Virus record (IMG/VR): IMGVR_UViG_3300025154_001031
Span: 1-64,000 of that record
DNA: 64,000 nt
Direction: 5' to 3' (one strand)
Source: a virus
Part shown: positions 1 through 64,000 of the stretch, in pieces
How the letters are laid out: every line of letters starts with the position of its first letter
Position numbering within the stretch: the stretch's first letter is position 1
Notes under the pieces: model-generated
The model's database searches: none
The model's input: the letters and a program-made list of their open reading frames with translations, nothing else
Told to the model about the DNA's origin: nothing
Position numbers and translations under genes: made by a program

Positions 1-1416
1 TTGGACAGGGTAACAGACCGGGGTGTTACGCGTGAGGCTAAACTGCCTATCAGCGACCCAGATATTGAGTGCAAAACAGAGATTGACTACGGAAATATGG
101 GATGCGGGAAAACAGGGAGGGGGATTGTGCTTGCTGTCGAAGGTGTTAAAAATAACAGAACGGTATTCCTTTTCGACATGGCCGATGGTGATGCTATTAA
201 CTCAGTCAGAGACGCTTTACCGGCTGATATGCCAGATCACAAAATTCTTGACTTAGATTTTGGAAATAAACACTGGCCTATCCCTTTAACCTTGACTGAC
301 GTTGCTTTGCGCGGGATGCAGGCGGGGGAGGACGAACTTGCCGCGCTGGATGCAGCAGAGCGAATGACCGACTACATATATACCTTTATCAACCAGTTAG
401 CTTCTAGCGAATTTTCCGACCGGATGGAATACTTCTTATCTCCGGTGGGCAAGGGTGTACTCACAGACCCTAAGCGGGGACTGCTGGATGTGGTGCTGGC
501 TTTGTCCTCACCGGTTTACCGAGAGGAACTATTACAAGACCCGGTTATCCAGTCTCAGTCGGAAGTCGTTGACGTACTCCGGGAGCTGCAAGCCAAGGCT
601 ATTAAAGGCACCGACAAAAGCCTGGTACAGCCTATATTAGACAGGTTGAATCTACTTGCCGGGAAAAGGACGCTTGCTAATATTTTTCTGCAGTCGGAGA
701 AGTTACGTCCGGACGGCAAGCCTGCGCTTGATTTTCGGCAAATGATGGATGAAGGCGGGTACTTTGTCGGGCTCCGCATCCCCAAGGCCGAACTAGGCAA
801 AGACGGGGTTAACCGGGTAGCATCATTTTTGATGGCTAAAATATGGCTTGCTACTCTTAGCCGGTTGGATACTCCCCAACAAAAGCGCAGGCCGTTCTAT
901 ACCATCATTGACGAGCCTCATAATTGCCTGGAGGGAACCGGGCCACTCCTGGACGGGGAAATAGGAGTGGAGGCCCGGAAGTATCGGAATAAGATGATCT
1001 TTCTTGCCCACTCAGCCGAACAGTTTGGTAAATACAAAGCCGGGATTTATGCCGGTGGGCCGTTCTTTAACTTTTTCAAAACGGAACTGCAGAAAACTTT
1101 TACTGACCATGCGGAGAAACTTAACCCGCTGGAAGCCAAAAAACTATATGAGCAACTACCCAAGCGTTGGGTTGCTGCTTGCAAGATGGAGCTGCCAGGG
1201 GCTGATTCGCTACCTGCTTTTATCTGTCACATGACAGCACCGCCTAAACAAGTTAAGGATCGGAGTTATCGACGGTCTGAATGTTCGAAAATGTTTGGGC
1301 GGCATTGGAAAGAAGTGACTGAGTATATACAAAACAAAAGACGGATCACACTACAGGATGAGGCTTGGCGGGAGGAAAGGCAAGCAGAGGTCAAGGAGTC
1401 ACGGAAGAAAAAATAA
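1..1416 (+). CDS. VirD4/TraG-like conjugation ATPase, 5' end probably cut by the window
   Basis: A P-loop ATPase of the VirB4/TraG/HerA type, the motor class that drives DNA or protein through a conjugative pore. A variant Walker A (GNMGCGKT) sits near residue 32, and a hydrophobic Walker B ending in DEPH lies near residue 303. It is followed by an FLAHS-type segment typical of sensor or arginine-finger regions of coupling ATPases. The frame is open at base 1 and the Walker A is unusually close to the start, so the N-terminal membrane or all-alpha part is probably missing upstream. The C-terminus is basic (SRKKK). No other conjugation gene is visible, so whether it belongs to the phage or to a neighbouring conjugative element is unresolved. 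The ATPase class is fairly sure, the exact family less so. Confidence 0.6.
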   Translation: MDRVTDRGVTREAKLPISDPDIECKTEIDYGNMGCGKTGRGIVLAVEGVKNNRTVFLFDMADGDAINSVRDALPADMPDHKILDLDFGNKHWPIPLTLTDVALRGMQAGEDELAALDAAERMTDYIYTFINQLASSEFSDRMEYFLSPVGKGVLTDPKRGLLDVVLALSSPVYREELLQDPVIQSQSEVVDVLRELQAKAIKGTDKSLVQPILDRLNLLAGKRTLANIFLQSEKLRPDGKPALDFRQMMDEGGYFVGLRIPKAELGKDGVNRVASFLMAKIWLATLSRLDTPQQKRRPFYTIIDEPHNCLEGTGPLLDGEIGVEARKYRNKMIFLAHSAEQFGKYKAGIYAGGPFFNFFKTELQKTFTDHAEKLNPLEAKKLYEQLPKRWVAACKMELPGADSLPAFICHMTAPPKQVKDRSYRRSECSKMFGRHWKEVTEYIQNKRRITLQDEAWREERQAEVKESRKKK

Positions 1417-1465
1417 TAGTCGCCACCCGTCGTCAATAGTCGTAAGTAAAAAAAATAAATACAAT

Positions 1466-1499
1466 AAAAATAGGTCGATGGTTATTTCGACCTATTTTT
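1466..1499. terminator. Bidirectional terminator after the TraG-like gene
   Basis: A 13-bp perfect inverted repeat (AAAAATAGGTCGA 1466-1478 and its complement 1487-1499) with an 8-nt loop. T-rich sequence lies on both sides, so it could stop transcription from either direction. Confidence 0.8.
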
Positions 1500-1511
1500 A
1501 TTGGTAAACAA

Positions 1512-1540
1512 TTGATATGTATACCTAAACGATATATAAT
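1512..1540 (+). promoter_or_regulatory. Sigma-A-type promoter for the ribbon-helix-helix gene
   Basis: TTGATA at 1512-1517 and TATAAT at 1535-1540 with a 17-bp spacer, 20 bp upstream of the TTG start. The GTATACC within the spacer could be an operator for the downstream DNA-binding protein (inference). Confidence 0.65.
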
Positions 1541-1559
1541 TTATTTGAGGTGAAATACA

Positions 1560-1691
1560 TTGAAACGTCGGAGTATTTTTATGGACGACGAAAGGTATGA
1601 GAAATTAAAGGAAGAAGCTGGAAAACAGAAATTAAAAGTATCTGAGTTAGTACGAAGAATTATTGATGAATGGCTAAAGAAAAGGAGGTAA
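1560..1691 (+). CDS. Small ribbon-helix-helix DNA-binding protein, 43 aa
   Basis: Translation gives a 43-residue protein with a short beta segment (RRSIFMDDE) followed by two helices (ERYEKLKEEA and VSELVRRIIDEWL), the ribbon-helix-helix layout of Arc/CopG-type repressors and plasmid antitoxins. The TTG start is preceded by GAGGTGA at 1547-1553, and a good sigma-A promoter lies just upstream. Its 3' end carries the AGGAGG for the next gene, so the two are co-translated. The pairing of a small RHH protein with a larger unknown protein resembles a regulator-plus-effector or antitoxin-toxin pair. No toxin motif is visible in the partner. Confidence 0.65.
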   Translation: MKRRSIFMDDERYEKLKEEAGKQKLKVSELVRRIIDEWLKKRR

Positions 1692-1697
1692 TAATAA

Positions 1698-2570
1698 ATG
1701 AACCCAAAAAACATTGATGAAGCCATTGAGAATTTATTAATTTTTATGAACTTATCTGATATTAAGCCTATTCATGGCAGCAAATCGCAAAAAATAGAGG
1801 TAAATGCCTGGGATGGGGCCGAACCAATGCTGTACCTTGATACATTTTTAAAAAATGATATAGTTAATGACAATTCCCTAGTTTTTATGGACGTATTGCC
1901 GTCTGATCTCAATTGTCATTTTGACCAAAAGCTAATTGTTAACTCATTAGATAACGAGGATGATTTTTCATTAATAAGGTATAGAACAGCAAACCCTAAA
2001 AAGGTACGTGGACTAATCAATAGATATTGTCCGATAATGGTAGAAATGTATGTCGGTTATGTAAATATCAATAAATCTAATATTTTAACGGCTAAAAGTA
2101 TTTTTGGATTTGTACCAGATAAAAATATAAAACCAAAAGAAGCAGGCTATGGGTTTCAAAATCCTGGTTACTGGATTTGCTTAACTACTGACAAGCATTT
2201 AAACCAAGATAATATTTTAAAGGATTCTAATATGATAAGAGCGTCTTTGGGTTGGCAATTTTCTAGGTATTACAATTGGACGGTTTATCTATCTTTTGAG
2301 GGATGGTCTGGTTTATCTTTTAGAACAGATCCAATTGGTGCGCGTGAAATTTTTAGACTTAGAGATATACCAGAAGGCAAGAAAAGAAGAACAGCGCTAA
2401 AACATTGGGTATGCGAACATTATCGCAAAAACCGCAGTATTAGCGAAGTAGAGAAAGTAAAAGTCATTAAACATCTCCGAGGAGCAAATGAATTTACTTG
2501 GAATGGTTTAAAGTGCAAGATAATGCCCTCTCAATATGATCTTGATCTAATAGATAAACTAAAAGCTTAA
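1698..2570 (+). CDS. Unrecognised 290-aa protein paired with the RHH gene
   Basis: I do not recognise a family. The protein is soluble, AT-rich in codon use and rich in Asn, Lys and aromatic residues. It has no signal peptide or membrane segment. Notable parts are a conserved-looking GWQFSRYYNWTVYLSFEGWSG stretch split across residues 190-215 and a basic segment (GKKRRTALKHWV) near residue 230. It starts 6 bases after the RHH stop with AGGAGG at 1683-1688, so the two form an operon. Base composition is clearly more AT-rich than the TraG-like gene before it, suggesting separate origin. Function unknown. Confidence 0.55.
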   Translation: MNPKNIDEAIENLLIFMNLSDIKPIHGSKSQKIEVNAWDGAEPMLYLDTFLKNDIVNDNSLVFMDVLPSDLNCHFDQKLIVNSLDNEDDFSLIRYRTANPKKVRGLINRYCPIMVEMYVGYVNINKSNILTAKSIFGFVPDKNIKPKEAGYGFQNPGYWICLTTDKHLNQDNILKDSNMIRASLGWQFSRYYNWTVYLSFEGWSGLSFRTDPIGAREIFRLRDIPEGKKRRTALKHWVCEHYRKNRSISEVEKVKVIKHLRGANEFTWNGLKCKIMPSQYDLDLIDKLKA

Positions 2571-2702
2571 ATTGATTTCACAGGTATTTCACAAAATATA
2601 AACTTTTTCATTAGATTTTATGAAAAAAATAATACTAATAATTTTAAAAAACCCGCTATATCTAGGTTTGTGATTGATATGATAATATATGATAAACTAA
2701 TT

Positions 2703-2767
2703 GCTCGACTCGAAATCGAGTAGACGTTAACAGCGTCTCCAGGGTTCGAATCCCTGTCTCTCCGCCA
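2703..2767 (+). tRNA. tRNA-Ser(CGA) 3' fragment, attachment core
   Basis: The anticodon arm (stem CTCGA/TCGAG, loop CTCGAAA, anticodon CGA), long variable arm (AGACG/CGTCT), T arm (CAGGG TTCGAAT CCCTG), acceptor 3' strand and CCA of a serine tRNA are all present. The 5' acceptor and D arm are absent: upstream sequence is AT-rich with no GGAGAGA strand. It is therefore not a working tRNA gene. Phages using tRNA genes carry such a 3' piece so that integration rebuilds the gene. Confidence 0.8.
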
Positions 2768-2772
2768 CCTAG

Positions 2773-2808
2773 AGGCCACTTTACTTAACTAAAGTAAGGT
2801 GGCTTTTT
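2773..2808 (+). terminator. Terminator behind the tRNA fragment
   Basis: A 12-bp stem (GCCACTTTACTT 2775-2786 with 2792-2803, one G-U pair) followed by TTTTT. It lies between the tRNA fragment and the convergent integrase gene. Confidence 0.75.
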
Positions 2809-2872
2809 CACTGTAATTTCACATTCATTTCACATTATTTTTAGGTTGTGAAATGGGTAAAAAAATAAGGGC

Positions 2873-4033
2873 TTATTCGCCCCATATAGCTTGGTCTATT
2901 ATATTTGCTATTTCCTCCTGTACCGATCGCTCAATGTGGCCATAAAAATCATTTGTGATTGTTATGGTGCTATGTCCCAGTCGGTCACTTGCTCCTTTCA
3001 TAGGGGCATTCCTGGATAACATTAATGAGGCATTCGAGTGCCTGAGATCATGGAATCGAATAACCGGTAGTTCATACTTTTCCATCCGCAAACTGAATGC
3101 CCTGGATACATGAGACGGATTAAATGGCTTTCCATCCGGCCAGGTACAAACAAAATCCGAAACATGATACATTTTTCCATGTTGCAGTCGCATTTCCTTT
3201 TGCTTTCTTCGGTGGTCTTTAAGTGCTCTCATCATTCTATCCGTGACAACTATATCCCTGGTAGATGAATCAGTTTTAGTCTTTTCTCTTAATTCAGGCT
3301 TGCCATTATTCATAATGTAGTTGTTGCGAATCTTGATAACTTTATGATCAAAATCTATGTTTGACCACTGCAGGCCCAGCACTTCACCGCGACGAGCACC
3401 TAAAACAACTGACAAATATACCGGTAGGTACATACTATCATCTTCAAATCTGACTAGCATTTCCCTTATCTGATCTACAGACAAGAAGCCAGCCTCAAAT
3501 TTTTCCTTTGCTGGTGGCTTAACCAGCTTGGCAGGGTTTTTAAAAATAGTTTCTTCCATGTACGCATCTTCCAACGCCTTAGATAATACACGGTGAACAT
3601 ATTGAATAGATGTGCCTGAAAGTGCTTTAAAATTTCTCTTTTCTCCATCCACCTTAATATCCCGTTCTTGCTGTAACTGAGAGTATAATTTTCTAATGTG
3701 CGTAGCCTTTAAGTCCTGCAGTCGGATACCGCCGATATAAGGGTTGATGTGACACCTTATATTTATCTCATAGCCGTTGTATGTGGTGGGTGAAATACCT
3801 TGCTTTTTATCTTCTAGCCAGTCATTGAGGTACTGAAACATAAACATTTTTTGCGGATCAATATAGGTTCCGTGATTAAGGCTAACAGTTTGTTCAGCTA
3901 GAAACGCATCGGCATCCTTCCTTTTCTTAAACCCGCCCTTATACTTCTGTGCCCTCTTACCCTCTCCGTCAAGTGGGGCATCGTATCTTACTTCGTAGAA
4001 TTTCTTTTTCTCGTTATATTTTACCGTGCCCAT
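2873..4033 (-). CDS. int: Phage tyrosine integrase
   Basis: A site-specific recombinase that would join the phage attP to the host tRNA-Ser gene. At 386 residues it has the normal three-part layout: an N-terminal AP2-like arm-binding domain (GTVKYNEKKKFYEVRYD), a SAM-like core-binding domain around residues 60-150, and a C-terminal catalytic domain. Catalytic residues are visible as R in GARRGEVLG (about residue 212), HDLRH (about 328), LGH and the nucleophile Y in FYGH (about 362). I chose the ATG at 4033 because AGGGGGG precedes it; an upstream ATG at 4096 has no ribosome-binding site. Arm-type repeats and the tRNA core lie immediately downstream of its 3' end. Confidence 0.93.
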   Translation of the reverse strand: MGTVKYNEKKKFYEVRYDAPLDGEGKRAQKYKGGFKKRKDADAFLAEQTVSLNHGTYIDPQKMFMFQYLNDWLEDKKQGISPTTYNGYEINIRCHINPYIGGIRLQDLKATHIRKLYSQLQQERDIKVDGEKRNFKALSGTSIQYVHRVLSKALEDAYMEETIFKNPAKLVKPPAKEKFEAGFLSVDQIREMLVRFEDDSMYLPVYLSVVLGARRGEVLGLQWSNIDFDHKVIKIRNNYIMNNGKPELREKTKTDSSTRDIVVTDRMMRALKDHRRKQKEMRLQHGKMYHVSDFVCTWPDGKPFNPSHVSRAFSLRMEKYELPVIRFHDLRHSNASLMLSRNAPMKGASDRLGHSTITITNDFYGHIERSVQEEIANIIDQAIWGE

Positions 4034-4130
4034 TATCAAACCCCCTATTACAGAAGGATTGACTTTTCGCCTGCTATTGCTTAAAATGAAAAGCAAAGCT
4101 GGCAGAAATTAAACCTTCTGCTTAGATTTA

Positions 4131-4168
4131 AAAGCCACCCTAACCGGCCAAAGTTAAGGGGTGGCTTT
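4131..4168 (-). terminator. Terminator of the minus-strand lysogeny operon
   Basis: AAAGCCACCC (4131-4140) pairs with GGGTGGCTTT (4159-4168), extended by TAAC/GTTA with a bulge. It is flanked by T-rich sequence on the minus strand and would stop the repressor operon before int. The outer stem resembles that of the 2773-2808 terminator. Confidence 0.65.
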
Positions 4169-4248
4169 CGGCTTTAGTTGACAGTAATTTTATACTGCCA
4201 AGCAGGTAATTGCAATGTGGAATAAAATTATACCCGGCATGGGGCGGG

Positions 4249-4268
4249 ATTATTTCACGTGGAATAAT
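4249..4268. repeat. parS-like palindrome, copy 1
   Basis: The 20-bp near-perfect palindrome ATTATTTCACGTGGAATAAT has one mismatch. Its centre TTTCACGTGGAA matches the core of the Spo0J/ParB parS site (TTTCACGTGAAA) at 11 of 12 positions. A near-identical copy lies at 58291-58310. Confidence 0.5.
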
Positions 4269-4417
4269 TGAGCGCTTAAAATAGTTATTACAACACTTAT
4301 CATAGCCAGCATTAAATATAATTTTGTATCCCCAGCGTTTTTCATAAGTACGGAGTAAGTGGCTAATATAATAAATAAGCTATTTAGAATAATTCCAAAT
4401 AGCGTTACGGTAACCAA
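4250..4417 (-). CDS. Small two-helix membrane protein, 55 aa
   Basis: Translation gives a 55-residue, very hydrophobic protein with two membrane helices (about residues 2-24 and 33-51) joined by a short polar loop (KNAGDT). The TTG start at 4417 follows GGCGGTGA at a suitable distance. It sits at the end of the minus-strand lysogeny operon, and its stop codon lies in the parS-like palindrome. Small membrane proteins in this position are often lysogenic conversion or superinfection-exclusion factors, but nothing in the sequence proves that here. Confidence 0.4.
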   Translation of the reverse strand: MVTVTLFGIILNSLFIILATYSVLMKNAGDTKLYLMLAMISVVITILSAQLFHVK

Positions 4418-4490
4418 GGCATCACCGCCAATTATTAAATAATCTATAAAGCAATATCAAAACACTCAACCAATAATTCTTTTAAATTTC

Positions 4491-5564
4491 TCAGATCATC
4501 ATGGAATTTATGTATATTCTGCTTTCACCATGACCCTTGGGTGCGGTTTCGCAGTTAAAGTTAGCGGCCAGCATTTTAGACCTCTCCAGAGGTAGTTTAG
4601 TTAGTATATGCTTGCCTTTATTACTATCAAAATTAAAGCGCACAATCCAGCTTAATGCATTTTTTATAAAAATACCGAAGTAAGCGGTTGTATCTCTGTA
4701 ATTAACCTCTGACAAATCTTTGCCAGCTTCAGCCAATATTTCTTTAACAATACTAAATCCGCTCAATTCTTCCTCGGTTGTAATAATCTCCTTCTTGGGC
4801 TTATGTGTGCAGTTGTCTTCGGGTTGACTCTCCTCAGATTTAACTTCTTCTGCATCCCCACCCTGCTGCAGTAAACCCTGACTGACAATATCCAGAACTG
4901 CATTAGATATAGCCTTTTTCACAATAGGCCTAAACCTGTCCACAACATTGGCAGTTATGCGGGTATCACTAAAATCCTTAATCAAATACCTAACAAAATC
5001 ATCGGATGGATTCCTGAATAATTCTCTTAATTTACTGTTAAGTGTTGAGGTATAAATAATATCCTCGGCATACTTAAGGAGTTCATCTTTTTCAAAAGAT
5101 TCTTTCCTAAATTTAGATAAAACTTCAATATCATTATCTGATAAATTAGTTATATCTAACTGAATAAACGGATCTTCATCCATCATATTATTAGATTTAA
5201 GATCAGTAAAAAATTTATACTGCATGCCATTAGTAAGTACGGCTAACTTAACATTGGGGGTAGTATTAAAATATCTAGAAAGCTGTGCGTCATGGTTTTC
5301 AAGATTTTCATTTACCGTCTTGGCTTCAATAAACATAATAGGCATGTCATCTTTAAAAATAGCATAGTCTACCTTTTCGCCCTTTTTCTTTCCAAAATCA
5401 GCATCATATTCTGATTTTACTTCTAGAGGATTAAACACATCAAATCCAAGCACCTGAAGAAACGGGATTATTAAAGCCTGTTTAGTCATTTCTTCATTTG
5501 TGATATGCTTCTTGCGTTCTATAACTTGAACTGATAACTTCTGAATATTTTCTCTAAAGCTCAA
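4491..5564 (-). CDS. Orphan HsdR N-terminal-like (PD-(D/E)xK) nuclease protein
   Basis: The first 170 residues resemble the N-terminal nuclease domain of type I restriction R subunits (HSDR_N/COG4748-like). A PD-(D/E)xK core is readable as D66 (VDYAIF) and E80-x-K82 (MFIEAKT), followed by an L-S-R-Y-F segment typical of the family. There is no helicase/translocase part, and at 357 residues it is far shorter than a real R subunit. No HsdM or HsdS partner is present. The TTG start follows AGGAGG at 5571-5577. Located in the lysogeny operon, so it should be made in lysogens. It may act in phage exclusion, or in recombination or repair; the role is inferred from position only. Confidence 0.6.
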   Translation of the reverse strand: MSFRENIQKLSVQVIERKKHITNEEMTKQALIIPFLQVLGFDVFNPLEVKSEYDADFGKKKGEKVDYAIFKDDMPIMFIEAKTVNENLENHDAQLSRYFNTTPNVKLAVLTNGMQYKFFTDLKSNNMMDEDPFIQLDITNLSDNDIEVLSKFRKESFEKDELLKYAEDIIYTSTLNSKLRELFRNPSDDFVRYLIKDFSDTRITANVVDRFRPIVKKAISNAVLDIVSQGLLQQGGDAEEVKSEESQPEDNCTHKPKKEIITTEEELSGFSIVKEILAEAGKDLSEVNYRDTTAYFGIFIKNALSWIVRFNFDSNKGKHILTKLPLERSKMLAANFNCETAPKGHGESRIYINSMMI

Positions 5565-5655
5565 AATAAAACCTCCTGTTCATAATTTAATATTATTTTG
5601 TCGAAACACCCCGAAAATACAAAATCACCCGTTATGGGTGCCTTTTACTTGATTT

Positions 5656-6141
5656 CTATTCTCGTTTTATTATGTCTCTCCACTTTAATTTTTCCCCTGC
5701 TGCCTTGCGCTTTCGTCTAAGATAACCTATCTTCAGGTTTATCACCCATGGCTCTACATCGAACCAATCAGCCAATAAATATATCTTGTCCATACCACAC
5801 TCTTTATTAGCCTTCCAAAACTCTTTGTCGGGCATAAGTGTGCTTGTTGCCCAATCAAGTGCTTTTCTTTCATCCTGAGCCACTATAACACCCATTAAAC
5901 TCCTGTCATGGTTGTCTATTTGCCAATACCCTCTACTATGGTATCTTATGTGTCCTGGACGAGGAGGGAAAAGTATATGTCCAATTTCTTCAGCAAATAC
6001 GCATTTACATTCTCTGTTCTTATTTTTCAGCGACACATCGAGAGTAACGGTATTAATTGACGCATCCGCCATACCCAAAAAGGACGGATTTATTAATTTA
6101 AGATTATCCCAAATAATATTTATACCGAGTTGTTCTGCCAA
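5656..6141 (-). CDS. ImmA/IrrE-like metalloprotease (repressor-cleaving candidate)
   Basis: Belongs to the ImmA/IrrE (COG2856) family, whose members cleave the adjacent CI-like repressor to induce the element. It carries FAEEIGHIL with the E-x-x-H part of the zinc motif, and a second acidic segment (DERKALDWA) typical of the third ligand. The first histidine of HExxH is Glu here, so activity needs care. The first in-frame standard start is TTG at 6141 without a ribosome-binding site. The frame extends upstream to an ACG at 6168 that would give MITLDDLFLLAEQLGI, a natural family N-terminus, preceded by AAGGA, so initiation at ACG or a mutated ATG is likely. It directly follows the repressor gene. 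Confidence 0.7.
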   Translation of the reverse strand: MAEQLGINIIWDNLKLINPSFLGMADASINTVTLDVSLKNKNRECKCVFAEEIGHILFPPRPGHIRYHSRGYWQIDNHDRSLMGVIVAQDERKALDWATSTLMPDKEFWKANKECGMDKIYLLADWFDVEPWVINLKIGYLRRKRKAAGEKLKWRDIIKRE

Positions 6142-6174
6142 TAAAAAAAGATCGTCGAGTGTTATCGTAGCGCA

Positions 6175-6624
6175 TCATTCCTTATTATTAAAAATTCCTG
6201 TACCCGGTAAACCGTTATTATGTGCAGCTGGATCTGAATACTTTACTGGCTTCGGTACGCCAAACTTTTCTATTGCCTTGGCCCAGGCTTTATGTAACCA
6301 CTCTTTAGGTAGGTTATATTCAACCTCTAATGCGGCAGCTAAACTAAGAGCGTCGGGGAGAGTTGGGGCAGATAAAACCATTTCATCGTAGTTAGGCGGA
6401 TCTTGTTTTTGGGGTTGATTTGGATTATCTGTTCTACCCAAAAGATAATCAGTAGTTACGCTATAGTAATCTGCTATGCGCGAAAGAGTTTCATAATCTG
6501 GTTGTCTGTTATTAGTTTCATACTGGGCATATGTGCTTCTTGACATAGAGAATATGCGTGATAACTCTTTTTGTGTTAACCCCTTATTATTTCTAAGCTT
6601 TGTAAGTCTTTCCCCTAACCGCAT
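6175..6624 (-). CDS. CI-like phage repressor, HTH XRE family
   Basis: The N-terminal 65 residues form a classical XRE helix-turn-helix (LTQKELSRIFSMSRSTYAQYETNNRQP) followed by the LSRIADYYSVTTDYLLGR segment. The C-terminal half is a different, Pro-rich domain without the LexA Ser/Lys protease residues, which fits inactivation by the neighbouring ImmA-like protease rather than self-cleavage. The ATG at 6624 follows GAGGTGA; a GTG at 6633 overlaps that site and is less likely. It is transcribed divergently from cro, with three copies of an operator-like repeat between them, one lying in its own promoter. Confidence 0.85.
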   Translation of the reverse strand: MRLGERLTKLRNNKGLTQKELSRIFSMSRSTYAQYETNNRQPDYETLSRIADYYSVTTDYLLGRTDNPNQPQKQDPPNYDEMVLSAPTLPDALSLAAALEVEYNLPKEWLHKAWAKAIEKFGVPKPVKYSDPAAHNNGLPGTGIFNNKE

Positions 6625-6642
6625 TAATCTCACCTCACTATT

Positions 6643-6757
6643 ATTATAGTCTCAAAATGCAACATTTAAAGTATTTGTCACAAATCTCAACAAAAAGGCT
6701 TGACAGTCACGAAACGCAACATTATAATAAGTATTAGGAAGTCACAAAACGCAACAT
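6643..6757. promoter_or_regulatory. Divergent lysogeny switch: promoters and three operator repeats
   Basis: For the rightward genes there is a consensus promoter, TTGACA at 6700-6705 and TATAAT at 6723-6728 with a 17-bp spacer. For the repressor, a TATAAT (minus strand) lies at 6643-6648. The 17-bp repeat GTCACRAAACGCAACAT occurs at 6706-6722 (filling the rightward spacer) and 6741-6757. A variant, GTCTCAAAATGCAACAT, occurs at 6649-6665 next to the repressor -10 box. These are the probable CI/Cro operators: binding at 6706 would block early transcription and binding at 6649 would autoregulate the repressor. Confidence 0.8.
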
Positions 6758-6780
6758 AATTTTTTAAGAAGGTGGTATCT

Positions 6781-7017
6781 ATGAAAATAAAAGCTCGCGA
6801 ATGGTTAATGGTTCTTAGGGGCGACTTAACACAGCAACAGGTTGCAGATATGGCAGGGATAAGCCGTTCTTACTATACAGGAATAGAAACAGGTCTTAGG
6901 AATGCCAGCGTTTCGGCAGCAAAGGCAATTGGTAAAGTTCTCGGATTTAAATGGACAAAATTTTTTGATGACGATTGTTGCGAAACGCACCAATCAACCG
7001 GAACCGAGGGACGTTAG
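6781..7017 (+). CDS. Cro-like HTH XRE regulator
   Basis: A 78-residue protein made almost entirely of one XRE helix-turn-helix (LTQQQVADMAGISRSYYTGIETGLRNASV), followed by AKAIGKVLGFKWTKFF, the usual end of short Cro/phage regulators. The first gene of the rightward early operon, it would compete with the CI-like repressor at the shared operators. The ATG at 6781 is chosen because AGAAGGTGG ends 5 bases upstream; an in-frame GTG at 6772 lies inside that ribosome-binding site. Confidence 0.85.
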   Translation: MKIKAREWLMVLRGDLTQQQVADMAGISRSYYTGIETGLRNASVSAAKAIGKVLGFKWTKFFDDDCCETHQSTGTEGR

Positions 7018-7029
7018 GAGGTGAATCTG

Positions 7030-7269
7030 GTGCATTACGACGTTAAGACACTAGCCTCAAACGATCATACCGAGCTGGAATTTTTAGTATCCGGTTGGCT
7101 CAGGGAAGATCGTCCAGAGAGAATCATTAAATGCCAGTTCGTAGCTGATGGGGCTGAGTATACCTACTGTGTTCTGTTTATTTATATACCCCGCAACAAG
7201 CCGTTGCCGGGCGGGAAAAGCTTCAGAACGAAACTAAAAAGTTTCTTGTCATGCTTTGCGGGGTGGTAG
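7030..7269 (+). CDS. Hypothetical early protein, 79 aa
   Basis: Unrecognised small protein with alternating hydrophobic and polar segments (ELEFLVSGWLREDRPERIIKC), probably a small alpha/beta fold, and a basic C-terminal third. AGGAGGTG at 7016-7023 places the start at GTG 7030 rather than GTG 7021, which lies inside the ribosome-binding site. It follows cro by a few bases in the early operon. No function can be assigned. Confidence 0.5.
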   Translation: MHYDVKTLASNDHTELEFLVSGWLREDRPERIIKCQFVADGAEYTYCVLFIYIPRNKPLPGGKSFRTKLKSFLSCFAGW

Positions 7270-7308
7270 GACAAGCAATAATAGTATGCCACGAAAGGAG
7301 GGAGAACA

Positions 7309-7647
7309 TTGCTAAAGTGCAAATGCGGTTTTAAGGTACCGGACAGAGCTAAATTCTGCCCAGAGTGTGGCCGAATGATTCAACGCCCAGAACCAAAACC
7401 TGAGCCGAAGCCGGAAGCACAGGAACATAAGCCTCAAAATATATACACCGTCAAAACGGCAGCAAAAGAGTTTTTTCAGGGTGCTATAGGTGAGACAAAA
7501 TTGCGTGAACTGATAAATAAAGGTGAAATACCTTGTTCACGCTTTGGCGTAAAAATACTGCTTCGCGAAGAGTCTCTTATTGCTTGGATGGCTGAGCAGG
7601 AGAAAAAATCTATAGCTACTGCAAAGCCTTTGCGCTTGGCTAGGTAG
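7309..7647 (+). CDS. Zinc-ribbon plus excisionase-type winged HTH protein
   Basis: Residues 1-25 form a zinc ribbon (CKCGF..CPECG). A Pro-Glu-Lys-rich linker of repeated PEPKPEP follows, and then residues 48-105 form a MerR/excisionase-type winged helix (GAIGETKLRELINKGEIPCSRFGVKILL). The latter matches the helix-turn-helix of the DNA-binding excisionase family (HTH_17). In an integrase-carrying phage the simplest role is recombination directionality factor (Xis) or early regulator. The zinc ribbon fused in front is unusual for a plain Xis. TTG start with GGAGGG upstream. The role is inferred from the domain and from the presence of int and attP. Confidence 0.6.
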   Translation: MLKCKCGFKVPDRAKFCPECGRMIQRPEPKPEPKPEAQEHKPQNIYTVKTAAKEFFQGAIGETKLRELINKGEIPCSRFGVKILLREESLIAWMAEQEKKSIATAKPLRLAR

Positions 7648-7663
7648 AAAGGAGGGACAAGCA

Positions 7664-7885
7664 TTGCCAGATAACAAAGAGCTTTTCGACAAACTCCATT
7701 TTGTAATCATGCTCTGCGCTGAGGACTGGGCTAAGTGTAATACCGAACGCCCCAGGATTCACGCACTGGGCGAACTCCGGGGAGCAATTTCAGCTTGGTT
7801 CGTGGTAGCCAATCACTACGAGTTGCCGGGCAGGATGGAAATTTATGCTGAATACAAAAGTATGTCTTTTGTTCCGAGGAAGTAG
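7664..7885 (+). CDS. Hypothetical early protein, 73 aa
   Basis: Unrecognised small soluble protein, probably helical (KELFDKLHFVIMLCAEDWAKC), with an aromatic-rich C-terminus. TTG start with AAAGGAGGG 6-8 bases upstream, 16 bases after the excisionase-like gene. The 106 bp that follow hold a GCTGGG/CCCAGC hairpin but no clear promoter. Confidence 0.5.
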   Translation: MPDNKELFDKLHFVIMLCAEDWAKCNTERPRIHALGELRGAISAWFVVANHYELPGRMEIYAEYKSMSFVPRK

Positions 7886-7991
7886 CCGGTCGGCCTTGGC
7901 TGGGCGGGAACCCAGCGCAGAGGTGTTTGCGGTCAGCAAGCAAGTATTTGTTTTATAGGTATATTACACCATGAGGAAGGGGGTGTAGGAA

Positions 7992-8495
7992 ATGTACAAA
8001 GCTGCACGAAACAAAGCTGGATTGAGCGCGGAAGCCGCATCATTCAGGATTCATATAGGCAGAAGGACACTGATCAACTATGAAGGCGGCAGTAGCACAA
8101 TACCGCCTGAAGTGGTATTAAAAATGGCCGAGGAATACGAGCAGCCTAGCCTCTGTGCAAAACATTGCTCAAAAAACTGTCCAATTGGGCAAAAATTTGC
8201 TCAGGATGTCGAGGAGAAAGAGTTAGAAGTGGCCGTACTAAGGCTATTGAAAAATCACACGGATGTAAGGCTTATCCGCGACAGGCTTACTGAGATAGCA
8301 GAGGACGGGATTATTGACTCTGATGAAATGCCGGACTTTGAAAATATCATGGAGGAGCTGCTGGGGCTGGAAAGGTCTATCATGGCCATGAAGTTACTGG
8401 CCGCCAAGGTGCTACCGTTGGACAAGATGATTCAGCGGCAAAAAGAAAAAACCTCCAAGCGGGCAAACCGCATGGGGGCTGTAGAAAAATGTTAG
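7992..8495 (+). CDS. HTH XRE-like protein with helical C-terminal domain
   Basis: Residues 1-55 resemble an XRE helix-turn-helix beginning at YKAARNKAGLSAEAASFRIHIGRRTLINYEGG (quoted in part: residues 2-33). A cysteine cluster (CAKHCSKNCPIG) near residue 55 follows, then a long helical region to the end. Proteins of this layout occur in early operons of Bacillota prophages and are presumed regulators. AGGAAGGGGGTG precedes the ATG. The stop overlaps the next reading frame, suggesting coupled translation. Confidence 0.6.
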   Translation: MYKAARNKAGLSAEAASFRIHIGRRTLINYEGGSSTIPPEVVLKMAEEYEQPSLCAKHCSKNCPIGQKFAQDVEEKELEVAVLRLLKNHTDVRLIRDRLTEIAEDGIIDSDEMPDFENIMEELLGLERSIMAMKLLAAKVLPLDKMIQRQKEKTSKRANRMGAVEKC

Positions 8496-8542
8496 GAATA
8501 TTGTACCATGTCGCGTTGGTGTGGTCAAGGGAGGCGAAAGAT

Positions 8543-8686
8543 TTGGCTTGTATTGACTGTAGGTTTTGCGTTACTCAGAAAGGCAACTTTAAGTACAAGT
8601 GCACTAAACACGGCCTAAATTTACAATCTGGAGCAGCTTATCCGTGTTACGCATTTGAGGTAAAGGAGGGCTGCAAAGATGAGTAA
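8543..8686 (+). CDS. Small cysteine-rich protein (possible zinc finger)
   Basis: A 47-residue protein with CIDCRFC near the N-terminus and two later cysteines (YKCTKHG, YPCYAF), enough ligands for one zinc site. I prefer the TTG at 8543, preceded by AGGGAGG at 8529-8535. An alternative ATG at 8489 would add 18 residues overlapping the previous gene but has a poor ribosome-binding site. It overlaps the start of the next gene by 8 bases. Function unknown. Confidence 0.5.
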   Translation: MACIDCRFCVTQKGNFKYKCTKHGLNLQSGAAYPCYAFEVKEGCKDE

Positions 8687-8939
8687 ACTTGCAGACGCTC
8701 TTAATAAAATCCAGGACGGCTTAACTGAACTGGATGAGGTTATGAATGTTCTTGATACTGAAATTTGCGGTAACAGGAAGGTTATCAATGTCATGTCTCT
8801 CAGGGATTTGGAGCAGATCCCGGGAGAGTTGAAATGTGAGGCCAAGGGTGGATTCAAAGAGTATTCAAAGAAGTTTATGGGAACCGAGTTTGTATTTTGG
8901 GAGGGTTATTGGGTTATTGAAAGTTCCGAGGTGGCTTAA
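8679..8939 (+). CDS. Hypothetical protein, 86 aa
   Basis: An N-terminal amphipathic helical segment (ADALNKIQDGLTELDEVMNVL) is followed by a mixed region ending in aromatics (EFVFWEGYWVIE). ATG with GGAGGGCTG upstream. Its stop codon overlaps the ATG of the following cysteine-rich gene (TAATG), so the genes are translationally coupled. Not recognised. Confidence 0.5.
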   Translation: MSKLADALNKIQDGLTELDEVMNVLDTEICGNRKVINVMSLRDLEQIPGELKCEAKGGFKEYSKKFMGTEFVFWEGYWVIESSEVA

Positions 8940-9250
8940 TGAAGCGCCTTGTTGTCAAAAGAAAACTTAAAAGATGCTGCACGCATTGCGGCAAAAAGTT
9001 TTCTAAGGGGGATGTTTATTACAAGAAACGCGAAGTCTTTGTTGAAGAAGGATTAGTAATGGGGTTTGAATTCCTTGCTTGTCCGAAATGTAAGTATAAG
9101 CAAGAGCGGCGCAAGGAGCGTTGCAGCAGGTTTAAAACTAACTGTCCTCATCCAGATAAGTTTATAGACGAAAAATGGTGCTACATTCCTGGTGAGGCAG
9201 TCATGGAACCTGATTATAGCTACTGCACTTTATGTGGAAAGATTTTATAG
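8939..9250 (+). CDS. Multi-zinc-finger-like protein, 103 aa
   Basis: Contains four CxxC-type pairs (CTHCG, CPKC, CSRF..CPH, CTLCG) spread over 103 residues, indicating two or more zinc-binding knuckles, with a basic N-terminus (KRLVVKRKLKR). Probably binds nucleic acid or acts as a small zinc scaffold protein. It ends 5 bases before the tRNA-like RNA. No family assigned. Confidence 0.5.
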   Translation: MKRLVVKRKLKRCCTHCGKKFSKGDVYYKKREVFVEEGLVMGFEFLACPKCKYKQERRKERCSRFKTNCPHPDKFIDEKWCYIPGEAVMEPDYSYCTLCGKIL

Positions 9251-9255
9251 TTTAC

Positions 9256-9350
9256 GGAGCGGTGGCGGAATAGGTAAACGATATTTGGCAATGGGCCGCC
9301 AGGACAGGCTGAATCCCATAGCTTGCAGGGTGCAAATCCCTGCCCGCTCT
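9256..9350 (+). ncRNA. tRNA-like RNA with long variable region and odd anticodon arm
   Basis: Acceptor strands GGAGCGG (9256-9262) and CCGCTCT (9344-9350) pair over 7 bp, the first a G-U pair. TGGCGGAATAGGTAAACG is a near-perfect class II (Leu/Ser) D arm. CAGGG TGCAAAT CCCTG (9326-9342) is a T arm with G in place of the second T of the TTC motif. The middle is irregular: TGGC/GCCA closes an 8-base loop containing T-GGG, so the would-be anticodon is unclear. No CCA is encoded. It may be a decayed phage tRNA-Leu/Pro or a tRNA mimic. Confidence 0.55.
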
Positions 9351-9379
9351 GTATCAATTTTATATAAGGAGGAATCCTC

Positions 9380-9721
9380 ATGGATAAAACTTTAGTTATT
9401 GGTCGTTTATTGGAACTGCCATCGCTTATCGAAGCAGCTGAGCAGGATGTTATAGAGATTCACGAAAATATGGTTTCAGCTAAAAACGCTTTAGTTGAGC
9501 TCGAAGCTAGGCTTATTTTAGGACAGTTGAGTACAAAGATTGACGGGAAAAATGCGGAGCAACGTCAGGCTCAGGTTCTCCAGGCTACGGAAGAGGAGAG
9601 AGTGGTTTTAGCTACTGATGAACGTGCGCTTAGTGTTGCTAGGGCAGCATTAAACAGATTACAGAACGAACTCAAAGTCTACAGGGTTGTAGCTTCGTTA
9701 ATGGCCGGGGAGGCGGTTTAA
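9380..9721 (+). CDS. Small coiled-coil protein, 113 aa
   Basis: Almost wholly helical with heptad-like spacing (LIEAAEQDVIEIHENMVSAKN, later ALSVARAALNRLQNELKVY); a coiled-coil dimer is likely. It precedes a putative recombination protein and the SbcD/SbcC pair, and the next gene starts at the base after its stop codon. AAGGAGG precedes the ATG. Probably an accessory of the recombination block, by position only. Confidence 0.5.
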   Translation: MDKTLVIGRLLELPSLIEAAEQDVIEIHENMVSAKNALVELEARLILGQLSTKIDGKNAEQRQAQVLQATEEERVVLATDERALSVARAALNRLQNELKVYRVVASLMAGEAV

Positions 9722-10798
9722 GTGGGCGAAACTACTGCTGTAGCCATTAGATCTGATTTTGATTTAACCGCTAAGGTGGAGGAACTGAGGAATAAAAAAT
9801 TTAACATCCTTCTACCGACCACGACTTTTGCAAGTCAATCAGAACTTTATGTACCGAGACTGGATATAGTGATACCGGAAGGCATAAAAGGCGGCGACTT
9901 CTATGCTCAGAGTAATAAAAATATTGGCACAGAGGAAAAGAAGGTTTGGGTTAAGCCTATGGCTCCTTCAGCACAGTTTTTAAGCAAGGTTGCTTCAGCC
10001 GCAAACATTCAGTGGCACCCGGATAAAAGCTGCCATACCCTCATAGAAAAAATGCGGGTTGTGTATAAAGCGGTAGCTGCCATTCGTCAGGCAGACGGAT
10101 CCTGGAGAATTATTACGGATGAGTATGAGCTTGACCTTGAAGTAATTGAGGAAGAGCTGAATGTGGAATATAAGAAAAAGTCGCGATTCAAAGACTTTCA
10201 AGAGAAGATGAAAAAGGAATGCATGACGGTAGAGGATTACGTTAGGCGGGATCTTCTGCAGAAGCGCAAGCATAAACTGGCTTTAGCTAGCACTGGTGCA
10301 ATGAACCGAGTTATCAGAAAGGCTTTGACCCTGAAAAACACTTACCTGCCGGACGAGGCCAAAAACCCTTTTGCCATAGCAAAATTTGACTTTCAGCCTG
10401 ACTTTAACGACCCGACAGGTAAGTGTTTTTCTTCAATGGCGGCAGTTCGGGCGCAGAATGATCTGTTTGGCGGTGGTGGCTTAGAAATGCCTTTGGGCGC
10501 TACGGAAGAGGATAACCAAGCTGCCGCAGAGTTCGGTGATAGCGGTACTGGGAAAGTCATTGACATTAAGGCAAGTGATTATGACGGTAATACTAGCGGG
10601 GATAATTATTCAGGTAGCGGTGCAGGTGAAGATCCCTTTGCTGGCATGATTTTCTGCCAGCATTGCGGCGAGGAAATACAGGGTAGTGGTAAGAGAACTC
10701 CAGAGGCTATAAAGGATTATTCTGAAAGAACCTTTGGCGGGAAAGTGTACTGCCTTGAATGTCAGAAGGAAGCCAGGGCCGGGAGGATCGCATCATGA
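9722..10798 (+). CDS. Putative phage recombination protein with C-terminal zinc ribbon
   Basis: A 358-residue protein that I cannot place with certainty. The central part (residues 60-235) is alpha/beta, with a charged helical stretch and the segment NTYLPDEAKNPFAIAKFDF. A Gly/Asp-rich low-complexity linker (about residues 255-310) follows, then a zinc ribbon (CQHCGE ... CLECQ). It lies directly before SbcD and SbcC with a 4-base ATGA overlap, the usual place of a single-strand annealing or ssDNA-binding partner in phage recombination operons. GTG start. Annealase is a hypothesis from context, not from a recognised motif. Confidence 0.45.
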   Translation: MGETTAVAIRSDFDLTAKVEELRNKKFNILLPTTTFASQSELYVPRLDIVIPEGIKGGDFYAQSNKNIGTEEKKVWVKPMAPSAQFLSKVASAANIQWHPDKSCHTLIEKMRVVYKAVAAIRQADGSWRIITDEYELDLEVIEEELNVEYKKKSRFKDFQEKMKKECMTVEDYVRRDLLQKRKHKLALASTGAMNRVIRKALTLKNTYLPDEAKNPFAIAKFDFQPDFNDPTGKCFSSMAAVRAQNDLFGGGGLEMPLGATEEDNQAAAEFGDSGTGKVIDIKASDYDGNTSGDNYSGSGAGEDPFAGMIFCQHCGEEIQGSGKRTPEAIKDYSERTFGGKVYCLECQKEARAGRIAS

Positions 10799-11988
10799 GG
10801 ATAGCACATTTGGCGGACATGCACTGGGGTATGAATTACCCCGGTCCTAGTCCCGAAAGCCGGTTTGATGATATTTCAAGAACTATGGACTGGACAGCGG
10901 ATCGAATTATTGAAGAAAAATGCGATCTGGTTCTTGTGGCCGGTGATGCGTTTAAGGATTCGAGGGTATTTTTAGACCGGGCTAGCCTGGAAATTAAGGC
11001 GTTTGTTGCCTGGTTAAGGAAGGTAAGTGCTGCAGGAATAGATGTTGTAGCTATCAGCGGAACACCTAGTCATGATGCAGTGGCAGCCTATGAATTAATT
11101 AAGGAAATGCGAATACCGAGGGTTTGCATTGAGACTACTCCCAGGGTAGTAAAGCATTTAGTGGACATTGCCTGCATCCCCGGTTTAAACCGTTCCAACC
11201 TGGTCACACAAGAGGAATACCGTACTATGTCTGCAGCTGAAATCCACAGAATTATGACGGGGAAAATAACACAATTAGCGATTGGGATGCGGTCTCAGTG
11301 CGGAGGAGTGCCGATTCTACTGACACACATGGCCTACCAGGGGGCAGATACCGGATATACAGACTTAATGATGCAGAATGAACCGGTACTGATGCAAGAG
11401 GCGGTGAATGGATATAGTCTGACATGCTTGGGGCATATCCACAGACCGCAACAGATAGGCGAAACAGTGTTTTATTCCGGAAGTCCGGAGCGGCTAAGTT
11501 CCCACTCCGAGCATATTAAAACAGGCTTCTGGATACATGAGCACAACGGCAATGGGTTTGATTCAAGGTTTATCGAAACTCCTGCCAGGCGGTACTGTAC
11601 TTTAGAAGTTGATTTTAGTCAGTACGGTGACCTTAAAAGTGCTATGGAGTGGGAACTTGCAGGGATGAGCGAGGAAGGATTCGGGGAGTTGCTATTATTT
11701 CCAACTACCGGAGCTATAACTAGGTTGAAGTACAGATGCACGGAAGAGCAGGCTAAACTCCTTTCCCGTAAGGCTATCGAACACACGCTTTACAAGGGCG
11801 GCGCTTACTTTGTATCAGAGATAAAGGCCGATATCGAGAGGCAGGATCGGGCAAGGGACAGGGAAGTAACCGAGTCATTAGGACCTATAGAGGCGCTGGC
11901 CAAATGGGCTGAAAAGCAAGGTATTGCCAGTGAGGAAATAACCACCTTGCAAAGCATGACTGCCAGCTTAATGGAGGTGGTAGCGTGA
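10795..11988 (+). CDS. sbcD: SbcD/Mre11-like DNA nuclease
   Basis: A calcineurin-like metallophosphoesterase that with SbcC would open and trim DNA ends during phage recombination or replication. Metal-binding motifs in order: HLADMHWG (residue 4), VAGDAF (about 48), SGTPSHD (about 94, replacing the usual GNHD), LTHMAYQ (about 180) and CLGHIHRPQ (about 216). At 397 residues it is normal size. The ATG at 10795 overlaps the stop of the upstream gene, with GGAGG just before. The SbcC gene overlaps its end by 4 bases (GTGA), so expression is coupled. Confidence 0.88.
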   Translation: MRIAHLADMHWGMNYPGPSPESRFDDISRTMDWTADRIIEEKCDLVLVAGDAFKDSRVFLDRASLEIKAFVAWLRKVSAAGIDVVAISGTPSHDAVAAYELIKEMRIPRVCIETTPRVVKHLVDIACIPGLNRSNLVTQEEYRTMSAAEIHRIMTGKITQLAIGMRSQCGGVPILLTHMAYQGADTGYTDLMMQNEPVLMQEAVNGYSLTCLGHIHRPQQIGETVFYSGSPERLSSHSEHIKTGFWIHEHNGNGFDSRFIETPARRYCTLEVDFSQYGDLKSAMEWELAGMSEEGFGELLLFPTTGAITRLKYRCTEEQAKLLSRKAIEHTLYKGGAYFVSEIKADIERQDRARDREVTESLGPIEALAKWAEKQGIASEEITTLQSMTASLMEVVA

Positions 11989-14534
11989 TACCGCTGAGAA
12001 TTGAAGCCAGAAACTTTGGGGCATTGAAACAGGTTGACGTGAGGCTTGACAACGTAAATCTTGCTGCCGTGGTTGGTGTAAACGGGATCGGCAAAAGCAC
12101 ATTATTCACCATAGCACCGTTATTTGCTCTTTTCGGTGAGGTAAAAAGAAACTGCAGCATTGATGACATGGTTAAGTCAGGAGAGCAGGACTGTTATGTA
12201 AGCCTTGAATTTGAGCATAGGGATAAGGTGTATCGCGTAACCAGAACACGTTCATCTAAGGGTAGAGGTAAAAGCACGTTGGAATTGCAGAGATTATTGC
12301 CAGACGGGCAGTGGGGAAAATTAACCGGGGATACTGTCAGAGAAACTGACGAAAAAATACGGGAACTTTTAAGCTTAGACGCTGAGACTTTTACTGCTTC
12401 GTCAATGGTATTGCAGGGACGGGCGAATGAATTCACCAACAAGCCTGCAGGTCAACGGAAGTTAGTTCTTGGGCAGATTCTTGGACTAAGTATCTATGAG
12501 AGATTGCAGGAAAAATCCCGAGAGAATGAGAGAACGGCCACCAACAAAATTGAGAAGCTAAAAGCTAAGAAATTAGAACTGGACATAAGGATTGGAGCTT
12601 TGCCTCAGATTGAAAGTGACATTAAGAACACCAAGAAAGAACTAGAAAAGGTTGCTGCTGATATTGTCGCCGGTGAGTCTGAACTAAAGGAAGTTGAGAA
12701 CGCAGTCAGGGACGTTGAAGCTAAAAAAATAAAGTTTGATGAAATCAATGCACAGGTTAAAACCTTGGATGATGAAATATTCACTAAGGGCGTAGAGAGG
12801 TCGGAGCAAGAGAAAAAGCTTAGGCAGGCCATAACTGCAATTAGCATGGAGGATGAGGTACTAGCTAAGGCAGAAAAACATGAGCAAACTAAGCAGCAGA
12901 TTGTCTTGCTAGAAGTCAAGGAACCTCAGTTAAACATCTTGGCCAATAAAAGATACACTCTTGCTGATAATATAAAAACAACCCAGGACAAGCTATTAGC
13001 TCTACAAGAACGCATAAAGAAGGGCGTAGACCTTATTGCCAGCCTGGAGGCATTCAAAAAGGAAACCGAAGAATACCCAGCCTTGGTTAAGAAATTAGAA
13101 GAACTTGACGTTTTAGCCGAGAAGGATGCCGCTTTAAAGCTACGATATACGGTAGCTAAGAATAGCTTTACCGACAAAAGTAACGCAATGCACTATAAAG
13201 AAGACATCCTAAATGCTGAAATAAAATCTCTCGAGGTAAAAGTAGCACTACTTAACGACAGTAACTGCATAGACCCTGAAAAGGCTGCTTGTAGGTTTTT
13301 GGCCGATGCAGTTAAAGCTAAGGCACGGTTGACAGAGGCGCAAGAGGAATTAAAAGCGCTGGATTGGTCGGAGTGCCAGAGGCTGAATAAAGTTGTGTCG
13401 GACATCAAGAAAGAAATGGATGAACTTAACTATAACGTATCTGACCACAAAACAACAAAAGAAAAGGTTAAGATATTGGCCACCAAGGCTGAGAAGGTAG
13501 CTAAACTTGCCAGCAGTGAAGAGCTCTTAAACAACCTTCGGGAGCAGGAGCAGGACTTACTACAGGCCATAGAACAGTTGAACATTAAGAAAAATGATGC
13601 TGATGAGAAGGTTGCGGCCTTGTCTGATGAACTTAAGAGACTGCCATACTTAAGAAATCTTTTAACCTACCTTGAACCGTGGTTGAAACTGAAAGATGAA
13701 CTGCCGGTTCAGAAGCAAAACAAGGAAAACGCTCAGGAAAAAATAGCAGCCATCACTACTGAAATAGCAGATAAAACATTCAGAAGATCATGTCTGGTGG
13801 TAGATAGTTTTGAGATCGAGGATGAAATTAAAAGCCTGCCAGTTAAGCAGGGATTGGTAAGGAAACTGGGTGATGCACTGCAAACACTAAACACTAACAG
13901 AGACTCATTAAATAATCGCTCAGGTGCTTTAAAAGCGAAGCTGGAGGCATTGGAGCAGGATAAACTTGAGCAAGACAAGCTAAACGTAGAACTGCAGTCG
14001 TTAGCCAAAGAATTAACCAGGTGGCAGACGTTATACAAAGCTTTCGGCAGGGATGGGATCCCGGCACTGATAATTGAAAATGCGGTACCGGAACTTGAAC
14101 GGATAGCTAACGAAATTTTAGGCCAGATGAGTAAAGGCGAACACTCCCTGAGATTTGAGACCCAGCGGGAGCTAAAGAGCAAGGCTGGTGTTTCTGAGAC
14201 TCTTGACATTATAGTTAGCGACTGGGCCGGTGAAAGAGTATATGAAACTTTTAGCGGTGGTGAGCAGCTTAGGATTGATTTTGCAATACGGTTTGCACTG
14301 GCTGAGCTCTTAGCACGGAGGGCCGGGGCAAAGATTGAGTGGCTAACGGTTGACGAGGGCCTTGGTAGTCAGGATGCAGAGCATAGAGGGTTGGTCCTGG
14401 AGGCTATAAAGGCTGTGGCTGATAGATTTAAGAAAACGCTGGTTATTACACACATCGAGGAAGCTCAGGCGGTATTTGAGCAGAAGATTTTATTTGAAGG
14501 TAAGGACCATGGGGTTAGTGTAACCGTGGCATAA
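11985..14534 (+). CDS. sbcC: SbcC/Rad50-like ATPase
   Basis: The SMC-like partner of SbcD. Walker A is GVNGIGKST at residues 31-39. Two long coiled coils span about 190-420 and 450-640, around a hinge with CIDPEKAAC near residue 427. The ABC signature FSGGEQLRIDF is near 755 and Walker B LTVDEG near 787, followed by the D-loop GSQD. The hinge cysteines are spaced C-x7-C rather than the classical CxxC zinc hook, so metal-mediated dimerisation may differ. GTG start overlaps the sbcD stop. A length of 849 is slightly short for SbcC, as usual in phages. Confidence 0.88.
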   Translation: MIPLRIEARNFGALKQVDVRLDNVNLAAVVGVNGIGKSTLFTIAPLFALFGEVKRNCSIDDMVKSGEQDCYVSLEFEHRDKVYRVTRTRSSKGRGKSTLELQRLLPDGQWGKLTGDTVRETDEKIRELLSLDAETFTASSMVLQGRANEFTNKPAGQRKLVLGQILGLSIYERLQEKSRENERTATNKIEKLKAKKLELDIRIGALPQIESDIKNTKKELEKVAADIVAGESELKEVENAVRDVEAKKIKFDEINAQVKTLDDEIFTKGVERSEQEKKLRQAITAISMEDEVLAKAEKHEQTKQQIVLLEVKEPQLNILANKRYTLADNIKTTQDKLLALQERIKKGVDLIASLEAFKKETEEYPALVKKLEELDVLAEKDAALKLRYTVAKNSFTDKSNAMHYKEDILNAEIKSLEVKVALLNDSNCIDPEKAACRFLADAVKAKARLTEAQEELKALDWSECQRLNKVVSDIKKEMDELNYNVSDHKTTKEKVKILATKAEKVAKLASSEELLNNLREQEQDLLQAIEQLNIKKNDADEKVAALSDELKRLPYLRNLLTYLEPWLKLKDELPVQKQNKENAQEKIAAITTEIADKTFRRSCLVVDSFEIEDEIKSLPVKQGLVRKLGDALQTLNTNRDSLNNRSGALKAKLEALEQDKLEQDKLNVELQSLAKELTRWQTLYKAFGRDGIPALIIENAVPELERIANEILGQMSKGEHSLRFETQRELKSKAGVSETLDIIVSDWAGERVYETFSGGEQLRIDFAIRFALAELLARRAGAKIEWLTVDEGLGSQDAEHRGLVLEAIKAVADRFKKTLVITHIEEAQAVFEQKILFEGKDHGVSVTVA

Positions 14535-14538
14535 GAAA

Positions 14539-14561
14539 GGCGGGAGTCGCAAGCTCCCGCC
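14539..14561 (+). other. GC-rich hairpin after sbcC
   Basis: GGCGGGAG (14539-14546) pairs with CTCCCGCC (14554-14561). There is no T-run behind it, so it looks like an RNA-stabilising or pausing hairpin rather than a full terminator. Confidence 0.5.
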
Positions 14562-14584
14562 CATAAATAAATATCCTGAATAAT

Positions 14585-14606
14585 TATACACGTTGTTTTG
14601 TGTATA
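14585..14606. promoter_or_regulatory. Inverted repeat, possible operator
   Basis: TATACAC (14585-14591) and GTGTATA (14600-14606) form an 8-base-spaced inverted repeat between sbcC and the next operon. The spacing suits a dimeric regulator. No promoter boxes are clear. Confidence 0.35.
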
Positions 14607-14611
14607 TATCA

Positions 14612-14650
14612 AGCCCGGCGACTTGGTTAGTCGCCAACGGGCTAATTTTT
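14612..14650 (+). terminator. Terminator of the recombination operon
   Basis: AGCCCG (14612-14617) pairs with CGGGCT (14638-14643). Inside it GGCGACT pairs with AGTCGCC, and AATTTTTT follows. Confidence 0.75.
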
Positions 14651-14709
14651 TAAACTGACCTATTGGGAAAATATTCCCCTATCTATGGATATGAGGGGTG
14701 AAAATATTT

Positions 14710-15084
14710 ATGACAGAAATTGCAACGAAGGAAATCGTTTTAAATATACCTTCCGTTGATGATTGGACATTAACCGATTTAAGGAAGTGTTGCAGGAAGA
14801 ATAAAGTTAAGGGTTATGCAAAGTTTAGCCGTGAGCAGCTAATTAAAGCCGTCAAGGATGTTATCAAGCAGTTCAATAAAGATACTTCAGATGAGCATGT
14901 AAAGACTGATGCCGCCAAGGAAAAACTGAAAAGGGTTGCCCTTGGGATAAATAATCTTCTTGCTGAGAATAATTGCGGCATTGGAGTTGAACTAAGGAAC
15001 GGACAGGTAGTGCAGGTTCTTATTGATTACGACTCCAATATGATGTGTCGGGTAACTGATGGGTTAAAGAAGGTGGCACGATGA
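14710..15084 (+). CDS. SAP/Rho-N-like small DNA-binding protein
   Basis: Residues 14-50 (DWTLTDLRKCCRKNKVKGYAKFSREQLIKAV, quoted as endpoints D14 to V45) have the helix-extension-helix pattern of SAP/Rho N-terminal domains, which bind nucleic acid. The C-terminal half is a small mixed domain (GIGVELRNGQVVQVLIDYD). The ATG at 14710 follows AGGGGTGA; the in-frame GTG at 14698 lies inside that site. It begins a new operon after the terminator at 14650. Confidence 0.5.
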   Translation: MTEIATKEIVLNIPSVDDWTLTDLRKCCRKNKVKGYAKFSREQLIKAVKDVIKQFNKDTSDEHVKTDAAKEKLKRVALGINNLLAENNCGIGVELRNGQVVQVLIDYDSNMMCRVTDGLKKVAR

Positions 15085-15194
15085 AAGCTAATTATCTTGC
15101 TCTATATTTGAGCATAATGACTGGATATTCGGTTGACAAGGCGCTGAGGAGGATGAACGCGGCGCCTACGAAAAACCATAAGAAGGTGAGTTAG
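15081..15194 (+). CDS. Very small basic protein, 37 aa
   Basis: An ATG at 15081 overlaps the previous stop and is preceded by GAAGGTGG (15068-15075). It encodes a 37-residue protein with a hydrophobic first half (MKANYLALYLSIMTGYSVDK) and a basic tail (NHKKVS). Its TAG abuts the ATG of the next gene. Too short for family assignment, but coupled start and stop signals on both sides support translation. Confidence 0.45.
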   Translation: MKANYLALYLSIMTGYSVDKALRRMNAAPTKNHKKVS

Positions 15195-15743
15195 ATGGCG
15201 TTAATTGAATTTGATGATGCATATGAGGTTGAAATACTAGCGCATAGGACCATAGGCGCGCATCACAAGCACCTGGCCGAGGCTAGAATTAAGTACCTTT
15301 TTCGGGAAGGACCTTGGAGCAGTAAAGACCGTACCACCTGGGGCAGAGCTCTAAAGGTCACTGCACGGGAAAGGCACCTCACCGGCTATGACTTTTGTGT
15401 TGTGATTAATAGCAAGGTTTGGCGTTTATTAGAGCAACACCAGAAGACAGCACTAATAGACCACGAACTTAGCCACTGCGGGAGAAAGGCCGACGATGAC
15501 AAAGACGGAAATCCGGTGTGGTATGAGGTATCACACGACATAGAGGATTTTGCTGCAGTTGTGCGTCGGCATGGTTTATGGTCTGAGGATGTGCGAAAGA
15601 TTGCACGGGCTATAGAGCAGCATAACCAGCCTTCTCTCTTGGAATTTGGTTTAGAGGATGTTGAGCAGGAGGAGGAGGATGATGATACTAATGCATTGCC
15701 GTTTACAGATCAGGAGAAGCTATCAGAAAGCCTCCCTAACTAA
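15195..15743 (+). CDS. Putative phage metallopeptidase
   Basis: Carries a zinc-peptidase motif HELSH near residue 95 (ALIDHELSHCG), followed by a His/Asp-rich segment (SHDIEDFAAVVRRHG) that could supply the third ligand. This pattern is that of the putative phage metallopeptidases annotated in many Bacillota phages, whose target is unknown. The C-terminus is strongly acidic (EEEDDD). It starts immediately after the 37-residue gene. Confidence 0.65.
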   Translation: MALIEFDDAYEVEILAHRTIGAHHKHLAEARIKYLFREGPWSSKDRTTWGRALKVTARERHLTGYDFCVVINSKVWRLLEQHQKTALIDHELSHCGRKADDDKDGNPVWYEVSHDIEDFAAVVRRHGLWSEDVRKIARAIEQHNQPSLLEFGLEDVEQEEEDDDTNALPFTDQEKLSESLPN

Positions 15744-15894
15744 GCAGTTGGTCAGTAGGGTTAATCGGTTTATAACATTAACCCAGGAGTGGCTTGAGGG
15801 TGAGGACAAGCCGTCATCCAAGGCCGTGGGGTATGGGGTTGTGGCGGTGGCGTTCTTATATCTGATTGGACAGGTGGTGAGAGCATTTGAATAA
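15679..15894 (+). CDS. Small membrane protein overlapping the peptidase gene
   Basis: The 3' half encodes one membrane helix (SKAVGYGVVAVAFLYLIGQVV) with a charged N-terminal region. An ATG at 15679 follows an AGGAGGAGGAGG run inside the peptidase gene, giving about 71 residues in another frame. A later TTG (15748) would remove the overlap but lacks a ribosome-binding site. The next gene overlaps its end. Function unknown. Confidence 0.45.
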   Translation: MMILMHCRLQIRRSYQKASLTKQLVSRVNRFITLTQEWLEGEDKPSSKAVGYGVVAVAFLYLIGQVVRAFE

Positions 15895-16702
15895 ATCTAA
15901 AATTGAATGGTGCGACTACACCTGGAACCCAGTGACCGGCTGCCTGCATAACTGCAGCTATTGCTACGCAAAAAGAATAGCGACCAGGTTTGCAGATGGG
16001 AAAGCTTTTCCTAGAGGTTTTTATCCTACGGTTCATCCTGCAAGAATCATAGAACCATTGGATAAAAAAAATCCAGCAAAAATATTCGTGAGCAGTATGG
16101 GGGATTTATTTGGTGACTGGAACTGGAAGGGACCAAATAATCTAACATTTCACAAAGAAGAAGTTATCGAAAGCGTATTAGATACTATCAGGAAGTGTCC
16201 ACAGCTCACGTTTATTTTCCTGACAAAGAACCATTTGGGATACAAAAAGTTTGAGTTTCCCGACAATTGCTGGTGCGGGGTAACTGTTGAAGAACAAAGC
16301 AAAGATTTCAGGATTCAGGAACTGCTGCAGGTACAGACGGAAGTGAGATTTATATCAATAGAACCTCTTTTAGGGAGAGTTTCTTTAAGTGATTATCTCA
16401 GGCCAATACCGTTTTGCAGATTTATCGACACTGATGATGGGACTTGTACTAACGACAAAAACGATACTCCTGAGTGTCACTTGGGAAGCGGTTGCCCAGA
16501 AACTAATTTATATGGCGGTATCAACTGGGTTATCGTTGGTGCTCTAACAGGACCAGGAGTAAAGTTACCGCCCTCTGGTTGGGTGCAGGATATTATTGAC
16601 CAATGTAGATTGGCAGGGGTACCGGTATTTCTTAAGGATAATCTTAAATGGCCGGAGAAAATTCAAGGGTTTCCGGAGGTGTTAAATGGGCAGAGAAGTT
16701 AA
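15887..16702 (+). CDS. Phage Gp37/Gp68 family protein (radical-SAM-like)
   Basis: Matches the Gp37_Gp68 (DUF5131) family of phage and bacterial proteins. It has the N-terminal NPVTGCLHNCSYCYAKR with a CxxxCxxC iron-sulfur cluster motif (residues 19-26), followed by FVSSMGDLFGDW and FLTKNHLGYKK, family landmarks. The reaction is not established. A cysteine cluster (residues 180-205) is an insertion. TTG start, preceded by the preceding gene's end. It is followed without gap by YopX. Confidence 0.85.
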   Translation: MNKSKIEWCDYTWNPVTGCLHNCSYCYAKRIATRFADGKAFPRGFYPTVHPARIIEPLDKKNPAKIFVSSMGDLFGDWNWKGPNNLTFHKEEVIESVLDTIRKCPQLTFIFLTKNHLGYKKFEFPDNCWCGVTVEEQSKDFRIQELLQVQTEVRFISIEPLLGRVSLSDYLRPIPFCRFIDTDDGTCTNDKNDTPECHLGSGCPETNLYGGINWVIVGALTGPGVKLPPSGWVQDIIDQCRLAGVPVFLKDNLKWPEKIQGFPEVLNGQRS

Positions 16703-17105
16703 GTATCGCGCATGGGACACTGAGCTAAAGCATATGATCGTCGATTCGCCGATCTCAATGGCAGGGATCATGAGTAACCATATCAGGAAGGCGTATGACC
16801 CGAACGGAAAAATAATTGGTGAACAGTATGTGGTGATGCAATGTACTGGTCTTACTGATAAACACGACAAAGAGGCGTATAGGGATGATATTATTTCATA
16901 CCCTGGAAGTAATTATATAGGTGTTATTAGGTTTGGGGAATATCGCGATAACGACATGCGAACTGGCGGTCACATTGGTTTTTATGTGGACTGGCTAATT
17001 GACGGATTATTGCTTCGTAAGGATTTAGGATATTGGTTAAAAGTTTCTGAGGTTATTGGCAACATTCATCAAAACTCGGAACTCCTGGAGGTGCGGAATG
17101 ACTGA
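16686..17105 (+). CDS. YopX-family protein
   Basis: Begins with REVKYRAWDTELKHMI and continues with MQCTGLTDKHDKEAYRDDII, the two signature blocks of the YopX family, a beta-rich protein common in Bacillota phages with no known reaction. Length 139 is normal. GGAGGTG precedes the ATG. It overlaps the preceding gene by 17 bases and the next gene by 8. Confidence 0.85.
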   Translation: MGREVKYRAWDTELKHMIVDSPISMAGIMSNHIRKAYDPNGKIIGEQYVVMQCTGLTDKHDKEAYRDDIISYPGSNYIGVIRFGEYRDNDMRTGGHIGFYVDWLIDGLLLRKDLGYWLKVSEVIGNIHQNSELLEVRND

Positions 17106-17862
17106 AATAATACAAGAAAAATTAGTTGTGTTAAATGAAGACAACAAGGCTGTTTGCCTTAAATCTATATCTGATCTGTTTTTTGCAGCAAAACAACTTC
17201 ACGAATGGCTTAATAATGATGAGTTGTCGGTGGAAATGAAAGATACTCTTATAAGCCTCATGGAAAGCCACACTGCTGGATTTTCAAAAATCCTCGGATA
17301 TGATTCGCAAGCCGCCAGCAGGATTGATGATATGTTTGGCGGCATTAGACAGGCTAATAGGAAAATTAAGGAGTTAGAGCAACAACTGGCTGATAATAAC
17401 CCTGTGTCTGGGGTTAAAGAATTACTCCGAGAGATGCACGACGGATTATATGCCTGGTGGAACATGCAGGGTTTTAATCTTGTGACGGATGATGCTTTCG
17501 GATCGTACGGTTACAAGGGAAGGTTTTGCCTTAGCCTTAACACTGTTAGCACCTTCTCAAGAAAACCTATCACCGAGGAGCAGGAGCGCAGAAGTAAATT
17601 AAATGAATTGCTTGACGATGGTTATGAACTTACTTTAGTTAAAGGTGATCGAGAGTACGTTCTACTTGACACTCCGACAAACAGGAAGAAAATAAACTAT
17701 CTGTTAAAAACAGCGTTCCCAAGCGCAAAAATTATAAAGTGGAATAATTATTGGCTCAATAACGATGATTTTAAGCTATGGGACGTTGAGGTTATTATTT
17801 ATAATCTTGCTGAGATTAAAAACATTGTCGATCGCATGAAAAATATTAAAGACGAGGATTGA
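17098..17862 (+). CDS. Hypothetical protein, 254 aa
   Basis: Soluble, mostly helical in the first 110 residues with a coiled-coil segment (QANRKIKELEQQLADN), then an alpha/beta C-terminal part. Not recognised. The ATG at 17098 is chosen for the GGAGGTG 5 bases upstream. Its stop codon overlaps the start of the MT-A70 methylase gene, so it may be an accessory to that enzyme, by position only. Confidence 0.5.
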   Translation: MTEIIQEKLVVLNEDNKAVCLKSISDLFFAAKQLHEWLNNDELSVEMKDTLISLMESHTAGFSKILGYDSQAASRIDDMFGGIRQANRKIKELEQQLADNNPVSGVKELLREMHDGLYAWWNMQGFNLVTDDAFGSYGYKGRFCLSLNTVSTFSRKPITEEQERRSKLNELLDDGYELTLVKGDREYVLLDTPTNRKKINYLLKTAFPSAKIIKWNNYWLNNDDFKLWDVEVIIYNLAEIKNIVDRMKNIKDED

Positions 17863-18449
17863 TGATGCAAAAGTATCGCTTGATTATCGCGGATCCGCCG
17901 TGGCGTTACAATGACCAAGGCACCAGGCTAAGCCCGGCATACGAGGGAAAACAGCGGAAATCCGGCAAGCACTACGACACTATGTCTTTACAAGAAATCT
18001 GCAGTTTGGGCGAGTGGGTAAAATCTATCACAGCACAGGACGCGATCCTGTTGCTGTGGAGCACCCACCCGATCAAACAAACGCATCCTTGGCCGGTGAT
18101 GAAAGCTTGGGGATTTAAGTATTCTACGGCAATACCATGGGTAAAGGCGCGATGGGACGAAAGAAAGAAGCGACTTGTGTATCAGATCGGTGGCGGGAAA
18201 ACTACCCGCTCATGTTCGGAAGAAATTCTGGTATGTACTAAGGGCAAGGGTGCTTCTCTTATTAAGGACAGGGGAATTCCAGGGGCAATAATAGCGCCGA
18301 GGACAAAGCATAGCGCCAAGCCTGATGAGCAGTATGACAGAGCTGAACGCATGGTTCCAGGTGGCCCGTTTTTGGAGCTGTTTGCCCGAAGCAGAAGGCC
18401 GAATTGGGATGCTTGGGGAGACGAAATAGGTATGGCAGAAGGCACGTAA
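17862..18449 (+). CDS. MT-A70-family adenine N6 DNA methyltransferase
   Basis: A SAM-dependent methylase of the MT-A70 family. The catalytic DPPW motif is at residues 11-14 (IIADPPWRY), followed by the YDTMSLQEI block and LLLWSTHP. A late GGPFLELFARSRRPNWDAWG segment (19 residues of the SAM-binding C-terminus) is typical. Length 195 is normal. In phages these enzymes modify adenine in DNA to evade restriction; the target site cannot be read from sequence. The ATG overlaps the previous stop (ATGATG). Confidence 0.85.
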   Translation: MMQKYRLIIADPPWRYNDQGTRLSPAYEGKQRKSGKHYDTMSLQEICSLGEWVKSITAQDAILLLWSTHPIKQTHPWPVMKAWGFKYSTAIPWVKARWDERKKRLVYQIGGGKTTRSCSEEILVCTKGKGASLIKDRGIPGAIIAPRTKHSAKPDEQYDRAERMVPGGPFLELFARSRRPNWDAWGDEIGMAEGT

Positions 18450-18473
18450 ATCTACACGGGGTAGGTGTGGTAA

Positions 18474-19373
18474 TTGGCCAAGGGCGACAGAGATAATTTC
18501 AAAGCCGATACCGACGACGGGTATACAAAAATTGCAAATTTACTCCTGGAAGCCCTGGCCATGTCTAAGCTGAACGGGATACAGAAAGGCATTTGTCTTT
18601 TCTTGTGGCGCAGGACTTATGGGTGGGGACAAAAAGAGGATCAAATATCCCTAAAGGAGTTTGCCCAGGCTTGTAGTACCAGCGAACAATATATTTCCAG
18701 ACAAATTAAACAGCTGGTTAACTGTAAAGTCATTATTCGTACTTCATATCAGCCGGGCAAGGCTCCTACCTATACCTATAATACAAGGGTTGCAGAATGG
18801 GACAAGGATTGCATAGATGTGCAGGGGTTGCACGATTGTGCAATACAAGGGTTGTACATATGTGCAATACAAGGGTTGCACGATTGTGCAAGGGTAAACC
18901 AGCCTCTAGGCCACGAAACACAAGGCTTAGAGCCATGCCTAAAGAAAGATCTAAAGAAAGATAAAGAAATTAATGATGATACAGCAGATAGCGGAAAATT
19001 ATGCGAAAATCTTTATTCGATTTTTGAAAATGAATTTGCCAGACCCCTTGGGCCGATGGAAATAACTCAGCTAACAGAATGGATTAATAACGACAAGCTA
19101 ACCAACGAGCTTATTTTAGAGGCACTAAGACGTGCTGTTTTTGCAGGTAAGTTCAAGTTTAGCTATATAAGCAGTATTCTGTTTGACTGGCTTAAAAACA
19201 ATATCAGAACAATGCAAGAGGTTCAGGAGAGAGATAAAGAGTTTAAAGATTGTCAGAGTAAGAAGCAAGATAATAAAAGCAAATCCAGGGCCAGTCCCCA
19301 AGCAGATACTTGGGGTAATCCTAAAAACGTGGACAAGGAAAAGGAACTCCTTAGGCAACTTTATAATAATTAG
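18474..19373 (+). CDS. Phage replication initiator, O-protein type
   Basis: The N-terminal 110 residues match the phage replication protein O domain: a winged helix that binds the origin (GYTKIANLLLEALAMSKL, then FLWRRTYGWG and a QISLKEFAQACSTSEQYISRQIKQL core of which I cite residues 63-85). Residues 118-142 are three near-identical QGLxxCAI repeats, produced by iterons in the DNA that probably are the origin. The C-terminal half is helical and basic at the end, likely the helicase-loader contact. TTG start after GTAGGTGTGG. Followed by the DnaC-like loader. Confidence 0.8.
   Translation: MAKGDRDNFKADTDDGYTKIANLLLEALAMSKLNGIQKGICLFLWRRTYGWGQKEDQISLKEFAQACSTSEQYISRQIKQLVNCKVIIRTSYQPGKAPTYTYNTRVAEWDKDCIDVQGLHDCAIQGLYICAIQGLHDCARVNQPLGHETQGLEPCLKKDLKKDKEINDDTADSGKLCENLYSIFENEFARPLGPMEITQLTEWINNDKLTNELILEALRRAVFAGKFKFSYISSILFDWLKNNIRTMQEVQERDKEFKDCQSKKQDNKSKSRASPQADTWGNPKNVDKEKELLRQLYNN
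18825..18896 (+). repeat. Iterons inside the O gene, probable replication origin
   Basis: Three 24-bp direct repeats start at 18825, 18849 and 18873. Each begins with GGGTTG and holds a palindrome TTGCAC..GTGCAA (the middle copy is TTGTAC..GTGCAA). A purine-rich, AT-rich stretch follows from about 18935 and could be the unwinding region. This layout, iterons inside the initiator gene, is that of lambda-type origins. Confidence 0.7.
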
Positions 19374-19382
19374 GGTGATCAT

Positions 19383-20072
19383 ATGTGCGAGATATGCCAA
19401 GATCGGGGCATTGTCGTAATAGACGGCAACACGGCAAAACGCTGTGAATGCATGATTAGGCGGCAGATAATTAACCGTTTCAAGAACTCCAAAATGTCAA
19501 AATCCATGCTAAAACAGACCTTTGAAAATTTCAATTTTAGCTACTACGGCGATAAAATATTTGCGGCTAAGAAGGCAGTTGAAGCGGCTAAAACCTTTAC
19601 AAAAAATGTTATTGAGGGTCAGGCCGATGGACTAATTCTAACTGGCTTAACGGGCAGAGGAAAAACTTATTTAGCTTGTTGTATAGCTAACGAGTTGCTT
19701 AGAAAAAATATTAACACTCTTTTTTGTGTCGTGCCTGATTTACTTGACCAGATTAAGGACACCTACAATAAGGGCAGCGAATACAGCGAAATGGATCTGA
19801 TCGATACGGCCAAGGAAGTAGCGGTGTTAATCCTGGATGACCTTGGAGCGCACCAGTATACCGAGTGGGCAAGGGGTAAGTTATTCACGATACTTAACTA
19901 CAGAATTAACCATAACCTACCAACCGTTATCACTACAAACCTTAGTGTCGAGGACGTTGGCGAGGCAATCGGGGATCGTGCTGCAAGTAGGATAATTGAG
20001 CTTTGTCAGCCGTACATGCTGGAAGCTGATGTGGATATCAGGCTACAGAAGCGGCTCAATAAAACAAAATAA
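19383..20072 (+). CDS. DnaC-like helicase loader
   Basis: An AAA+ ATPase that would load the host replicative helicase at the phage origin together with the O-type initiator upstream. N-terminal cysteines (CEICQDRG...CECM) suggest a zinc site, as in DnaC/DnaI relatives. Walker A GLTGRGKT is near residue 88, Walker B VLILDDLG near 149, sensor TTNLS near 185. Length 229 is normal. ATG with AGGGTGATC upstream. Strong family match. Confidence 0.9.
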   Translation: MCEICQDRGIVVIDGNTAKRCECMIRRQIINRFKNSKMSKSMLKQTFENFNFSYYGDKIFAAKKAVEAAKTFTKNVIEGQADGLILTGLTGRGKTYLACCIANELLRKNINTLFCVVPDLLDQIKDTYNKGSEYSEMDLIDTAKEVAVLILDDLGAHQYTEWARGKLFTILNYRINHNLPTVITTNLSVEDVGEAIGDRAASRIIELCQPYMLEADVDIRLQKRLNKTK

Positions 20073-20076
20073 CCTC

Positions 20077-21870
20077 ATGAAGGGGGAGGTGAACACTATC
20101 GAATACACATTCACAGATTTTCATATGTTCTCCGGCAGTGGTGGACTGGCACTTGGAGTTCAAAATGCTGAAACCGAATACCGTGGCATCCGGGCTAGCT
20201 TCATCAGCTTAGGTGGGGTAGATTGTGACCCGTTGGCCTGCACAAATTTTGAGATGTTTACCGGTAACCCTGCCTTTTGTATGGACCTCTTTAGTCGCGA
20301 AGATTATGTGGCATTTCATGGTCATGAGCCTCCAGTAGACTGGCAGGAAGTAGTGCCAGAGGATTTAATTAGGGTTACCAGAGGTATATGTCCAGATGCG
20401 TTATTCCTCAGTCCGCCGTGCAAAGGTTTCTCGGGGCTATTGCCTAAAAAATCATCTGAATCGGAAAAATATCAGGCCCTAAACAGGTTGACTGTTCGCG
20501 GAATTAGACTGGCACTTGAAGCTTTCCGAGATGACTTACCGGGAATAATCATGATAGAAAATGTCCCGCGCATAACTACCAGGGGAGCCGGTTTACTGAA
20601 ACAAATCAAACAGTTATTAGGTTCCCATGGGTATGTTTTTCACGAAGCGTTACATGATTGTGGGGAGTTAGGTGGCTTAGGGCAACACCGGAAAAGGTAT
20701 TTGCTAATAGCTAGACGTCCGGATAAGGTGCAAAACTTTGTTTACCAACCGCCCAAATTGCGAGTAAAGTCAATCGGTGAAATATTAGGTTCACTACCGA
20801 TGCCGGATGACCCGAAAGGTGGGCCGATGCATAGAATGAGACGCCTGCAGTGGAAAACCTGGGTGCGATTGGCGCTTATTCCGGCAGGTGGAGATTGGCG
20901 GGATCTAGAGAAAATATCTCCTGAAGAATATAAGCTTGAGCATATTCCGAGAAACGCTGCATTAGGTGTTCTTGATTGGGAAAAGCCATCTTGCGCAATT
21001 ATCGGAAATGCCAGGGTAGGAGGAAGTCAGGCTTCAGCTATCGCAGATCCAAGACTGACAGAGAGAGATAATCGCCATCCAGGAGTATATCAGGTGGTTA
21101 GGTGGCAGGATCCGGGACCGTGTGTCACTGGCACCCGGTTTGGGAGTGGTGCTCCGGCCATTGCGGATCCTCGAACTGGATTTAAAGACAGTACACACTC
21201 CGGCATATACAGAATCAGCCAGTGGGATGAACCGTCTAGGACCGTAACCGGGGCAATGAATCCGAGTAATGGGGCTATTTCAATATCGGACCCAAGAAGG
21301 AATAGCGACCTGGGTAAGAATTTTAAAGGCAGTCCTGGACTTATGGGCGTTCTTGACTGGAAAGAACCGTCACAGTCAGTTACTGGTAGTGCATCAGTAA
21401 CAAGTAGCAATTGCCCTACTGCGGTTGCAGACCCACGTCTTGGTTGTATTTGTAGAAATGGTAGTTACGGAGTTCAGGCATGGGATGAACCAGCCAAAAC
21501 AGTTACAAGTGCTGATGTTCATGCCGGATCTGCTGCAGTAGCAGATCCAAGGATACCTGCAGACAATGAAGGCGGAGTTTGGGTAATAATTGCGCTAGAT
21601 GGCAGTTGGCATAGGCCGCTTACAACCTGGGAGCTGATGGCCTTGCAGGGTTTTCCTCTCTATATGCCGGACGGTAGCCCGGTAGTATTAGCTGGAAATT
21701 CCGACGCAAAAAATAGAGAACAAATTGGCAATGCAGTTCCTCCAGCGACTGGACGGGCCATAGCAGAAGAAATACTTAGGACACTTCTATTGAGCAAGCT
21801 TGATGTATGGGAATTGAGTCATCAGGAAATATGGGTAATGCCTGCGAAGGAGGACCTGGTATATTCGTAA
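20077..21870 (+). CDS. C5-cytosine DNA methyltransferase with tandem repeats
   Basis: Motif I FSGSGG (residue 17), the catalytic PPC motif in SPPCKGFSG (about 112), ENV motif in MIENVPR (about 161) and motif X QIGNAVPP (about 549) identify a Dcm-type enzyme that methylates cytosine in DNA. Between the catalytic part and motif X, residues 296-493 form five tandem units of 30-50 residues, each with W-x-x-P, VTG and ADPR landmarks, in place of a short target-recognition region. The ATG at 20077 is uncertain: a GGGGGAGGTG lies just inside the frame and a GTG at 20089 is an alternative. The enzyme lies between the helicase loader and small early genes. Confidence 0.85.
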   Translation: MKGEVNTIEYTFTDFHMFSGSGGLALGVQNAETEYRGIRASFISLGGVDCDPLACTNFEMFTGNPAFCMDLFSREDYVAFHGHEPPVDWQEVVPEDLIRVTRGICPDALFLSPPCKGFSGLLPKKSSESEKYQALNRLTVRGIRLALEAFRDDLPGIIMIENVPRITTRGAGLLKQIKQLLGSHGYVFHEALHDCGELGGLGQHRKRYLLIARRPDKVQNFVYQPPKLRVKSIGEILGSLPMPDDPKGGPMHRMRRLQWKTWVRLALIPAGGDWRDLEKISPEEYKLEHIPRNAALGVLDWEKPSCAIIGNARVGGSQASAIADPRLTERDNRHPGVYQVVRWQDPGPCVTGTRFGSGAPAIADPRTGFKDSTHSGIYRISQWDEPSRTVTGAMNPSNGAISISDPRRNSDLGKNFKGSPGLMGVLDWKEPSQSVTGSASVTSSNCPTAVADPRLGCICRNGSYGVQAWDEPAKTVTSADVHAGSAAVADPRIPADNEGGVWVIIALDGSWHRPLTTWELMALQGFPLYMPDGSPVVLAGNSDAKNREQIGNAVPPATGRAIAEEILRTLLLSKLDVWELSHQEIWVMPAKEDLVYS

Positions 21871-21894
21871 ATATGAGCAGGAGGGGAAAACGAG

Positions 21895-22191
21895 ATGAAA
21901 AAGCGAAGAACACGCATCCAACGTTTGGAGCGGAAAGTTAAAGCAGTCACAGATTTGGCTTTAGTAACTTCTAGGTATGCTGCACATTTGCATCAAGAAA
22001 TTTTTAAACTCACTGAGGAAAAAGAAACCATTGAGCGTGTCCTCGAAGTGATGCAGGAAAATAGCGGATTTAAGCGGGCCATAATCAATAGCCATACTGT
22101 CAGGCTGGATAAACTTGAATCTGCACCCGTAGGGCTTTTGGCCAAACTCCAACTATATCTCGCGAGGAGGAAGGTGACTGCCGATGGTTAA
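21895..22191 (+). CDS. Coiled-coil hypothetical protein, 98 aa
   Basis: A basic start (KKRRTRIQRLERKVKAV), then continuous helix with heptad-like spacing through LHQEIFKLTEEKETIERVLEV. GAGGGGAAAACGAG precedes the ATG. Overlaps the next gene by 8 bases. Function unknown. Confidence 0.5.
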   Translation: MKKRRTRIQRLERKVKAVTDLALVTSRYAAHLHQEIFKLTEEKETIERVLEVMQENSGFKRAIINSHTVRLDKLESAPVGLLAKLQLYLARRKVTADG

Positions 22192-22417
22192 AGGCGTAAA
22201 ACGCGAGGCCATAAGGCTTATCGAACAGGCTATCGTAGAGACCGGGACAACCTTCCCTGGTGCCGTAAGTCTGAGAATTGAAGAGATAATGGCGCAGCGG
22301 ATTAAGAAAATGAAACGTCATGACTACGCTACGCTGTTTATTATCCTTGGCAGGTATGGGATCAAGAAATACAGCGACGTTGTTAGGTTGGTCGACCAAG
22401 TTAGGAGGGCGGTGTGA
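22184..22417 (+). CDS. Hypothetical protein, 77 aa
   Basis: A small basic, helical protein (KREAIRLIEQAIVETGTTF, then RIEEIMAQRIKKMKRHDYA). GGAAGGTGA lies upstream of the ATG. The stop overlaps the ATG of the next gene (GTGATG). Not recognised. Confidence 0.5.
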   Translation: MVKGVKREAIRLIEQAIVETGTTFPGAVSLRIEEIMAQRIKKMKRHDYATLFIILGRYGIKKYSDVVRLVDQVRRAV

Positions 22418-22683
22418 TGGGATATAGTAAATACAGTAATCAGTATTCCGACGAGGAAAAACGCATAGCCGGCCTTAAACTGCCAATCGAGCTAGTATAT
22501 AAAATCTATATCGAGGCAGGGTTTACGCGCAGCAAACAATGCCTTCGGAAATGGCGGTATGACAACGGGATTAGGGAGTCAGATTTCAATGGCGGAAAGC
22601 TCCCAAGGCATAGGTTAAAGCGCAATTCTAAGCAAGTAAAACGCTTTCCCTTAGGAGTTCGGGAGTGGTTGCTGTATGGTTAA
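22417..22683 (+). CDS. Basic HTH-like protein, 88 aa
   Basis: A strongly basic protein. The stretch IAGLKLPIELVYKIYIEAG with TRSKQCLRKWRYDNGIRES has the look of a helix-turn-helix for DNA binding, followed by a basic tail (PRHRLKRNSKQVKRF). It precedes the structured RNA region. Family not assigned; ATG 22417 is preferred over GTG 22414. Confidence 0.45.
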   Translation: MGYSKYSNQYSDEEKRIAGLKLPIELVYKIYIEAGFTRSKQCLRKWRYDNGIRESDFNGGKLPRHRLKRNSKQVKRFPLGVREWLLYG

Positions 22684-22689
22684 TCAAAA

Positions 22690-23000
22690 TACATAGCCGA
22701 CCGGTGCCGAGCCGGTCAAACCCAGGAAGGGTGATCTTATGCAAAACAAAAACCTATTCTTCTCTCGCATAACTCAGTTACCCCGTTAACGCGGGTTGTC
22801 GAAAACGGATATTGAGACTAATCGGTCAATAGATAACTACCCTCTGTCGGGAGGATATCCGTAGAAATTCCGGAGATACGCCGGGTGCCATATGACTAGA
22901 CGTAAAACTGAGCATGGTTGGGGACTCCACTATTTAGTTGGTAGTAGGCAACGTAATACGGTACCAATCCCACTTTAGGATTAATCTATCTAAAGTGGTG
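22690..23000 (+). ncRNA. Structured RNA candidate upstream of the CysH-like gene
   Basis: A 324-bp gap without a convincing gene but with many complementary arms: 22699-22704/22712-22717, 22720-22723/22729-22732, 22737-22742/22767-22772, 22780-22785/22790-22796 (one bulge), an 8-bp perfect pair 22805-22812/22855-22862, 22870-22873/22881-22884, and a 9-bp pair 22970-22978/22990-22998. The arms 22773-22779 (CTCAGTT) and 22906-22912 (AACTGAG) close the middle three as a multibranch loop. The last hairpin ends 9 bases before the start of the CysH-like gene, which lacks a good ribosome-binding site. A 16-codon frame at 22739 (AGGAAGGG upstream) may be a leader peptide. Confidence 0.5.
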
Positions 23001-23007
23001 CGGGTAT

Positions 23008-23718
23008 GTGAGAGAAGTTGTTAGTCTTAGTTTAGGTAAAGACAGTTCAGCTTTAGCGGTTTATCTGAAAGAAAAATATCCTGCAAAGAAGTTTGAATTC
23101 GTTTTCGTGAATAACGGTGCAGAGCTTCCCGAAGCATACGCTTACCTGCCAAAACTGGAAAGCGTAGTCGAAAAAATAACCATCCTAAAAAGCAATTTTG
23201 AAGGCATGTTGGGCAAGTGGGGAAACTTCCTGCCCAGCGCAAAAGCCAGATGGTGTACTCGTAAAACCAAAATAGAGCCACTGTCCAAGTATCTTGGACA
23301 GGACGAAGTCATCATGCACGTCGGTTTGACTTCTGATGAATCAAAATCTATCCGGGGTTGGAAGTGGCCGAAAAACGTAACAACTCAATACACCCTCAAA
23401 GACGAAGGAATCTGTAGGGCCGACGTGGTTAGGATTTTAAATTCAGCAGGAATAGGACTTCCAGAATTTTATAAGTGGCGTTCCAGGTCAGGTTGCTACT
23501 GTTGCCCGTTCCAGCGAAGGATCGAGTGGGTAGAACTCCTTGAACGTCATCCGGAACTGTTCTGGAAAGCTGCAGGTTTTGAAACTGAAAAATACACCTG
23601 GATGCAAGGCTTACCTCTCTCAGAGTTGGCGAAGCGGAAAGACGATATTAAGAAACGTCACAAAATAGCCATGCACAGAGAGGAATTAAAGAGTAGGCAA
23701 ATAGCGTTTAATTTTTAA
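23008..23718 (+). CDS. CysH-like PP-loop protein (PAPS-reductase family)
   Basis: A PP-loop ATPase fold of the phosphoadenosine-phosphosulfate reductase superfamily. SLGKDSSAL (residues 8-16) is the PP-loop, RWCTRKTKI (about 90) the second family block, and GCYCCPFQ (about 166) a cysteine pair seen in DndC- and CysH-like proteins. Phage members are common; sulfur transfer to nucleic acid or small molecules has been proposed but the substrate here is unknown. GTG start without a clear ribosome-binding site, behind the structured RNA region. CysH-like genes also accompany type IV-B CRISPR loci, but this one lies 37 kb from the csf operon. Confidence 0.8.
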   Translation: MREVVSLSLGKDSSALAVYLKEKYPAKKFEFVFVNNGAELPEAYAYLPKLESVVEKITILKSNFEGMLGKWGNFLPSAKARWCTRKTKIEPLSKYLGQDEVIMHVGLTSDESKSIRGWKWPKNVTTQYTLKDEGICRADVVRILNSAGIGLPEFYKWRSRSGCYCCPFQRRIEWVELLERHPELFWKAAGFETEKYTWMQGLPLSELAKRKDDIKKRHKIAMHREELKSRQIAFNF

Positions 23719-23730
23719 GGTGGTGTTCCG

Positions 23731-24051
23731 ATGGACTATAAAAAACTTGAGCAAGACTTAATAAAGGCTAAAAATGCCGGTGTCGAAGCAGCTAAGGGTG
23801 AGGATGGCGGTACTGCCAATATGGACAGTGTGTTTCTGTGTTTACCTAAAACACGTGAGATAAAGGTGCTGGAAGCAATCAAAAATGCTGGTTTATACTG
23901 CCGCAAGAAAACTAAATGGATCGGTGTGGGATATATGATTTCACCGGTTAAATGTGGACAGGGAAATAGTAGGGCAAGAGCGCAGAAAGCCATGCTAGAT
24001 AGTTTGGAGTCCGATAGCTACAAGGTGCTTGGATTCTACAAGATGGATTAG
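23731..24051 (+). CDS. Hypothetical protein, 106 aa
   Basis: Small soluble alpha/beta protein (DSVFLCLPKTREIKVLEAIK, then WIGVGYMISP) with many basic residues. AAGGTGGTG precedes the ATG, 12 bases after the CysH-like gene, so the two may act together. Not recognised. Confidence 0.5.
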   Translation: MDYKKLEQDLIKAKNAGVEAAKGEDGGTANMDSVFLCLPKTREIKVLEAIKNAGLYCRKKTKWIGVGYMISPVKCGQGNSRARAQKAMLDSLESDSYKVLGFYKMD

Positions 24052-24067
24052 AGGAGGAAAATGCTGT

Positions 24068-24223
24068 ATGAAACACGGCAAAAACCCAACAGCCAAGCAA
24101 AAGGCTGTTATGAAAAAGTGCAGGCTGAACCCGGATAACTGGTTGGTTGTCAAGAACCTGCAGACTGAATTGCACATCATTAACCGGGAAACGGGGCAGG
24201 CAAGGGTACTTAAATTAGTGTAG
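24068..24223 (+). CDS. DUF6906-type small phage protein, 51 aa
   Basis: MKHGKNPTAKQK, LNPDNWLVVK and IINRETGQARVL are the landmarks of a small, basic family found widely in Bacillota prophages; function unknown. Start at 24068 with GAGGAGG 9 bases upstream. The family name is from memory and should be treated as probable. Confidence 0.6.
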   Translation: MKHGKNPTAKQKAVMKKCRLNPDNWLVVKNLQTELHIINRETGQARVLKLV

Positions 24224-24237
24224 ACGGGAGGTAGACC

Positions 24238-24513
24238 ATGAAGCCGGAGCAGAAGAAGAAGAAAATTATTGAACTGGTAGGAAAGAGGTACTGGGAGATT
24301 TATAACAAGGGAGACAGATCATGGGACAGGTTATCCGAGGTTTCAAAAGACATCCTTATGCAGGACGCTGAAATATATCTTGACGCTGCCGGATACTTTG
24401 ATTTATGCGACGAAATAAACTCACTGCCCTCAAACCTAAACGGCGATATTTGTCCGAAATGCCTTGATATTGTTACGGATAAGCTGCCACAAACGCTATA
24501 TGACCAGGCTTAA
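24238..24513 (+). CDS. Hypothetical protein, 91 aa
   Basis: A basic N-terminus (KPEQKKKKIIELVGKRY) is followed by an acidic helical part and a single CPKC pair near the C-terminus. GGGAGG lies upstream of the ATG. It overlaps the RusA-like gene by 14 bases. Not recognised. Confidence 0.5.
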   Translation: MKPEQKKKKIIELVGKRYWEIYNKGDRSWDRLSEVSKDILMQDAEIYLDAAGYFDLCDEINSLPSNLNGDICPKCLDIVTDKLPQTLYDQA

Positions 24514-24985
24514 TCTTAGCCTAAAGGAATATAACCGGTTGATTGGTAAGACTAAGAAGGGAAAACGGGCATCTAAGCCCGTAACCCTTCCCTTAGCGCA
24601 GGCGCAGTGGGATGCAAAGCTCTTCCCGGGTGGCGTGTGGATTCAGATACCTTTCTCGCCGCCGTCAATGAATGAGTGGAAAAACTGGCACTGGGGCAAG
24701 CAGGGTAAGTATAAAGATGAGTTGTCAGACGCTATTTCTAAGTTGGCTATATGTTTTGGCCTGCCCCAGTTTGAGCGGGCAACTATACAGTTTATTCACC
24801 ACTTCAAAACTAATCGGCTCCGGGATCCACAGGACAACTATGCACCAAAGTTTCTCATGGATGCCTTAGTCAGGGCAGGCATTCTGGTAGACGATAACGG
24901 GGAACTGGTGACGGTGCCGGTGGCTGAATTGAAGGTTGACAAGGAAAAGCCTAGGAGTGAAATATTTATCTGGAGGCGTAAGTGA
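24500..24985 (+). CDS. RusA-like Holliday junction resolvase
   Basis: The family core is visible: FSPPSMNEWKNWHW (residues 54-67), then RLRDPQDNYAPKFLMDAL (about 112-129) and GILVDDNGELV, matching the D-x-DN-xx-K-xx-D-x-L and DD metal-binding pattern of RusA endonucleases that resolve branched DNA. Length 161 is slightly longer than E. coli RusA because of a basic N-terminal extension. The ATG at 24500 overlaps the previous gene and has no clear ribosome-binding site, so translation is probably coupled. Confidence 0.75.
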   Translation: MTRLNLSLKEYNRLIGKTKKGKRASKPVTLPLAQAQWDAKLFPGGVWIQIPFSPPSMNEWKNWHWGKQGKYKDELSDAISKLAICFGLPQFERATIQFIHHFKTNRLRDPQDNYAPKFLMDALVRAGILVDDNGELVTVPVAELKVDKEKPRSEIFIWRRK

Positions 24986-25389
24986 TGGGTAATTGCATTA
25001 ATATACTCGACAGAAACGGAAATATAATCGGCCAAGCAACACATGGTCTTTGCTGTGGATTTTACGTTGACGATATAGTTAAGCGGTACAATCCAGAATA
25101 CAATATGTTTTCCATGAAGGACATAAATGAGCAGTTGAAGCCAGCTTTTAATAACGGATCACCAGAAGACTTAATTATATTACATTTATTTATGAACGAT
25201 GAGTCAACATTTGACGAAACTGATTTGCCGCATTTTGAGAAGGCTATCACAAAACTTAAGTCAGACAATAGAATTCATGAAAATATAAAAATGCACTTAA
25301 CGGCCTACATGAAAATACTTAAAGAACTTGGATTTATGCGTACAAAATACGCAGGCACATTTGCCGCGATTGCGGTGAGTAAAAGTTGA
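24985..25389 (+). CDS. Hypothetical protein, 134 aa
   Basis: The N-terminal third is beta-rich (NCINILDRNGNIIGQATHGL), the rest helical. Ends in an Ala-rich hydrophobic stretch (TFAAIAVSK). Start ATG 24985 overlaps the RusA stop. Not recognised; slightly more AT-rich than its neighbours. Confidence 0.5.
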   Translation: MGNCINILDRNGNIIGQATHGLCCGFYVDDIVKRYNPEYNMFSMKDINEQLKPAFNNGSPEDLIILHLFMNDESTFDETDLPHFEKAITKLKSDNRIHENIKMHLTAYMKILKELGFMRTKYAGTFAAIAVSKS

Positions 25390-25413
25390 GGTTTTTATTG
25401 GGAGGTTGGTTGA

Positions 25414-25605
25414 ATGACCTTTAGTTTAGGATTAGCTATTGGACTGGCTGTAGGATGCATATTTGGCATGGTTGTCGCCTCCCTGATGGTAGCGGCCAAG
25501 GAGGAAGAGCTTTGCCCAAGGTGTAATTCTGGCATGATCAGAGAATCATGTTCTTGGTGCGGTTATGAGGTAGGTGATAAATCATGTATTATGTCAGAGA
25601 ATTAA
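25414..25605 (+). CDS. Membrane-anchored zinc-ribbon protein, 63 aa
   Basis: Residues 3-26 are one membrane helix (SLGLAIGLAVGCIFGMVVAS), followed by a zinc ribbon (CPRCNSG ... CSWCGYE). GGGAGG lies upstream of the ATG. It overlaps the next gene by 22 bases. Function unknown. Confidence 0.55.
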   Translation: MTFSLGLAIGLAVGCIFGMVVASLMVAAKEEELCPRCNSGMIRESCSWCGYEVGDKSCIMSEN

Positions 25606-25766
25606 TAGAAATTCTATTGGGAGAAGAAGAATATACCACCCTACATGCTACCGAGGATAAAGAAGAAGCAACTGATATGGCCGTACAAGGCGTTATGTTT
25701 GGCCGTGATTGCCAGGTAGTTGATGATTGGGGTGAAATAGTTTGGGAACCGTTGATTGGTGATTAG
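25584..25766 (+). CDS. Hypothetical acidic protein, 60 aa
   Basis: A short acidic alpha/beta protein (RELIEILLGEEEYTTLHAT, then VVDDWGEIVWEP). GAGGTAGGTG precedes the ATG within the upstream gene. Not recognised. Confidence 0.45.
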   Translation: MYYVRELIEILLGEEEYTTLHATEDKEEATDMAVQGVMFGRDCQVVDDWGEIVWEPLIGD

Positions 25767-25786
25767 TTATCAAAGGAGGGGGCGGG

Positions 25787-26073
25787 GTGTACTATCGTAA
25801 CTATAAAGTAGAGCTAACAAACCATGCTTACAATCGTTACCGTGAGCGGGGGGGTACAGGAACCGCAAGAAGCTGCTCAACAAGGTGGTTAACCTGGTTA
25901 ACGACACGATTAGATCCGCTGGAGGACTAAAGTTTTCGCGCAATGGTACGGCCCTGCTTCATTTGGGTGGTGGATATATTGCAGCTTTGAGGATTGAGCG
26001 AGGGGTGTTGTCTGTTAGGACGATAATTTTGCGGGGTGGCAAGAGGGAGGTTGAAAGGGTTGCAGCTTGTTGA
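25787..26073 (+). pseudogene. Frameshifted small protein gene (break in a G7 run)
   Basis: From GTG 25787 (GGAGGGGGCGGG upstream) the frame reads VELTNHAYNRYRERGG, a DUF4258/toxin-like beginning, and then leaves the natural path at seven G residues (25848-25854). The continuation YRNRKKLLNKVVNLVNDTI...LHLGGGYIAAL lies in another frame up to 26073. One extra G (or two fewer) would join them into a protein of about 95 residues. This may be a sequencing error, a decayed gene or a phase-variable tract. The downstream piece is also readable from an internal GTG at 25885. Confidence 0.55.
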
Positions 26074-26098
26074 GGTTAGTGGCAGGGGAGCGATATTA

Positions 26099-26407
26099 AT
26101 GCTTTCACAGCTTTCAGAACAGGAACTAAGTGAACTGGGATTTTACGAGATACTTCTTGAATGTGTGCGGGAGCAGGAAGTAAGGGAAAAGAGACTAATG
26201 CAGTTTATCGAAGAACTTAGTATAACAGACCTGCCGGGTTTTTATGGCCCTGATATACGAGATATTGAAAACCCTCCGCTATGGCGCATGGTCAACTTCA
26301 AAACCGTCAAGGATGCCAGAAAGTCAACGGCTAGGAATTTTAGGCGGAATAGCTGGCATAGGCCGAGAAGTAGGCTTTGGTCAGGCGAGAGGAAAAGGGA
26401 GGCGTGA
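26099..26407 (+). CDS. Hypothetical protein, 102 aa
   Basis: An acidic helical first half (LSQLSEQELSELGFYEILLE) and a very basic tail (RNFRRNSWHRPRSRLW). The ATG at 26099 has GGGGAGCG upstream; a TTG at 26051 behind GAGGGAGG is an equally possible start that would overlap the broken gene before it. Not recognised. Confidence 0.45.
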   Translation: MLSQLSEQELSELGFYEILLECVREQEVREKRLMQFIEELSITDLPGFYGPDIRDIENPPLWRMVNFKTVKDARKSTARNFRRNSWHRPRSRLWSGERKREA

Positions 26408-26410
26408 GTT

Positions 26411-26695
26411 ATGTCAACAGCATGTATGGTAGCAGGAAGAGGAAGCAGATTGCCCCAGGATGTAGTTGGTGTCTTTATTACTGGAGCATATTCTCCTGGA
26501 TATATACCGCAAGCGTTTAGTATACCCTTTCTTACCGATTTACCTGCGCCTGATAAAATGATTAGGCCGGTAAAAAGAAAGGCTAGGACTAAGCCAGTAG
26601 CTAAAGCCAAGCGTAATAATAAACGCGTTATCGCCAGGCTTAAAAGGCGCAGGCGGAAGATGGCCAAAGCGTCCAGGGTGAGGAATAGGAGGTAA
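26411..26695 (+). CDS. Basic-tailed hypothetical protein, 94 aa
   Basis: The first 55 residues are hydrophobic and Pro/Gly-rich. The last 40 are almost entirely Lys/Arg (from RPVKRKARTKP to RNRR), typical of a nucleic-acid binding tail. GGGAGGCG precedes the ATG. Not recognised. Confidence 0.45.
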   Translation: MSTACMVAGRGSRLPQDVVGVFITGAYSPGYIPQAFSIPFLTDLPAPDKMIRPVKRKARTKPVAKAKRNNKRVIARLKRRRRKMAKASRVRNRR

Positions 26696-26698
26696 GTT

Positions 26699-26881
26699 AT
26701 GTTTTGGATGGTAATGGGTTTGGTGCTGCTTTTGATTGTCGTATTGATAATCCGCAGGTCCAGAAAATCAAAATTAAAAGGTAATAGCGGATCGTCGTGT
26801 AGTTTCTTTGACTTCTTTGGTGGCTCAGATAGTGATGGCGGCGGTTGGTTTGATAGTGGCGGAGACGGAGGTGGTGATTAA
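26699..26881 (+). CDS. Small membrane protein with Gly/Ser/Asp tail, 60 aa
   Basis: One membrane helix (residues 2-18), a basic stop-transfer stretch (RRSRKSKLK) and a Gly/Ser/Asp-rich tail ending GGDGGGD. AGGAGG precedes the ATG. Resembles many small host and phage membrane proteins with low-complexity tails; function unknown. Confidence 0.5.
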   Translation: MFWMVMGLVLLLIVVLIIRRSRKSKLKGNSGSSCSFFDFFGGSDSDGGGWFDSGGDGGGD

Positions 26882-26885
26882 AACA

Positions 26886-27014
26886 ATGGCTAAATGGTGC
26901 AACCTCTATAACTGCTGGTGTGATGAGGCAGAAGGTATTGCAGAGTACGAAGGAGATTGTAGTTATGAGTGTAATCATTGTGATGATTGCGAGGAAGTAG
27001 AATATAAGGATTGA
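26886..27014 (+). CDS. Small cysteine-rich protein, 42 aa
   Basis: An ATG at 26886 opens a 42-residue frame with seven cysteines (WCNLYNCWC, CSYECNHCDDC) and many acidic residues, enough for one or two zinc or iron sites. It lies in the same operon direction directly after the membrane protein gene. Recurring small Cys-rich frames of this type are known in Bacillota phages. Upstream ribosome-binding signal is weak (GGAGGTGG at 26869). Confidence 0.5.
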   Translation: MAKWCNLYNCWCDEAEGIAEYEGDCSYECNHCDDCEEVEYKD

Positions 27015-27025
27015 TAAGCAACACA

Positions 27026-27059
27026 AGCCAGGCGTTAACCTGGCTAATACATATTTTTT
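27026..27059 (+). terminator. Possible terminator before the late regulator gene
   Basis: AGCCAGG (27026-27032) pairs with CCTGGCT (27039-27045), and a run of T follows after six bases (27053-27060). The gap before the T-run makes it weaker than the others. Confidence 0.45.
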
Positions 27060-27073
27060 TGGGGGTGGATTTG

Positions 27074-27538
27074 ATGCAGGAATTAATAAAAGAGTACAAG
27101 CAGTCGATTAGGAATTTGCGTACAGCCAAAGTGGTACCGGTGGAGTGTAATAGTATGATTTCGGACACCATTTGGTCCATCGGAATCATGGAAACCGGGA
27201 GAATCCCGGGTACTAAGTGGACAACCGCCAGATGGGCAAAGGATAAGCGGGAAATACCAGTAGACATGCAGAATATGGCTAACTACTTAACCACTAAAAG
27301 AACTGCAGTTCAACCACTCTCCGATAAAGACAAGGAAATACTGGGAAATTTATTAGCCACCCTAACTGATCGGGAGAGGGAAGCATATTATCTTGTTCGA
27401 GGAGAAAAGTTTTCTTTCTCTCAGGCTGGGCGGTATATGGGCTGCAATAAGGGTAGCGTTCAAAATTTTGTTCAAAGGGCAGAAAAAAAGATTCAACTTG
27501 TCGTACGAAAGCAAACTATGAGTAGAGGGGTAATTTGA
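27074..27538 (+). CDS. ArpU-like late transcription regulator (sigma region 4 type)
   Basis: The C-terminal part (LTDREREAYYLV then FSFSQAGRYMGCNKGSVQNFVQRA) is a sigma-70 region 4 helix-turn-helix, as in ArpU/RinA-type proteins that switch on phage late genes. The N-terminal half is helical. ATG at 27074 behind GGGGGTGG. It sits at the end of the early region just before packaging genes, exactly where such activators lie. Confidence 0.7.
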   Translation: MQELIKEYKQSIRNLRTAKVVPVECNSMISDTIWSIGIMETGRIPGTKWTTARWAKDKREIPVDMQNMANYLTTKRTAVQPLSDKDKEILGNLLATLTDREREAYYLVRGEKFSFSQAGRYMGCNKGSVQNFVQRAEKKIQLVVRKQTMSRGVI

Positions 27539-27711
27539 TGCGGAAGGTTGTTGGTGCAGACCCTTTGAAAGTAAGTCCAATTCTTCCGCAGGATTTTCGC
27601 TGTGTGAACGGCGAGTGGATATATGAACCCGGTTGGCATAAAAATATCATGGTTAAAACAAAGTCTGAGGAACTGGCTGAACTGCAACAACGCAAGAAGA
27701 AAAGAAAATGA
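27538..27711 (+). CDS. Small hypothetical protein, 57 aa
   Basis: An ATG overlapping the previous stop (TGATG) opens a 57-residue frame with a mixed first half (VSPILPQDFRCVNGEWIYEPG) and a charged helical tail (SEELAELQQRKKKRK). Coupled start and coding-like composition support it. Function unknown. Confidence 0.5.
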   Translation: MRKVVGADPLKVSPILPQDFRCVNGEWIYEPGWHKNIMVKTKSEELAELQQRKKKRK

Positions 27712-27791
27712 GAAGCCGCCTGTTGAGGGTGACTTTGTATATTTTACTTCCCAGAGGTAAAGCTAAGGCATATACCATGGGAGGGTAAAAA

Positions 27792-27968
27792 GTGCCTGAA
27801 CTGAAGGAAATATTGAATAGAATTGAGGAACTGCGTCAAAAACTACACGAATTAGGTATGGCTAAAGGTTTAGCTGACCCGGAAGTTTTGGCCGCAAGTC
27901 AGATGCTTGATGCGGTACTGAATGAGTATTACAGATTGATGAAGAAGAAAATGGAGCCGCCTGAGTAG
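27792..27968 (+). CDS. Spo0E-like aspartyl-phosphate phosphatase
   Basis: A 58-residue two-helix protein that matches the Spo0E family: IEELRQKLHELG as helix 1, then VLAASQMLDAVLNEYYRL with the signature S-Q-x-L-D (residues 36-40). Spo0E-type proteins remove the phosphate from the sporulation master regulator Spo0A and so delay sporulation. GTG start with GGGAGGG upstream. Encoded on a phage it could hold the host out of sporulation during infection or lysogeny. The length and motif fit well; the effect on the host is inferred. Confidence 0.7.
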   Translation: MPELKEILNRIEELRQKLHELGMAKGLADPEVLAASQMLDAVLNEYYRLMKKKMEPPE

Positions 27969-28071
27969 GGCGGTTTTACTATGTAAAATATTGTTGGGAT
28001 TTGTCGGAAAATTAATAAAGGATATGCAACCCTCTTGCCGAATGTTGTTGGTGAGAGGGGGTGAGAAGAAT

Positions 28072-28398
28072 ATGAAAACGCAAGAAATTATTTATAAAAT
28101 ACTTGAAGTCTTGGACGAAGCGCTTGATCAAAACAATCCTGATTTTTCTAGTATTAAGCATGAAAATTTAGGAATTAGTAAGGAAAGATGGTCCTATGCG
28201 TTAGAAATGATGCAAGACGCCGGATTAATAAAAGGTGTTGTTTTTGTCAGAGGTGGTAATAATAGGGCGCCAATTAATAGTTTTATTGATAATATGAACA
28301 TAACTTTGAATGGTATAATGTACCTTGCTGATAATTCAACGTCGGCTAAAGTTTATAAAGCGGCAAAAATGCTTAAAGACGTGATACCAGGTTTATGA
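28072..28398 (+). CDS. YjcQ-family protein
   Basis: A winged-helix-like small protein: IIYKILEVLDEALDQN, then ISKERWSYALEMMQDAGLIKG and the C-terminal ITLNGIMYLADNS..KVYKAAKMLKD block typical of YjcQ proteins of Bacillota prophages, possibly regulators. ATG 28072 is chosen for the AGGGGGTGA upstream; an earlier start at 27991 lacks one. Followed by a strong terminator that ends the early region. Confidence 0.65.
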   Translation: MKTQEIIYKILEVLDEALDQNNPDFSSIKHENLGISKERWSYALEMMQDAGLIKGVVFVRGGNNRAPINSFIDNMNITLNGIMYLADNSTSAKVYKAAKMLKDVIPGL

Positions 28399-28402
28399 AA
28401 AC

Positions 28403-28424
28403 AAGAGCCTCCGGGCTCTTTTTC
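28403..28424 (+). terminator. Terminator between early and packaging genes
   Basis: AAGAGCC (28403-28409) pairs with GGCTCTT (28414-28420) around a short TCCG loop and runs directly into TTTTTC. Confidence 0.8.
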
Positions 28425-28458
28425 TTTTGACATAAGCATCCTGAGAGAAGGTGAGGTG

Positions 28459-29430
28459 ATGTCAGATGTAGACTGGAAAATAATCCGAGAAGAATTTAAA
28501 AGCACAGATATATTGCTCAAGGATTTAGCAACCAAGTATGACCTTAAAGAAGGTACTGTCCGCAGTCGAAAGAACCGAGAAGGATGGGTTCGCGTTGCAA
28601 CGCAGGGCGATAATGCAATGCAACGCAACGCAGATACATGTAACGTTACAGAGATCGTTGCAACGCAGGAAAAGCCGGAGCCCTTCCCCGGCCAGTGCGA
28701 AGCTATCGGCCATAAGTCTGGTGAAAGGTGCAAGAATAAAGCCTTGGATGGTGAACGCTTCTGTAAGGTCCACCTTGATGGATGGGAAGGTCAGTGTACA
28801 GCTCAATCGAAACAGACCAGGGAGCGCTGCAAGAAGAAGGCGGAGCCCGGTAAAGATAAATGTAAGTTTCACGGGGGGAAGAGTACCGGGCCACCACTGG
28901 GTAGTAAGAACGCTCTAACCCATGGAGCATATGAAACTATTTGGATGGATCAATTAGACGATGAGGAGCAGGAACTTGTAAAATCAGTGGTTCAGGACAA
29001 GATAAAATTATTGGAAGTAGATATACAGCTTTTGGCTATCCGCGAAAGGCGTATGATGAAACGAATAGCTAATCTTGCAGGACTTGACTATACGGTAGTA
29101 AAACTTAGGTACGAAAAGGGCGAAAGTCCTATGGGCCATATAGATAAAGTAAGCAAAGAGGAGCAAGCCACCTTAGGCCAGATACAAGAAATTGAGCGAG
29201 AACTAACCAAAGTTCAGGCTGAGTATACAAAAAAGATAGCTCTAAAACATAAAATGGAAATGGATATACAAGATATGGAGCTTAGGAGAGAAAAGCTTGA
29301 ACTGGACAAGAAAAAGGCGCTAAAAGAAAGCGGTGATACGGATGGACAGAGGAATGAAGTAACCCTGACACCAGGAGAACGGAAGGTAAGAATTGATGAG
29401 CTTATCGCCAAAAGAGGAGCAAGAACTTGA
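28459..29430 (+). CDS. Terminase small subunit-like DNA packaging protein
   Basis: An N-terminal helix-turn-helix (STDILLKDLATKYDLKEGTV) is as in small terminases that bind the packaging site. Two tandem Cys/His units follow: CEAIGHKSGERCKNKALDGERFCKVHL and its partner from CTAQSKQTRERC to CKFHGG, cited here by their ends (residues 80-105 and 112-137). Next come GSKNALTHGAY, a landmark of this family, and a long helix. The zinc-finger-like double unit is widely seen in this type of small subunit. Overlaps the large subunit gene by 35 bases. Confidence 0.75.
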   Translation: MSDVDWKIIREEFKSTDILLKDLATKYDLKEGTVRSRKNREGWVRVATQGDNAMQRNADTCNVTEIVATQEKPEPFPGQCEAIGHKSGERCKNKALDGERFCKVHLDGWEGQCTAQSKQTRERCKKKAEPGKDKCKFHGGKSTGPPLGSKNALTHGAYETIWMDQLDDEEQELVKSVVQDKIKLLEVDIQLLAIRERRMMKRIANLAGLDYTVVKLRYEKGESPMGHIDKVSKEEQATLGQIQEIERELTKVQAEYTKKIALKHKMEMDIQDMELRREKLELDKKKALKESGDTDGQRNEVTLTPGERKVRIDELIAKRGART

Positions 29431-30961
29431 GAAACTACTCAAAGAAGAGAAACAAGATAGGGCCCGCGAAAAGTTAATTAATTTTACGACGTACACTTAC
29501 CCGAAATATCAAGTTAACTGGCATCACCGTATACTTTGTGATTACCTGGACCGTTTTGTTAGTGGGGATATAAAGAGGCTTATGGTGTTTATGCCCCCGA
29601 GGAATGGAAAGTCAGAGCTTGTTTCTCGCAGGCTTCCGGCCTTTATTTTAGGCAGAGACCCAAATGCAAGCATCATAGCGACAAGCTACACTGCTGACCT
29701 GGCAAGCATGATGAACCGGGATACTCAGAGGATAATTGATGATGATAAATACCTTGAACTATTCCCAAAGACAAGGCTTTTTGGTTCAAATGTTCGGACC
29801 GTAGCGAAGGGGAGCTATCTCAGAAATTCAGATATTTTTGAGATAGTAGGCCATAGAGGTGTTTATAAAAGCGCAGGTGTTGGCGGTGCCATAACAGGTA
29901 TGGGTTGTGTTTTTGGCATTATTGATGACCCGATTAAAAACAGGGCAGAGGCTGAATCTCCGACATACAGGAAAGGCCTATGGGACTGGTACACATCGAC
30001 TTTTTACACCCGCCTAGAAAAGGATGCTCGGGTGTTAATAACCCTCACGCGCTGGCATGAGGATGACCTTGCGGGCAGATTATTAAAACTTGCCCAAGAG
30101 TGCCCGGATGCAGACCAATGGACCGTAGTAAATTTTCCGGCCATTGCCGAAGATAATAGACATCCTGACGATCATAGAGAGACCGGGGAACCGCTGTGGC
30201 CTGATAAATACCCACTGAAAGAGCTTCTGAAAATGAAGGCGACAATGGGCAGTTATGAGTGGAACGCTCTTATGCAGCAACGCCCCAGTGTTGCCGGTGG
30301 CAATATATTAAAGCGCGAGTGGTGGAGATACTGGCAGATGTCTGGACAGGACTTACCCCCGGTTACTGTAAAGCTGCCGGATGGTGAGTTTATTTTAGTT
30401 TATCCGGAGAACCTACCACTTGGCTTTGACGAACAAATACAGTCCTGGGATATGGCCTTCAAGGACACAAAAATAAGTGCTTATGTGGTCGGGCAAACAT
30501 GGGGCAGAAAAGGCGCTGATAAGTACCTACTTGACCAAATAAGGGATAAGCTTGACTTTGTAAAAACGATACAGGCAGTCAGGACATTAACGGCAAAGTG
30601 GCCTAAGGCTATGGCAAAACTGGTAGAGGATAAGGCAAACGGGCCAGCGGTTATCTCAGCCTTGAAACGTGAAATAACCGGGCTAATTGAGGTAAAGCCT
30701 GATGGTAGTAAAGAAGCCAGGGCCTTTGCCGTATCGCCTCAGATAGAGGCAGGAAATGTCTATTTGCCCCATCCGATGATCTACGGCTGGGTAAATGACC
30801 TCGTCGAGGAAATGACCAACTTCCCGAATGGAACATACAAAGATCAGGTTGATACTCTGACGCAGGCCCTGTCAAGGATGGCCGGGAATAGAATACCGGC
30901 TAAAGACTTACTGGATGGCGTAAACAATCCGCGCAACGAATCGGCAAGTATGGGGTGGTAG
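29396..30961 (+). CDS. Terminase large subunit
   Basis: The DNA packaging motor. The ATPase part carries a variant Walker A PPRNGKSE (about residue 66), a Walker B-like GIIDDP (about 175) and the coupling region TLTRWHEDDLAGR. The RNase H-like nuclease part starts at QSWDMAFKDT (about 351) and carries further acidic residues (VEDKANG, and DQVDTLTQA near the end). A length of 521 is normal. The ATG at 29396 follows GGAAGGTAAG. Adjacent to the small subunit and portal, as usual. Confidence 0.9.
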   Translation: MSLSPKEEQELEKLLKEEKQDRAREKLINFTTYTYPKYQVNWHHRILCDYLDRFVSGDIKRLMVFMPPRNGKSELVSRRLPAFILGRDPNASIIATSYTADLASMMNRDTQRIIDDDKYLELFPKTRLFGSNVRTVAKGSYLRNSDIFEIVGHRGVYKSAGVGGAITGMGCVFGIIDDPIKNRAEAESPTYRKGLWDWYTSTFYTRLEKDARVLITLTRWHEDDLAGRLLKLAQECPDADQWTVVNFPAIAEDNRHPDDHRETGEPLWPDKYPLKELLKMKATMGSYEWNALMQQRPSVAGGNILKREWWRYWQMSGQDLPPVTVKLPDGEFILVYPENLPLGFDEQIQSWDMAFKDTKISAYVVGQTWGRKGADKYLLDQIRDKLDFVKTIQAVRTLTAKWPKAMAKLVEDKANGPAVISALKREITGLIEVKPDGSKEARAFAVSPQIEAGNVYLPHPMIYGWVNDLVEEMTNFPNGTYKDQVDTLTQALSRMAGNRIPAKDLLDGVNNPRNESASMGW

Positions 30962-30962
30962 A

Positions 30963-33473
30963 ATGGCAAGAAAAAACTTTGCAGAAGAAATAGGCTCAAT
31001 AAGCAGGTCCTTATTTAACCGGCTGTCAGATACGGAATACCTTTCCCTGTTGACCTGGCCGAATAGCATAACAACCTATGACAAGATGCGTCGGTCAGAT
31101 GCACAGGTACAAGCTTTGCTTTACTGCCTGGAACTGCCGATCAGGTCTACTAGGTGGTACGTGGAACCATACAATAAAAACAATCCTAAGGATGTTCAAA
31201 TAGCTGAATTCATCGAGGAAAACCTTTTCTCAGGGCCACCAAAAGGTATGACTGTACACTGGGATGATTTTTTACGACTGGCACTACTGATGTTCAGCTT
31301 CGGCCATAGCGTTTTTGAAAAGGTTTATGAGGTGGACAGTAAGGGGTTTGCTAAGTGGCGTAAATTTGCTGAGAGGCCACATGAGACAATTAAGGATTTC
31401 AAATACGACGAAAAAGGCGGACCACTGCACGTTGAGCAATACGTTGCAGGGGCTTCTTTTGTTGAGATGCCGGTGGACAACTGCCTAATTTTTACCCATC
31501 GGAAAGAGGGCGGGCGGCTGCATGGCATACCGGTACTGAGGGCGGCGTATAAGCACTGGTTTATCAAGGATTTTCTCTTAAAAATAACCAACATCGGCAT
31601 AGAAAAAAATCACGTAGGAACTCCTGCTATTAAACTACCAGAAACACCGCAAGAAGGAGATAAGGAAGAAGCTCAAAAAATAACCAGTAACCTACGGTCC
31701 GGGCAGGATGCCGGTGTTGTGTTGCCGCATGGCTTTACTCTTGAAATGTTCGAGGGTAAGCGGGTAGCTATTGAGGTTTTGCCCTATATCCAGTATCAAG
31801 ATCAGATGATCGCCAAGGCTGCCCTGGCTCAATTCCTACAGCTTGGTACTGGCAGTGTAGGCAGTTTTGCCCTGGGCAAAGACCAGAGTGACTTCTTTCT
31901 GATGTCGCTAAACTCTCAGGCTAAGTATGTTTGTGATACCGTAAACAGTTACGCTATACCTCAGTTGGTTGATTATAACTGGGACGTTGAGGGATACCCG
32001 AAACTGAGGTTTGAGAAGGTTGGCGGTAGGAATACCTCTGGAATTATCGAAGGCGTCAAAAGTCTTGTCGAAGGAAGAATTATTCTCCCTGATGATGGGC
32101 TTGAAAAGTATATGAGGGAACTTATGGAGTTGCCCGAGATTGATGAGGAAACAATCCGGGGAGGGCAGCAAGAAGCTTTTATACCTCCTAAGCCACCGAA
32201 GGAACCAGTGAAGGCAAGTGAGTTAATTAGGTTTAGTGAGAACTCAGCGGATGATTTTAAAAAAGTTAAAGCTCTAATTAAGTCACTAAGCGCAAAAGAA
32301 AAGGATTCTATTGGTCCTCGCTGGTTTTTTGATGATTCGCAGTACAGATATTTTTATGAGCAGGACAGTAGTATCGGGGGCTGCATTGAATGTCGATTAA
32401 TCGGCAAAAGGGCCTATCTAAACTTAATTGTCCACACTGATTTTAGAGGACAGGGATTAGCTAATAAGTTGACACAAAAGGCCATTAAGCAAATACCTGA
32501 AAAGTTCCCGGAGATAAAGAAATTCTATTGGTCGACTCATTCGGACAATGAAGCATCAATCCATATAGCTGAGAAGTATGGATTTGAGAAACATACCGAG
32601 GAGGGGAACGAAGTTCAGTATACTCTTGAATTAAGTGAATGCTGTAGCTGTGGTGGAACAAAAAAATTTGCTGAACCTGTATGGCGTAGGGACTTAACAG
32701 CTTACGAAAAAAGAATCAAGCTTTCCGAAATAGACCAAAAGTTTGACACCTCAGAAGAAGAGTTTGTCAAAAAGGGCATGGAGATCCTTGGTGAGCAGTT
32801 TGCGCCGTATTTAACGCAACTGGCCGCACTAATAACTGCAGGTAAGTGGGAAGAGGTAAGTCAGTTAGTGGTGGAAAGTGAACCATTGGCACAATTCATT
32901 AATGACTACCTTGCCGGGCTATTTGCTTTCGGTACAGAGCAGGCAGCGGGGGAACTTGAAACCGAAAAGCCTGGGGTACCGGATTTGAGCAAGCAGATAA
33001 TCGGGCTCCGTGCAGCAACCATAACAGAAAAGATAATTTCAGCTATGAGCGCTAAAGTTGTTTTTGATGTGCTGAATAGTGTTGAGGCGGGAGAAAAGCC
33101 AAAGGATGCCGTTAATGCTGCAAAGCAGAACATCGAGGACTATATGAAGAAGGAACTCGAGGGTCATGCAACCGTACAGACAGCCTGGGCGATAAATAGC
33201 GGTAGGGATTTTGTTGCCGAGGAGCAGGGAGTAAAGAGAATCCAATATTCTGCCATTTTAGATAAGCGCACCTGTCCCTTGTGCAAAAAGCTTGACGGGA
33301 TGATATTTAAGGCAGGTACGCCTGAGGCTAAGAGATTTAAGCCGCCGGTGCATCATAATTGCAGGTGCATTTTTGCCTACGTTATGCCGGAGGAGCAACC
33401 GCAGCCCGAAATAACATTTGAGCCGCCACCAGATGAATTGCTGCAGAAACACGGAAATCTAATAGCAAAATAA
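30963..33473 (+). CDS. Portal fused to a GNAT acetyltransferase domain and a MuF head protein
   Basis: One 836-residue protein with three parts. Residues 1-400 are a Mu gp29-like (DUF935) portal (RSDAQVQALLYCLELPIRSTRW is the start of its core, cited by residues 40-61; later GTGSVGSFALGKDQ). Residues about 420-560 are a GNAT-type N-acetyltransferase domain with the acetyl-CoA loop HTDFRGQGLANKL and the IHIAEKYGFEKH block. Residues about 640-836 are the MuF/SPP1 gp7 minor head protein with CPLCKKLDG and PPVHHNCRC zinc-type ends. Portal and MuF are usually separate genes, and a GNAT insert is not normal. No internal stop or frameshift is visible. It forms the DNA entry vertex of the capsid. Confidence 0.85.
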   Translation: MARKNFAEEIGSISRSLFNRLSDTEYLSLLTWPNSITTYDKMRRSDAQVQALLYCLELPIRSTRWYVEPYNKNNPKDVQIAEFIEENLFSGPPKGMTVHWDDFLRLALLMFSFGHSVFEKVYEVDSKGFAKWRKFAERPHETIKDFKYDEKGGPLHVEQYVAGASFVEMPVDNCLIFTHRKEGGRLHGIPVLRAAYKHWFIKDFLLKITNIGIEKNHVGTPAIKLPETPQEGDKEEAQKITSNLRSGQDAGVVLPHGFTLEMFEGKRVAIEVLPYIQYQDQMIAKAALAQFLQLGTGSVGSFALGKDQSDFFLMSLNSQAKYVCDTVNSYAIPQLVDYNWDVEGYPKLRFEKVGGRNTSGIIEGVKSLVEGRIILPDDGLEKYMRELMELPEIDEETIRGGQQEAFIPPKPPKEPVKASELIRFSENSADDFKKVKALIKSLSAKEKDSIGPRWFFDDSQYRYFYEQDSSIGGCIECRLIGKRAYLNLIVHTDFRGQGLANKLTQKAIKQIPEKFPEIKKFYWSTHSDNEASIHIAEKYGFEKHTEEGNEVQYTLELSECCSCGGTKKFAEPVWRRDLTAYEKRIKLSEIDQKFDTSEEEFVKKGMEILGEQFAPYLTQLAALITAGKWEEVSQLVVESEPLAQFINDYLAGLFAFGTEQAAGELETEKPGVPDLSKQIIGLRAATITEKIISAMSAKVVFDVLNSVEAGEKPKDAVNAAKQNIEDYMKKELEGHATVQTAWAINSGRDFVAEEQGVKRIQYSAILDKRTCPLCKKLDGMIFKAGTPEAKRFKPPVHHNCRCIFAYVMPEEQPQPEITFEPPPDELLQKHGNLIAK

Positions 33474-33737
33474 TCACCTGTTGGGATTAAGGGATCCGCC
33501 CGGGCGGCGCTGCCAGCGCTCTTGTACACGATCAAGCTGCTTCCAGATTAATGGGGCAAGGTGCCTTATCCTATCGTCATTGGTCATTTTGTCGAAGGGA
33601 TAGCCTCCAAAAAGCTCAGCAGCAATGTCTTCGTCAAGTCGGATGCTTATATCAACCTTTTTCTGTTTTGGCTTAACCCGTCCTTTTTGATCGGCACCAA
33701 ATTCTAGTTGGATTATATTCTTCTTTTTGGTCATCAT
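33474..33737 (-). CDS. Antisense moron gene in the head module, 87 aa
   Basis: A minus-strand gene set between two plus-strand head genes, with its own GGAG ribosome-binding site before ATG 33737. The 87-residue product is basic, with VDISIRLDEDIAAELFGG in the centre and helical ends, and its LDEDIA segment recalls short regulators of the ribbon-helix-helix kind. Its orientation suggests independent expression in the lysogen. It stops one base after the portal fusion stop. Function unknown. Confidence 0.55.
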   Translation of the reverse strand: MMTKKKNIIQLEFGADQKGRVKPKQKKVDISIRLDEDIAAELFGGYPFDKMTNDDRIRHLAPLIWKQLDRVQERWQRRPGGSLNPNR

Positions 33738-33814
33738 ATTACTCCTTTCTATGAAATAGCTTGTCCAATGTAATTCTATAAAATTATTTTATATTCCTTT
33801 GAGGAGGTGAGATT

Positions 33815-35290
33815 TTGGGAAAAGATGTTGATGGTAAAAATTCAAGTAAACGCTTTAAGGCAAAGAAGTCCTGGCTTATTCGTAAAGGCATGAGCGAGGA
33901 AGAAGCACACAAAAAAGCCCGTGCCTATGCCGGAGGTAAAACTTCGCCAAAGGCAGGACAATCTGAGGAACCTATTATTGAGGAATTTTCTGCCTACACT
34001 AACCTTGTCGAGCTACCGGAAGAGGTAAGGGGACTACTGCCAATAGAAGCCCAGGAAGTATGGATGCAAGCTTTTAATGCCTTAGTTGATGGCAAGGATA
34101 GGACGAAATGCGAAGAAAGCGCCTGGACAGCGGTAGAGGGCGCAGGATACACAGTTACAGTAAAGGCGAGTGAGGGAATGGGTAAGTTTCATGGATTAAT
34201 AGCTTTGGGTGAGGCTATGCTTACACCTGCACCGTCCGGAATGCAGTACTCGTCTACTTCGGTAGTTGAGATTATGCGGACAGGTCAATGGGAGCACCCT
34301 TTGTATGGCCCTCTCTCGATAACAGAAACAAGTATAGACGGATTTGTTGCTAATTTTTTCGCTAATGTCAGAGGTATTGATATTGCCGTAGACCAAGAAC
34401 ACAAGCCAGAAGAAGGTGCTATGGGATGGTTTAAAAAGCTCTGGAAAATACCCCGTGATGATGGCGACGGTTATAGTATGATGGCCGAAATACAATGGAC
34501 ATATCAAGGCGAGCAGCTGATTAGGGATGGTGTATATCGTTATTTTAGTCCCGAATTTCTTGAAAAATGGGAAGACCCTGAAAGTGGTCAGACGTATAAA
34601 AACGTTCTATTCGGGGGTGCCTTAACCAACCGACCGTTCATTAAAAACATGGACCCGATTCTTTTATCCGAGGAAGTCATGGAGACCCTCGGTTTTGTTT
34701 TAAAAGAAACCCAACCCGGGGGCAACCGGGATAAAAATAAAGGAGGTACAGACGTGAAACTTTTAGCAGAACACTACAAAGCCCTCGGGTTAAGTGAAAA
34801 TGCTACTGAGGCAGAAGTACTGGCTGCAATTGCTGCAGTAAGCAACAATCCTGCACCTGACAAGCAGGACAATACAGAGGTTGTGCAGTTGTCTGAGACC
34901 GTAAAGACAATGGGCGAACAGCTTACTACAGCTCAGGCAGAGATTAAAAAGCTGTCCGAAACCAATATTCTGTTGGCCGAAGCAGCTAAAGCCGTAAAAT
35001 GGGAGAGTATCTCTCAGAAGGCTTTTGCCGAAGGTCGCATGACAGTTGCACTGTCTGAGAAATTTAAGCCGCTGTTTATGGCAAACCCTGAAGCTATTGG
35101 GCCTATCATCGAGGAACTGCCCAAGGTTATTCCCGACGAAAGAGGACACTCTAACGCCGGTGGAGCAGCAGGGGACACTTCAAAGCTGTCTGAATCTCAG
35201 ATGGAGGTTGCTAAAATGCTGGGGCTTAGTGAGGAGCAAATGTTGAAGGGCGCTCCTGAATGGATGAAAGCCCAAGGAGGTAAGGAATAA
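33815..35290 (+). CDS. Mu I-like capsid protease with ChaB segment and in-frame scaffold
   Basis: Residues 60-110 form a ChaB-like segment (LPEEVRGLLPIEAQEVWMQA and following). Residues about 115-300 resemble the Mu I prohead protease, with AVDQEHKPEEGAMGWF and YRYFSPEF as its landmarks. The rest is a helical, Ala/Glu-rich scaffold. Inside the frame an AGGAGG (34741-34746) and GTG (34754) would start a 178-residue scaffold alone, as the Z protein arises inside Mu I. TTG start with GAGGAGGTGAG upstream. It processes the prohead before packaging (known for the family). Confidence 0.8.
   Translation: MGKDVDGKNSSKRFKAKKSWLIRKGMSEEEAHKKARAYAGGKTSPKAGQSEEPIIEEFSAYTNLVELPEEVRGLLPIEAQEVWMQAFNALVDGKDRTKCEESAWTAVEGAGYTVTVKASEGMGKFHGLIALGEAMLTPAPSGMQYSSTSVVEIMRTGQWEHPLYGPLSITETSIDGFVANFFANVRGIDIAVDQEHKPEEGAMGWFKKLWKIPRDDGDGYSMMAEIQWTYQGEQLIRDGVYRYFSPEFLEKWEDPESGQTYKNVLFGGALTNRPFIKNMDPILLSEEVMETLGFVLKETQPGGNRDKNKGGTDVKLLAEHYKALGLSENATEAEVLAAIAAVSNNPAPDKQDNTEVVQLSETVKTMGEQLTTAQAEIKKLSETNILLAEAAKAVKWESISQKAFAEGRMTVALSEKFKPLFMANPEAIGPIIEELPKVIPDERGHSNAGGAAGDTSKLSESQMEVAKMLGLSEEQMLKGAPEWMKAQGGKE
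34754..35290 (+). CDS. Internal in-frame scaffold protein (Mu Z-like)
   Basis: A perfect AGGAGG 7 bases before GTG 34754, in frame within the protease gene, should produce the C-terminal 178 residues separately. The product is helical with Ala/Glu-rich segments (NATEAEVLAAIAAVSN, VVQLSETVKTMGEQL), as scaffolding proteins are. In phage Mu the Z scaffold is made from inside I in the same manner. Confidence 0.65.
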   Translation: MKLLAEHYKALGLSENATEAEVLAAIAAVSNNPAPDKQDNTEVVQLSETVKTMGEQLTTAQAEIKKLSETNILLAEAAKAVKWESISQKAFAEGRMTVALSEKFKPLFMANPEAIGPIIEELPKVIPDERGHSNAGGAAGDTSKLSESQMEVAKMLGLSEEQMLKGAPEWMKAQGGKE

Positions 35291-36324
35291 TGCCATTAAC
35301 TACAGGTACAAATAGGAAGAAAAAAGAGGGCGATTTACTCGCTTTGACTGTTAAAAGCGGCAGTGCTGTCTATAAAGGAGCTGCTGCATGTGTTGGCGCT
35401 GATGGATACCTAATTTCTGGAGCAGACACAGCTGGGTTAATCTTCGCTGGCGTAGCCTACGAGAGCGTAACCGGTGACGGCAGTCTGAAATGCCGGGTTG
35501 AGCGTAAAGGATTATACTTATTTACTATAGCTGCAGCAACGTTAGCCAACATCGGGGACGCTGTTTTTATCGTTGACGACAATACCGTTGGTCTAGCCGC
35601 AACCACTACCAACGACATTTACTGTGGAGTAATAGCTAATTTTGAATCAACTACCCAGGTTTGGGTGGATATCTACCCAGCACTATTGCAGACAGATGTA
35701 GCGACTCATATTGCTGATACTTCTGGTGCTCATGCTGCAAGCTCTATCTCTATTGCTGATGTTGGTACGTTTACGGCAGAAACCGACGTTGAAGGTGCTT
35801 TACAGGAAATTTACCAGGACTTGATTTCAGCGCAGAAGATTATTCCCATACCGCTGAACTCCTTCACCCTGGAAGACGGAACTGCCTTAACAAAATATGC
35901 TGCCGGTGGTGCGACTCCGGGATTTCAGCAGCTTGCCAACAAAGAGGTTGTTTTAACCTGGGACGGAAATGGTACGCAAACTCCTATCGCTGTCACCGTT
36001 CCTTTTGCTGATCCCGGAATTGATGATGCGGCTGCCTGTGTGGTCCATATTTTGGCCAGGATGGCCGGGGCTAATGATTCACCGGTAATTGTCCATGAGG
36101 CTTATTTTGGTGCCGGTGATACTGATTGTGCCGGAACTGACCCGGAAGTTACCGAAGGGGCAACCCTGAGCGAATACACCTGCACTATTGCGCATGGTGA
36201 CGTACCTGCTGCACCGTCCAGTTTGACACTAATTTTAACTCCTACTGCCGGGCAGATGGCAACTGATGAGCTTTACATCTACGCCGCTTGGTTAGAAGTT
36301 ACCAGCAAATTAAAAACTAGCTAA
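35290..36324 (+). CDS. Head decoration/stabilisation protein, DUF2190-like start
   Basis: The N-terminal 120 residues are beta-rich (GDLLALTVKSGSAVYKGAAA, IFAGVAYESVTGD), like DUF2190 or lambda gpD-type capsid stabilisers. The remaining 220 residues form an extra beta domain with an ETDVEGALQEIYQDL linker, as in proteins displayed on phage surfaces. Lies between scaffold and major capsid genes. The ATG overlaps the protease stop. Confidence 0.6.
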   Translation: MPLTTGTNRKKKEGDLLALTVKSGSAVYKGAAACVGADGYLISGADTAGLIFAGVAYESVTGDGSLKCRVERKGLYLFTIAAATLANIGDAVFIVDDNTVGLAATTTNDIYCGVIANFESTTQVWVDIYPALLQTDVATHIADTSGAHAASSISIADVGTFTAETDVEGALQEIYQDLISAQKIIPIPLNSFTLEDGTALTKYAAGGATPGFQQLANKEVVLTWDGNGTQTPIAVTVPFADPGIDDAAACVVHILARMAGANDSPVIVHEAYFGAGDTDCAGTDPEVTEGATLSEYTCTIAHGDVPAAPSSLTLILTPTAGQMATDELYIYAAWLEVTSKLKTS

Positions 36325-36350
36325 CTAGCTAGCTAAGGAGGAAAATAATA

Positions 36351-37244
36351 ATGGCTGTAGTAACAAGTGATTTCCTTGTCGCAACTTACCAGGGCCTGCG
36401 GGCTATTTACGATGAAACCTTTGAAAATACCAAGCCGGAGTGGGACAAGATTGCCATGGAAGCCCCATCTACCACTGAATCTGAGGTTTACTCCTGGGTA
36501 GCTGAAGTCCCCGGCATGAAAGAATGGGTTGACGAGCGCACCTTGGAAGCGCTGAAACAGTTCAGCTTCACTATCAAAAACAAGGACTGGGAGTCTACCA
36601 TCCCAGTTGATCGCAACACTATGGAGGACAATAAACTAGGCCAGATCAAGCCGCGTATTCAAGACTTGGGCATGGCCGCTAAGACACACCCTGACGAGCT
36701 TGTATATACGCTGCTCGGCAACGGGTTTTCTAACACTTGCTTTGATGGCCAATACTTTTTTGATACCGATCATCCGTTGGCTGACGGTACTACCCAGAGC
36801 AATAAGTTAACTCTTGCCTTGGATGCTACTGGCCTACAAACGGCTCTTGCTATTGGCCGCAGGCTAAAAGGATACACCGGGCGGGCGCTTAATATCGTTT
36901 TCGACACCCTGGCTGTACCGCCTGAACTGGAAATCCCCGGCCGCAAGTTGCTTTTTGCTGATAAAGATAACTATGGAGCGGACAACGTCTTGAAAGGTGT
37001 TATCCCTAATCTGGTAGTCAATCCGTACCTGTCCGACACTAACAACTGGTTTATTTGCTGCACTAAGCGTCCGCTGAAGCCGATCATCTTGCAGATGCGG
37101 AAACGTCCCGAGTTTTTAGCTCTTGATAAGCCTGATGACTTCACTGTGTTTATGAAAAAGCAATTCTTGTATGGCGTTGATGCCAGATATAATGTCGGCT
37201 TTGGTATGTATCAGTTGGCCGTTGGCTCCGAAGTAGCTGCTTAG
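36351..37244 (+). CDS. Major head protein, Mu gpT-like
   Basis: Residues match the Mu gpT family: SDFLVATYQGLRAIYDETFE at the start, then VAEVPGMKEWVDERT, FTIKNKDWESTIPVDRNTME (20 residues) and the FFDTDHPLADG block. Forms the icosahedral shell. A length of 297 is normal. AAGGAGG precedes the ATG, and a hairpin follows the gene at 37258. Confidence 0.88.
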   Translation: MAVVTSDFLVATYQGLRAIYDETFENTKPEWDKIAMEAPSTTESEVYSWVAEVPGMKEWVDERTLEALKQFSFTIKNKDWESTIPVDRNTMEDNKLGQIKPRIQDLGMAAKTHPDELVYTLLGNGFSNTCFDGQYFFDTDHPLADGTTQSNKLTLALDATGLQTALAIGRRLKGYTGRALNIVFDTLAVPPELEIPGRKLLFADKDNYGADNVLKGVIPNLVVNPYLSDTNNWFICCTKRPLKPIILQMRKRPEFLALDKPDDFTVFMKKQFLYGVDARYNVGFGMYQLAVGSEVAA

Positions 37245-37257
37245 TTTTAATTTAACG

Positions 37258-37287
37258 CAAAGGTTCCGGATAATCTCCGGGCCTTTG
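37258..37287 (+). terminator. Hairpin behind the major capsid gene
   Basis: CAAAGG (37258-37263) and CCTTTG (37282-37287) enclose a second pair CCGG/CCGG. Only a weak T-rich tail follows, so it may act as a partial terminator or mRNA-stabilising hairpin after this highly expressed gene. Confidence 0.5.
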
Positions 37288-37310
37288 TAATTTAGAAAGG
37301 AGATTTGATT

Positions 37311-37565
37311 ATGCCTAGATATTTTGTGAGGGCACTTCAACCGCAGGGATTTTGGAGAGGTGGTATGCACTTTCCTGTTGACGGTATCGAAATTGATACC
37401 GAGCAACTTACCAAACAGCAGGCAGAGCGGATCATAGGTGAAAAGCGGATGCTGCTTATAACTGAAGTACAGGAAAAACCAGAAGCGCCCAATGATCTGG
37501 AGAAAGATGCGAAAAATGCAAATGCGCCAGACCATGAGAAAATAAAATCAGGGAAAGGAAAATAA
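37311..37565 (+). CDS. Small head-region protein, 84 aa
   Basis: A short beta-rich N-terminal part (RYFVRALQPQGFWRGG, then FPVDGIEIDTEQLTKQQ) with a basic charged tail; resembles the small proteins that follow gpT in Mu-like heads. ATG 37311 behind AGAAAGGAG. Function not known. Confidence 0.5.
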   Translation: MPRYFVRALQPQGFWRGGMHFPVDGIEIDTEQLTKQQAERIIGEKRMLLITEVQEKPEAPNDLEKDAKNANAPDHEKIKSGKGK

Positions 37566-37568
37566 TTT

Positions 37569-38048
37569 ATGAAAAAATATTTAGGTGTCAAAATCATTGA
37601 GGCAGAGCCGATGAATTTAGGGGATTACAACAATTTTAGAGGCTGGACTATTCCGGAAAATGAAAATCCTTTAAGGGATGGGTATAAGGTTGTGTATTCT
37701 GACGGATATGTAAGTTGGTCGCCAAGGGAAATATTTGAAGAAGCGTACCGACCAACCGATGGACTCACCCTTGGGTTGGCCTTTGAAGCAGCAAAGAAAG
37801 GCTTTAAGGTGGCCCGTGCCGGTTGGTATGGAAAAGGTTTGTTTGTTGTCTACCAGAAAGGTTACCCACAGGGAATTCCGTGCAATAAGCAAACCGCTGA
37901 GGCGTGGGGTATGAATGAGGGTGACTTGTTCATATGTAACCCGTACCTGCAAATTAAGCAGGCGGATGGCAGTCACAGTATGTGGGCGCCGAGTATAGGC
38001 GACGCTTTAGCTGAAGATTGGATGATAGTTGGCGGAGTGGCAGAGTAA
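37569..38048 (+). CDS. Tad2-like (DUF2829) anti-Thoeris candidate
   Basis: Residues 65-159 match the DUF2829/Tad2 domain: LGLAFEAAKKGFKVARAGWYGKG at its start (cited as L66 to G88), an FVV segment, PYLQIK with MWAPS near the end and the closing DALAEDWMIVG. Family members bind the signalling nucleotide of the Thoeris defence system and block it (known for Tad2). The first 60 residues form a separate small domain (YLGVKIIEAEPMNLGDYNNF) often fused in front in phages. Lies in the head module as cargo. Whether it binds a Thoeris signal is inferred from the family. Confidence 0.7.
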   Translation: MKKYLGVKIIEAEPMNLGDYNNFRGWTIPENENPLRDGYKVVYSDGYVSWSPREIFEEAYRPTDGLTLGLAFEAAKKGFKVARAGWYGKGLFVVYQKGYPQGIPCNKQTAEAWGMNEGDLFICNPYLQIKQADGSHSMWAPSIGDALAEDWMIVGGVAE

Positions 38049-38473
38049 TGCCCTATCACATCCAGTCAGACGTTGAAGCCCTGCTTAAGCAACTAAATCT
38101 TACCTTCACGGCAAACTCGAAAATAACCGTAACTGACCTGGCAAAATACATAGCCGACACCGACCGCTACATTGACAGTCGCCTGGCTAATACCTACACG
38201 GTACCGGTTGCGGATGTAGAAGCTAAAGCAATTCTTCTCCCTGTAGCTGCTCAACTGACAGCCGCTAAATGCTGGCGCATTATCTATGCAGCCCAGCAGG
38301 GGGAAAGCAACAAAGCCAGAGAGTGGGAAAGCCAGTCCGAGAAAGTCCTTAGCATGGTAATTGCAAAAGAAATGAAATTTGGTCAGGCGGCTAAGGCCAG
38401 TTCGGTAAATACTCCCTATTCTGCCATGGCTGATTCAGAGGCTATCTGGAAAATGAATACTGATCAGTGGTGA
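38048..38473 (+). CDS. Mu gp36-like head-tail protein (DUF1320)
   Basis: A helical 141-residue protein of the DUF1320 type: ITVTDLAKYIADTDRYIDSRL with later LLPVAAQLTAAKCWRIIY. Member of the head-completion block after the capsid gene in Mu-like phages. ATG overlaps the previous stop (TAATG). Confidence 0.65.
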   Translation: MPYHIQSDVEALLKQLNLTFTANSKITVTDLAKYIADTDRYIDSRLANTYTVPVADVEAKAILLPVAAQLTAAKCWRIIYAAQQGESNKAREWESQSEKVLSMVIAKEMKFGQAAKASSVNTPYSAMADSEAIWKMNTDQW

Positions 38474-38477
38474 TATT

Positions 38478-38981
38478 ATGCTGAACCTTAGATTTGAAGT
38501 TGCCGGAGATGTTCAGTTGTCCAGGATGCTGGACCGGGTGAGCGAAGACCTGTCCAATATGAGGCCTGCCTGGGACAGAATACACCAGAATTTCCTCGAG
38601 GGTGAGCACGGCACTTTTTCGCTGGAAGGTGCCTTTGGCGGTAAAGCTAAGTGGAAGCCTCTTAGTCCAAAGTATGAACTATGGAAAGAGCAGCGATACC
38701 CAGGGCAACCAATTTTAGTTTTAACCGGCGCACTAAGGGCAAGCTTAACCCAGTCAAGCGATCCTGATCATATATACGAGCCGACAGATACAGGTGTTAC
38801 TATAGGTACTAAAAATAACCTTGGGCTGTTACACCAAAAGGGGACCAGAAAAATGCCTGCCCGTCCTCCGGTTGAACTAACCGCACAGCAAAAAAACGAA
38901 TGGGTAAGTATCATGCATGATTGGCTCTGGGGTGAAGTTTTGCCGTGGCAAAGTCAATCAGAATTAGGCCCACCGAGGTGA
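38478..38981 (+). CDS. Mu gpG-like virion morphogenesis protein
   Basis: Matches the phage virion morphogenesis (gpG) family: WKPLSPKYELWKEQRYPGQPILVLTGALRASLT (residues 56-88, quoted by ends), then LLHQKGTRKMPARPPVEL. Involved in tail completion or head-tail joining. A length of 167 is normal. Confidence 0.7.
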   Translation: MLNLRFEVAGDVQLSRMLDRVSEDLSNMRPAWDRIHQNFLEGEHGTFSLEGAFGGKAKWKPLSPKYELWKEQRYPGQPILVLTGALRASLTQSSDPDHIYEPTDTGVTIGTKNNLGLLHQKGTRKMPARPPVELTAQQKNEWVSIMHDWLWGEVLPWQSQSELGPPR

Positions 38982-38985
38982 GGAA

Positions 38986-39441
38986 ATGCCTAACGCAGAA
39001 AAAATAACCGATGTCTGTAAGTCAATTATTGTTAATAACATCGAAGCAAAACTGGCAGAGATAGACGCAGAGAACGGCAAGGGGATTGTCACATCTACTC
39101 CTGCAGAGTATTTCAGCAGGGAAATAGACGAAAATATGATGGTCAATTACCCGGCCTGCAAAATATCGTATTTGCGCTTTTCTAAGGTCGGAGAATTTAG
39201 TTGGCGGCACTATTTAAACATTGAATTCTACCTGGTTAATCACAATCAAGATGAACTTGAAATACAGATCAAGCGGATGGCCGCTGCTGGACAAGAGATA
39301 CTGGAAAAGGAACTGTATTGGGGTGGGTATGGCTATGACCAGCAGGTGAGCGATGGGTTTATTAGCAGCGTATTACCTATGGAATCCGGCTTTCTAAGGG
39401 CCTGCCGGTTGCAGTTTAGCGTAGAAACTATTGAGGAGTGA
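38986..39441 (+). CDS. Tail completion/minor tail protein
   Basis: A 151-residue alpha/beta protein with helical N-terminus (EKITDVCKSIIVNNIEAKLAE) and beta-rich remainder, placed between gpG and tail tube, where tail terminators or completion proteins lie. GAGGTGAGG before ATG. The family is inferred from position and size. Confidence 0.5.
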   Translation: MPNAEKITDVCKSIIVNNIEAKLAEIDAENGKGIVTSTPAEYFSREIDENMMVNYPACKISYLRFSKVGEFSWRHYLNIEFYLVNHNQDELEIQIKRMAAAGQEILEKELYWGGYGYDQQVSDGFISSVLPMESGFLRACRLQFSVETIEE

Positions 39442-39446
39442 TTTAC

Positions 39447-39998
39447 ATGCCTACAAATGTTAACTTGATCCATGTCGGGGCCGGTACATTGTCGCTTGAC
39501 GAGGGACTGGCTGGCGCTCTTACGGTAGCGGTCACCGACGACGGAGGATCGCTTGCATATTCTCAAAGCCTTGAATTTATTGAAATTGAAGAGGCTATCG
39601 GGGCTGTTGATGCTTATATTACGGGTGAAGAATGTACTTTTTCGATAACCTGCAAAGAGAGTGAAGCGGCTAAAGTAAAGATGGCTATGGGGCACGGTAC
39701 TATAACCACTACGGCGGCTGCCGCTGGCGTAAAGGGCAAAGATGAACTTGAGTTTGGAAGTAGTAGTGCGGTTACTAAAAGGACATTAAAATACACTGTT
39801 CCGCGCAGGCATAACCCAGCTCTTAACATAATTATTGAGTTATGGAGCGTGGTGGCTGTTCCTAAGCTGGAAAAGAAATTTACCAAAAAGGGACAGACAA
39901 TGATCGCTATGACTTTCCGTGCAATCAACGATATGACAAAGAATGCTGGGAAGCGCCTTGGCAAGATCACGTATGAAACTGCTGAAGCGACAAGCTAA
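39447..39998 (+). CDS. Major tail tube protein
   Basis: A beta-rich 183-residue protein: VGAGTLSLDEGLAGALTVAV, later ECTFSITCKESEAAKVKMA and KLEKKFTKKGQTMIAMTFRA. This pattern fits tail tube proteins of siphophages. ATG 39447 after TTGAGGAG. The gene set from here to 57248 is the tail. Confidence 0.65.
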   Translation: MPTNVNLIHVGAGTLSLDEGLAGALTVAVTDDGGSLAYSQSLEFIEIEEAIGAVDAYITGEECTFSITCKESEAAKVKMAMGHGTITTTAAAAGVKGKDELEFGSSSAVTKRTLKYTVPRRHNPALNIIIELWSVVAVPKLEKKFTKKGQTMIAMTFRAINDMTKNAGKRLGKITYETAEATS

Positions 39999-40013
39999 GG
40001 GAGGGCTAACTAA

Positions 40014-40378
40014 ATGCCAAGAACTGCATTAGCTGTACAATCATGCGCCGTAACTGGACTAGAAACTGTTTACACTGCCGCTAACGTTGATGGTCATAGC
40101 GTTGCAAATAACGGAGAGATGTTTTTGCACGTAAAGAATGAAGCTGTCGCTGATATAACCGTCACCCTGGTTAGTGTCGCCGACCCGTGGGGCAGGACAG
40201 GGGATCGTGCGATTGTTGTTTCGGCAGGACAGGTGACAAAGCAATAACTGTTTCAGCGGAAGAAGAAAGAATGATCGGGCCAATCCCACCCCTGCTTTTT
40301 AACCAAGCTGACGGCACTGTTAACGTAAACTTTTCGGCTGTAACCACTGTCACGGTAGCAGCCATAAGGTTGAGGTAA
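40014..40378 (+). pseudogene. Frame-broken small virion protein gene
   Basis: From ATG 40014 the frame runs 77 residues and ends QVTKQ. The natural continuation (GRTGDKAITVSAEEERMIGPIPP to VAAIRLR at 40378) lies in a different frame. Two homologous 32-bp stretches, 40191-40222 and 40223-40254, both encode GRTGD(R/K)AI(V/T)VS but only 23 of 32 bases agree. The second copy would continue the first in frame if only one were present. This looks like a recombination joint between two divergent alleles. The intact protein (about 115 residues) would be a beta-rich surface protein. Confidence 0.6.
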
Positions 40379-40381
40379 GAC

Positions 40382-40897
40382 ATGGATAAACTTTTAAGAG
40401 AAACCAAACCTGCCCAGGGATACTTGCCCGAGGTTGTCCCTGGGCAACATTGGAACCCTGACGCTGATGGTGGCAATGGCGGGTATGAAAAAAATTATGG
40501 TAGCGGTGGGGCTGCAAGGGTACTACTGTGGGGATTGGATGGCAGTGCCTTATTGACAGAAGAGAAGCCTGGTCATGTCGATGTTATTGACAGGGCAGGC
40601 CGGGAGATTGGGAAGGTAAGTGCTGATAATTTAGACATAGCTTTGTCTGTACTGCGCGACGCAATTACGAAGACCGGAGAGACATCTAAGACCCTAGCTG
40701 ACGTTGTAAGTGCCCTGGCGTCAACTTTAAATGTCCAACTAACTGGTAGTATACCTGAGTATTCTTGGTTTGATAGTGCGACACCACCGACACCAGCGGA
40801 ACCGACAAAATTAGCTTGGGGATATAATTTTAACACGACAACCGGAGTTGTAACTGTCTATGGTTGGTCTGGTACTGCTTGGGTGGAGGTGGTATAA
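40382..40897 (+). CDS. Hypothetical virion protein, 171 aa
   Basis: The N-terminal part is Gly-rich (PDADGGNGGYEKNYGSGGAA); the middle is helical (LDIALSVLRDAITKTGETSK). A beta-rich C-terminal part contains YSWFDSATPPTPAEPTKL and ends with GWSGTAWVEV, a pattern of phage structural proteins that end in fibre-like hairpins. Position after the tail tube suggests a tail-associated or displayed protein. Not recognised. Confidence 0.45.
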   Translation: MDKLLRETKPAQGYLPEVVPGQHWNPDADGGNGGYEKNYGSGGAARVLLWGLDGSALLTEEKPGHVDVIDRAGREIGKVSADNLDIALSVLRDAITKTGETSKTLADVVSALASTLNVQLTGSIPEYSWFDSATPPTPAEPTKLAWGYNFNTTTGVVTVYGWSGTAWVEVV

Positions 40898-42091
40898 GTG
40901 TTTGATTTTTTAAGAGCAAAAAAATACATGGATATAGAAATCGCAAAAATAAACGGTCAAGGTGCAATTCAAGGAGCTATTGCAATTACCATTGATGATG
41001 GGTTAGAAAGCGCCCCAGTAGCGGCTACTATCTTGGAGAAATATGGTAGCAGGGGCACGTTTTTTATTGCTACTGGATATATCGGTAGTGCTGGTTATAT
41101 GACTTCTGCTCAAATTCAGGAGTTATATGATGATGGGCATGAAATAGGTGCACATGGTATTGATGGTACAAGTCTAACAACTCTAACAGAATCAGAAGCA
41201 AATAACGCATTAAAAACTCCCCAAGATACTTTAATTTCACTCGGTATTACTTCAAGAAGTTTTGCATATCCATCTGGTGCAGGGGCAGCAAGAGAACATA
41301 AACTGGCAAGTCGGTATTATGACAGAGTGAGAAGTAACCAATTTAACTCTTTAACCGAAAATGGTTTTATAATATATCCTTTTACCAGTGTACAATCAGC
41401 CGAAAAAGAAACTGTTAAAAATATAATCACGCATATAGCCAAAACAAAACAAAAGGCAGTATTTATTTTCCACAGAATCGGCACAGCAAGCGGTATTTAT
41501 ATGTTGCCGGATGACTTTGAGGAAATTGTTAAACATGCCTATGACCTTAAAGTAGCAATGTTGACTTTAGAAAATCTTACATCACCTTCATGGAATTTTA
41601 TTCCTGACCCGTGGTTTGAACAATCGTTATCAACTGGTAGTTTGGGATTTGGTTGGATTAAATCTGGTGGTCTTACTTATACTATAGTTCCTGGTGCTAG
41701 TCCGTGGGGTGGTAATGCGGTTACTATAACAGGTGGTAATGGTGCAACTACTGGATATATAGTAGCGAGATGTGCAATTAAACCTAGCATATCAAGTATG
41801 TATTTGAGACTTCCCTATAAAATAGTTGGATTAACTACAGGATACTTGTATATATCTGCCTATTATTATGCAGCCGACAGAGTTACTTTAATATCATCAC
41901 AAAACCTACCCAATATAACAGCTGACATTGATTGGACTGTTGGCTCTTTAGATTTGACTATCCCTGCAAACACACAATGGGTAGATGTCAGGCTTACCAG
42001 TGCAAACGCAAACGCGGAAGCTGTAATATCTCTTGGAAGGGTGGTTTTAAGTCCGTCATATGCTGGCGATTGGGCTGTTAATCCATCTTAA
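40898..42091 (+). CDS. Polysaccharide deacetylase with carbohydrate-binding-like tail
   Basis: Residues 25-240 form a NodB-type polysaccharide deacetylase: AITIDDGLESAPVAATIL with the catalytic-site D-D, GTFFIATG, HEIGAHG supplying metal histidines, and RSFAYPSG. Residues 245-397 are a beta-rich jelly-roll-like carbohydrate-binding domain (GWIKSGGLTYTIVPG and following). No signal peptide, so if it acts outside it must be carried on the virion. More AT-rich than its neighbours, suggesting later arrival. GTG start after GGTGGAGG. Enzyme class likely; the substrate (peptidoglycan or capsule) is inferred. Confidence 0.75.
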   Translation: MFDFLRAKKYMDIEIAKINGQGAIQGAIAITIDDGLESAPVAATILEKYGSRGTFFIATGYIGSAGYMTSAQIQELYDDGHEIGAHGIDGTSLTTLTESEANNALKTPQDTLISLGITSRSFAYPSGAGAAREHKLASRYYDRVRSNQFNSLTENGFIIYPFTSVQSAEKETVKNIITHIAKTKQKAVFIFHRIGTASGIYMLPDDFEEIVKHAYDLKVAMLTLENLTSPSWNFIPDPWFEQSLSTGSLGFGWIKSGGLTYTIVPGASPWGGNAVTITGGNGATTGYIVARCAIKPSISSMYLRLPYKIVGLTTGYLYISAYYYAADRVTLISSQNLPNITADIDWTVGSLDLTIPANTQWVDVRLTSANANAEAVISLGRVVLSPSYAGDWAVNPS

Positions 42092-42123
42092 TTACCCAAC
42101 TAACGGAGGTGCGTAATTAAGAT
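42085..42123. repeat. 11-bp inverted repeat at the end of the deacetylase gene
   Basis: ATCTTAATTAC (42085-42095) and its exact complement (42113-42123) flank 17 bases that include an orphan ribosome-binding site ACGGAGGTG with no start codon behind it. No T-run, so it is not a standard terminator. It may mark the edge of the regulator-recombinase insert or be a recombinase site. Confidence 0.4.
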
Positions 42124-42152
42124 ATTGCAAGGTTCGAAAAGAGCAAAAAATG

Positions 42153-42180
42153 AAGACCTCTTATTTCTGAGAGGTCTTTT
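42153..42180. terminator. Bidirectional terminator between deacetylase and regulator
   Basis: AAGACCTCT (42153-42161) pairs with AGAGGTCTT (42170-42178), followed by TTTT. The minus-strand regulator ends within the stem. Confidence 0.75.
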
Positions 42181-42376
42181 CCAGCTTAAGCACATCACTA
42201 ATTTTACAACTTAATGTCTCACAAATTTTTGCAAGGTTATCTAATGGTAGCCTGGAGGTTTCATTATTACACATCTCATTTATTGATGCCAGGCGAATAC
42301 CCGTTAATCTTGCAAGTTCTCTTTGAGACATGTTTTGCTTTTCTAATAACCCGGCCAGATTTATTCTAACTATCAT
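42161..42376 (-). CDS. Second small Cro/CI-type HTH regulator
   Basis: A 71-residue XRE helix-turn-helix (MSQRELARLTGIRLASINEM, then LDNLAKICETLSCKISDVLK), typical of short Cro-like repressors. Transcribed away from the recombinase gene, with a shared control region between. It sits in the middle of the tail genes, where no regulator is expected. AGGAGC lies upstream of its ATG. It probably controls its own gene and the recombinase. Confidence 0.8.
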   Translation of the reverse strand: MIVRINLAGLLEKQNMSQRELARLTGIRLASINEMCNNETSRLPLDNLAKICETLSCKISDVLKLEKTSQK

Positions 42377-42402
42377 AATTACAGCTCCTTTTATTTGTTT
42401 CG

Positions 42403-42472
42403 ATTATATTAACATATTGACCCGCAAAACGGAACATGTTAATATAATATTAGTGTTACGCTAAACGGAACA
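42403..42472. promoter_or_regulatory. Promoter and operators of the regulator-recombinase cassette
   Basis: A perfect 13-bp inverted repeat, ATTATATTAACAT (42403-42415) and its complement (42436-42448), surrounds a rightward promoter (TTGACC 42417-42422, TAATAT 42440-42445, 17-bp spacer). AAACGGAACA occurs twice, at 42427-42436 and 42463-42472. These are probable binding sites for the small HTH regulator. They resemble the AAACGCAACA operators at 6706 and 6741. Confidence 0.65.
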
Positions 42473-42488
42473 ATAAGGGGGCGGCAAC

Positions 42489-43331
42489 TTGTTACTCACT
42501 GAAGCTTGGAAACTCTACGAGGGGGATAAAAGGCTTTTAGGATATTCTCTCCACACGCTTAATGCATACCAAATACAGTCTAACTTATTGATTAGACAAA
42601 TAGGGGATATTGAAATTAAAGATGTTACCCATCTTGCTCTTAAAGAGTATTTGATTAAGCAGGTACATCTTAAGCCTGCTAGTATCGGGCACAGAATAAA
42701 GTTCATACGGGCCTTTTTCCGGTACCTGCATGAAGAAGGATTTTTGGAGCGAAATGTCTCCTCGAAATTAAAAGAACCAAAACAGGGAGCACGCATCCCA
42801 AAGGCACTGAATACTGAGGAGGTGGAGTTGCTACGTGATGCCTGTAATAGTGCATTGGAAAAGGCGCTCACTGAATTTTTCTACGCCACAGGATGTCGGA
42901 TAGGCGAAGTTTTTGGACTGAACATAAAAGACATTAATTGGCAGACAAGATCCGCTCTTGTCATTGGCAAGGGTAACAAACAGCGCGAAGTGTATTTCAC
43001 TGAGAGGTGCAGGATATGGCTGCAGAAATATTTACAGAGTCGGACCGATGAACATGAAGCCCTGTTTGTAACAGTCAGAAAACCTATCCGACGTATGTCG
43101 ATAGCCAGAATCAGGGAGATAGTGAAAGATATCGCCAAACACTCTGAGGTGGAAGTAAATGTCTATCCGCACAGATGGCGGCATACGACAGCAACTACGA
43201 TGTTGGAGAATGGAGCACCATTGCACGTTATCATGTCCAGCATGGGGCACGCCCGTCCCAGCACCACGATGATTTACGCCCAGCTCTCCGGGGAGCGTCG
43301 GCGGCAGGAGTATAACAAATATTTTAGATAG
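42489..43331 (+). CDS. Second tyrosine recombinase, XerC/D-like
   Basis: Has the N-terminal SAM-like core-binding domain (YSLHTLNAYQIQSNLLIRQ) and the catalytic domain with R in CRIGEVFGL (about residue 137), HRWRH (about 233), GHARPSTTMIY with the nucleophile tyrosine. No arm-binding domain, so it resembles XerC/D rather than a lambda-type integrase. At 280 residues it is normal for that type. It could excise or invert the surrounding cargo. TTG start with AAGGGGGCGG upstream. Confidence 0.88.
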   Translation: MLLTEAWKLYEGDKRLLGYSLHTLNAYQIQSNLLIRQIGDIEIKDVTHLALKEYLIKQVHLKPASIGHRIKFIRAFFRYLHEEGFLERNVSSKLKEPKQGARIPKALNTEEVELLRDACNSALEKALTEFFYATGCRIGEVFGLNIKDINWQTRSALVIGKGNKQREVYFTERCRIWLQKYLQSRTDEHEALFVTVRKPIRRMSIARIREIVKDIAKHSEVEVNVYPHRWRHTTATTMLENGAPLHVIMSSMGHARPSTTMIYAQLSGERRRQEYNKYFR

Positions 43332-43349
43332 CCGCTTCCGGGCGGTTTT
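43332..43349 (+). terminator. Terminator behind the recombinase gene
   Basis: CCGC (43332-43335) pairs with GCGG (43342-43345) and TTTTA follows; short but placed exactly after the stop codon. Confidence 0.5.
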
Positions 43350-43369
43350 AATTTTAAGGAGGTAATCCT

Positions 43370-43807
43370 ATGATTTGCGAAGTAAATAAAACTATCGAAG
43401 ATAAAATTGAAGCAATTAAAAACCGTACACCCGACCAAAAAATGACCCGTGAAGGCGTACCGGTTAGCATCGGCGGCCAAGTATTTAAGATTAAGCCACT
43501 GGTACGCAAACAGGCCCGGGCTTTTCGCCAAAAGTGGGCTGAAATGGCCACAAAGTTTCTACATTTGGATGTCGTACTGACTGATAAAACCTCTTCTGTT
43601 AATCCATTTGTTGCGCTTCTTGATAACCTAGGAGAAGCCGAACCCTTGCAGTTAAATGCACTTACCATAGCTATTCCGGAACTGGTAGGCAGAGAGGACT
43701 GGATCGACGATAACGTCACAAATGAGGAGTTGGCAGAGGCTATGTTGCTAGCCCTGCATATGAACGGCATGGGAAACCCTATGAACCCCCGGCAGAGGGG
43801 GATGTAA
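43370..43807 (+). CDS. Tail assembly chaperone, short form
   Basis: A helical 145-residue protein: GGQVFKIKPLVRKQARAFRQKW with later LTIAIPELVGREDW and TNEELAEAMLLAL. It lies between the tail tube/cargo block and the tape measure, the place of lambda gpG-type chaperones that wrap the tape measure. A run of five C (43786-43790) near its end allows a -1 shift into the following frame. ATG behind AAGGAGG. Confidence 0.7.
   Translation: MICEVNKTIEDKIEAIKNRTPDQKMTREGVPVSIGGQVFKIKPLVRKQARAFRQKWAEMATKFLHLDVVLTDKTSSVNPFVALLDNLGEAEPLQLNALTIAIPELVGREDWIDDNVTNEELAEAMLLALHMNGMGNPMNPRQRGM
43784..43790 (+). promoter_or_regulatory. Probable -1 programmed frameshift site
   Basis: In the codons AAC CCC CGG, slipping back one base gives CCG GCA GAG and opens the frame PAEGDVTLANVYEAF, which continues into the second chaperone half. 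The downstream frame has no ribosome-binding site of its own. Siphophage tail chaperones commonly use such a shift. Confidence 0.6.
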
Positions 43808-44067
43808 CATTAGCTAACGTTTATGAAGCATTTATGACTGCTTTCCCTGCTTACACGGTTGATAAAATTGAAAATGAGCTTACCGATGACCAAATTGTCT
43901 TATTAATGGAAAGCCGGGTAGACAGAGTTGGAGGCGAAACGGTATCTACTGAAAGCCTCGCACTAAAAGCACTGAACAACAAAGGAAAAGTTAATAAAAT
44001 GGATATTGAGGACCTTGAAAACATGCCTGGATTTGCAGTAGAAAAGGTGGTGGTGAGTCGTGGCTAG
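43794..44067 (+). CDS. Tail assembly chaperone, frameshift extension (T-like)
   Basis: Read in the -1 frame after the C5 run, this gives an acidic helical extension (VTLANVYEAFMTAF, then DKIENELTDDQIVLLMESRVD) of the short chaperone. The only ATG, at 43834, has no ribosome-binding site, so production as a fusion with the 43370 gene (about 230 residues together) is the better model. It overlaps the tape measure start by 8 bases. Confidence 0.6.
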
Positions 44068-47000
44068 TGCAGGCGAATTGCTAATACGGATTATGGGTGA
44101 TCCTCGTAACGCAGTACAGGCTTTTATTGGTCTACGACAAGAGTCTCAGTCAAGTATGCGCAGCGTTACTGCAGCAGTTCAGGGTGCCACTACGCAGCTT
44201 TCACGAAATGCAAGCGGAGTCAGGCAAGCCCTTGGAACTATGTTCGATGATGTAACTGCAGATAGATTAATTGATGAGTTGCGGCAGAGTGGTCGTGCTG
44301 GGGAGAGTGCTTCCAGGGAGATTATTCAGGCACTAAATAGGATTCAAGGCGAAACTGATCGTACCGCTACAGGTCTAAATATTTTTGGGGAAGCTTGGAG
44401 AGAGGTTGGACAGGACGCTAGGCGGTCTTTGAATGATACGCAAGATGAACTCAGGGATACTGACAGTATGTTAGACAAGGTTAAAAAAGGCGTTGCTGCC
44501 TTGGCTGCTGGTTTTGCTGGGTTAAAAATTGCGGAGTCTGTGGACGATGCTGCTTCGAGTGCCGGCCATTTACGGGCTATGTTAGGGAAGACAAAAGAAG
44601 AAACAGAAGAGTTTAATAATATAGCTCGTGAAGTTTATGGAGATAACTTTGGCGAGAGTATGCGTGAGGCAAGCGAAACTGTTGCTATGGTAAATCAGTC
44701 TTTAGGCTTAACAGGCGAGGAATTAAAAAAGCAAACCGAAACCGTCCTAATGCTAAATGATGTATACGAAGTATATGGAGCAGATACACAGGCTGATTTG
44801 CAGGCAGTTCGTTCTATGATGACTGCTTGGCGTATTGATTCGCAATATGCCTTGGATATTATTACAAAAGGTTTTCAAGATGGTGCTGGTGCCGCTGGTG
44901 ATTTTCTCGACACAATGACTGAATATCCAAAGTTTTTTAAAGATATAGGCCTTAATGCTCAGGATATGTCAAAATGGCTAACTGAGGGCATGAGGGCAGG
45001 TGCTATGGACACAGACAAGCTTGCTGACTCAGTACACGAAATGGCAAGAATTTTTAAAGAAGAGACTGATAGAGCAAACGAAGCATTAGTCCAAATGTTC
45101 CCTGCTGCACAAGCAGAAAAATTAATGGCTGACATTGCTGTTGGTGGCGAAAAAGGTAGGGAAGCTTTTTATACAATAGCTGAAGGTCTTGCTAATATTA
45201 AAGACCCTGCACAAAGAGCTGCTCTTTCGGTTGAATTGTTTGGCGATGTGGCAGGCGAATTATCATTAAATGTTTTAGATCCGCTATTGAAAAAGTTCGT
45301 TGAATTAAAAGATACGCAGTTGGATACCGCAGGCGCAACAGACTCAATGAATGCTGAATACACTGGCTTGTCGGCAACAATAGAGGGGCTTAAAAAGAAA
45401 TTTGAAACATCGCTATTCGGAACAGTTCTTGATGACGCAGTTATGCCACTTGTTGATGGGTTGGGTTCAGTTGGTCTTGCAATGATTGGGTTAGGGCCAA
45501 TTGTTACTAAGCTCTCTCTTCTATGGACAAAATACGAGATTGCTACTAAATTAGCAGCGGCAGCGCAATGGGCTCTAAATGCTGCTATGGATGCAAACTT
45601 AATTGGTGTGATCATTTTAGCTATAGCGGCACTTGTGGCCGGCGGAATTGCCCTATATCAAAACTGGGAGGTTTCGGAGTTAGGGCAAGCCGTTAAAACG
45701 GTATTCAATAATATAAGATCAAGTGTTTCAGGCTTATGGGAGGAAGCAGTAACCTGGGGCAGCAACATAATTCAAGGCATGGTAAACGGTATAACATCCA
45801 AACTCCAATCGGCAAAAGAAGCTGCACTGTCTGTGGCATCCAGTGTCAAGGATGCCATAACGGGTTTTTTCGATATGCGAAGTCCTTCCAAAGTGACTGA
45901 GGAGCTTGGTAAATACGTTGCCGAAGGTTTAGCAAAAGGTATTGAGAAAGGAACTTCCGAGGCCGAACAAGCTGCAGAAAAAATGGCTCAGGCCGTTCAA
46001 GGTGCAGTTTCTTTGGTGCTTGGCGACATAGATAAGACGTTTCAACTGGCTTCTGCAGGCTTAGAAGTAAAAAACATGTTATCAAGCAATAACATAACAG
46101 AAATACAGAGACTCAAAAACGAACTTCAAAAACTCCAACTTGAGCTCCAGCAAGCGACAGAAAAAGTAGATGCGCTTAATGATATATACGAAATGACCAA
46201 GGCAAAACTTGGCGAAAATAGCGAGGTCACAAAGCAGTACGAATACGACCTGAAAATGGCAAAAATAGCCCTAGAAAAGTTAAACATAGAAATAGCCAAC
46301 AATGCAGTAGCGCAAGAACAAGCTTCTATTGACCAAATTATCAGAAGGCAAAAAGAGCTTTTTGACCAGTACAGTAAGGCACTTAAAGCAGAATCCGAGG
46401 AAATAAAGAAGGCTTACGAAGAACGCAAAGAACTTATCGAGGCAGAAATTGAGGCAGACGAGGAACTTATTAAATCCAAAGAGGAGCTAATTGATAAGCT
46501 TAAAGAGGAAACTGATAGTCGAGTTAAGGCTTTGCAAGCACAAATTGAAGCACTCGAAGAAGAAGCTGACACTGAAAGCCGTGCTGAGGCTGAGGAAGAA
46601 TATAACGCAACAATAGCAGAGCTAACCGAAGAACGTAATAAAGAGGCACTATATGCCGGTAAAGAACATAAAGAAAAAGTAGAAGAACTCGATAAGCAAA
46701 TAGCCGAGGCTCAAAAAGAATGGCAGGAAAAGCAGAACGAATGGGCAAGGGAAGATCAGGAAAAGGCATTGCAAGATCAAATAGATGCCATAGAGGAAGA
46801 AGCCGATATCCGCGAGGACGCTATAAAAGATGAAATTGACGATATTAAGGCCGCCAACGAAAAGAAGAGAAAAGAACTCGAAAAATATTACTCTGAAGTT
46901 CAGGAGCTTATCTCTGACAGCACATTGGAGATGCTGGCAAAGTTGGCAATGACCAACGATCAATGGTATCAACAAGGTGTTGACTGGATGCATCAATTAG

Positions 47001-47674
47001 CACAGGGAATGGTGGCAGGGTCTACTGAATTGCCGCTTGGTGCAAGCGAGTTTTTTGGTGGCGTGCAAGCGCAAGGGTCAAGTGGCGGCGCAGGAAGTGG
47101 CACCTCGCAACTAATAGCGTCAATCGGCCCTGGTCAATATATAAACGCAAACGGCACCACATATATGGCATCAAGGGACTTGGCCGGCATGTTAGATCAA
47201 CCTGTAGAATGGGACCAGGTGAACCAGAGGGTTAAAATTGGTACTCAATGGTTCACGCCGTGGAAGGTTGAGGATGGTACTTCTTACGTTGGTATACGCG
47301 AAGTTGCCGAAGCGCTTGGGTATACAGTTGGTTGGGATGATAGCAATGTGAAGATTTATAAAGCGGCAAAAGGCGGTATTTTCCATAGCCCGGCAATAAC
47401 TCAAATAGCTGAGGCAGGCGGTAGTGAGGTAGCGGCTCCGCTATCAACTCTACTGCCAATGATGCGAGATACATTGATTGATGCGCTGATGTCTATTGGA
47501 CCTAAATTTTCGTCAATGACACCCTCACCAGCAATGGCTGGTGGCGGCGATACCATTATAAACCTTACTTTTCCAGGCCCAATAACCATTCGTAGTGATG
47601 ACGATATTGTGCAGATAAGTGACCGACTTGGTGGATTAGTGCGCTCGACACAGCGAGGAGTGGGGAGGCGGTAA
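44060..47674 (+). CDS. Tape measure protein with a copper-amine-oxidase-like N domain
   Basis: A 1204-residue tape measure that sets tail length. The N-terminal part is helical (phage tail tape measure TP901-type), membrane-like segments lie at about residues 463-535 (GVIILAIAALVAGGIALY) and a long charged coiled coil at 677-950. Residues about 1023-1107 carry a copper amine oxidase N-terminal-like (stalk) domain: YVGIREVAEALGYTVGWD with RDLAGMLDQPVEWDQ, an insertion unusual in tape measures. The C-terminus is GGDTIINLTFPGPITI. GTG start. Similar domains occur in two other genes of this window. Confidence 0.85.
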   Translation: MASAGELLIRIMGDPRNAVQAFIGLRQESQSSMRSVTAAVQGATTQLSRNASGVRQALGTMFDDVTADRLIDELRQSGRAGESASREIIQALNRIQGETDRTATGLNIFGEAWREVGQDARRSLNDTQDELRDTDSMLDKVKKGVAALAAGFAGLKIAESVDDAASSAGHLRAMLGKTKEETEEFNNIAREVYGDNFGESMREASETVAMVNQSLGLTGEELKKQTETVLMLNDVYEVYGADTQADLQAVRSMMTAWRIDSQYALDIITKGFQDGAGAAGDFLDTMTEYPKFFKDIGLNAQDMSKWLTEGMRAGAMDTDKLADSVHEMARIFKEETDRANEALVQMFPAAQAEKLMADIAVGGEKGREAFYTIAEGLANIKDPAQRAALSVELFGDVAGELSLNVLDPLLKKFVELKDTQLDTAGATDSMNAEYTGLSATIEGLKKKFETSLFGTVLDDAVMPLVDGLGSVGLAMIGLGPIVTKLSLLWTKYEIATKLAAAAQWALNAAMDANLIGVIILAIAALVAGGIALYQNWEVSELGQAVKTVFNNIRSSVSGLWEEAVTWGSNIIQGMVNGITSKLQSAKEAALSVASSVKDAITGFFDMRSPSKVTEELGKYVAEGLAKGIEKGTSEAEQAAEKMAQAVQGAVSLVLGDIDKTFQLASAGLEVKNMLSSNNITEIQRLKNELQKLQLELQQATEKVDALNDIYEMTKAKLGENSEVTKQYEYDLKMAKIALEKLNIEIANNAVAQEQASIDQIIRRQKELFDQYSKALKAESEEIKKAYEERKELIEAEIEADEELIKSKEELIDKLKEETDSRVKALQAQIEALEEEADTESRAEAEEEYNATIAELTEERNKEALYAGKEHKEKVEELDKQIAEAQKEWQEKQNEWAREDQEKALQDQIDAIEEEADIREDAIKDEIDDIKAANEKKRKELEKYYSEVQELISDSTLEMLAKLAMTNDQWYQQGVDWMHQLAQGMVAGSTELPLGASEFFGGVQAQGSSGGAGSGTSQLIASIGPGQYINANGTTYMASRDLAGMLDQPVEWDQVNQRVKIGTQWFTPWKVEDGTSYVGIREVAEALGYTVGWDDSNVKIYKAAKGGIFHSPAITQIAEAGGSEVAAPLSTLLPMMRDTLIDALMSIGPKFSSMTPSPAMAGGGDTIINLTFPGPITIRSDDDIVQISDRLGGLVRSTQRGVGRR

Positions 47675-47675
47675 T

Positions 47676-48476
47676 ATGTATGGCTTTACGTTCAACGGCA
47701 CGCACAGCAGCGCATACGGAATATATATGCGCTCCAAAAACCGCCAACTACTGCCAGCCAGTGACGACCAATACAAAGAGATTCCCGGCATGGATGGATC
47801 GCATTTAATGCCCGGATCTCTTAAAGACAGATATATCGACATTGATTGTTCCGTATTAGAAACCAGCCTCCTTGCTCTACGTCAAAAATCCCGGCAAATC
47901 GCCGCCTGGCTTTATACCCCCGCCCGCGCGAAGCTAATATTTGACGACGAGCCAGGGGTGTTTTACTGGGCAAGGCTAATCAATCAGGTAGATCTGCAGC
48001 AGACGTTTGCTTTAGGGGAATTTACCCTGCAGTTCCGGTGCCTGCCGCACGCATATGCTGTATCACCCGTTATTGTGGAGCAGGATATGTCTGATGGTGA
48101 AACAATCACTTTGACAAATACAGGGGTAAACACCCCAATGTTAATCGAAGTGCAAAACTCTGATTTAACAGGATATAAAGCTTTCCCCGCCCTTGGTGCC
48201 GGTGTTTGCCCGGATATTAGCCTGTCCTCGCTAAATCAAGGATTCACACTGACCATCAACGGGGAGGCCTGTACATATCTCGGTGCCATAAACACAGGCA
48301 AGAAAGTCTACATCGACACTGATCGAATGACGGTTCAGCTAGATGGAACCAATGCGCTGTTATATCACGACGGGACTTTTCCTGTACTTAATAACGGTAA
48401 TAATACTATAGTTTATACCAGTCCAAACGGATGCCGCGCGAATATAAAAATAACATACACTGAGAGGTGGTTATAA
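47676..48476 (+). CDS. Distal tail protein (Dit)
   Basis: Matches the siphovirus Dit/TMP-neighbouring family: FTFNGTHSSAYGIYM at the start, then YKEIPGMDGSHLMPGSLKDR (20 residues), FTLQFRCLPHAYAV and a C-terminal galectin-like beta domain. The hexameric hub joins tail tube to baseplate. A length of 266 is normal. ATG after GGGGAGGCGG. Confidence 0.85.
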   Translation: MYGFTFNGTHSSAYGIYMRSKNRQLLPASDDQYKEIPGMDGSHLMPGSLKDRYIDIDCSVLETSLLALRQKSRQIAAWLYTPARAKLIFDDEPGVFYWARLINQVDLQQTFALGEFTLQFRCLPHAYAVSPVIVEQDMSDGETITLTNTGVNTPMLIEVQNSDLTGYKAFPALGAGVCPDISLSSLNQGFTLTINGEACTYLGAINTGKKVYIDTDRMTVQLDGTNALLYHDGTFPVLNNGNNTIVYTSPNGCRANIKITYTERWL

Positions 48477-48477
48477 T

Positions 48478-48897
48478 ATGCCAGTAGAGTCATTTACGCT
48501 TAATAAGGACACGAATGATATACCTGTCTGTGCGTTTCAGATAGGAGCCAATGCAATGAACCACATACTTTGGGGTGCTGTGAAAGTTACGGATGAGGTG
48601 CAGGCAACTGATGCGAATGGCTTCTTTCAATGCACTCACTACCCAATACTAGACGTTACCGGCGATGGTGTGATAACTGAAGCTGATGTCCTGCCGCGAG
48701 ACAACGGTACAAGTGCTGCGCTTTATGTTGGTACCACTGCCGGAGACGTGGTAAGTAGAACCGGTAAATTTAAGCTTTATTCTGATGCCGGATTGACTAC
48801 TCCTGTTACAGCTACCGCTTGCAAATGCACATATTACTACCTTGTGCCTATGTCGGTTACGCCGGAAGGGTATTTAAACACTAAAGTAATACCTTAA
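48478..48897 (+). CDS. Baseplate-associated protein with one dockerin-like calcium loop
   Basis: A 139-residue beta-rich protein. The segment LDVTGDGVITEADV (about residues 59-72) is a single EF-hand-like dockerin loop that could bind calcium. Lies between Dit and the giant tail protein. Not recognised otherwise. ATG with GAGAGGTGG upstream. Confidence 0.5.
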   Translation: MPVESFTLNKDTNDIPVCAFQIGANAMNHILWGAVKVTDEVQATDANGFFQCTHYPILDVTGDGVITEADVLPRDNGTSAALYVGTTAGDVVSRTGKFKLYSDAGLTTPVTATACKCTYYYLVPMSVTPEGYLNTKVIP

Positions 48898-48913
48898 TAG
48901 GGGGAATATCCAT

Positions 48914-51900
48914 ATGGCCAACCTCATAGATAATCCGTTACTTTTAATAAGCACGCCTGATATCCTTCAGGTCATGGACAGCGAAGGGAATTTCCCTTAC
49001 GACCCTGCCGATCATTGTTACGCAGCCGGTGGTTGCGATGCCCTGGGCGGGAATGGTATTACTCCGGACAACTATTGGGCGTTGGGTGGTCCGGATTACG
49101 GCACCTTTTTAGCTGCTGGTGGCGTATGGGACGAAAAGCAAACCCCTGACGGTGGGAAAAGCATACTACTGGATATAGCTGATCCACTGGTAGCCCAGTC
49201 AGGCGGCATAACGCAGGTTATCGCGATTAATCAAACAGAAGTAAAGCCAATCCGCATATCGGCCTATGTTGCTGCGGAAGGATGTACTGGTAATCCTAAA
49301 GTTACTATTGGTTTTATTGGTCATCCTCCCGGTTGGCCTGCTGTTGGTGGTGGGGATCTGGTTTTTGACGCTGGTACCTACGATTTTACATACAAGAAAA
49401 AGACTTTTATCCCGTCTAGGCCGGTAAAATACCTGTTCTTGCACCTACTACACAGAGGATTTTCAGCCGGGAAAGCCTGGTATGGTAGCTTTACCCTAGA
49501 AGAATTAGCTGTAAATCCGGTAGAGTTACCAACAGATAATTGCATCGTAAACCCAAACTTTTTCTATTCAGGGGATGATATAACCCCTACGGGTTGGGAT
49601 ATTACGGACGCGATAATGATCGAAGAAATTAACCCGCTTGGTACAATATCAATGCTACTACAGCGAAATAGTTCATTATTGCAGAAAAATATTTGTATTG
49701 ACAACGGGCTCCTAAAACAAAAAATAACCGTTTATGCCATGAGTCAGGGAGTTGCTATTTTTAGGGTTAAAATAACCTTATTGGACAGGTACCGGCGCGC
49801 AATCGGGGAGAAAATTGTAAGCGTCCAGGCAACCAGTACATGGAGGGCTACCGATATTTACGTTCTGAGTACAGCGTTTTCCGAAAAGGCAGATATTGAA
49901 ATCACAAATGTGGACGGCGATGCTGGGTATATCGGTGGCGTGCTGTTAGTATCTCAGGCATTTACACCGTCAAAAATTGTTGATGTGTCGGCAACCACCA
50001 ATACAGTGACAATACCGGCAGCCAGTGCTGACACAACTGCAGTTATCCCGGTTGGGGCAACGGCAAACCCGAATCACATTGAATTTGACATCGGAACCAC
50101 CAATAGCACCGTATACGTTACTGACGGGCTCATGGGTGACTTTGCCGCTGCTGCTGTGCATGAACCGTTTACTATGCTCAAAAAAGCGGCCATGACGCAA
50201 CTGAGCGGCACGGAATACACACTCTACCCTTGGCCGACAGGCATTTCTGGTATTGAGATTGACGGTCAAGAGATAGATCAACTTCTGAGAATACCTCACG
50301 TTGTCCACCCGGATAACTGGCTAGTGACCGACGGAGGCAGCATCCCGGCAGGAGAGACGAGGTATTACTGCGTTACTGCGATAACTGGTAGCGGGGAAAC
50401 GGATCGTTCTAATGAAGTCCGGGCGATAACTGGTGCAGGAACCAACACCAATAGGGTGCCGATTGAGATTACACCGGTGGAAGGTGCTACAGCATACCGG
50501 ATTTACATGACACAACACGAGGACACAGATCAGCCTTGGGAATACAGCGTAGCAGGTGTAAAAAAGCTGGTGTGGAATGATGAGCAGAATCATCTTGTCG
50601 CTGAAGTTACGGCTGCACAACTACAGACTGCCGGGTACGTTGTCTATGATACAGGCGCAGCCTTGTCTGCCGGATACCCGCCGATTACTAACACTGCCGA
50701 ACGCTGGACTGTAGACGATGTAAACGAAAAGATTGTTTTTGATGCGGCAAGTACACCAACAGGGACGGTCCAGGCGGTTTACTCTGTCACTGAAAACCAA
50801 AACTCAATAATTTACCTGCCTCACGCTGACAAGTTTTATATTGCCGGTGATGCCGGAATCTATGAATCAGGCGTATTTACGCCTGGGCAGGCAACACTTA
50901 CCACTGAGGTCTTAGACGTTGTGGCTTTGTCTTATTTCGGGGAATTGTGGTACATGACAGCCGCAGGAGATGTGAAAAACTTAACCGGGACCACGTACCC
51001 TGGTGACGTTGGCTTTGTCGCTTTTTGTTTTGTAGATGCCGCACATATCGCCCGGATAACTGCCGCCGGAGCAGTAAAAATATTTGATCTGGCCGGAGTT
51101 ATTACGAGTCAATTTACGTTGACCGGCATAACTGACTGTCAGGGACTAGCATCGTATTTCGATAAGTTGGTTACTTACGACAACCAACAGAATAAATTTA
51201 TCGTCTTTGACCAGCAAGGAAATATTCTACAGTCAATCGACACACCGATTATTGGTGCTACGGCCTGGAACATATCTGGCATTAACCTGGTAGTCTTGAC
51301 CAGTTTTACCGTGGCAGTTTTCAGGATACATGCCCAAAACTATTTTAGCAAGCTGGACAAAGAATATTACTTGGGTAACAATCCCCAGCAACCGTCAATA
51401 ACGCGGATAAAACTACCGGGTGAAGTGACGGAGCCCACACCACCGGAACTGTTGCCGAATGGCACATTTGAGGACGGGACAACCTTTCCGGCAGGATTTA
51501 GTATTTACGGGCCGAGTGAAATAGCTACATCATTTTCAACTGAAATAGCCATTCCAGGTACGAAAGCCTTAACGTTTACGTTTCCAAGTGCTTCTTGGAA
51601 AAGCATAAATAAGTACGGTATCCCTGTTATTGGTGGTAGGCAATATAGCTTTTCCATACATGTCAAGGCTACTGCAAACTCCAACGGGCTACTTGGTATT
51701 CAGTTCGTAGATAAGGACGGAAGCGGTGACGAGACATTTCTCACTGTACCTTATACGACTGAATATACGATATACCAGGCTATATACCAGGCGCCTATTG
51801 ATGCAGTAACTGTTGAATTTCGCTATCTTTGTTACGGCAGTGATGCTCAGGGTATTACCTATTTTTTGAATGCCTTGAGTCTCAAGGAAGAAGAGTCACC

Positions 51901-54409
51901 GGAAGTAACCTTTGAGCACCTCTATAATGGGCAGTTTTTGGTTGCTCCGACTGGTGCAACAATGCCTTCCGGTTGGTCTATTGCAGGGGATGGTTCAGAT
52001 GATGCTATTACAGCCATAGAGACACCAATCATGCAGGCACAAGGGAAAGCCCTTAGAATAGACTTACCGACGTTTGAAATAGCCGGATGGACGGCATTAC
52101 AGTCTCAGACTTTTGCTGTCGAGGAAGGCGACAATCTGGAAGTTAGTTTTTACTATCGTAAGGGTGAGAATGAATCGTATGGTTTGCAAGTATCTCTTTA
52201 CTATGTTGATGATGGTCCTTCAGTACACAGGACAGTAACAATACCTGCTCCTGCTTCGGCTTCTCCGGTAGTTGTTTTGTTCCCACCAAACCCGGCGGGA
52301 TATACTGAAGCGTACTTACGAATATGGCCGGGATTTGACGATTCAAATTGGATTGAAAATTGTAGCGTCAAACCTGTTGTAAGTCTTAGTGGTGTGGTAA
52401 ATCCTGCTTTTTCAGCAGAATTGGCAGGTTGGAATCGTTGGGGAACAGATATGCAGGGTGAAAGTATAAACGGATTAGGATCAAGCCTAGAAAGCAACCT
52501 TTTCCATTCAAGCCCGTATTGCTGCAAACTATATGTCGATAGGATAGCATGTAGATACGCGGAGGTAAGACAGACCATCACATTAAACCAAGCAATACCA
52601 AAGAAAGTAAGTTTTAGTGCTTGGGGTGCAGGGGAAAGCATCATTGGTGGCGGCCTATTTTTCTTCGAGGTATGGGTGAAATATATGGATGATACCAGCG
52701 AGTGGAACCCTTGCGGCGACAGTCAGAAGTGGCCTGGTGGTACATTCGGTTGGACGAAAATAGAATTCGAGTTTACCCCTCTGAAAGCGATTAAGGAAAT
52801 TGATATTATCATCGACCTTGGCTGGGGTGGAACCGGTATAGCTTGGTTTGATGATGTTTCTGTTATCGAGGAGCAGGACATTCCCACGGTTGATGAAGTA
52901 GTTTTAACCGTGCCTTACACCGAACTAAACACTGAAACAGTTAAGCAGATAAAACTTACCGCGCAACTCAAAAATACCGGTAGTAATGTTGAGCAAAAAG
53001 GAATTGATGTTACATTCAGTGCTACCCCGGATATAGGTAGTTTTGAGGCCCTAGATACTAATTCTATCGGCAAGGCTAATGCGATCTATACACTACCAGC
53101 CACGGCCAGCAAGGTTACAATCACTGCTACTTACGGTGCAAACAATGCCTCTGAAGTTGTTACTATCTACCCCCTGGTTCTTAAAAGCAGGCAGGAACCG
53201 GAGATAGGAAGTTTACCACAAAATGTTGACAGTTTAAACGTAGAAATACTTGTCCCGCGAGACAAAAAACCACTGCCGGACGTAACAGAAAGAATTGGCC
53301 GGTGGGAGGTTTTCCGACCAACCGTATATAACGCAAAACAGATGCTTGATTACGACATGCACTATTCACCGATAACCGATTGGGCGAATGTTAAGGCTGA
53401 TGTTATAGCGAAATTATATCCGAGACTGTTTTTGTTCCATTACTTTGATGACCTATCAGGTTATCCAAACGAAACCGACTGGCAAGAAATCATGGCACAG
53501 CGTAAGGAATGGTATTGTGTCGATGCTACAGGTCTTTCCTCCCCGTTCGGCGATGGCCGGTACTACTACAACTGGCGCAATATGGAGGCGGTTCAGTGGT
53601 ATGTTAATAGGCTGATTCGGAACCACGCTACTTGGTCTGATGGCATCTATGTGGACGACTTCTGGGGTGAGAGCTATGGGACACTTGTAGACTTTGAGTG
53701 GGGCGCAGAGGCAAGTCAACTGCTTAATTTCAGGACGGTCAGGGAGAGATTAGAGTCTAGCGCAAACAGGTTAAATCTACTCAGGGATGAATTGCACAGA
53801 CGGGGAAAATACCTCACTACTAATTTCGGTCCAGCAAGAGAATTTGTTGACGGAACGCTTGCAGAGGATACAGAACTGTTGGCAATGCCGTTCGACGGGT
53901 ATCTTCTGGAGTGCTGGCTGTACACCTGGACAATCAACCCGGAGGATATAACTGATAGCGGATTCGACCAAGCGTACGTGAAAAGTGAGATAGATTTCGT
54001 CAAATGGTGCGGTGACAACGGAAAATGGGTAGTTTGTTTAGCCCGGAGCAGTAGCGAACTTTGGCCAGCAAGGATGTTTAGCTTGGCTGCTTTTCTGATG
54101 GGTAAACATGCACACGCTTTTTACTGTCATTCCGACTGGGGGCCTAATACTTACGGAAGCAACTGGCATGAGCAGATGCAACCTGAATGTTTTATTGTTA
54201 CAGGGCAACCGTTGGAGTCTTACCAACTAAATAATGGTCTATTCTCCCGCCGTTTTGAAAATTGTGTTGCTTTGCTAAATATGAATGACTTAGCTCAGGA
54301 TTATGCGCTGCCTGCTGGGACTTGGTACACAATGCGGGGGGATAGCTATAGCGGGACCATATCGGTAGTCAGACGGCAGGGGTTGGTATTAGTCAAAGAA
54401 AGACCGTAG
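48914..54409 (+). CDS. Giant tail protein with glycoside-hydrolase-like C-terminus, 1831 aa
   Basis: Modular. Several carbohydrate-binding-like beta units each begin with N-P/N-G-x-F and a G-W (residues about 209-350, 841-1000, 1000-1150, 1158-1320). A fibronectin-III-like segment lies at about 470-560 (TRYYCVTAITGSGETDRSNE) and a bacterial Ig-like (Big_1) domain at about 1325-1420. The last 370 residues are TIM-barrel-like, with DGIYVDDFWGE carrying the likely acidic active residues and later FDGYLLECWLYTW; this resembles putative glycoside hydrolases of the GHL15 type. It probably binds and cuts host surface polysaccharide. Placed between Dit and Tal. Confidence 0.65.
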   Translation: MANLIDNPLLLISTPDILQVMDSEGNFPYDPADHCYAAGGCDALGGNGITPDNYWALGGPDYGTFLAAGGVWDEKQTPDGGKSILLDIADPLVAQSGGITQVIAINQTEVKPIRISAYVAAEGCTGNPKVTIGFIGHPPGWPAVGGGDLVFDAGTYDFTYKKKTFIPSRPVKYLFLHLLHRGFSAGKAWYGSFTLEELAVNPVELPTDNCIVNPNFFYSGDDITPTGWDITDAIMIEEINPLGTISMLLQRNSSLLQKNICIDNGLLKQKITVYAMSQGVAIFRVKITLLDRYRRAIGEKIVSVQATSTWRATDIYVLSTAFSEKADIEITNVDGDAGYIGGVLLVSQAFTPSKIVDVSATTNTVTIPAASADTTAVIPVGATANPNHIEFDIGTTNSTVYVTDGLMGDFAAAAVHEPFTMLKKAAMTQLSGTEYTLYPWPTGISGIEIDGQEIDQLLRIPHVVHPDNWLVTDGGSIPAGETRYYCVTAITGSGETDRSNEVRAITGAGTNTNRVPIEITPVEGATAYRIYMTQHEDTDQPWEYSVAGVKKLVWNDEQNHLVAEVTAAQLQTAGYVVYDTGAALSAGYPPITNTAERWTVDDVNEKIVFDAASTPTGTVQAVYSVTENQNSIIYLPHADKFYIAGDAGIYESGVFTPGQATLTTEVLDVVALSYFGELWYMTAAGDVKNLTGTTYPGDVGFVAFCFVDAAHIARITAAGAVKIFDLAGVITSQFTLTGITDCQGLASYFDKLVTYDNQQNKFIVFDQQGNILQSIDTPIIGATAWNISGINLVVLTSFTVAVFRIHAQNYFSKLDKEYYLGNNPQQPSITRIKLPGEVTEPTPPELLPNGTFEDGTTFPAGFSIYGPSEIATSFSTEIAIPGTKALTFTFPSASWKSINKYGIPVIGGRQYSFSIHVKATANSNGLLGIQFVDKDGSGDETFLTVPYTTEYTIYQAIYQAPIDAVTVEFRYLCYGSDAQGITYFLNALSLKEEESPEVTFEHLYNGQFLVAPTGATMPSGWSIAGDGSDDAITAIETPIMQAQGKALRIDLPTFEIAGWTALQSQTFAVEEGDNLEVSFYYRKGENESYGLQVSLYYVDDGPSVHRTVTIPAPASASPVVVLFPPNPAGYTEAYLRIWPGFDDSNWIENCSVKPVVSLSGVVNPAFSAELAGWNRWGTDMQGESINGLGSSLESNLFHSSPYCCKLYVDRIACRYAEVRQTITLNQAIPKKVSFSAWGAGESIIGGGLFFFEVWVKYMDDTSEWNPCGDSQKWPGGTFGWTKIEFEFTPLKAIKEIDIIIDLGWGGTGIAWFDDVSVIEEQDIPTVDEVVLTVPYTELNTETVKQIKLTAQLKNTGSNVEQKGIDVTFSATPDIGSFEALDTNSIGKANAIYTLPATASKVTITATYGANNASEVVTIYPLVLKSRQEPEIGSLPQNVDSLNVEILVPRDKKPLPDVTERIGRWEVFRPTVYNAKQMLDYDMHYSPITDWANVKADVIAKLYPRLFLFHYFDDLSGYPNETDWQEIMAQRKEWYCVDATGLSSPFGDGRYYYNWRNMEAVQWYVNRLIRNHATWSDGIYVDDFWGESYGTLVDFEWGAEASQLLNFRTVRERLESSANRLNLLRDELHRRGKYLTTNFGPAREFVDGTLAEDTELLAMPFDGYLLECWLYTWTINPEDITDSGFDQAYVKSEIDFVKWCGDNGKWVVCLARSSSELWPARMFSLAAFLMGKHAHAFYCHSDWGPNTYGSNWHEQMQPECFIVTGQPLESYQLNNGLFSRRFENCVALLNMNDLAQDYALPAGTWYTMRGDSYSGTISVVRRQGLVLVKERP

Positions 54410-54418
54410 GAGGTATTT

Positions 54419-57031
54419 ATGGCGAGTTTAATTTTATCAGAAGCAAGCGGACAGACGATCTATAAGGTCTACGTGCAGCCAGGCAAGGAATATCTGCTGT
54501 ACGGAAAAGTTATTACCGTCGGTGCATCGAAATATTCAATCAGAGAGGTTAGTGTTACCGGGCAGGTTATTAGTAATACAGAGATAATTATATCCGACAC
54601 GGACGGCTTGCATGAATTCAGCAGGGTTTTTGACAGCTCAAATGCGACTATTATGTTGATTATCGCACTGACCAACACAGAAGTCCTTGAACTGTCTCTG
54701 GACGGTCCGCAGGGGATCGTATATGTGACCAATCCTATATCGAATATATTAAAGCACATCAGCCAGTTTGATGTGCTTATTTCGTACCTTGATAGAGTTT
54801 TTGAGGTTAAGATATCGAAAAAACTAAACGGGGATAACCGCCTCACCTTCAACCTGCCTTTGGATGACGAAAAAGGGCAGGAGATTATCAATGAAAATTT
54901 CATCGAGTGTAAAGGTCAAAAATACATCGTCAAAATAGCTAAGGATTCTATTACAAATGACGGTCAGAAAATAAAGATAATTGAAGCAGAGCATGTCGGC
55001 CTTGGCCTACTTGATTATTGGCTGCCTGATACATTAGACATGCCTTCTGTTTCTCCTGTGGTAGCTCTGGAGGCTATTCTGGCAGATACCCCTTATACCG
55101 TAGGAACGGTCAATGTAACAGGCGTAAACGACCTTGAAATTGAGATTATCAACAAGCTTAAGGCAGTTAAAACCGTCCAAGAGCTTTGGGGCGGTGAACT
55201 GTATTTTGACAACTACACGGTCAACCTGGTGCAACAGATGGGTCAAGATAACGGCGTACAGTTTCGCAAAGGCAAAAACCTAGACAAGATAATCAGAACA
55301 CTTGACACAAACAGTTTGACAACTAAAATGTTCGGGTACGGCAAAGACAACCTGATTATCACTGGCCTGGACACTACGGGGTGGACAGAGGAACAAAAAG
55401 CTGGTTTGGTCATCGGTGAGGATAACAAAATAGCACAGCCATACCTAACCAGCCAATATATCGGAAATTATGCCCGCGAACATCAAGGGGAGTTTAGGAA
55501 CTCAGATATTGACGATCAGCAAAAACTCCTTGATGCTATGCGAAAAGCCATAACAGAGCAGGAGATACCGAGAGTTACCTATGAGACAGACGTTATTAAC
55601 CTATCAGGTTTAGCGCAGTACATCGGTGAGGGATTCGACATAGGTGATACGGTTAAGGTATTTGATGAACTCATAAACGCTGATGTGAAAGCTAGGGTTG
55701 TCGAATACGAGGAATACCCAAAAGAACCTTGGCGGGATAAAGCTGTGTTAGATAATTTTACCCAAAACCTGCACGACTATCTAACGAGTTTAAGTGATAT
55801 GAAAGAAGCTTATGACAAGGCGTTTACTGGCGGCAAAGTCTCAACTGCCTGGTTAGAAGGTATAATAAATGTCCTTAAAAACGAACTTATCTCTGAGACT
55901 GCACACGTCTATATAACTGATACAGATGGTATTCTGGTTACAAACGGTGATGAAACAAAAGCTTTGTCACTTAAAGGTGGTATTTTCGGCATAGCTAATA
56001 GTAAAACCGGCGGCAATTGGGACTGGCGTACCTTCGGTACCGGTGATGGGTTTACTGCTGACTGTATGGTATCGGGTAAAATACTCACTTCTCTCGTGGA
56101 AATAGTTGGGGAAGTCGTAGACGGCGCGAATAAATTCTATTGGGATGCTACGGGGTTGTATGCAGTCGATCCAGCCAACGCGAACCGTTATATGAAGTTC
56201 AGTAAGGAAGGGCTCCGAGGTTATGTTGATGGTGTTTTGAGGATGCACCTGGGGCCGTATGCGAGTAATAAGTTTGGATTAAAATTAGTTGCTCCGGACG
56301 GAGTAACAACCATTCTGGATGAAGATGGGATTTTGCAGACCTGGCAGGAAGGCCGGGCCGATAATGTTGATGCTAGTCACCCGCTGGTGCTGTCGGTTTA
56401 TTTGCCGGAGGAAACGAAATCTGTTTATAAAGCTATTTTGCGGTTTAAGCTACAGGGGTTTAGATCATACTCTAAATCGGCGGCATCAGGCGGTGGAAGT
56501 ACGTCTGGGTCTAGTAGTGCGACTACTACTGCGAGCGGTGGTAACACTACACCAACTAGCCAGACTTCTGATCTCTGGGACTTAGATAGTATGTATGTAC
56601 CAAATGCAGTATCTGACAGGGACGATCATAATCACGGCATACCAAACAGTACTACACTGCTGGTAAGTGGTGGTGATACTGTTGACTTCGTGGAATCCGG
56701 TGGGCATACTCATGCTCTTACAGCAGACCATCGGCATGATGTGACTATTCCAAGCCATACGCACGGGATGAGTCATACGCACAGTACTCCTAATCACGAA
56801 CACAATATAACCTATGGGATTTATACCGACACCTCCGCTACAGGAGCAACCGTAATAATTAACGGAGTTGATCGGACGTCGGTACTTGGGGGTCCGTTTA
56901 GTAGCGACCAAGCTAATTTAAGCATAGCAGCGTATTTGTCAGCCGGCCAATGGAACACTATTCAGTTAGGTAGTAGCCAATTAGGGCGAATTGACGCAAC
57001 TGTATTTTTGCAAGCGAAAATGGGAATTTAG
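54419..57031 (+). CDS. Tail-associated protein (Tal/prophage tail endopeptidase type) with His-rich tip
   Basis: Residues about 100-470 match the prophage endopeptidase tail (Tal) family: RVFEVKISKKLNGDNRLTF, ERVVEY-like central part and GEGFDIGDTVKVFD near 410. A fibre part follows, then a Ser/Gly/Thr linker (about 690-715). Residues about 733-800 carry ten or more histidines in HxH pairs (DDHNHG, GHTHAL, DHRHD, SHTHGMSHTHS, NHEHN), like the metal-binding needles of some phage fibres. Hub protein at the tail tip. GGAGG upstream of ATG. Confidence 0.75.
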   Translation: MASLILSEASGQTIYKVYVQPGKEYLLYGKVITVGASKYSIREVSVTGQVISNTEIIISDTDGLHEFSRVFDSSNATIMLIIALTNTEVLELSLDGPQGIVYVTNPISNILKHISQFDVLISYLDRVFEVKISKKLNGDNRLTFNLPLDDEKGQEIINENFIECKGQKYIVKIAKDSITNDGQKIKIIEAEHVGLGLLDYWLPDTLDMPSVSPVVALEAILADTPYTVGTVNVTGVNDLEIEIINKLKAVKTVQELWGGELYFDNYTVNLVQQMGQDNGVQFRKGKNLDKIIRTLDTNSLTTKMFGYGKDNLIITGLDTTGWTEEQKAGLVIGEDNKIAQPYLTSQYIGNYAREHQGEFRNSDIDDQQKLLDAMRKAITEQEIPRVTYETDVINLSGLAQYIGEGFDIGDTVKVFDELINADVKARVVEYEEYPKEPWRDKAVLDNFTQNLHDYLTSLSDMKEAYDKAFTGGKVSTAWLEGIINVLKNELISETAHVYITDTDGILVTNGDETKALSLKGGIFGIANSKTGGNWDWRTFGTGDGFTADCMVSGKILTSLVEIVGEVVDGANKFYWDATGLYAVDPANANRYMKFSKEGLRGYVDGVLRMHLGPYASNKFGLKLVAPDGVTTILDEDGILQTWQEGRADNVDASHPLVLSVYLPEETKSVYKAILRFKLQGFRSYSKSAASGGGSTSGSSSATTTASGGNTTPTSQTSDLWDLDSMYVPNAVSDRDDHNHGIPNSTTLLVSGGDTVDFVESGGHTHALTADHRHDVTIPSHTHGMSHTHSTPNHEHNITYGIYTDTSATGATVIINGVDRTSVLGGPFSSDQANLSIAAYLSAGQWNTIQLGSSQLGRIDATVFLQAKMGI

Positions 57032-57041
57032 GAGGCTTGTT

Positions 57042-57248
57042 ATGCGTAAAAAAATGAAAGTTACAGCTAAGAGGAACGGGGATAAGTTTGAGATAGCTTA
57101 TCAAATGGATGACACGCAACTCCAAGAACGACTTGAGCGCATAAATAATAAAATCAATGGAATTAAAAGGTCCATTGATTTATATAACGATCAACTTGAA
57201 TTTTTAGGTGCAGAAAAGGAGCAAATCGAGTTGCTGCTGAAAGATTAA
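57042..57248 (+). CDS. Small coiled-coil protein after Tal, 68 aa
   Basis: A basic start (RKKMKVTAKRNGDKFEIAYQ) and a helical second half with heptads (ERLERINNKINGIKRSIDLY). AGGAGG at 57030-57035 places ATG 57042. Converges with the secreted moron on the other strand (4-base overlap of ends). Probably a minor tail or assembly factor, by position. Confidence 0.5.
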   Translation: MRKKMKVTAKRNGDKFEIAYQMDDTQLQERLERINNKINGIKRSIDLYNDQLEFLGAEKEQIELLLKD

Positions 57249-57739
57249 AAATTATTCAAGATATCTTTATGGATGTATAAGCTATCATCGACGGTTTGAT
57301 ATTCAGAATTGGATAACTCAATAGACTTACCGTCTTTTGATAATTTTATACTACCCCCTTTTCTTGGATCTATAATGGTTATTGAAATCCCATATTTATC
57401 ATGCAATTCTTTGGCCGAGATTAGATTTAAGTCTATTGTTTCTGTTTGTGGTTCTGCTGATGATTTTGGTGGATTCTTTACCGCAGGTAAATCACTCTGC
57501 ACCTGTGCCTGACTCGTAACAACAACCGCATTCTCCACCCCGTCCCAATCGACACTTGCGCCAAGAGCTTCAGCAAGTGCGCGGGCCGGTACTAATGTCC
57601 TGCCGTCTATGATCTGCGGCGGCACATCGGGGTGGATTTCGCTGCCGTTTACGATTAGTTTTATGGGGTTAGCGGCAAAGACAAAAGAACTGGTGGCTAG
57701 GATTAGACCTGCGGCAAGACCGGCGATAAATTTTTTCAT
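57245..57739 (-). CDS. Secreted copper-amine-oxidase-like N-domain protein (moron)
   Basis: A clear signal peptide (KKFIAGLAAGLILATSSFVFA with cleavage after AFA-like end, about residue 22), then one copper amine oxidase N-terminal-like stalk domain (IIDGRTLVPARALAEALGASVDWD with VVVTSQ, cited by residues 43-75) and a polar tail. Host clostridia use such domains on cell-wall proteins. Opposite to the late genes, with its own promoter, so it is probably expressed in the lysogen. Function unknown. Ribosome-binding site AGGAGG before ATG 57739. Confidence 0.7.
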   Translation of the reverse strand: MKKFIAGLAAGLILATSSFVFAANPIKLIVNGSEIHPDVPPQIIDGRTLVPARALAEALGASVDWDGVENAVVVTSQAQVQSDLPAVKNPPKSSAEPQTETIDLNLISAKELHDKYGISITIIDPRKGGSIKLSKDGKSIELSNSEYQTVDDSLYIHKDILNNF

Positions 57740-57760
57740 GGAAAGACCTCCTTTTATTCT

Positions 57761-57789
57761 ATTATAATAACCAGAAAGGATGATTACAA
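57761..57789 (-). promoter_or_regulatory. Promoter of the secreted moron
   Basis: On the minus strand TTGTAA (57784-57789) and TATAAT (57761-57766) are 17 bp apart, followed by AGGAGG and the ATG at 57739. Confidence 0.65.
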
Positions 57790-58010
57790 TGACATTAGAA
57801 CGACGTGTTGAGCAGCTCGAAAAAGAGGTGGCTGAGCTGAAAAGACAAGCTCAGCCGGAAACTATTCAAGAAATGCCTCCAGAAAATCAGGCAGGCACAG
57901 AAGCCGAGCCCCAAAAAGATCCTTTTGTCTGGATGGCAGAATCAATTGTCGATGTACAAAAACGTGTTAAAGAGCTAGAGGATGTATTAGCGAATTCCTC
58001 TAGCTCTTAA
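57789..58010 (+). CDS. Small coiled-coil protein, 73 aa
   Basis: A heptad-rich start (LERRVEQLEKEVAELKRQA), a Pro/Glu linker and a second helix (IVDVQKRVKELEDVLA). Start ATG 57789 with AGAAAGGATG upstream; the ATG at 57780 overlaps that site. Its end lies in a long inverted repeat. Resembles small phage helper proteins near holins; function unknown. Confidence 0.5.
   Translation: MTLERRVEQLEKEVAELKRQAQPETIQEMPPENQAGTEAEPQKDPFVWMAESIVDVQKRVKELEDVLANSSSS
57971..58007. terminator. Bidirectional terminator at converging gene ends
   Basis: AGAGCTAGAGG (57971-57981) and its exact complement (57997-58007) overlap the ends of the plus-strand coiled-coil gene and of the minus-strand gene. An 11-bp stem without long T-run. 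Confidence 0.6.
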
Positions 58011-58187
58011 TTCTCTCTCAATTTTCTGACTAACTATTTTATAAATTTCATCTTTATCAATTGCATTAATTGCTGCTACTACTAGTTTTCTAACAATTTC
58101 TAGCATTTCCTGTGATGTAGTCTCGTCTGTTACTTTAATGTTTAATCTTTCTATGAGTCTGTCTACATCTCTCTCGTTAATTAACAA
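57987..58187 (-). CDS. Small helical protein on the minus strand, 66 aa
   Basis: A helical protein (ERDVDRLIERLNIKVTDE, then SQEMLEIVRKLVVAAINAI) with a basic tail. GGGAGGTG places the start at TTG 58187 rather than the GTG at 58196 that lies in the site. Expressed against the late genes, so possibly a lysogenic moron. Unrecognised. Confidence 0.5.
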   Translation of the reverse strand: MLINERDVDRLIERLNIKVTDETTSQEMLEIVRKLVVAAINAIDKDEIYKIVSQKIERELRARGIR

Positions 58188-58290
58188 AGCGTTCACCTCC
58201 CTTCTCTCGAAAATTAGTCACGGCAATGCTATTATTCGACAGTCAGGAGGTGTTTCCTTTGTAAAAGAATGTCGAAATATGGCAGTAAAA

Positions 58291-58310
58291 ATTATTCCAC
58301 GTGGAATATT
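58291..58310. repeat. parS-like palindrome, copy 2
   Basis: ATTATTCCACGTGGAATATT, with the inner 14 bases (ATTCCACGTGGAAT) a perfect palindrome. It matches the copy at 4249-4268 at 18 of 20 positions and resembles the Spo0J/ParB site core. Confidence 0.5.
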
Positions 58311-58408
58311 TCATGCATACAAAATGTATACAAGTATACCTATGTAAACCTCAGTAAAATCAAGGCTCGAAAGTATACCTCTTCGGAGGTTATTTTTATA
58401 CCAATTTT

Positions 58409-58470
58409 CCCGCTCAGAAAGCGAGTCGACACGCTAGGCGCTCACCTCCGGCGCCTACCTGAGCGGGTTT
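58409..58470 (+). terminator. Large two-step hairpin terminator
   Basis: CCCGCTCAG (58409-58417) pairs with CTGAGCGGG (58459-58467). Inside it TAGGCGC (58435-58441) pairs with GCGCCTA (58451-58457). TTT follows, then AATTTTAT. Confidence 0.65.
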
Positions 58471-58480
58471 AATTTTATCA

Positions 58481-58509
58481 ACTCACCTCAATTTAGGGGT
58501 GAGTGTTTT
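58481..58509 (+). terminator. Second hairpin terminator before the Rha-like gene
   Basis: ACTCACC (58481-58487) pairs with GGTGAGT (58498-58504), followed by GTTTTT. With the hairpin at 58409 it should isolate the lysis genes from upstream transcription. Confidence 0.65.
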
Positions 58510-58542
58510 TATGGAGGAAAATAAAATTGTGGAGGAAGAAAT

Positions 58543-59229
58543 ATGAATGAATTGGTAGTTATTAAAGCCAATGATGTTTTTACGAATAGTTGGATTATCG
58601 CTGAAAACATTGGCAGGGAACATGCAAGCGTTACCTATAATATCAGGAAATACGAAAAAGATTTACTTGACCTGGGATCCCTTAATTTTAGTTCGAGTGG
58701 GGCTAGAACTAAAGAAACACGCGGGCAGGAAAGAAAGATATATGAACTAAACGAACAACAGGCTATATTTTTTATGACGCTTCTTAGTAATAGCCCAATT
58801 GTACTCGAATTCAAAAAAGCGCTTGCCCGTGAATTTGTTAGAATGAGAAGATTCATCCTTGAACGCCAAACCGCTGAATGGCAGCATTCTAGATTGACAG
58901 GAAAGAAGGTTCGCAGGGATGAAACCGATATTATTATGACAAAACTCATACCTCTTGCAGAATCACAGGGAAGTAAAAATGCTGGCAAACTATATATGAA
59001 CTATTCAAAACTGGTTAACGCCACTCTGGGCATAGAAGTTGGGAAAAGGGATAAACTTCCCTTGGCTTATGTAGATGCCATTAGATTTCTTGAGCGAGCT
59101 ATTGAAAATATAATCTCTATCGAAGTGGACAAGGAGACGCACTACAAGGAGATATATCAAGTATGTAAGGCGAAATGTCAAATTATAAAAGATTTGGCCT
59201 TCTTGCCTTCGCTTAAAATGATTTCATAA
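58543..59229 (+). CDS. Rha-family phage regulatory protein (antirepressor type)
   Basis: Residues 1-110 match the Rha family: SWIIAENIGREHASVTYNIRKYEKDL (cited by S15 to L41), then IYELNEQQAIFFMTLLSNSP and FKKALAREFVRMRRFI. Rha/KilA-type proteins act as regulators or antirepressors in temperate phages. The C-terminal 100 residues are a different helical domain. Located next to lysis genes rather than in the immunity region, behind two terminators. GGAGG upstream of ATG. Confidence 0.75.
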   Translation: MNELVVIKANDVFTNSWIIAENIGREHASVTYNIRKYEKDLLDLGSLNFSSSGARTKETRGQERKIYELNEQQAIFFMTLLSNSPIVLEFKKALAREFVRMRRFILERQTAEWQHSRLTGKKVRRDETDIIMTKLIPLAESQGSKNAGKLYMNYSKLVNATLGIEVGKRDKLPLAYVDAIRFLERAIENIISIEVDKETHYKEIYQVCKAKCQIIKDLAFLPSLKMIS

Positions 59230-59283
59230 TAAGCACTCTCATGGGGGGTGTTTTTATTTTATTTGGTTACCGGAGGTGGGGGA

Positions 59284-59499
59284 GTGGATACAGAGCAGGA
59301 AATTATGTATTTACGGGGGGAGGTGGCCCGACTGGGAGCCGACATGGCAAACTTGACTGGCTGGCAGCACACACAGAACGGCACAATTGACCGGGTTGCC
59401 GCCCGTGTGGACAAGCTGCAGTATTGGATCATGGGATTGTTAGGGACATCGGTTATGTCTCTATTTTTGCTAGTTGCAAATTTAGTAGCTAAGAATTGA
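59284..59499 (+). CDS. XhlA-like haemolysin/holin partner
   Basis: A short protein with an N-terminal coiled coil (VARLGADMANLTGWQHTQNGT) and one C-terminal membrane helix (WIMGLLGTSVMSLFLLVANLV with KN end), as in XhlA, which works with a holin in host lysis. The GTG at 59284 is placed by GGAGGTGGGGGA. 71 residues is normal. Confidence 0.7.
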   Translation: MDTEQEIMYLRGEVARLGADMANLTGWQHTQNGTIDRVAARVDKLQYWIMGLLGTSVMSLFLLVANLVAKN

Positions 59500-59509
59500 G
59501 GTGTAAGAC

Positions 59510-59722
59510 ATGAAACGAGAATTCACTAAGATGGACTGGTTTTTCGCTATCTGCATGGCTGCTTGCTTGCTGGCTTACCTGTATAGTTGTCTGACCGGAA
59601 AACCAATTGAGCAGATCAAGGACATGATGCAGTATTTCGGCGTTGGTCTTGGGTTAACTGCTGGTAAGATTGTTATTAATAATTTGGGTGGAGGGGAAAA
59701 AGATGCAGATAAAACCGTTTAA
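59510..59722 (+). CDS. Holin-like small membrane protein, 70 aa
   Basis: Two hydrophobic segments (WFFAICMAACLLAYLYSCL and YFGVGLGLTAGKIVI) separated by a charged turn, between XhlA and the amidase, which is the usual place for a holin. Overlaps the amidase start by 20 bases. GAGGTG before ATG. Confidence 0.65.
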   Translation: MKREFTKMDWFFAICMAACLLAYLYSCLTGKPIEQIKDMMQYFGVGLGLTAGKIVINNLGGGEKDADKTV

Positions 59723-60299
59723 TTGGGGCGACAGGGTAAAGCATTTCATTCCGCTCAAAGTAGTTAACTATCTAGTTATACACCATACCGAAAGCCCGGA
59801 CGTGCCTGCAACGACAGTTGACCAGTGGCACAAAAACAAAGGATGGCTGGGTATCGGGTATCATTTTCTTATTCGTGCTGACGGTAGTATTGAACAAGGC
59901 AGGCCCGAGAATGTTGTCGGGGCGCATACGCTAAACTATAATAGTCAATCAATAGGTATTTGCTTGACGGGTAAGTTTATGACTAACAAGCCTGCTACTG
60001 CTCAGATGGACGCTCTGGAGGAATTATTGACAGCCCTCCGGGGCAGGCACCCACAAGCTAAAACAGTACGGCACAAAGACCTACAAGCTACGTCCTGTCC
60101 TGGTGTTTTATTTCCTTGGCAGGAGCTATTGGACAGGCTTAACCGGCCCGCTGATGCCGTAACCATTATAGTTAGAGACAAGAAACTCGCCGGTAAATTG
60201 ATTGATGGACAGACATGGATTCCGCTGCGGGCTGTCCTGGAGGCTTTGGGGCACAAGGTTACCTGGGACGGAATTGCCCGAAAAGTTACAGTTGAATAG
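59703..60299 (+). CDS. N-acetylmuramoyl-L-alanine amidase (endolysin) with wall domain
   Basis: Residues 1-140 are an amidase_2/PGRP-type zinc amidase: LVIHHTES (zinc His near residue 26), GIGYHFLIRADGSIEQGR, VGAHTLNYNSQSIGICLTG and HKDLQATSCPG (about 124), which together give the zinc and catalytic residues. Residues 153-198 are a copper amine oxidase N-terminal-like domain (QTWIPLRAVLEALGHKVTWD), probably the wall-binding part. ATG 59703 with GGAGGGG. Cuts peptidoglycan at the end of infection. Confidence 0.88.
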   Translation: MQIKPFNWGDRVKHFIPLKVVNYLVIHHTESPDVPATTVDQWHKNKGWLGIGYHFLIRADGSIEQGRPENVVGAHTLNYNSQSIGICLTGKFMTNKPATAQMDALEELLTALRGRHPQAKTVRHKDLQATSCPGVLFPWQELLDRLNRPADAVTIIVRDKKLAGKLIDGQTWIPLRAVLEALGHKVTWDGIARKVTVE

Positions 60300-60309
60300 T
60301 TTTTATCGA

Positions 60310-60335
60310 AGCCCTGCCCTTATGGCGGGGCTTTT
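60310..60335 (+). terminator. Terminator between lysis genes and csf operon
   Basis: AGCCCTGCC (60310-60318) pairs with GGCGGGGCT (60324-60332, one G-U pair) around a 5-base loop, running into TTTC. The csf1 ribosome-binding site begins four bases later. Confidence 0.75.
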
Positions 60336-60350
60336 CTTGGAGGTGAAACA

Positions 60351-61046
60351 TTGCAAATTCTAACCCCAACACAACTAATTAGGCAGGCAGCTCTAAAAAC
60401 TCCCAGTGTGCCGGTAGCAATGGGCAAAACCATAGAGTATGCTGACGTACAGCTGGAAGAAGTAAAGGATCAAAGATGTTGGCTATGCGGAGGAAAAACG
60501 GGAGGTCAGGGACAACCCATCAAAAAAGCTATCAAGCCGACATTCACCGACCGGGACAAGGCCCGCGTACCTCACAGTAATTCACTTTGTCCTGGCTGTG
60601 CCTTCTGCCTGTCATATTCGCCACTCAGGAACTATAATATTTTGGCGACAATGGACGGCTTGAGACACCCAACAAGGCCGGAAGTTAAGGAGTTGCTACT
60701 TGAACCTCCTGAGCCGCCTTTTGTTCTCTGTATTGCTGTGTCAGGGCAGAAGTGGTTACATTTCCGCTCTAAAGTGGCGTATTCGCGGGACGGATTCCCG
60801 GCACAGTTAGAGGAAACGCTAATATGCGTAGAAAGGCCGTTGCTCCGCGAATGGCTGGAGGTTATCGAAGAACTGTATACCGTATTTACGAAAGAGGAAA
60901 TCAAGACCGGCAGGTACAGCCAGAACAGAATCAAGACGTTCGGCCTGAATGAATTTCAGTCAGTTGACGGGAAAATAGCAGGAGTGAGAGGGACAAGGCT
61001 TTTCGATTTGGCCGTCTTTGTCGCTCAAAAGAAAGGAGAGGAATAA
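60351..61046 (+). CDS. csf1: Csf1-like type IV CRISPR large-subunit protein
   Basis: A 231-residue protein with one zinc site: C43-W-L-C46 and C80-P-G-C83 (plus C86), as in Csf1 proteins of type IV CRISPR-Cas systems. These take the place of the large subunit in the crRNA complex (known for the family). Only the cysteine pattern, length and its position before Cas11-, Cas7- and Cas5-like genes support the name. TTG start behind GGAGGTGA (60339-60346), just after the lysis terminator. Its stop abuts the ATG of the next gene (TAAATG). There is no HD domain. Confidence 0.7.
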   Translation: MQILTPTQLIRQAALKTPSVPVAMGKTIEYADVQLEEVKDQRCWLCGGKTGGQGQPIKKAIKPTFTDRDKARVPHSNSLCPGCAFCLSYSPLRNYNILATMDGLRHPTRPEVKELLLEPPEPPFVLCIAVSGQKWLHFRSKVAYSRDGFPAQLEETLICVERPLLREWLEVIEELYTVFTKEEIKTGRYSQNRIKTFGLNEFQSVDGKIAGVRGTRLFDLAVFVAQKKGEE

Positions 61047-61511
61047 ATGTATTACAATTTTGACACAGAGGAAGAAAACGCTGCCACTGCTGCTCTGCTG
61101 GTATATGCCATATACCGAAGCCGCGACGCGAAGCGCTTTAAAGTCAATCCTGAGATGTGGACAAGGATCGAAAACGCTGTCAAATCAGCCTCAAAGCGTG
61201 CTATGGATTTAGGGGATTTTATCGAAAAACTCAAACCTAAACTGCAATGCGGGACGATTCACCCACGCTGGGCAAAGACTATCCCGGATGGCATTGTCAG
61301 TATGCGGGTTATGCCTGACGGATCAGTTATTGAGGTGGCAGACAGCGGGAAACGCCAATTCCTTACCGACGTTCTGAATGAGGCGGATCACCGGGCAGTG
61401 CTGGATTATCTCTATCGCAAAACTGCCTTAGTTGTGCTATTGGTCAGGGACAGGCTTGAACGCGAAAAGCCTATTGAAATTAAATTAGGGGAGGATTTTA
61501 TTGATGTCTAG
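61047..61511 (+). CDS. Cas11-like small subunit candidate, 154 aa
   Basis: A mostly helical 154-residue protein: AATAALLVYAIYRSRDAKRF, then RIENAVKSASKRAMDLGDFI and a late DHRAVLDYLYRKTALVVLLV (20 residues). Its place between csf1 and csf2, size and helical character fit Cas11-type small subunits as described in type IV-B and IV-C loci. No sequence motif proves this. It starts at the base after the csf1 stop and overlaps csf2 by 8 bases. Confidence 0.45.
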   Translation: MYYNFDTEEENAATAALLVYAIYRSRDAKRFKVNPEMWTRIENAVKSASKRAMDLGDFIEKLKPKLQCGTIHPRWAKTIPDGIVSMRVMPDGSVIEVADSGKRQFLTDVLNEADHRAVLDYLYRKTALVVLLVRDRLEREKPIEIKLGEDFIDV

Positions 61512-62682
61512 TATTAGATTGGATGGAAAAATCACATTATTGTCGCCTTTATCACATATTGGGGAAAGTTCAGGAATTGACAGTTTCTTGTCAACTGATA
61601 CTGTTATTGGGGTAGATGGAAAACCTTTGGAAGTATTCACCTACAGCGGGAACGCATTTAGGGGGCAACTTCGCGATCTATGCGCCGCCTATATGACCGA
61701 GAAGCTTGGGAATTTGCAGTACAATCCCGATGTGTTCTATCTCTTGTTCTCAGGCGGTTCCCTTGGTGGCGCTCAGTCAGTTGACATAGACCAGGCCCGC
61801 ATGTATCGCAGAAATATTCCGATGCTCAGCGTGTTTGGCGGCGGCGTAGGTAATCAGATTCTAACCGGCAAAATCAAGGTTGGTGCTATGTATCCACTCA
61901 CGGAAGAATGCCAGAGAATTCTTCCTGAACATTTGAGAGACGAAAATGCGCCAAGTTGGCGGCAATGGACTTTCGACAAGAGCTTTACCCGCATGGACGA
62001 TGCCAAAAACGAGAACATGCGTAAATACCTAACAGGTACCGAAACAGATGGACTTGCCATAACCGGGCAGGCAGAGGATGACAAAAAGAAAAAGAAAAAA
62101 GAAGATCCTCCACAGCAGATGCGGTATACCGTTGAAATGCTGGCGGCAGGTGCTGTGATGTACCAGCGTATTGATTTATGCGATCTGTCCGATTTGGAGC
62201 TTGGGGCTTTTGTGTCTGCCTTAGTGGAATTTTCCAAGAAAAGCTACATTGGGGGTAAGAGCGGCACCGGCCACGGGCTCGTAGACATCGAATACACCTG
62301 GAGAAAAGCAGGACAAAAAGAATCTGAAGGGATTTTCCTGAAAATTTCCTCTGACTGCCTTTGGTTATCAGAACCAGCAGAAGAAGCCAAACAGAGTTAT
62401 GATCAGTTTTTGGTGACTTTATACGACAGGTATTTGGAAAATAGCGCCGATGAGCTGGCTAAGCTGTTGAGCGGAGAAACTGTAAAACCAGGTAAACCGG
62501 AAGAATCAGACGTTTCAGTCATTAGGAAAACGCTTAGTAAGGCAGTAAAGCATTTATCCGACAATGAGCTCATTTCTTTATGGGAAAGATGGTCTAGTGA
62601 ATGTTATAGTGCTGGCTCATTATCTCCTAGTAAAGAATATTGCAACGAGTTTAAAGCTTGGTTGTCGGCAGGTGGAAAATAA
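61504..62682 (+). CDS. csf2: Csf2-like Cas7 backbone protein
   Basis: A RAMP-fold protein that would form the helical backbone along the crRNA. LLSPLSHIGES lies near the start (residues 11-21), GNAFRGQLRDLCA near residue 50 and the glycine-rich GGKSGTGHGL near 250, which are the Csf2/Cas7 landmarks. A low-complexity DDKKKKKKE lies at about 195, likely a loop. Length 392 is usual for Csf2. The ATG at 61504 lies 9 bases after AGGGGAGG; a TTG at 61501 is possible. It overlaps the small subunit gene and shares a base with csf3. Confidence 0.8.
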   Translation: MSSIRLDGKITLLSPLSHIGESSGIDSFLSTDTVIGVDGKPLEVFTYSGNAFRGQLRDLCAAYMTEKLGNLQYNPDVFYLLFSGGSLGGAQSVDIDQARMYRRNIPMLSVFGGGVGNQILTGKIKVGAMYPLTEECQRILPEHLRDENAPSWRQWTFDKSFTRMDDAKNENMRKYLTGTETDGLAITGQAEDDKKKKKKEDPPQQMRYTVEMLAAGAVMYQRIDLCDLSDLELGAFVSALVEFSKKSYIGGKSGTGHGLVDIEYTWRKAGQKESEGIFLKISSDCLWLSEPAEEAKQSYDQFLVTLYDRYLENSADELAKLLSGETVKPGKPEESDVSVIRKTLSKAVKHLSDNELISLWERWSSECYSAGSLSPSKEYCNEFKAWLSAGGK

Positions 62683-63365
62683 TGCAACCTTTAAAGATTA
62701 CGGCAAAAATGCAGGATGGAAGGGTAGCGGGAACCGATCCATATTTCCCGCTTGACAGCATTATGGCCGCCGAGTGGATGCGGAGAAATCATCCGGAAGC
62801 GTACTACAATGCCAGCAGTCACTTACTGACCAACGATCTAATTGTACCGGATCTACCGCTTGCCCGATGCGGAGAAGGCGAGGACTGGTATTTTGCGTGC
62901 AGCTTCAATACAGTGCCTTCTCAAAAAGAATACGTCATGCACTGGCACAAACGTTTTGACGATCACCTTGACCAGCACATTGATTTCAAGGGCAAACGTG
63001 GCAAGGTTGATATTAAATCCGGCAAAAACAAGGCGTACCGGATGCCGCTTGTCGTGCAACTATTCGATAGGCTAGAATGGTTCGCTGTTGGCGATCTAGA
63101 AGCTGTACGCGAACTGACTGAGGTTGCTACTCATATCGGCAAAAAATCAAGTCAGGGACTTGGAGCAGTAGAATGCTGGACTGTTGAGCCATGGCCGGAT
63201 GATTGGAGTCTAGTCATCCGCGGAAAATTGACCAGAGCTATTCCCGTTGAGTCAGGATTTCCTGAAGGTGTCAAAGAGTCTAGGATTGCGCTATATGGAA
63301 TCAGATCCCCGTACTGGCACACCTCGAACCAAAGAGTCTGTATGATGCCGGAGGTGGTAGTATGA
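62682..63365 (+). CDS. csf3: Csf3-like Cas5 protein
   Basis: A 227-residue protein of the Cas5/Csf3 type: LKITAKMQDGRVAG at the start, FPLDSIMAAEWMRRNHPE (about 20-37) and the Gly-rich KKSSQGLGAVECW (about 153-165) typical of RAMP proteins binding the crRNA 5' handle. The ATG at 62682 overlaps the csf2 stop (TAATG) with GGTGG just upstream; an upstream start inside csf2 is not needed. Overlaps cas6 by 4 bases (ATGA). Confidence 0.75.
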   Translation: MQPLKITAKMQDGRVAGTDPYFPLDSIMAAEWMRRNHPEAYYNASSHLLTNDLIVPDLPLARCGEGEDWYFACSFNTVPSQKEYVMHWHKRFDDHLDQHIDFKGKRGKVDIKSGKNKAYRMPLVVQLFDRLEWFAVGDLEAVRELTEVATHIGKKSSQGLGAVECWTVEPWPDDWSLVIRGKLTRAIPVESGFPEGVKESRIALYGIRSPYWHTSNQRVCMMPEVVV

Positions 63366-63997
63366 TCAAGGTTAGATTACCTGTCAAATTTAACGACGGC
63401 AAACAGCTCTATGATGCAGCACTAAAACTCATTGGCCGGGTATCGCCGGTGATGGCACAGATCATCCATTCAAAGCCAGACTTTAACCCGTTTAGTGTGC
63501 AGTTGCCGGACATTATCTGCATCATGGAACCAAGCCTTGAAATAGCAGTTAGTCAGTTGCCGAATACGGAAATAGTTTCCCAGATGGATTTTAGAGAGTG
63601 TTTTACTGAAAACCCGGCAAGCCTGATAGAACTGAGTTTCCTAAACACGTTTTTCAAAAAAGCTCAGACTTCTTATCCCTTACCCGATCCCTGGTTAATG
63701 ATTGGAGCATGGAAAAACCGCTGGAATAGCTTATTACCCGCTCGTGTGGGTATAGAAATACCTATCGAAAATAAAAGAAAGTCCGAAAAAATACAGGTTA
63801 GGCGGGCAAATATAAACACATTACGCGTGCAGATAGCCGACTATCAGCCGAATATAGCTTTTTGCGGTAGCGTAAGACTAAAGTGGTTGGGGGACGAAAA
63901 GGAGTTGCGTGAGTTTGTTGCACTGGCCAGGTTTGCTGAGTTTTCCGGGACTGGCGCAAAAACTACTATGGGGTGCGGGGTGACACGGCTTGGATGA
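63362..63997 (+). CDS. cas6: Cas6-like CRISPR RNA endonuclease
   Basis: A 211-residue double-RAMP protein. The N-terminal strand IKVRLPVKF is followed by a helix and H36 in IIHSKPDFNPFSV, the normal place of the catalytic histidine. The C-terminal FSGTGAKTTMGCGVTRLG (residues 194-211) is the Cas6 glycine-rich loop. Cas6 cuts pre-crRNA at repeats, which implies an array somewhere on the element or in the host. The ATG overlaps the csf3 stop. The gene is complete and ends three bases before the window does. Confidence 0.78.
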   Translation: MIKVRLPVKFNDGKQLYDAALKLIGRVSPVMAQIIHSKPDFNPFSVQLPDIICIMEPSLEIAVSQLPNTEIVSQMDFRECFTENPASLIELSFLNTFFKKAQTSYPLPDPWLMIGAWKNRWNSLLPARVGIEIPIENKRKSEKIQVRRANINTLRVQIADYQPNIAFCGSVRLKWLGDEKELREFVALARFAEFSGTGAKTTMGCGVTRLG

Positions 63998-64000
63998 TTG

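Follow-up and report, generated by a model that had tools for sequence, protein, structure and literature searches.

A GNAT domain inserted between the portal and MuF parts of a Mu-type phage protein and flanked by candidate head-protease sites

Results

One reading frame codes for portal, acetyltransferase and MuF domains

The window, as we call the 64,000 nucleotide stretch of viral DNA that was analysed (positions 1 to 64,000 of record IMGVR_UViG_3300025154_001031, which is 67 kb long), contains an open reading frame of 836 codons on its plus strand (30963–33473). It starts with ATG, stays in one frame with no internal stops and codes for a protein of 836 amino acids (94.8 kDa) that consists of three parts. 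The portal part comprises residues 1–420 (30963–32222, plus strand), as defined by the match to Portal_Mu and by alignment with relatives that lack the acetyltransferase (GNAT) domain. Portal_Mu (Pfam, PF06074) matches residues 38–370 with an E-value of 7.6e-49; profile positions 3–320 of 336 are covered and the score of 167 bits exceeds the curated cut-off of 23.9. The inserted GNAT domain follows at residues 421–559 (32223–32639, plus strand; 139 amino acids, 16.2 kDa). Here, the Pfam model Acetyltransf_1 matches residues 453–541 (E 8.9e-12; 45.8 bits, curated cut-off 20.7), and three further Acetyltransf models of Pfam also exceed their own cut-offs. The MuF part comprises residues 572–836 (32676–33470, plus strand; 29.7 kDa) and is matched by Phage_Mu_F (Pfam, PF04233; residues 702–804, E 5.5e-14, 53 bits, cut-off 29.6) and by TIGR01641 of NCBIfam (E 6.6e-15). 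Its C-x2-C and H...C-R-C signatures are present as CPLC and HHNCRC, with the key residues invariant. PHROGs gives portal, acetyltransferase and head morphogenesis and agrees with Pfam on all three parts, while NCBIfam agrees on the MuF part and gives weak acetyltransferase matches. An earlier note on this DNA had read portal, GNAT and MuF in this order in one chain, which the profile matches and the single reading frame bear out. A structure prediction of the full chain modelled the portal core and MuF; the GNAT stretch had a pLDDT below 50 and was not usable.

The gene occupies the place of a portal gene, between the TerL gene upstream (29393–30961) and the protease, scaffold and capsid genes. 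The head protease and scaffold, which are of the Mu-like I type, are encoded at 33815–35290 on the plus strand (Mu-like_Pro, 3.9e-35, and motif count). Downstream of them lie a capsid gene of the Mu gpT type (36351–37244) and a structural protein. The neighbourhood of the chain is a normal Mu-type head module. N-terminal to the protease and scaffold, the product of 33815–35290 also has a ChaB domain (E 7.6e-9). An ORF on the minus strand (33474–33737), amid the late head operon, resembles a ribbon-helix-helix protein and has a weak match to the antitoxin BrnA. This antisense ORF was considered as a possible partner of the GNAT, either an antitoxin or an immunity protein, and rejected, because it is kept in L003, L004 and L009, which have no GNAT. 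A search for a defence-system match gave none. Elsewhere in the window (10759–14534) a gene pair resembles, by eye, a nuclease pair of the SbcD/SbcC type.

The portal-MuF fusion is widespread and the GNAT insertion is not

Of 134 portal ORFs in a first set of related viral contigs, 74 also contain MuF. In a second set, which was retrieved using an alignment of such fusions, all 74 do; both counts include duplicates. The GNAT-less joining is identical in layout in L003, L004, L009, L005 to L008 and many others. Three of these, L003, L004 and L009, have 81–86% DNA identity over the shared parts and carry the same chain without GNAT. The two-part portal-MuF fusion is ordinary, and the GNAT insertion is the unusual part. 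The term "triple fusion" used in the earlier note is correct in that three domains are joined; it is overstated in that the joining of portal to MuF is common.

The linkers between portal and MuF vary strongly in length and sequence. They are 18–99 residues long in the first set, except for the present chain (183) and L115 (369), and do not exceed 120 residues in the second set after dereplication. The L115 chain (L115:2754–6191), whose linker looks like a coiled coil, is the sole other long linker seen. No Pfam enzyme domain was found in this linker, and no second GNAT was found in the linker slot of the relatives. The insert is confined to one lineage in the collections searched.

The database search for the same fusion proposed by the earlier note yielded one other contig, IMGVR_UViG_3300001242_000321. 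It carries the same ORF with the same junctions, and its identity to the window is 100% across 13.6 kb. A second contig with the identical chain makes a random misassembly unlikely. The same joining without GNAT in many relatives, in the closest of which portal and MuF are likewise one chain, shows that the portal-MuF junction is not an assembly error. In addition, the frame is intact on both sides of the insert. The sole two copies are, on the other hand, completely identical over the 13.6 kb, and the two contigs may stem from related samples or from one viral population. Taken together, an origin of the chain by assembly or chimera formation, named earlier as what would refute the fusion, appears largely refuted and is very improbable.

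Several other portal or portal-MuF chains have extensions. L183:5001–7796 and L196:745–3537 carry a RelA/SpoT-like domain C-terminally on portal-MuF chains, and in L165:1172–4411 (1080 amino acids) a Hint domain and a nuclease-like domain (DUF559/MTES_1575) come after portal and MuF. In the portal-MuF chain L189:966–4391, MuF seems to be interrupted by Hint/intein splicing domains (657–1031). The C-terminal extension of the portal-MuF chain L077:5938–8553 contains GHEAGH, a possible zinc metallopeptidase motif, and has no Pfam match. Two Mu-type portals (L012:4914–8285 and L017:4863–8345) have about 700 additional C-terminal residues that gave no Pfam match but one marginal one.

The GNAT insert is lower in GC than its flanks and has an acetyl-CoA loop

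On its left the insert borders on PVKASE and on its right on the ancestral stretch C-C-x-G-G...KFAEPVWRRDL, and the reading frame is preserved on both sides. Its GC content is 37.9% versus 45.9% and 46.3% in the flanks, and the hexamer AAGTGA is present at both of its ends. Judged from these features and from its absence in the close relatives, the GNAT domain is a recent in-frame acquisition. At a threshold of E 0.01, no relative of the GNAT was found in genome_contigs, in phages or, other than L002, in viral_contigs; weak matches only were obtained to Vibrio/Photobacterium plasmids and to a prophage SpeG. A whole-protein scan of genome_contigs, run with a view to the host, also gave no relative.

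The sequence R495-G-Q-G-L-A500 (32445–32462, plus strand), which aligns to SpeG, corresponds to the R/Q-x-x-G-x-G/A acetyl-CoA motif of the GNAT superfamily and represents the pyrophosphate loop. The N-x-x-[AS]...G-F motif is found as N529EASIHIAEKYGF541 (32547–32585, plus strand), likewise by alignment to SpeG. A tyrosine is the general acid of SpeG and RimI. The N-x-x-A-I-H-I-Y pattern that contains it in SpeG (NEKAIHIY) is not conserved in the insert, where the alignment places alanine 536 at this position. A single-sequence model of the GNAT domain is weak (pLDDT 62) and has a GNAT-like order of strands and helices except for the first strand. With this model Foldseek finds SpeG and Naa50 in the PDB (E about 1e-5, probability 1.00) with TM values of just 0.4–0.5. 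The earlier note had named the lack of an acetyl-CoA binding site in a structural model as refuting its reading; the acetyl-CoA motif is present in the sequence, although a reliable structural model of the site was not obtained. Binding of CoA by the domain is likely.

The closest solved sequences are spermidine acetyltransferases (PDB chain E 4e-6). SpeG- and RimI-like GNATs are the best solved relatives and share the fold family and the CoA loop; they differ by an identity of about 15–25% in the Foldseek alignments and by the catalytic tyrosine, which is alanine here. The NCBIfam SpeG model reaches 31 bits (E 1.7e-7) against an equivalog cut-off of 218 bits. The similarity to SpeG, which is the best at family level, would suit a GNAT that works in the producing cell before maturation, on head proteins, a host factor or polyamines, the fusion being a means of co-expression from the late operon. 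However, the late operon provides co-expression without a fusion, and the SpeG and RimI family models both score far under their curated cut-offs; we regard such a role as improbable.

It might also be that the insert is a recent passenger that serves no selected function and does no harm, since the linker would be removed in any case. The restriction to one lineage, the alanine at the general-acid position and the high variability of linkers in length and sequence point in this direction. The intact reading frame and acetyl-CoA loop of the GNAT speak against it, as do the enzyme domains (RelA/SpoT, nuclease) on other portal-MuF chains, and a passenger without function seems, if anything, still less probable than a role in the producing cell.

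Candidate head-protease sites at both edges of the GNAT domain

Head proteases of the T4 type cleave after short motifs that end in glutamate: T4 gp21 after L/I-X-E and SPN3US gp245 after A-X-E (PMC9026906, PMC10052503). In the present chain, candidate sites of this kind are ASE418–420 (32214–32222, plus strand) at the left edge of the GNAT, and LSE557–559 (32631–32639, plus strand) at its right edge. A further candidate, FAE569–571 (32667–32675, plus strand), directly precedes PVWRRDL, the conserved beginning of MuF. All three were assigned by motif. The linkers of L003, L004, L009, L005 and L007, variable in other respects, retain ASE or ATE at the ASE418–420 site, and FAE569–571 is conserved in L003, L004 and L009. 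A second motif on the left, FSE424–426 (32232–32240, plus strand), may belong to the first strand of the GNAT or to the linker. Since this applies to the whole sequence ELIRFSEN, the left cut could be at E420 or at E426. A distant phage encodes the same eight residues with different codons in the tail of its portal (L018:6091–6114); L018 shows no similarity to the GNAT. Further copies of the motif lie within the portal and the GNAT (IAE80–82, FAE135–137 and IAE535–537).

The pattern [LIFM][AS]E is found eight times in the portal-GNAT-MuF chain (2.3 expected from shuffled versions) and 12 times in the protease-scaffold protein 33815–35290 (1.8 expected), mostly in the scaffold half. These two proteins are the only ones in the window with a clear excess; one small gene (161 amino acids) has a P value of 0.04, with 84 tests made. 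When 35 protease-scaffold proteins were taken together, [LF][AS]E (LSE/LAE/FAE) was seen 146 times against 32.5 expected, and LSE ranks first among all tripeptides of the scaffold half (56 versus 5.7). In the same comparison, TerL and the major capsid protein showed no motif enrichment. The LSE repeats could be scaffold helices instead of cut sites.

In 41 dereplicated portal-MuF linkers, ASE is the most over-represented of all tripeptides (13 versus 1.3), and an [LFAIVMG][AST]E site is present in 32 of them, while shuffling gives 12.6. The candidate sites KASE420 and LSE559, which flank the GNAT, contain the top tripeptides of linkers and scaffolds, respectively. The motif class was first spotted by eye and the pattern was drawn partly from the linkers themselves; it was therefore retested on 39 linkers fetched afterwards. 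In this held-out set A[ST]E occurred nine times against 1.9 expected, a count reached in none of 2,000 shuffles. The broad pattern was more weakly enriched (22 versus 11.9), and [LF][AS]E was not enriched (3 versus 1.9), so that support for the right-hand LSE site comes from the scaffold motif. At the portal-MuF boundary the motif replicates in its ASE form, with the z-scores overstated because related sequences are not independent. A tie between the ASE of the linkers and the LSE of the scaffolds is plausible, if not proven. In Bacillus phages, MuF proteins that stand alone also have TSE or ASE directly before the domain. No consistent motif was found between MuF and the C-terminal payloads of other portal-MuF chains.

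Phage Mu has the same protease family and a similar gene content. Its scaffold Z (L206:4191–4742) contains LSA five times (0.2 expected), and the portal contains a single LSA in its C-terminal part, ending at residue 431 of 512, which is not unusual on its own (P 0.28). Protease I of Mu reportedly trims the portal (gpH) by approximately 10 kDa, from about 64 to 54 kDa. The 81 residues after LSA fit this trimming. The Mu pattern is consistent with the tripeptide repeated in the scaffold also marking the cut in the portal, and LSA431 is a candidate cut site. In Mu, portal and MuF are separate genes and a GNAT is missing.

The motifs flank the GNAT and recur at the portal-MuF boundaries of many relatives, an arrangement that favours cutting of the chain and release of the enzyme. 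The earlier note had suggested that about twelve acetyltransferases stay tethered at the DNA entry vertex, perhaps to modify capsid, host polymerase or ejected proteins, targets between which the sequence does not discriminate; the tether is less supported by this distribution of motifs. In an uncut chain, the GNATs would surround the portal crown inside the head, where they might act locally or on DNA and proteins as these leave; judging from known portal structures, in which the chain beyond the portal core comes after the crown, they would face the head interior. The continuous ORF and the dodecameric portal seen in phage JBD30 (PMC11445458) agree with such a ring. Apart from the motifs, the copy number of MuF speaks against it: the SPP1 protein (gp7) is present in just one or two copies per capsid (PMC5576092), and a permanent tether in 12 copies would be a departure from this. 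Furthermore, acetyl-CoA would presumably be scarce in a packed head. We consider a tethered ring unlikely, if less so than a producing-cell role or a passenger.

Discussion

The explanation that we favour, and to which we give about an even chance, is that the chain is a polyprotein: the GNAT would be loaded with the portal, freed by the head protease and ejected with the DNA. A free-standing GNAT gene would have been inserted in frame into the portal-MuF linker at a head-protease site, an insertion that left candidate sites at both edges of the domain. Assembly of the chain within the portal ring would place as many as about twelve GNATs inside the prohead, where the Mu-like I protease is predicted to cut after the x-x-E motifs KASE420, LSE559 and FAE571. 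The products would be a portal of 47.8 kDa, if the cut is after KASE420, a GNAT of 16.2 kDa and a MuF protein of about 30 kDa. The freed GNAT of about 16 kDa would remain in the head, exit with the DNA and, early in the infection, acetylate a protein or small molecule of the host. What the sequences show are the three domains, the motif enrichment and the recent acquisition of the GNAT in frame, with its lower GC content; cleavage, ejection, catalysis and the target of the GNAT are inferred. The alanine at the position of the usual catalytic tyrosine counts against this explanation, as do the motif copies within the portal and the GNAT and the inconsistent motifs ahead of the C-terminal payloads of other chains.

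A release of enzymes in the head has a precedent in T4, which delivers Alt and internal proteins after release by the head protease (PMC9026906). There, too, a head-targeting part brings the enzyme into the prohead, the protease frees it at x-x-E and ejection follows. The T4 proteins have short targeting peptides on separate genes, while here the proposed carrier is the portal itself and MuF lies beyond the payload.

Enzyme payloads on portal and MuF proteins have been described. According to Iyer et al., 2017 (PMC5512222), both are fused to effector domains and injection is predicted; the "polyvalent proteins" listed there include portals with PBECR, 2H and InPase domains and MuF with RelA/SpoT, and GNATs occur in other injected proteins, beside ART domains or in conjugative elements. 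MuF toxins are described by Jamet et al., 2017 (PMC5576092). Like these fusions, the present chain has an enzyme domain in one chain with head proteins of the portal-MuF module, a domain that is thought to be injected. Where its position is given in the papers or was seen in the contigs (Mu MuF-C, MuF toxins, chains with RelA/SpoT and nuclease domains), the payload is C-terminal, whereas here it is internal and flanked by candidate sites. The available parts of the two papers mention no portal or MuF chain with a GNAT, and in the literature searched we found no paper describing an internal GNAT in a portal-MuF chain. As payloads on portal and MuF are known, the new element is the internal GNAT between candidate protease sites.

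More broadly, portal-MuF fusions might be widespread head polyproteins whose linker, with its x-S-E protease site, is a cargo slot; an enzyme inserted there would enter every prohead and be excised and injected, and the GNAT would be the first cargo caught. We put this forward tentatively and with less confidence than the account of the single chain.

For many of the enzymes that phages inject, the domains are known but the route into the head is not. If the favoured explanation is true, the loading route is explicit: the portal carries the enzyme in and the head protease releases it. The enriched motif also makes a testable prediction for portal-MuF fusions generally: cutting should occur ahead of the MuF domain, at a defined x-S-E site. 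Such a cut would explain how a portal present in twelve copies can share a chain with a minor head protein. The arrangement also hints at a natural way of loading a foreign protein into phage heads.

Follow-up and report, generated by a model that had tools for sequence, protein, structure and literature searches.

The window analyzed here is a 64,000-nucleotide stretch of a viral contig. ORF calling revealed five successive plus-strand ORFs between positions 60,351 and 63,997, followed by the start of a CysH-like gene, and all frames are open across this csf1-cas11-csf2-csf3-cas6-cysH operon (Table 1). The amidase gene is located directly 5′ of csf1 and is itself preceded by a gene for a small protein without a Pfam match, whose size and place make it a probable holin. 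The source record (67 kb) reaches 3 kb beyond the window end and is classed as linear in IMG/VR, a class that often denotes a fragment. It also contains terminase, capsid, head protease, tape-measure and integrase genes; from the structural genes and the integrase, the carrier of the csf module is a tailed temperate phage. The sequence-only reading had placed a type IV effector operon behind the lysis genes of such a phage, as phage cargo, and the amidase match, the upstream probable holin, and the integrase and structural genes bear this out. Misassembly of phage and csf genes is ruled out because other phage contigs (L002, L003, and L004) show the same gene order.

Table 1. Features of the csf locus and its flanks (window coordinates)
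Feature	Position	Strand	Evidence and context
Small protein, probable holin	59510..59722	+	Upstream context; the module in L004 is likewise preceded by a homologue, 76% identical
N-acetylmuramoyl-L-alanine amidase (endolysin)	59670..60299	+	Upstream context; Pfam Amidase_2 4.1e-23
Terminator-like hairpin, GC-rich, with T run	60308..60338	+	Between amidase and csf1; by-eye reading
csf1, type IV large subunit, Cas8-like, CxxC pairs	60351..61046	+	PADLOC typeIV_Cas8 7.9e-37
cas11, type IV small subunit	61047..61511	+	PADLOC typeIV_Cas11 5.5e-47
csf2 (Cas7)	61501..62682	+	PADLOC typeIV_Cas7/Csf2 2.3e-70
csf3 (Cas5)	62682..63365	+	PADLOC typeIV_Cas5/Csf3 1e-48
cas6 endoribonuclease	63362..63997	+	PADLOC Cas6 3e-13; Pfam PF10040 6.9e-14; predicted structure
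CysH-like gene, first codons	63990..64000	+	Continues to contig position 64757, beyond the window; PF01507 2.2e-25

PADLOC profiles named all five products (Csf1, Csf2, Csf3, Cas11, and Cas6), the families against which the sequence-only reading had proposed to search them. The five-gene operon of that reading stands, but not the end that it set at 63,997, as the CysH-like gene overlaps cas6 and carries the operon further. In Pfam, Csf2 gave only a RAMP match below the cut-off. The NCBIfam matches of Csf1, Csf2, Csf3, and Cas6 are each under the curated cut-off, and we therefore regard these proteins as divergent members of their families. For each of the seven HMMs built here, letter-shuffled ORFs gave no match among 13,241 at an E-value of 1e-3. 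The window's Csf2 carries a C-terminal extension of ~65 residues that is missing from the aligned L004, L005, and L006 proteins. Searched against the PDB, the Csf2 profile lies nearest to the type IV-B chain 7jhy (4.9e-35) and farther from 8rc2 (5.5e-13), its type IV-A counterpart, with 11fs, a “Cas7c”, intermediate (6.7e-26); the Cas11 search returned no useful match.

The cas6 product scores above the Pfam cut-off, and its AF2 model (pLDDT 86.9) matched Thermus Cas6 (PDB: 4c8y) and a type IV Cas6 (PDB: 6njy) in Foldseek, with a TM-score of 0.74 by query length. His36 is invariant in all eight aligned sequences and the glycine-rich loop is conserved. By numbering, His36 is close to the position mutated in entry 4c97, which the title of that entry gives as His37.

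The CysH-like gene, of the PAPS-reductase family, spans contig positions 63,990–64,757 (L007:5991-6758) and overlaps cas6 by eight bases. Its product has a single cysteine and lacks the EC[GA][IL][HR] motif, which is likewise absent from all 58 strong matches of the CysH-like HMM, DUF3440-type matches included. A gene of this kind lies in or near the csf operon at 56 of 69 tabulated loci; some of the remaining 13 are cut by contig ends. This frequency, the matches of the BrxP and SspD profiles to the CysH-like protein, and the DNA-modifying relative DndC discussed in passages of PMC8175902 would fit a role outside CRISPR, with the CysH-like enzyme as the working part, modifying nucleic acid, and the Csf complex as an RNA-binding scaffold. 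Such a role would leave the repeated uptake of Cas6 described below unexplained and does not account for the 13 loci without the gene, and we consider it quite improbable.

Its gene content, together with the solved structure closest to its Csf2, places the module in type IV-B, apart from the added Cas6. It has the csf1-csf2-csf3 core, a cas11-like small subunit, and a CysH-like partner without the catalytic C-terminal cysteine, and the absence of an array from the 67-kb record, possibly a fragment, agrees with this subtype. Type IV-B is described in passages of PMC8175902 and PMC7937560 as devoid of a crRNA-processing enzyme; given its Cas6, we file the module as a IV-B variant rather than a plain member. 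The CysH-like gene, Cas11, and the failure to find a DinG-type helicase thus narrow the type IV assignment of the sequence-only reading to IV-B as the nearest subtype. According to part of PMC8730458, CysH also occurs in some IV-A systems, and one sentence there contradicts other accounts of which subtypes have Cas11.

Extending the contig past position 64,000, where the sequence-only reading had looked for an array and a DinG-type gene, led next to the CysH-like gene and to neither of these. No Cas1 was found in the source record. Among the 12 Cas6-bearing virus records, Cas1 and the DinG-type helicase (PF13307; detected in 10 of 14 control genomes) were found in none, and 11 showed no CRISPR array. 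The exception is a tailed phage (G030/L062) with a four-repeat array ~0.5 kb after cas6 (29-nt repeats, 32-nt spacers); exact-match searches of IMG/VR with two of its three spacers returned its own contig only. The array scanners require 16 to 19 identical bases, so degenerate or single repeats escape them. Rfam at gathering scores gave no CRISPR repeat family in the window, L007, L004, or L062, and as it also missed the L062 array, this result says little.

Several repeats were rejected as arrays. Those at 18,822–18,891 have a 24-nt period, which is too short, and 21-mers with 65-nt spacing in G003 appear by eye to be insertion-element ends in two inverted copies. Two-copy short repeats in G001, G002, and G003 were put down to coding sequence or insertion elements. 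Two-copy repeats in L002, L003, L035, L047, L053, L060, L065, L075, L077, L079, and L090, and GC-rich runs in L014, were not counted as arrays, mostly without one-by-one inspection.

The linear class of the source record and the array of one relative are consistent with a self-sufficient type IV system whose array sits on an unrecovered part of the phage. However, the near-identical G001 extends ~22 kb beyond the end of the window's record without an array, and none was found in G002 or G003; we therefore judge this explanation very doubtful.

Maturase genes recur among the relatives. Of 50 virus records with a related Csf2, 12 carry a Cas6 (PF10040 over the cut-off) and seven a Cas6e (four confirmed separately) in or beside the csf operon, giving 19 with Cas6-superfamily genes of different classes; the other 31, some of them fragments, have neither PF10040 over the cut-off nor PF08798. 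Sub-cut-off PF10040 matches in G015 and G049 were left out of these counts, and genome records G008–G013 entered the PF10040 search but not the Cas6e search. A third class, a Cmx6-type Cas6 to which PF10040 gives no match, occurs within the operon of a Gloeobacter plasmid; in one Rhodococcus plasmid, a Cas6e lies remote from the csf genes. PF10040 matched none of 14 other records (13 plasmids and one phage).

In close relatives, the cas6 slot is occupied by a small protein, “PHAV”, with no Pfam match over the cut-off and no PADLOC match. PHAV and a maturase never occur together in 45 rows (hypergeometric 1.1e-4, uncorrected), among which rows marked “None” include contigs cut inside or adjoining the operon, and L047 (4e-4) and L085 (0.0036) are weak PHAV matches. 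Phylogenetically independent pairs gave two to four opposite and none the same (median p 0.25; not significant), so that mutual exclusion is suggestive. The PHAV fold is weakly RelE-like: Foldseek E-values are weak (best 0.26), VIA Z values of 5–7 fall in a range that may reflect a common arrangement according to the method's own note, and three of five AF2 models have a pLDDT near 62. Type IV-B modules of mobile elements could be RNA-guided machines of general use in which the slot for guide maturation is exchangeable and filled by Cas6, Cas6e, Cmx6-type Cas6, or the unrelated, RelE-fold RNase-like PHAV, and with a CysH-like enzyme that modifies the guide-found target. We regard this generalization as unlikely; if it holds, PHAV would represent a novel type of CRISPR guide maturase. 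The exchange of Cas6 for a protein with a possible RelE fold would hint at a step in maturation that has gone unrecognised.

Between the window and L004, dN is lowest in csf1 (0.051), followed by cysH (0.078), cas11 (0.084), csf2 (0.087), csf3 (0.149), and cas6 (0.381). From these values we infer that Cas6, and to a lesser degree Csf3, evolves faster than the other csf products. The rapid change of cas6 may reflect recombination, since its synonymous sites are saturated and dN is almost as high in the membrane gene that follows cysH (0.353). In the L059/L061 pair, cas6 is conserved like the other genes (91%).

We hypothesized that the module encodes an RNA-guided IV-B complex whose guides are matured by Cas6 and come mostly in trans from host arrays, a hijacking of guides for inter-element conflict or counter-defence; to this we give an even chance. 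From what is known of the families, Cas6 would cut CRISPR-repeat transcripts, and Csf3 and Cas6 would hold the two repeat-derived guide ends, while Csf2 with Cas11 would form a filament on the guide, as in the IV-B structure reported in part of PMC7937560. As no array was found, most precursors would come in trans, with host CRISPR arrays as the probable source, and the rapid change of Cas6, less so of Csf3, perhaps tracks the repeats at hand. The complex would use no nuclease of its own and would be partnered by the CysH-like protein; it may block rival or host targets or withdraw the host's guides. Counting against guide loading, a purified Mycobacterium IV-B complex did not prefer crRNAs despite co-expressed Cas6 and array, according to passages of PMC7937560. 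The interpretation of the sequence-only reading is partly supported; competition with plasmids or other phages may be one use of such a system.

The heterogeneous RNA in that solved complex (PMC7937560, in part), the missing array in the source record, and the missing DinG-type helicase would also suit a guide-RNA sponge, in which the Csf filament binds small RNAs irrespective of sequence and host pre-crRNA is degraded or sequestered by Cas6, so that the module would be an anti-CRISPR and not a guided effector. A sponge sits poorly with the array of G030/L062 and the acquisition of three Cas6 classes, and the CysH-like gene at most loci would be superfluous to it; we think it unlikely. For the guide-hijacking hypothesis, we counted the gene identities, the Cas6 structure match, the 19 virus maturases, the third class in Gloeobacter, the G030/L062 array, the lack of DinG-type helicase and Cas1 in the 12 records, and the dN pattern. 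Against it we counted the 11 Cas6-bearing records without an array, the conserved cas6 of L059/L061, the 31 virus records without a maturase match, and 24 unmatched spacers.

These spacers come from a single CRISPR array, in a genome belonging to a candidate host class; none matched the collected loci over more than 18 aligned bases. A first Csf2 scan of genomes was without match and a second gave six genome loci. In the class of one of these, G009, titled as a Peptococcaceae MAG, Csf2 matched in three of 113 genomes (two of them already known) and the phage capsid protein in five; with so few matches, we take this class as no more than a candidate host range. In 18 of the 113 genomes, Cas6 relatives occur that match only from model position 66 onward.

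The RNA content and function of IV-B complexes are called open in passages of PMC8175902, PMC7937560, and PMC11656645. A IV-B operon with its own Cas6, together with a relative that has both Cas6 and an array, offers a defined repeat–maturase pair for testing this question. If guides do derive from host arrays, phages would be turning the immune memory of the host to their own use.

Type IV systems in phages have already been published (PMC11656645, PMC8730458, and PMC10848311, each in part), and IV-B loci with Cas6 may already have been described (Pinilla-Redondo; Moya-Beltran 2021; Al-Shayeb 2022). Type IV-A shares a Cas6-type maturase with Csf1–3 but has DinG and an array, whereas the window's module has a CysH-like gene and Cas11, with no DinG-type helicase found. 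The Cas10-like large subunit with an HD domain of type IV-C is replaced here by Csf1, of 231 aa. Skermania phage SPI1, also tailed, has csf1, csf2, csf3, and CysH-like genes (Orf40-44, annotated as hypothetical and matched by the HMMs built here) and a small gene called cas11 by position only; its module lies ~2 kb before lysin–holin, and no Cas6 or Cas6e was found. The Bathyarchaeia virus Fuxivirus likewise carries a IV-B module with a CysH-like gene, according to parts of PMC10848311, but has a mini-array (two repeats, one spacer), where none was found in the window's phage, and the main text of that paper does not contain the word “cas6”. The IV-B modules of Rhodococcus and Mycobacterium plasmids (7jhy) share the csf1-cas11-csf2-csf3 core, the CysH-like partner without EC[GA][IL][HR], and the absence of Cas1 and of a DinG-type helicase; in contrast to these, the window's module has a Cas6 and is phage-borne, behind lysis genes. 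Some of its phage relatives also pair IV-B genes with Cas6, unlike textbook IV-B.

All five genes of the operon (csf1, cas11, csf2, csf3 and cas6) were assigned by PADLOC profiles, which bears out the type IV effector set claimed by the sequence-only reading. In a Pfam search of the operon proteins Cas6 exceeded the cut-off, and Csf1, Csf2, Csf3 and Cas6 matched NCBIfam models, each below its curated cut-off, indicating that the csf set is divergent. The IMG/VR virus record is 67,041 bases long; the window takes up its bases 1-64000, leaving 3 kb beyond. Read past position 64,000, the contig continues with a CysH-like gene and then a membrane-like protein; the DinG-type helicase and array sought there by the same reading were not found. 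The CysH-like copy has the PP-loop SFGKDS and one cysteine only, and the motif EC[GA][IL][HR] occurs in none of 58 strong matches to a CysH HMM across the loci, DUF3440-type matches included. This absence is in line with CasCysH, reported without the catalytic cysteine in PMC8175902.

Coordinates of the features discussed (L numbers denote loci compared; L007 spans the window end and beyond)
Feature	Location	Strand	Remarks
csf1, cas11, csf2, csf3, cas6	window 60351-63997	+	frames overlapping or abutting
cysH-like, PAPS-reductase family, 255 aa	directly after cas6, 8-base overlap		PF01507, 2.2e-25
Membrane-like protein, 312 aa	L007 6751-7689 (contig 64750-65688), after cysH		no Pfam match; no PADLOC match
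Its counterpart	L004 13055-13984, after cysH		55% identical; no Pfam match
Twister-sister ribozyme	L004 14707-14777		Rfam, 40.5 bits; ~1.6 kb downstream of cysH
SbcD-like (phrog_100) adjoining SbcC/AAA_23-like gene	window 10759-14534		
Iteron-like repeat	window 18822-18891		22 nt x3, 24-nt period
Tandem csf sets	L006 6680-11973		cas6-csf1-cas11-csf2-csf3, then a second csf1-csf3 pair, diverged (40% and 36% identity with the window)
IV-B-like module, Skermania phage SPI1	KR011061.1 32609-36242 (L014 6846-10479)		unannotated
DUF3440 + ParB-N-type pair	L008 12577-14234; L013 12056-14827; L015 7864-9941; L020 7707-9781		L008: ParB_N match under cut-off; L020: second gene unnamed
tRNA-guanine transglycosylase/DpdA-like protein (by eye)	L045 10130-10879; L064 11727-12440		within or after csf operon
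Mini-array-like elements	L030 8905-8990; L032 1692-1777		rejected as arrays

The window's record encodes a terminase, capsid, head protease, tape measure, integrase, pRha and Amidase_2, which together indicate a temperate tailed phage. The module lies downstream of a probable holin and the amidase, so its proposed placement as phage cargo behind the lysis genes holds. Read by eye, it is also post-lysis in L004, L005, L006, L008, L041, L046 and L055, and apparently sits among early or replication genes in L047-L049, L053, L054, L056, L059, L061, L068 and L080. Misassembly joining phage and csf genes is ruled out, because a near-identical relative (G001, locus L002) matches the window region at 99.6-100% identity and L003/L004, from records of two metagenomes, keep the order holin, csf1-cas11-csf2-csf3-cas6-cysH, membrane protein.

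Judged by its Csf2 profile and gene content, the window module is type IV-B apart from Cas6. The closest solved chain in the PDB to the Csf2 profile is the IV-B protein 7jhy (4.9e-35), followed by 11fs, named ‘Cas7c’ (6.7e-26), with type IV Csf2 chains beyond it at 5.5e-13 or weaker. Both Cas11 and the CysH-like gene are present in the module. Neither a DinG-type helicase nor Cas1 was found in any of the 12 Cas6-bearing virus records; in 14 control genomes these families were recovered in 10 and 9, respectively.

On its predicted structure, the window cas6 product is a genuine Cas6. The AlphaFold2 model, built on eight phage sequences (pLDDT 86.9), matches Cas6 from Thermus and from Streptococcus as well as 6njy, a type IV Cas6, with TM scores of 0.67-0.74 by query length. 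In all eight aligned sequences His36 is unchanged, as are the glycines in the C-terminal loop; one structural match, 4c97, is an H37A mutant, its altered residue being comparable with His36 by number only.

The Csf2 alignment search identified 49 loci in viral contigs and six in genomes; with the window's own record, the former give a base of 50 virus records. PF10040 exceeded its cut-off in 12 of these (5/8 + 7/42), leaving out two further matches that fall on separate contigs in host genomes; a search of 14 additional records, 13 of them plasmids and one a phage, gave no PF10040 match. PF08798/Cas6e was found in 7/50; that search also matched one Rhodococcus plasmid, distant from its csf genes. 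By position, all 19 Cas6/Cas6e genes lie within or adjoining a csf operon, in G030 ~1 kb downstream of cysH; allowing for near-copies (G000/G001, G002/G003, G033/G034, G038/G039), 15 are distinct. Cas6e invariably follows csf2 (four PADLOC-confirmed; G033, G038 and G039 by position), and on a Gloeobacter plasmid a Cmx6-type Cas6 stands between csf2 and csf3. Of 69 tabulated loci, 56 have a CysH-like gene inside the operon or close to it, L009 being scored without one (DUF3440-type match only). The isolated phage SPI1 carries csf1, a small gene at the cas11 place, csf2, csf3 and a CysH-like gene ~2 kb upstream of lysin and holin. DUF3440 PAPS-reductase-like genes adjoin ParB-N-type genes near IV-B modules in one phage and in plasmids, and radical-SAM-like proteins (by eye) occur within or after the operon in L070, L078 and L084.

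Some loci without Cas6 encode a small protein with the motif xPHAVxxFxxR, here called PHAV, which was not seen in the sequence examined of the 12 Cas6-bearing records. A midpoint-rooted Csf2 tree of 66 rows splits at a starred branch into 45 rows, with a Cas6-type gene in 17, PHAV in 15 and both in none, and 21 rows, with Cas6 in one and PHAV in none. The lack of overlap in the 45 rows has an uncorrected chance of 1.1e-4 and is not significant in a tree-corrected test. Within the window's starred six-row set, the window, L004 and L006 have Cas6, and L005, L008 and L040 have PHAV; at the same site, between an HTH gene and csf1, L006 has cas6 and L005 PHAV. On a Rhodovastum plasmid (csf3-PHAV-cysH), PHAV occupies the window's cas6 place. 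The PHAV model matches mainly RelE, ParE, HigB, YafQ, BrnT and CDI toxin folds (Foldseek, VIA) at modest scores; the matches include Cami1, a CRISPR-associated RelE-type enzyme.

Between the window and L004, dN is lowest for csf1 (0.051) and highest for cas6 (0.381), with csf3 second among csf genes (0.149) and the membrane gene close to cas6 (0.353); synonymous sites are saturated for both cas6 and csf3. Csf3 and Cas6 touch the repeat-derived crRNA ends in relatives, and their high dN would therefore fit a change of repeat. The L059/L061 pair lacks this pattern.

Scanning the 12 Cas6-bearing virus records (G026 minus its last 382 bases) for identical repeats of >=19 bases spaced 48-100 bases, and interpreting the output by reading, we identified one array, in G030 (locus L062), and none in the other 11; a scan of the same kind recovers the 25-repeat array of L119. 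The G030 array has four 29-nt repeats and three 32-nt spacers, ~0.5 kb downstream of cas6, in a tailed phage by its terminase, portal, head protease and endolysin. Two of the three spacers, searched exactly in IMG/VR, gave self-matches only. No array was seen in the Cas6e records (G028, G034, G037 and G045 scanned whole; G033, G038 and G039 partly). The paired 21-nt repeats 65 nt apart in L030 and L032 look like a mini-array; we read them instead as two inverted insertion-element-like ends.

We favor a mechanism in which the IV-B complex would be loaded with guides cut by Cas6. Given that 11 of the 12 records lack an array, the source of these guides would be host arrays, acting in trans, and the outcome may be that rivals are silenced or host guides withdrawn.

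Phage-borne type IV systems and a single viral IV-B system that has a mini-array have already been described (PMC11656645, PMC10848311), and PMC9723712 describes a viral contig carrying csf2, csf3 and csf4. IV-B with Cas6 was not found in the literature searched, a partial coverage outside which lie the two main classification papers and Al-Shayeb 2022. PMC8730458 mentions CysH in some IV-A systems, and one sentence assigns Cas11 to IV-A and IV-C, not IV-B, contradicting PMC8175902 and PMC7937560. The latter two, a review and the structure paper respectively, state that IV-B has neither a crRNA-processing enzyme nor an array; whereas type IV-B as there described is without such an enzyme, the window module carries Cas6.
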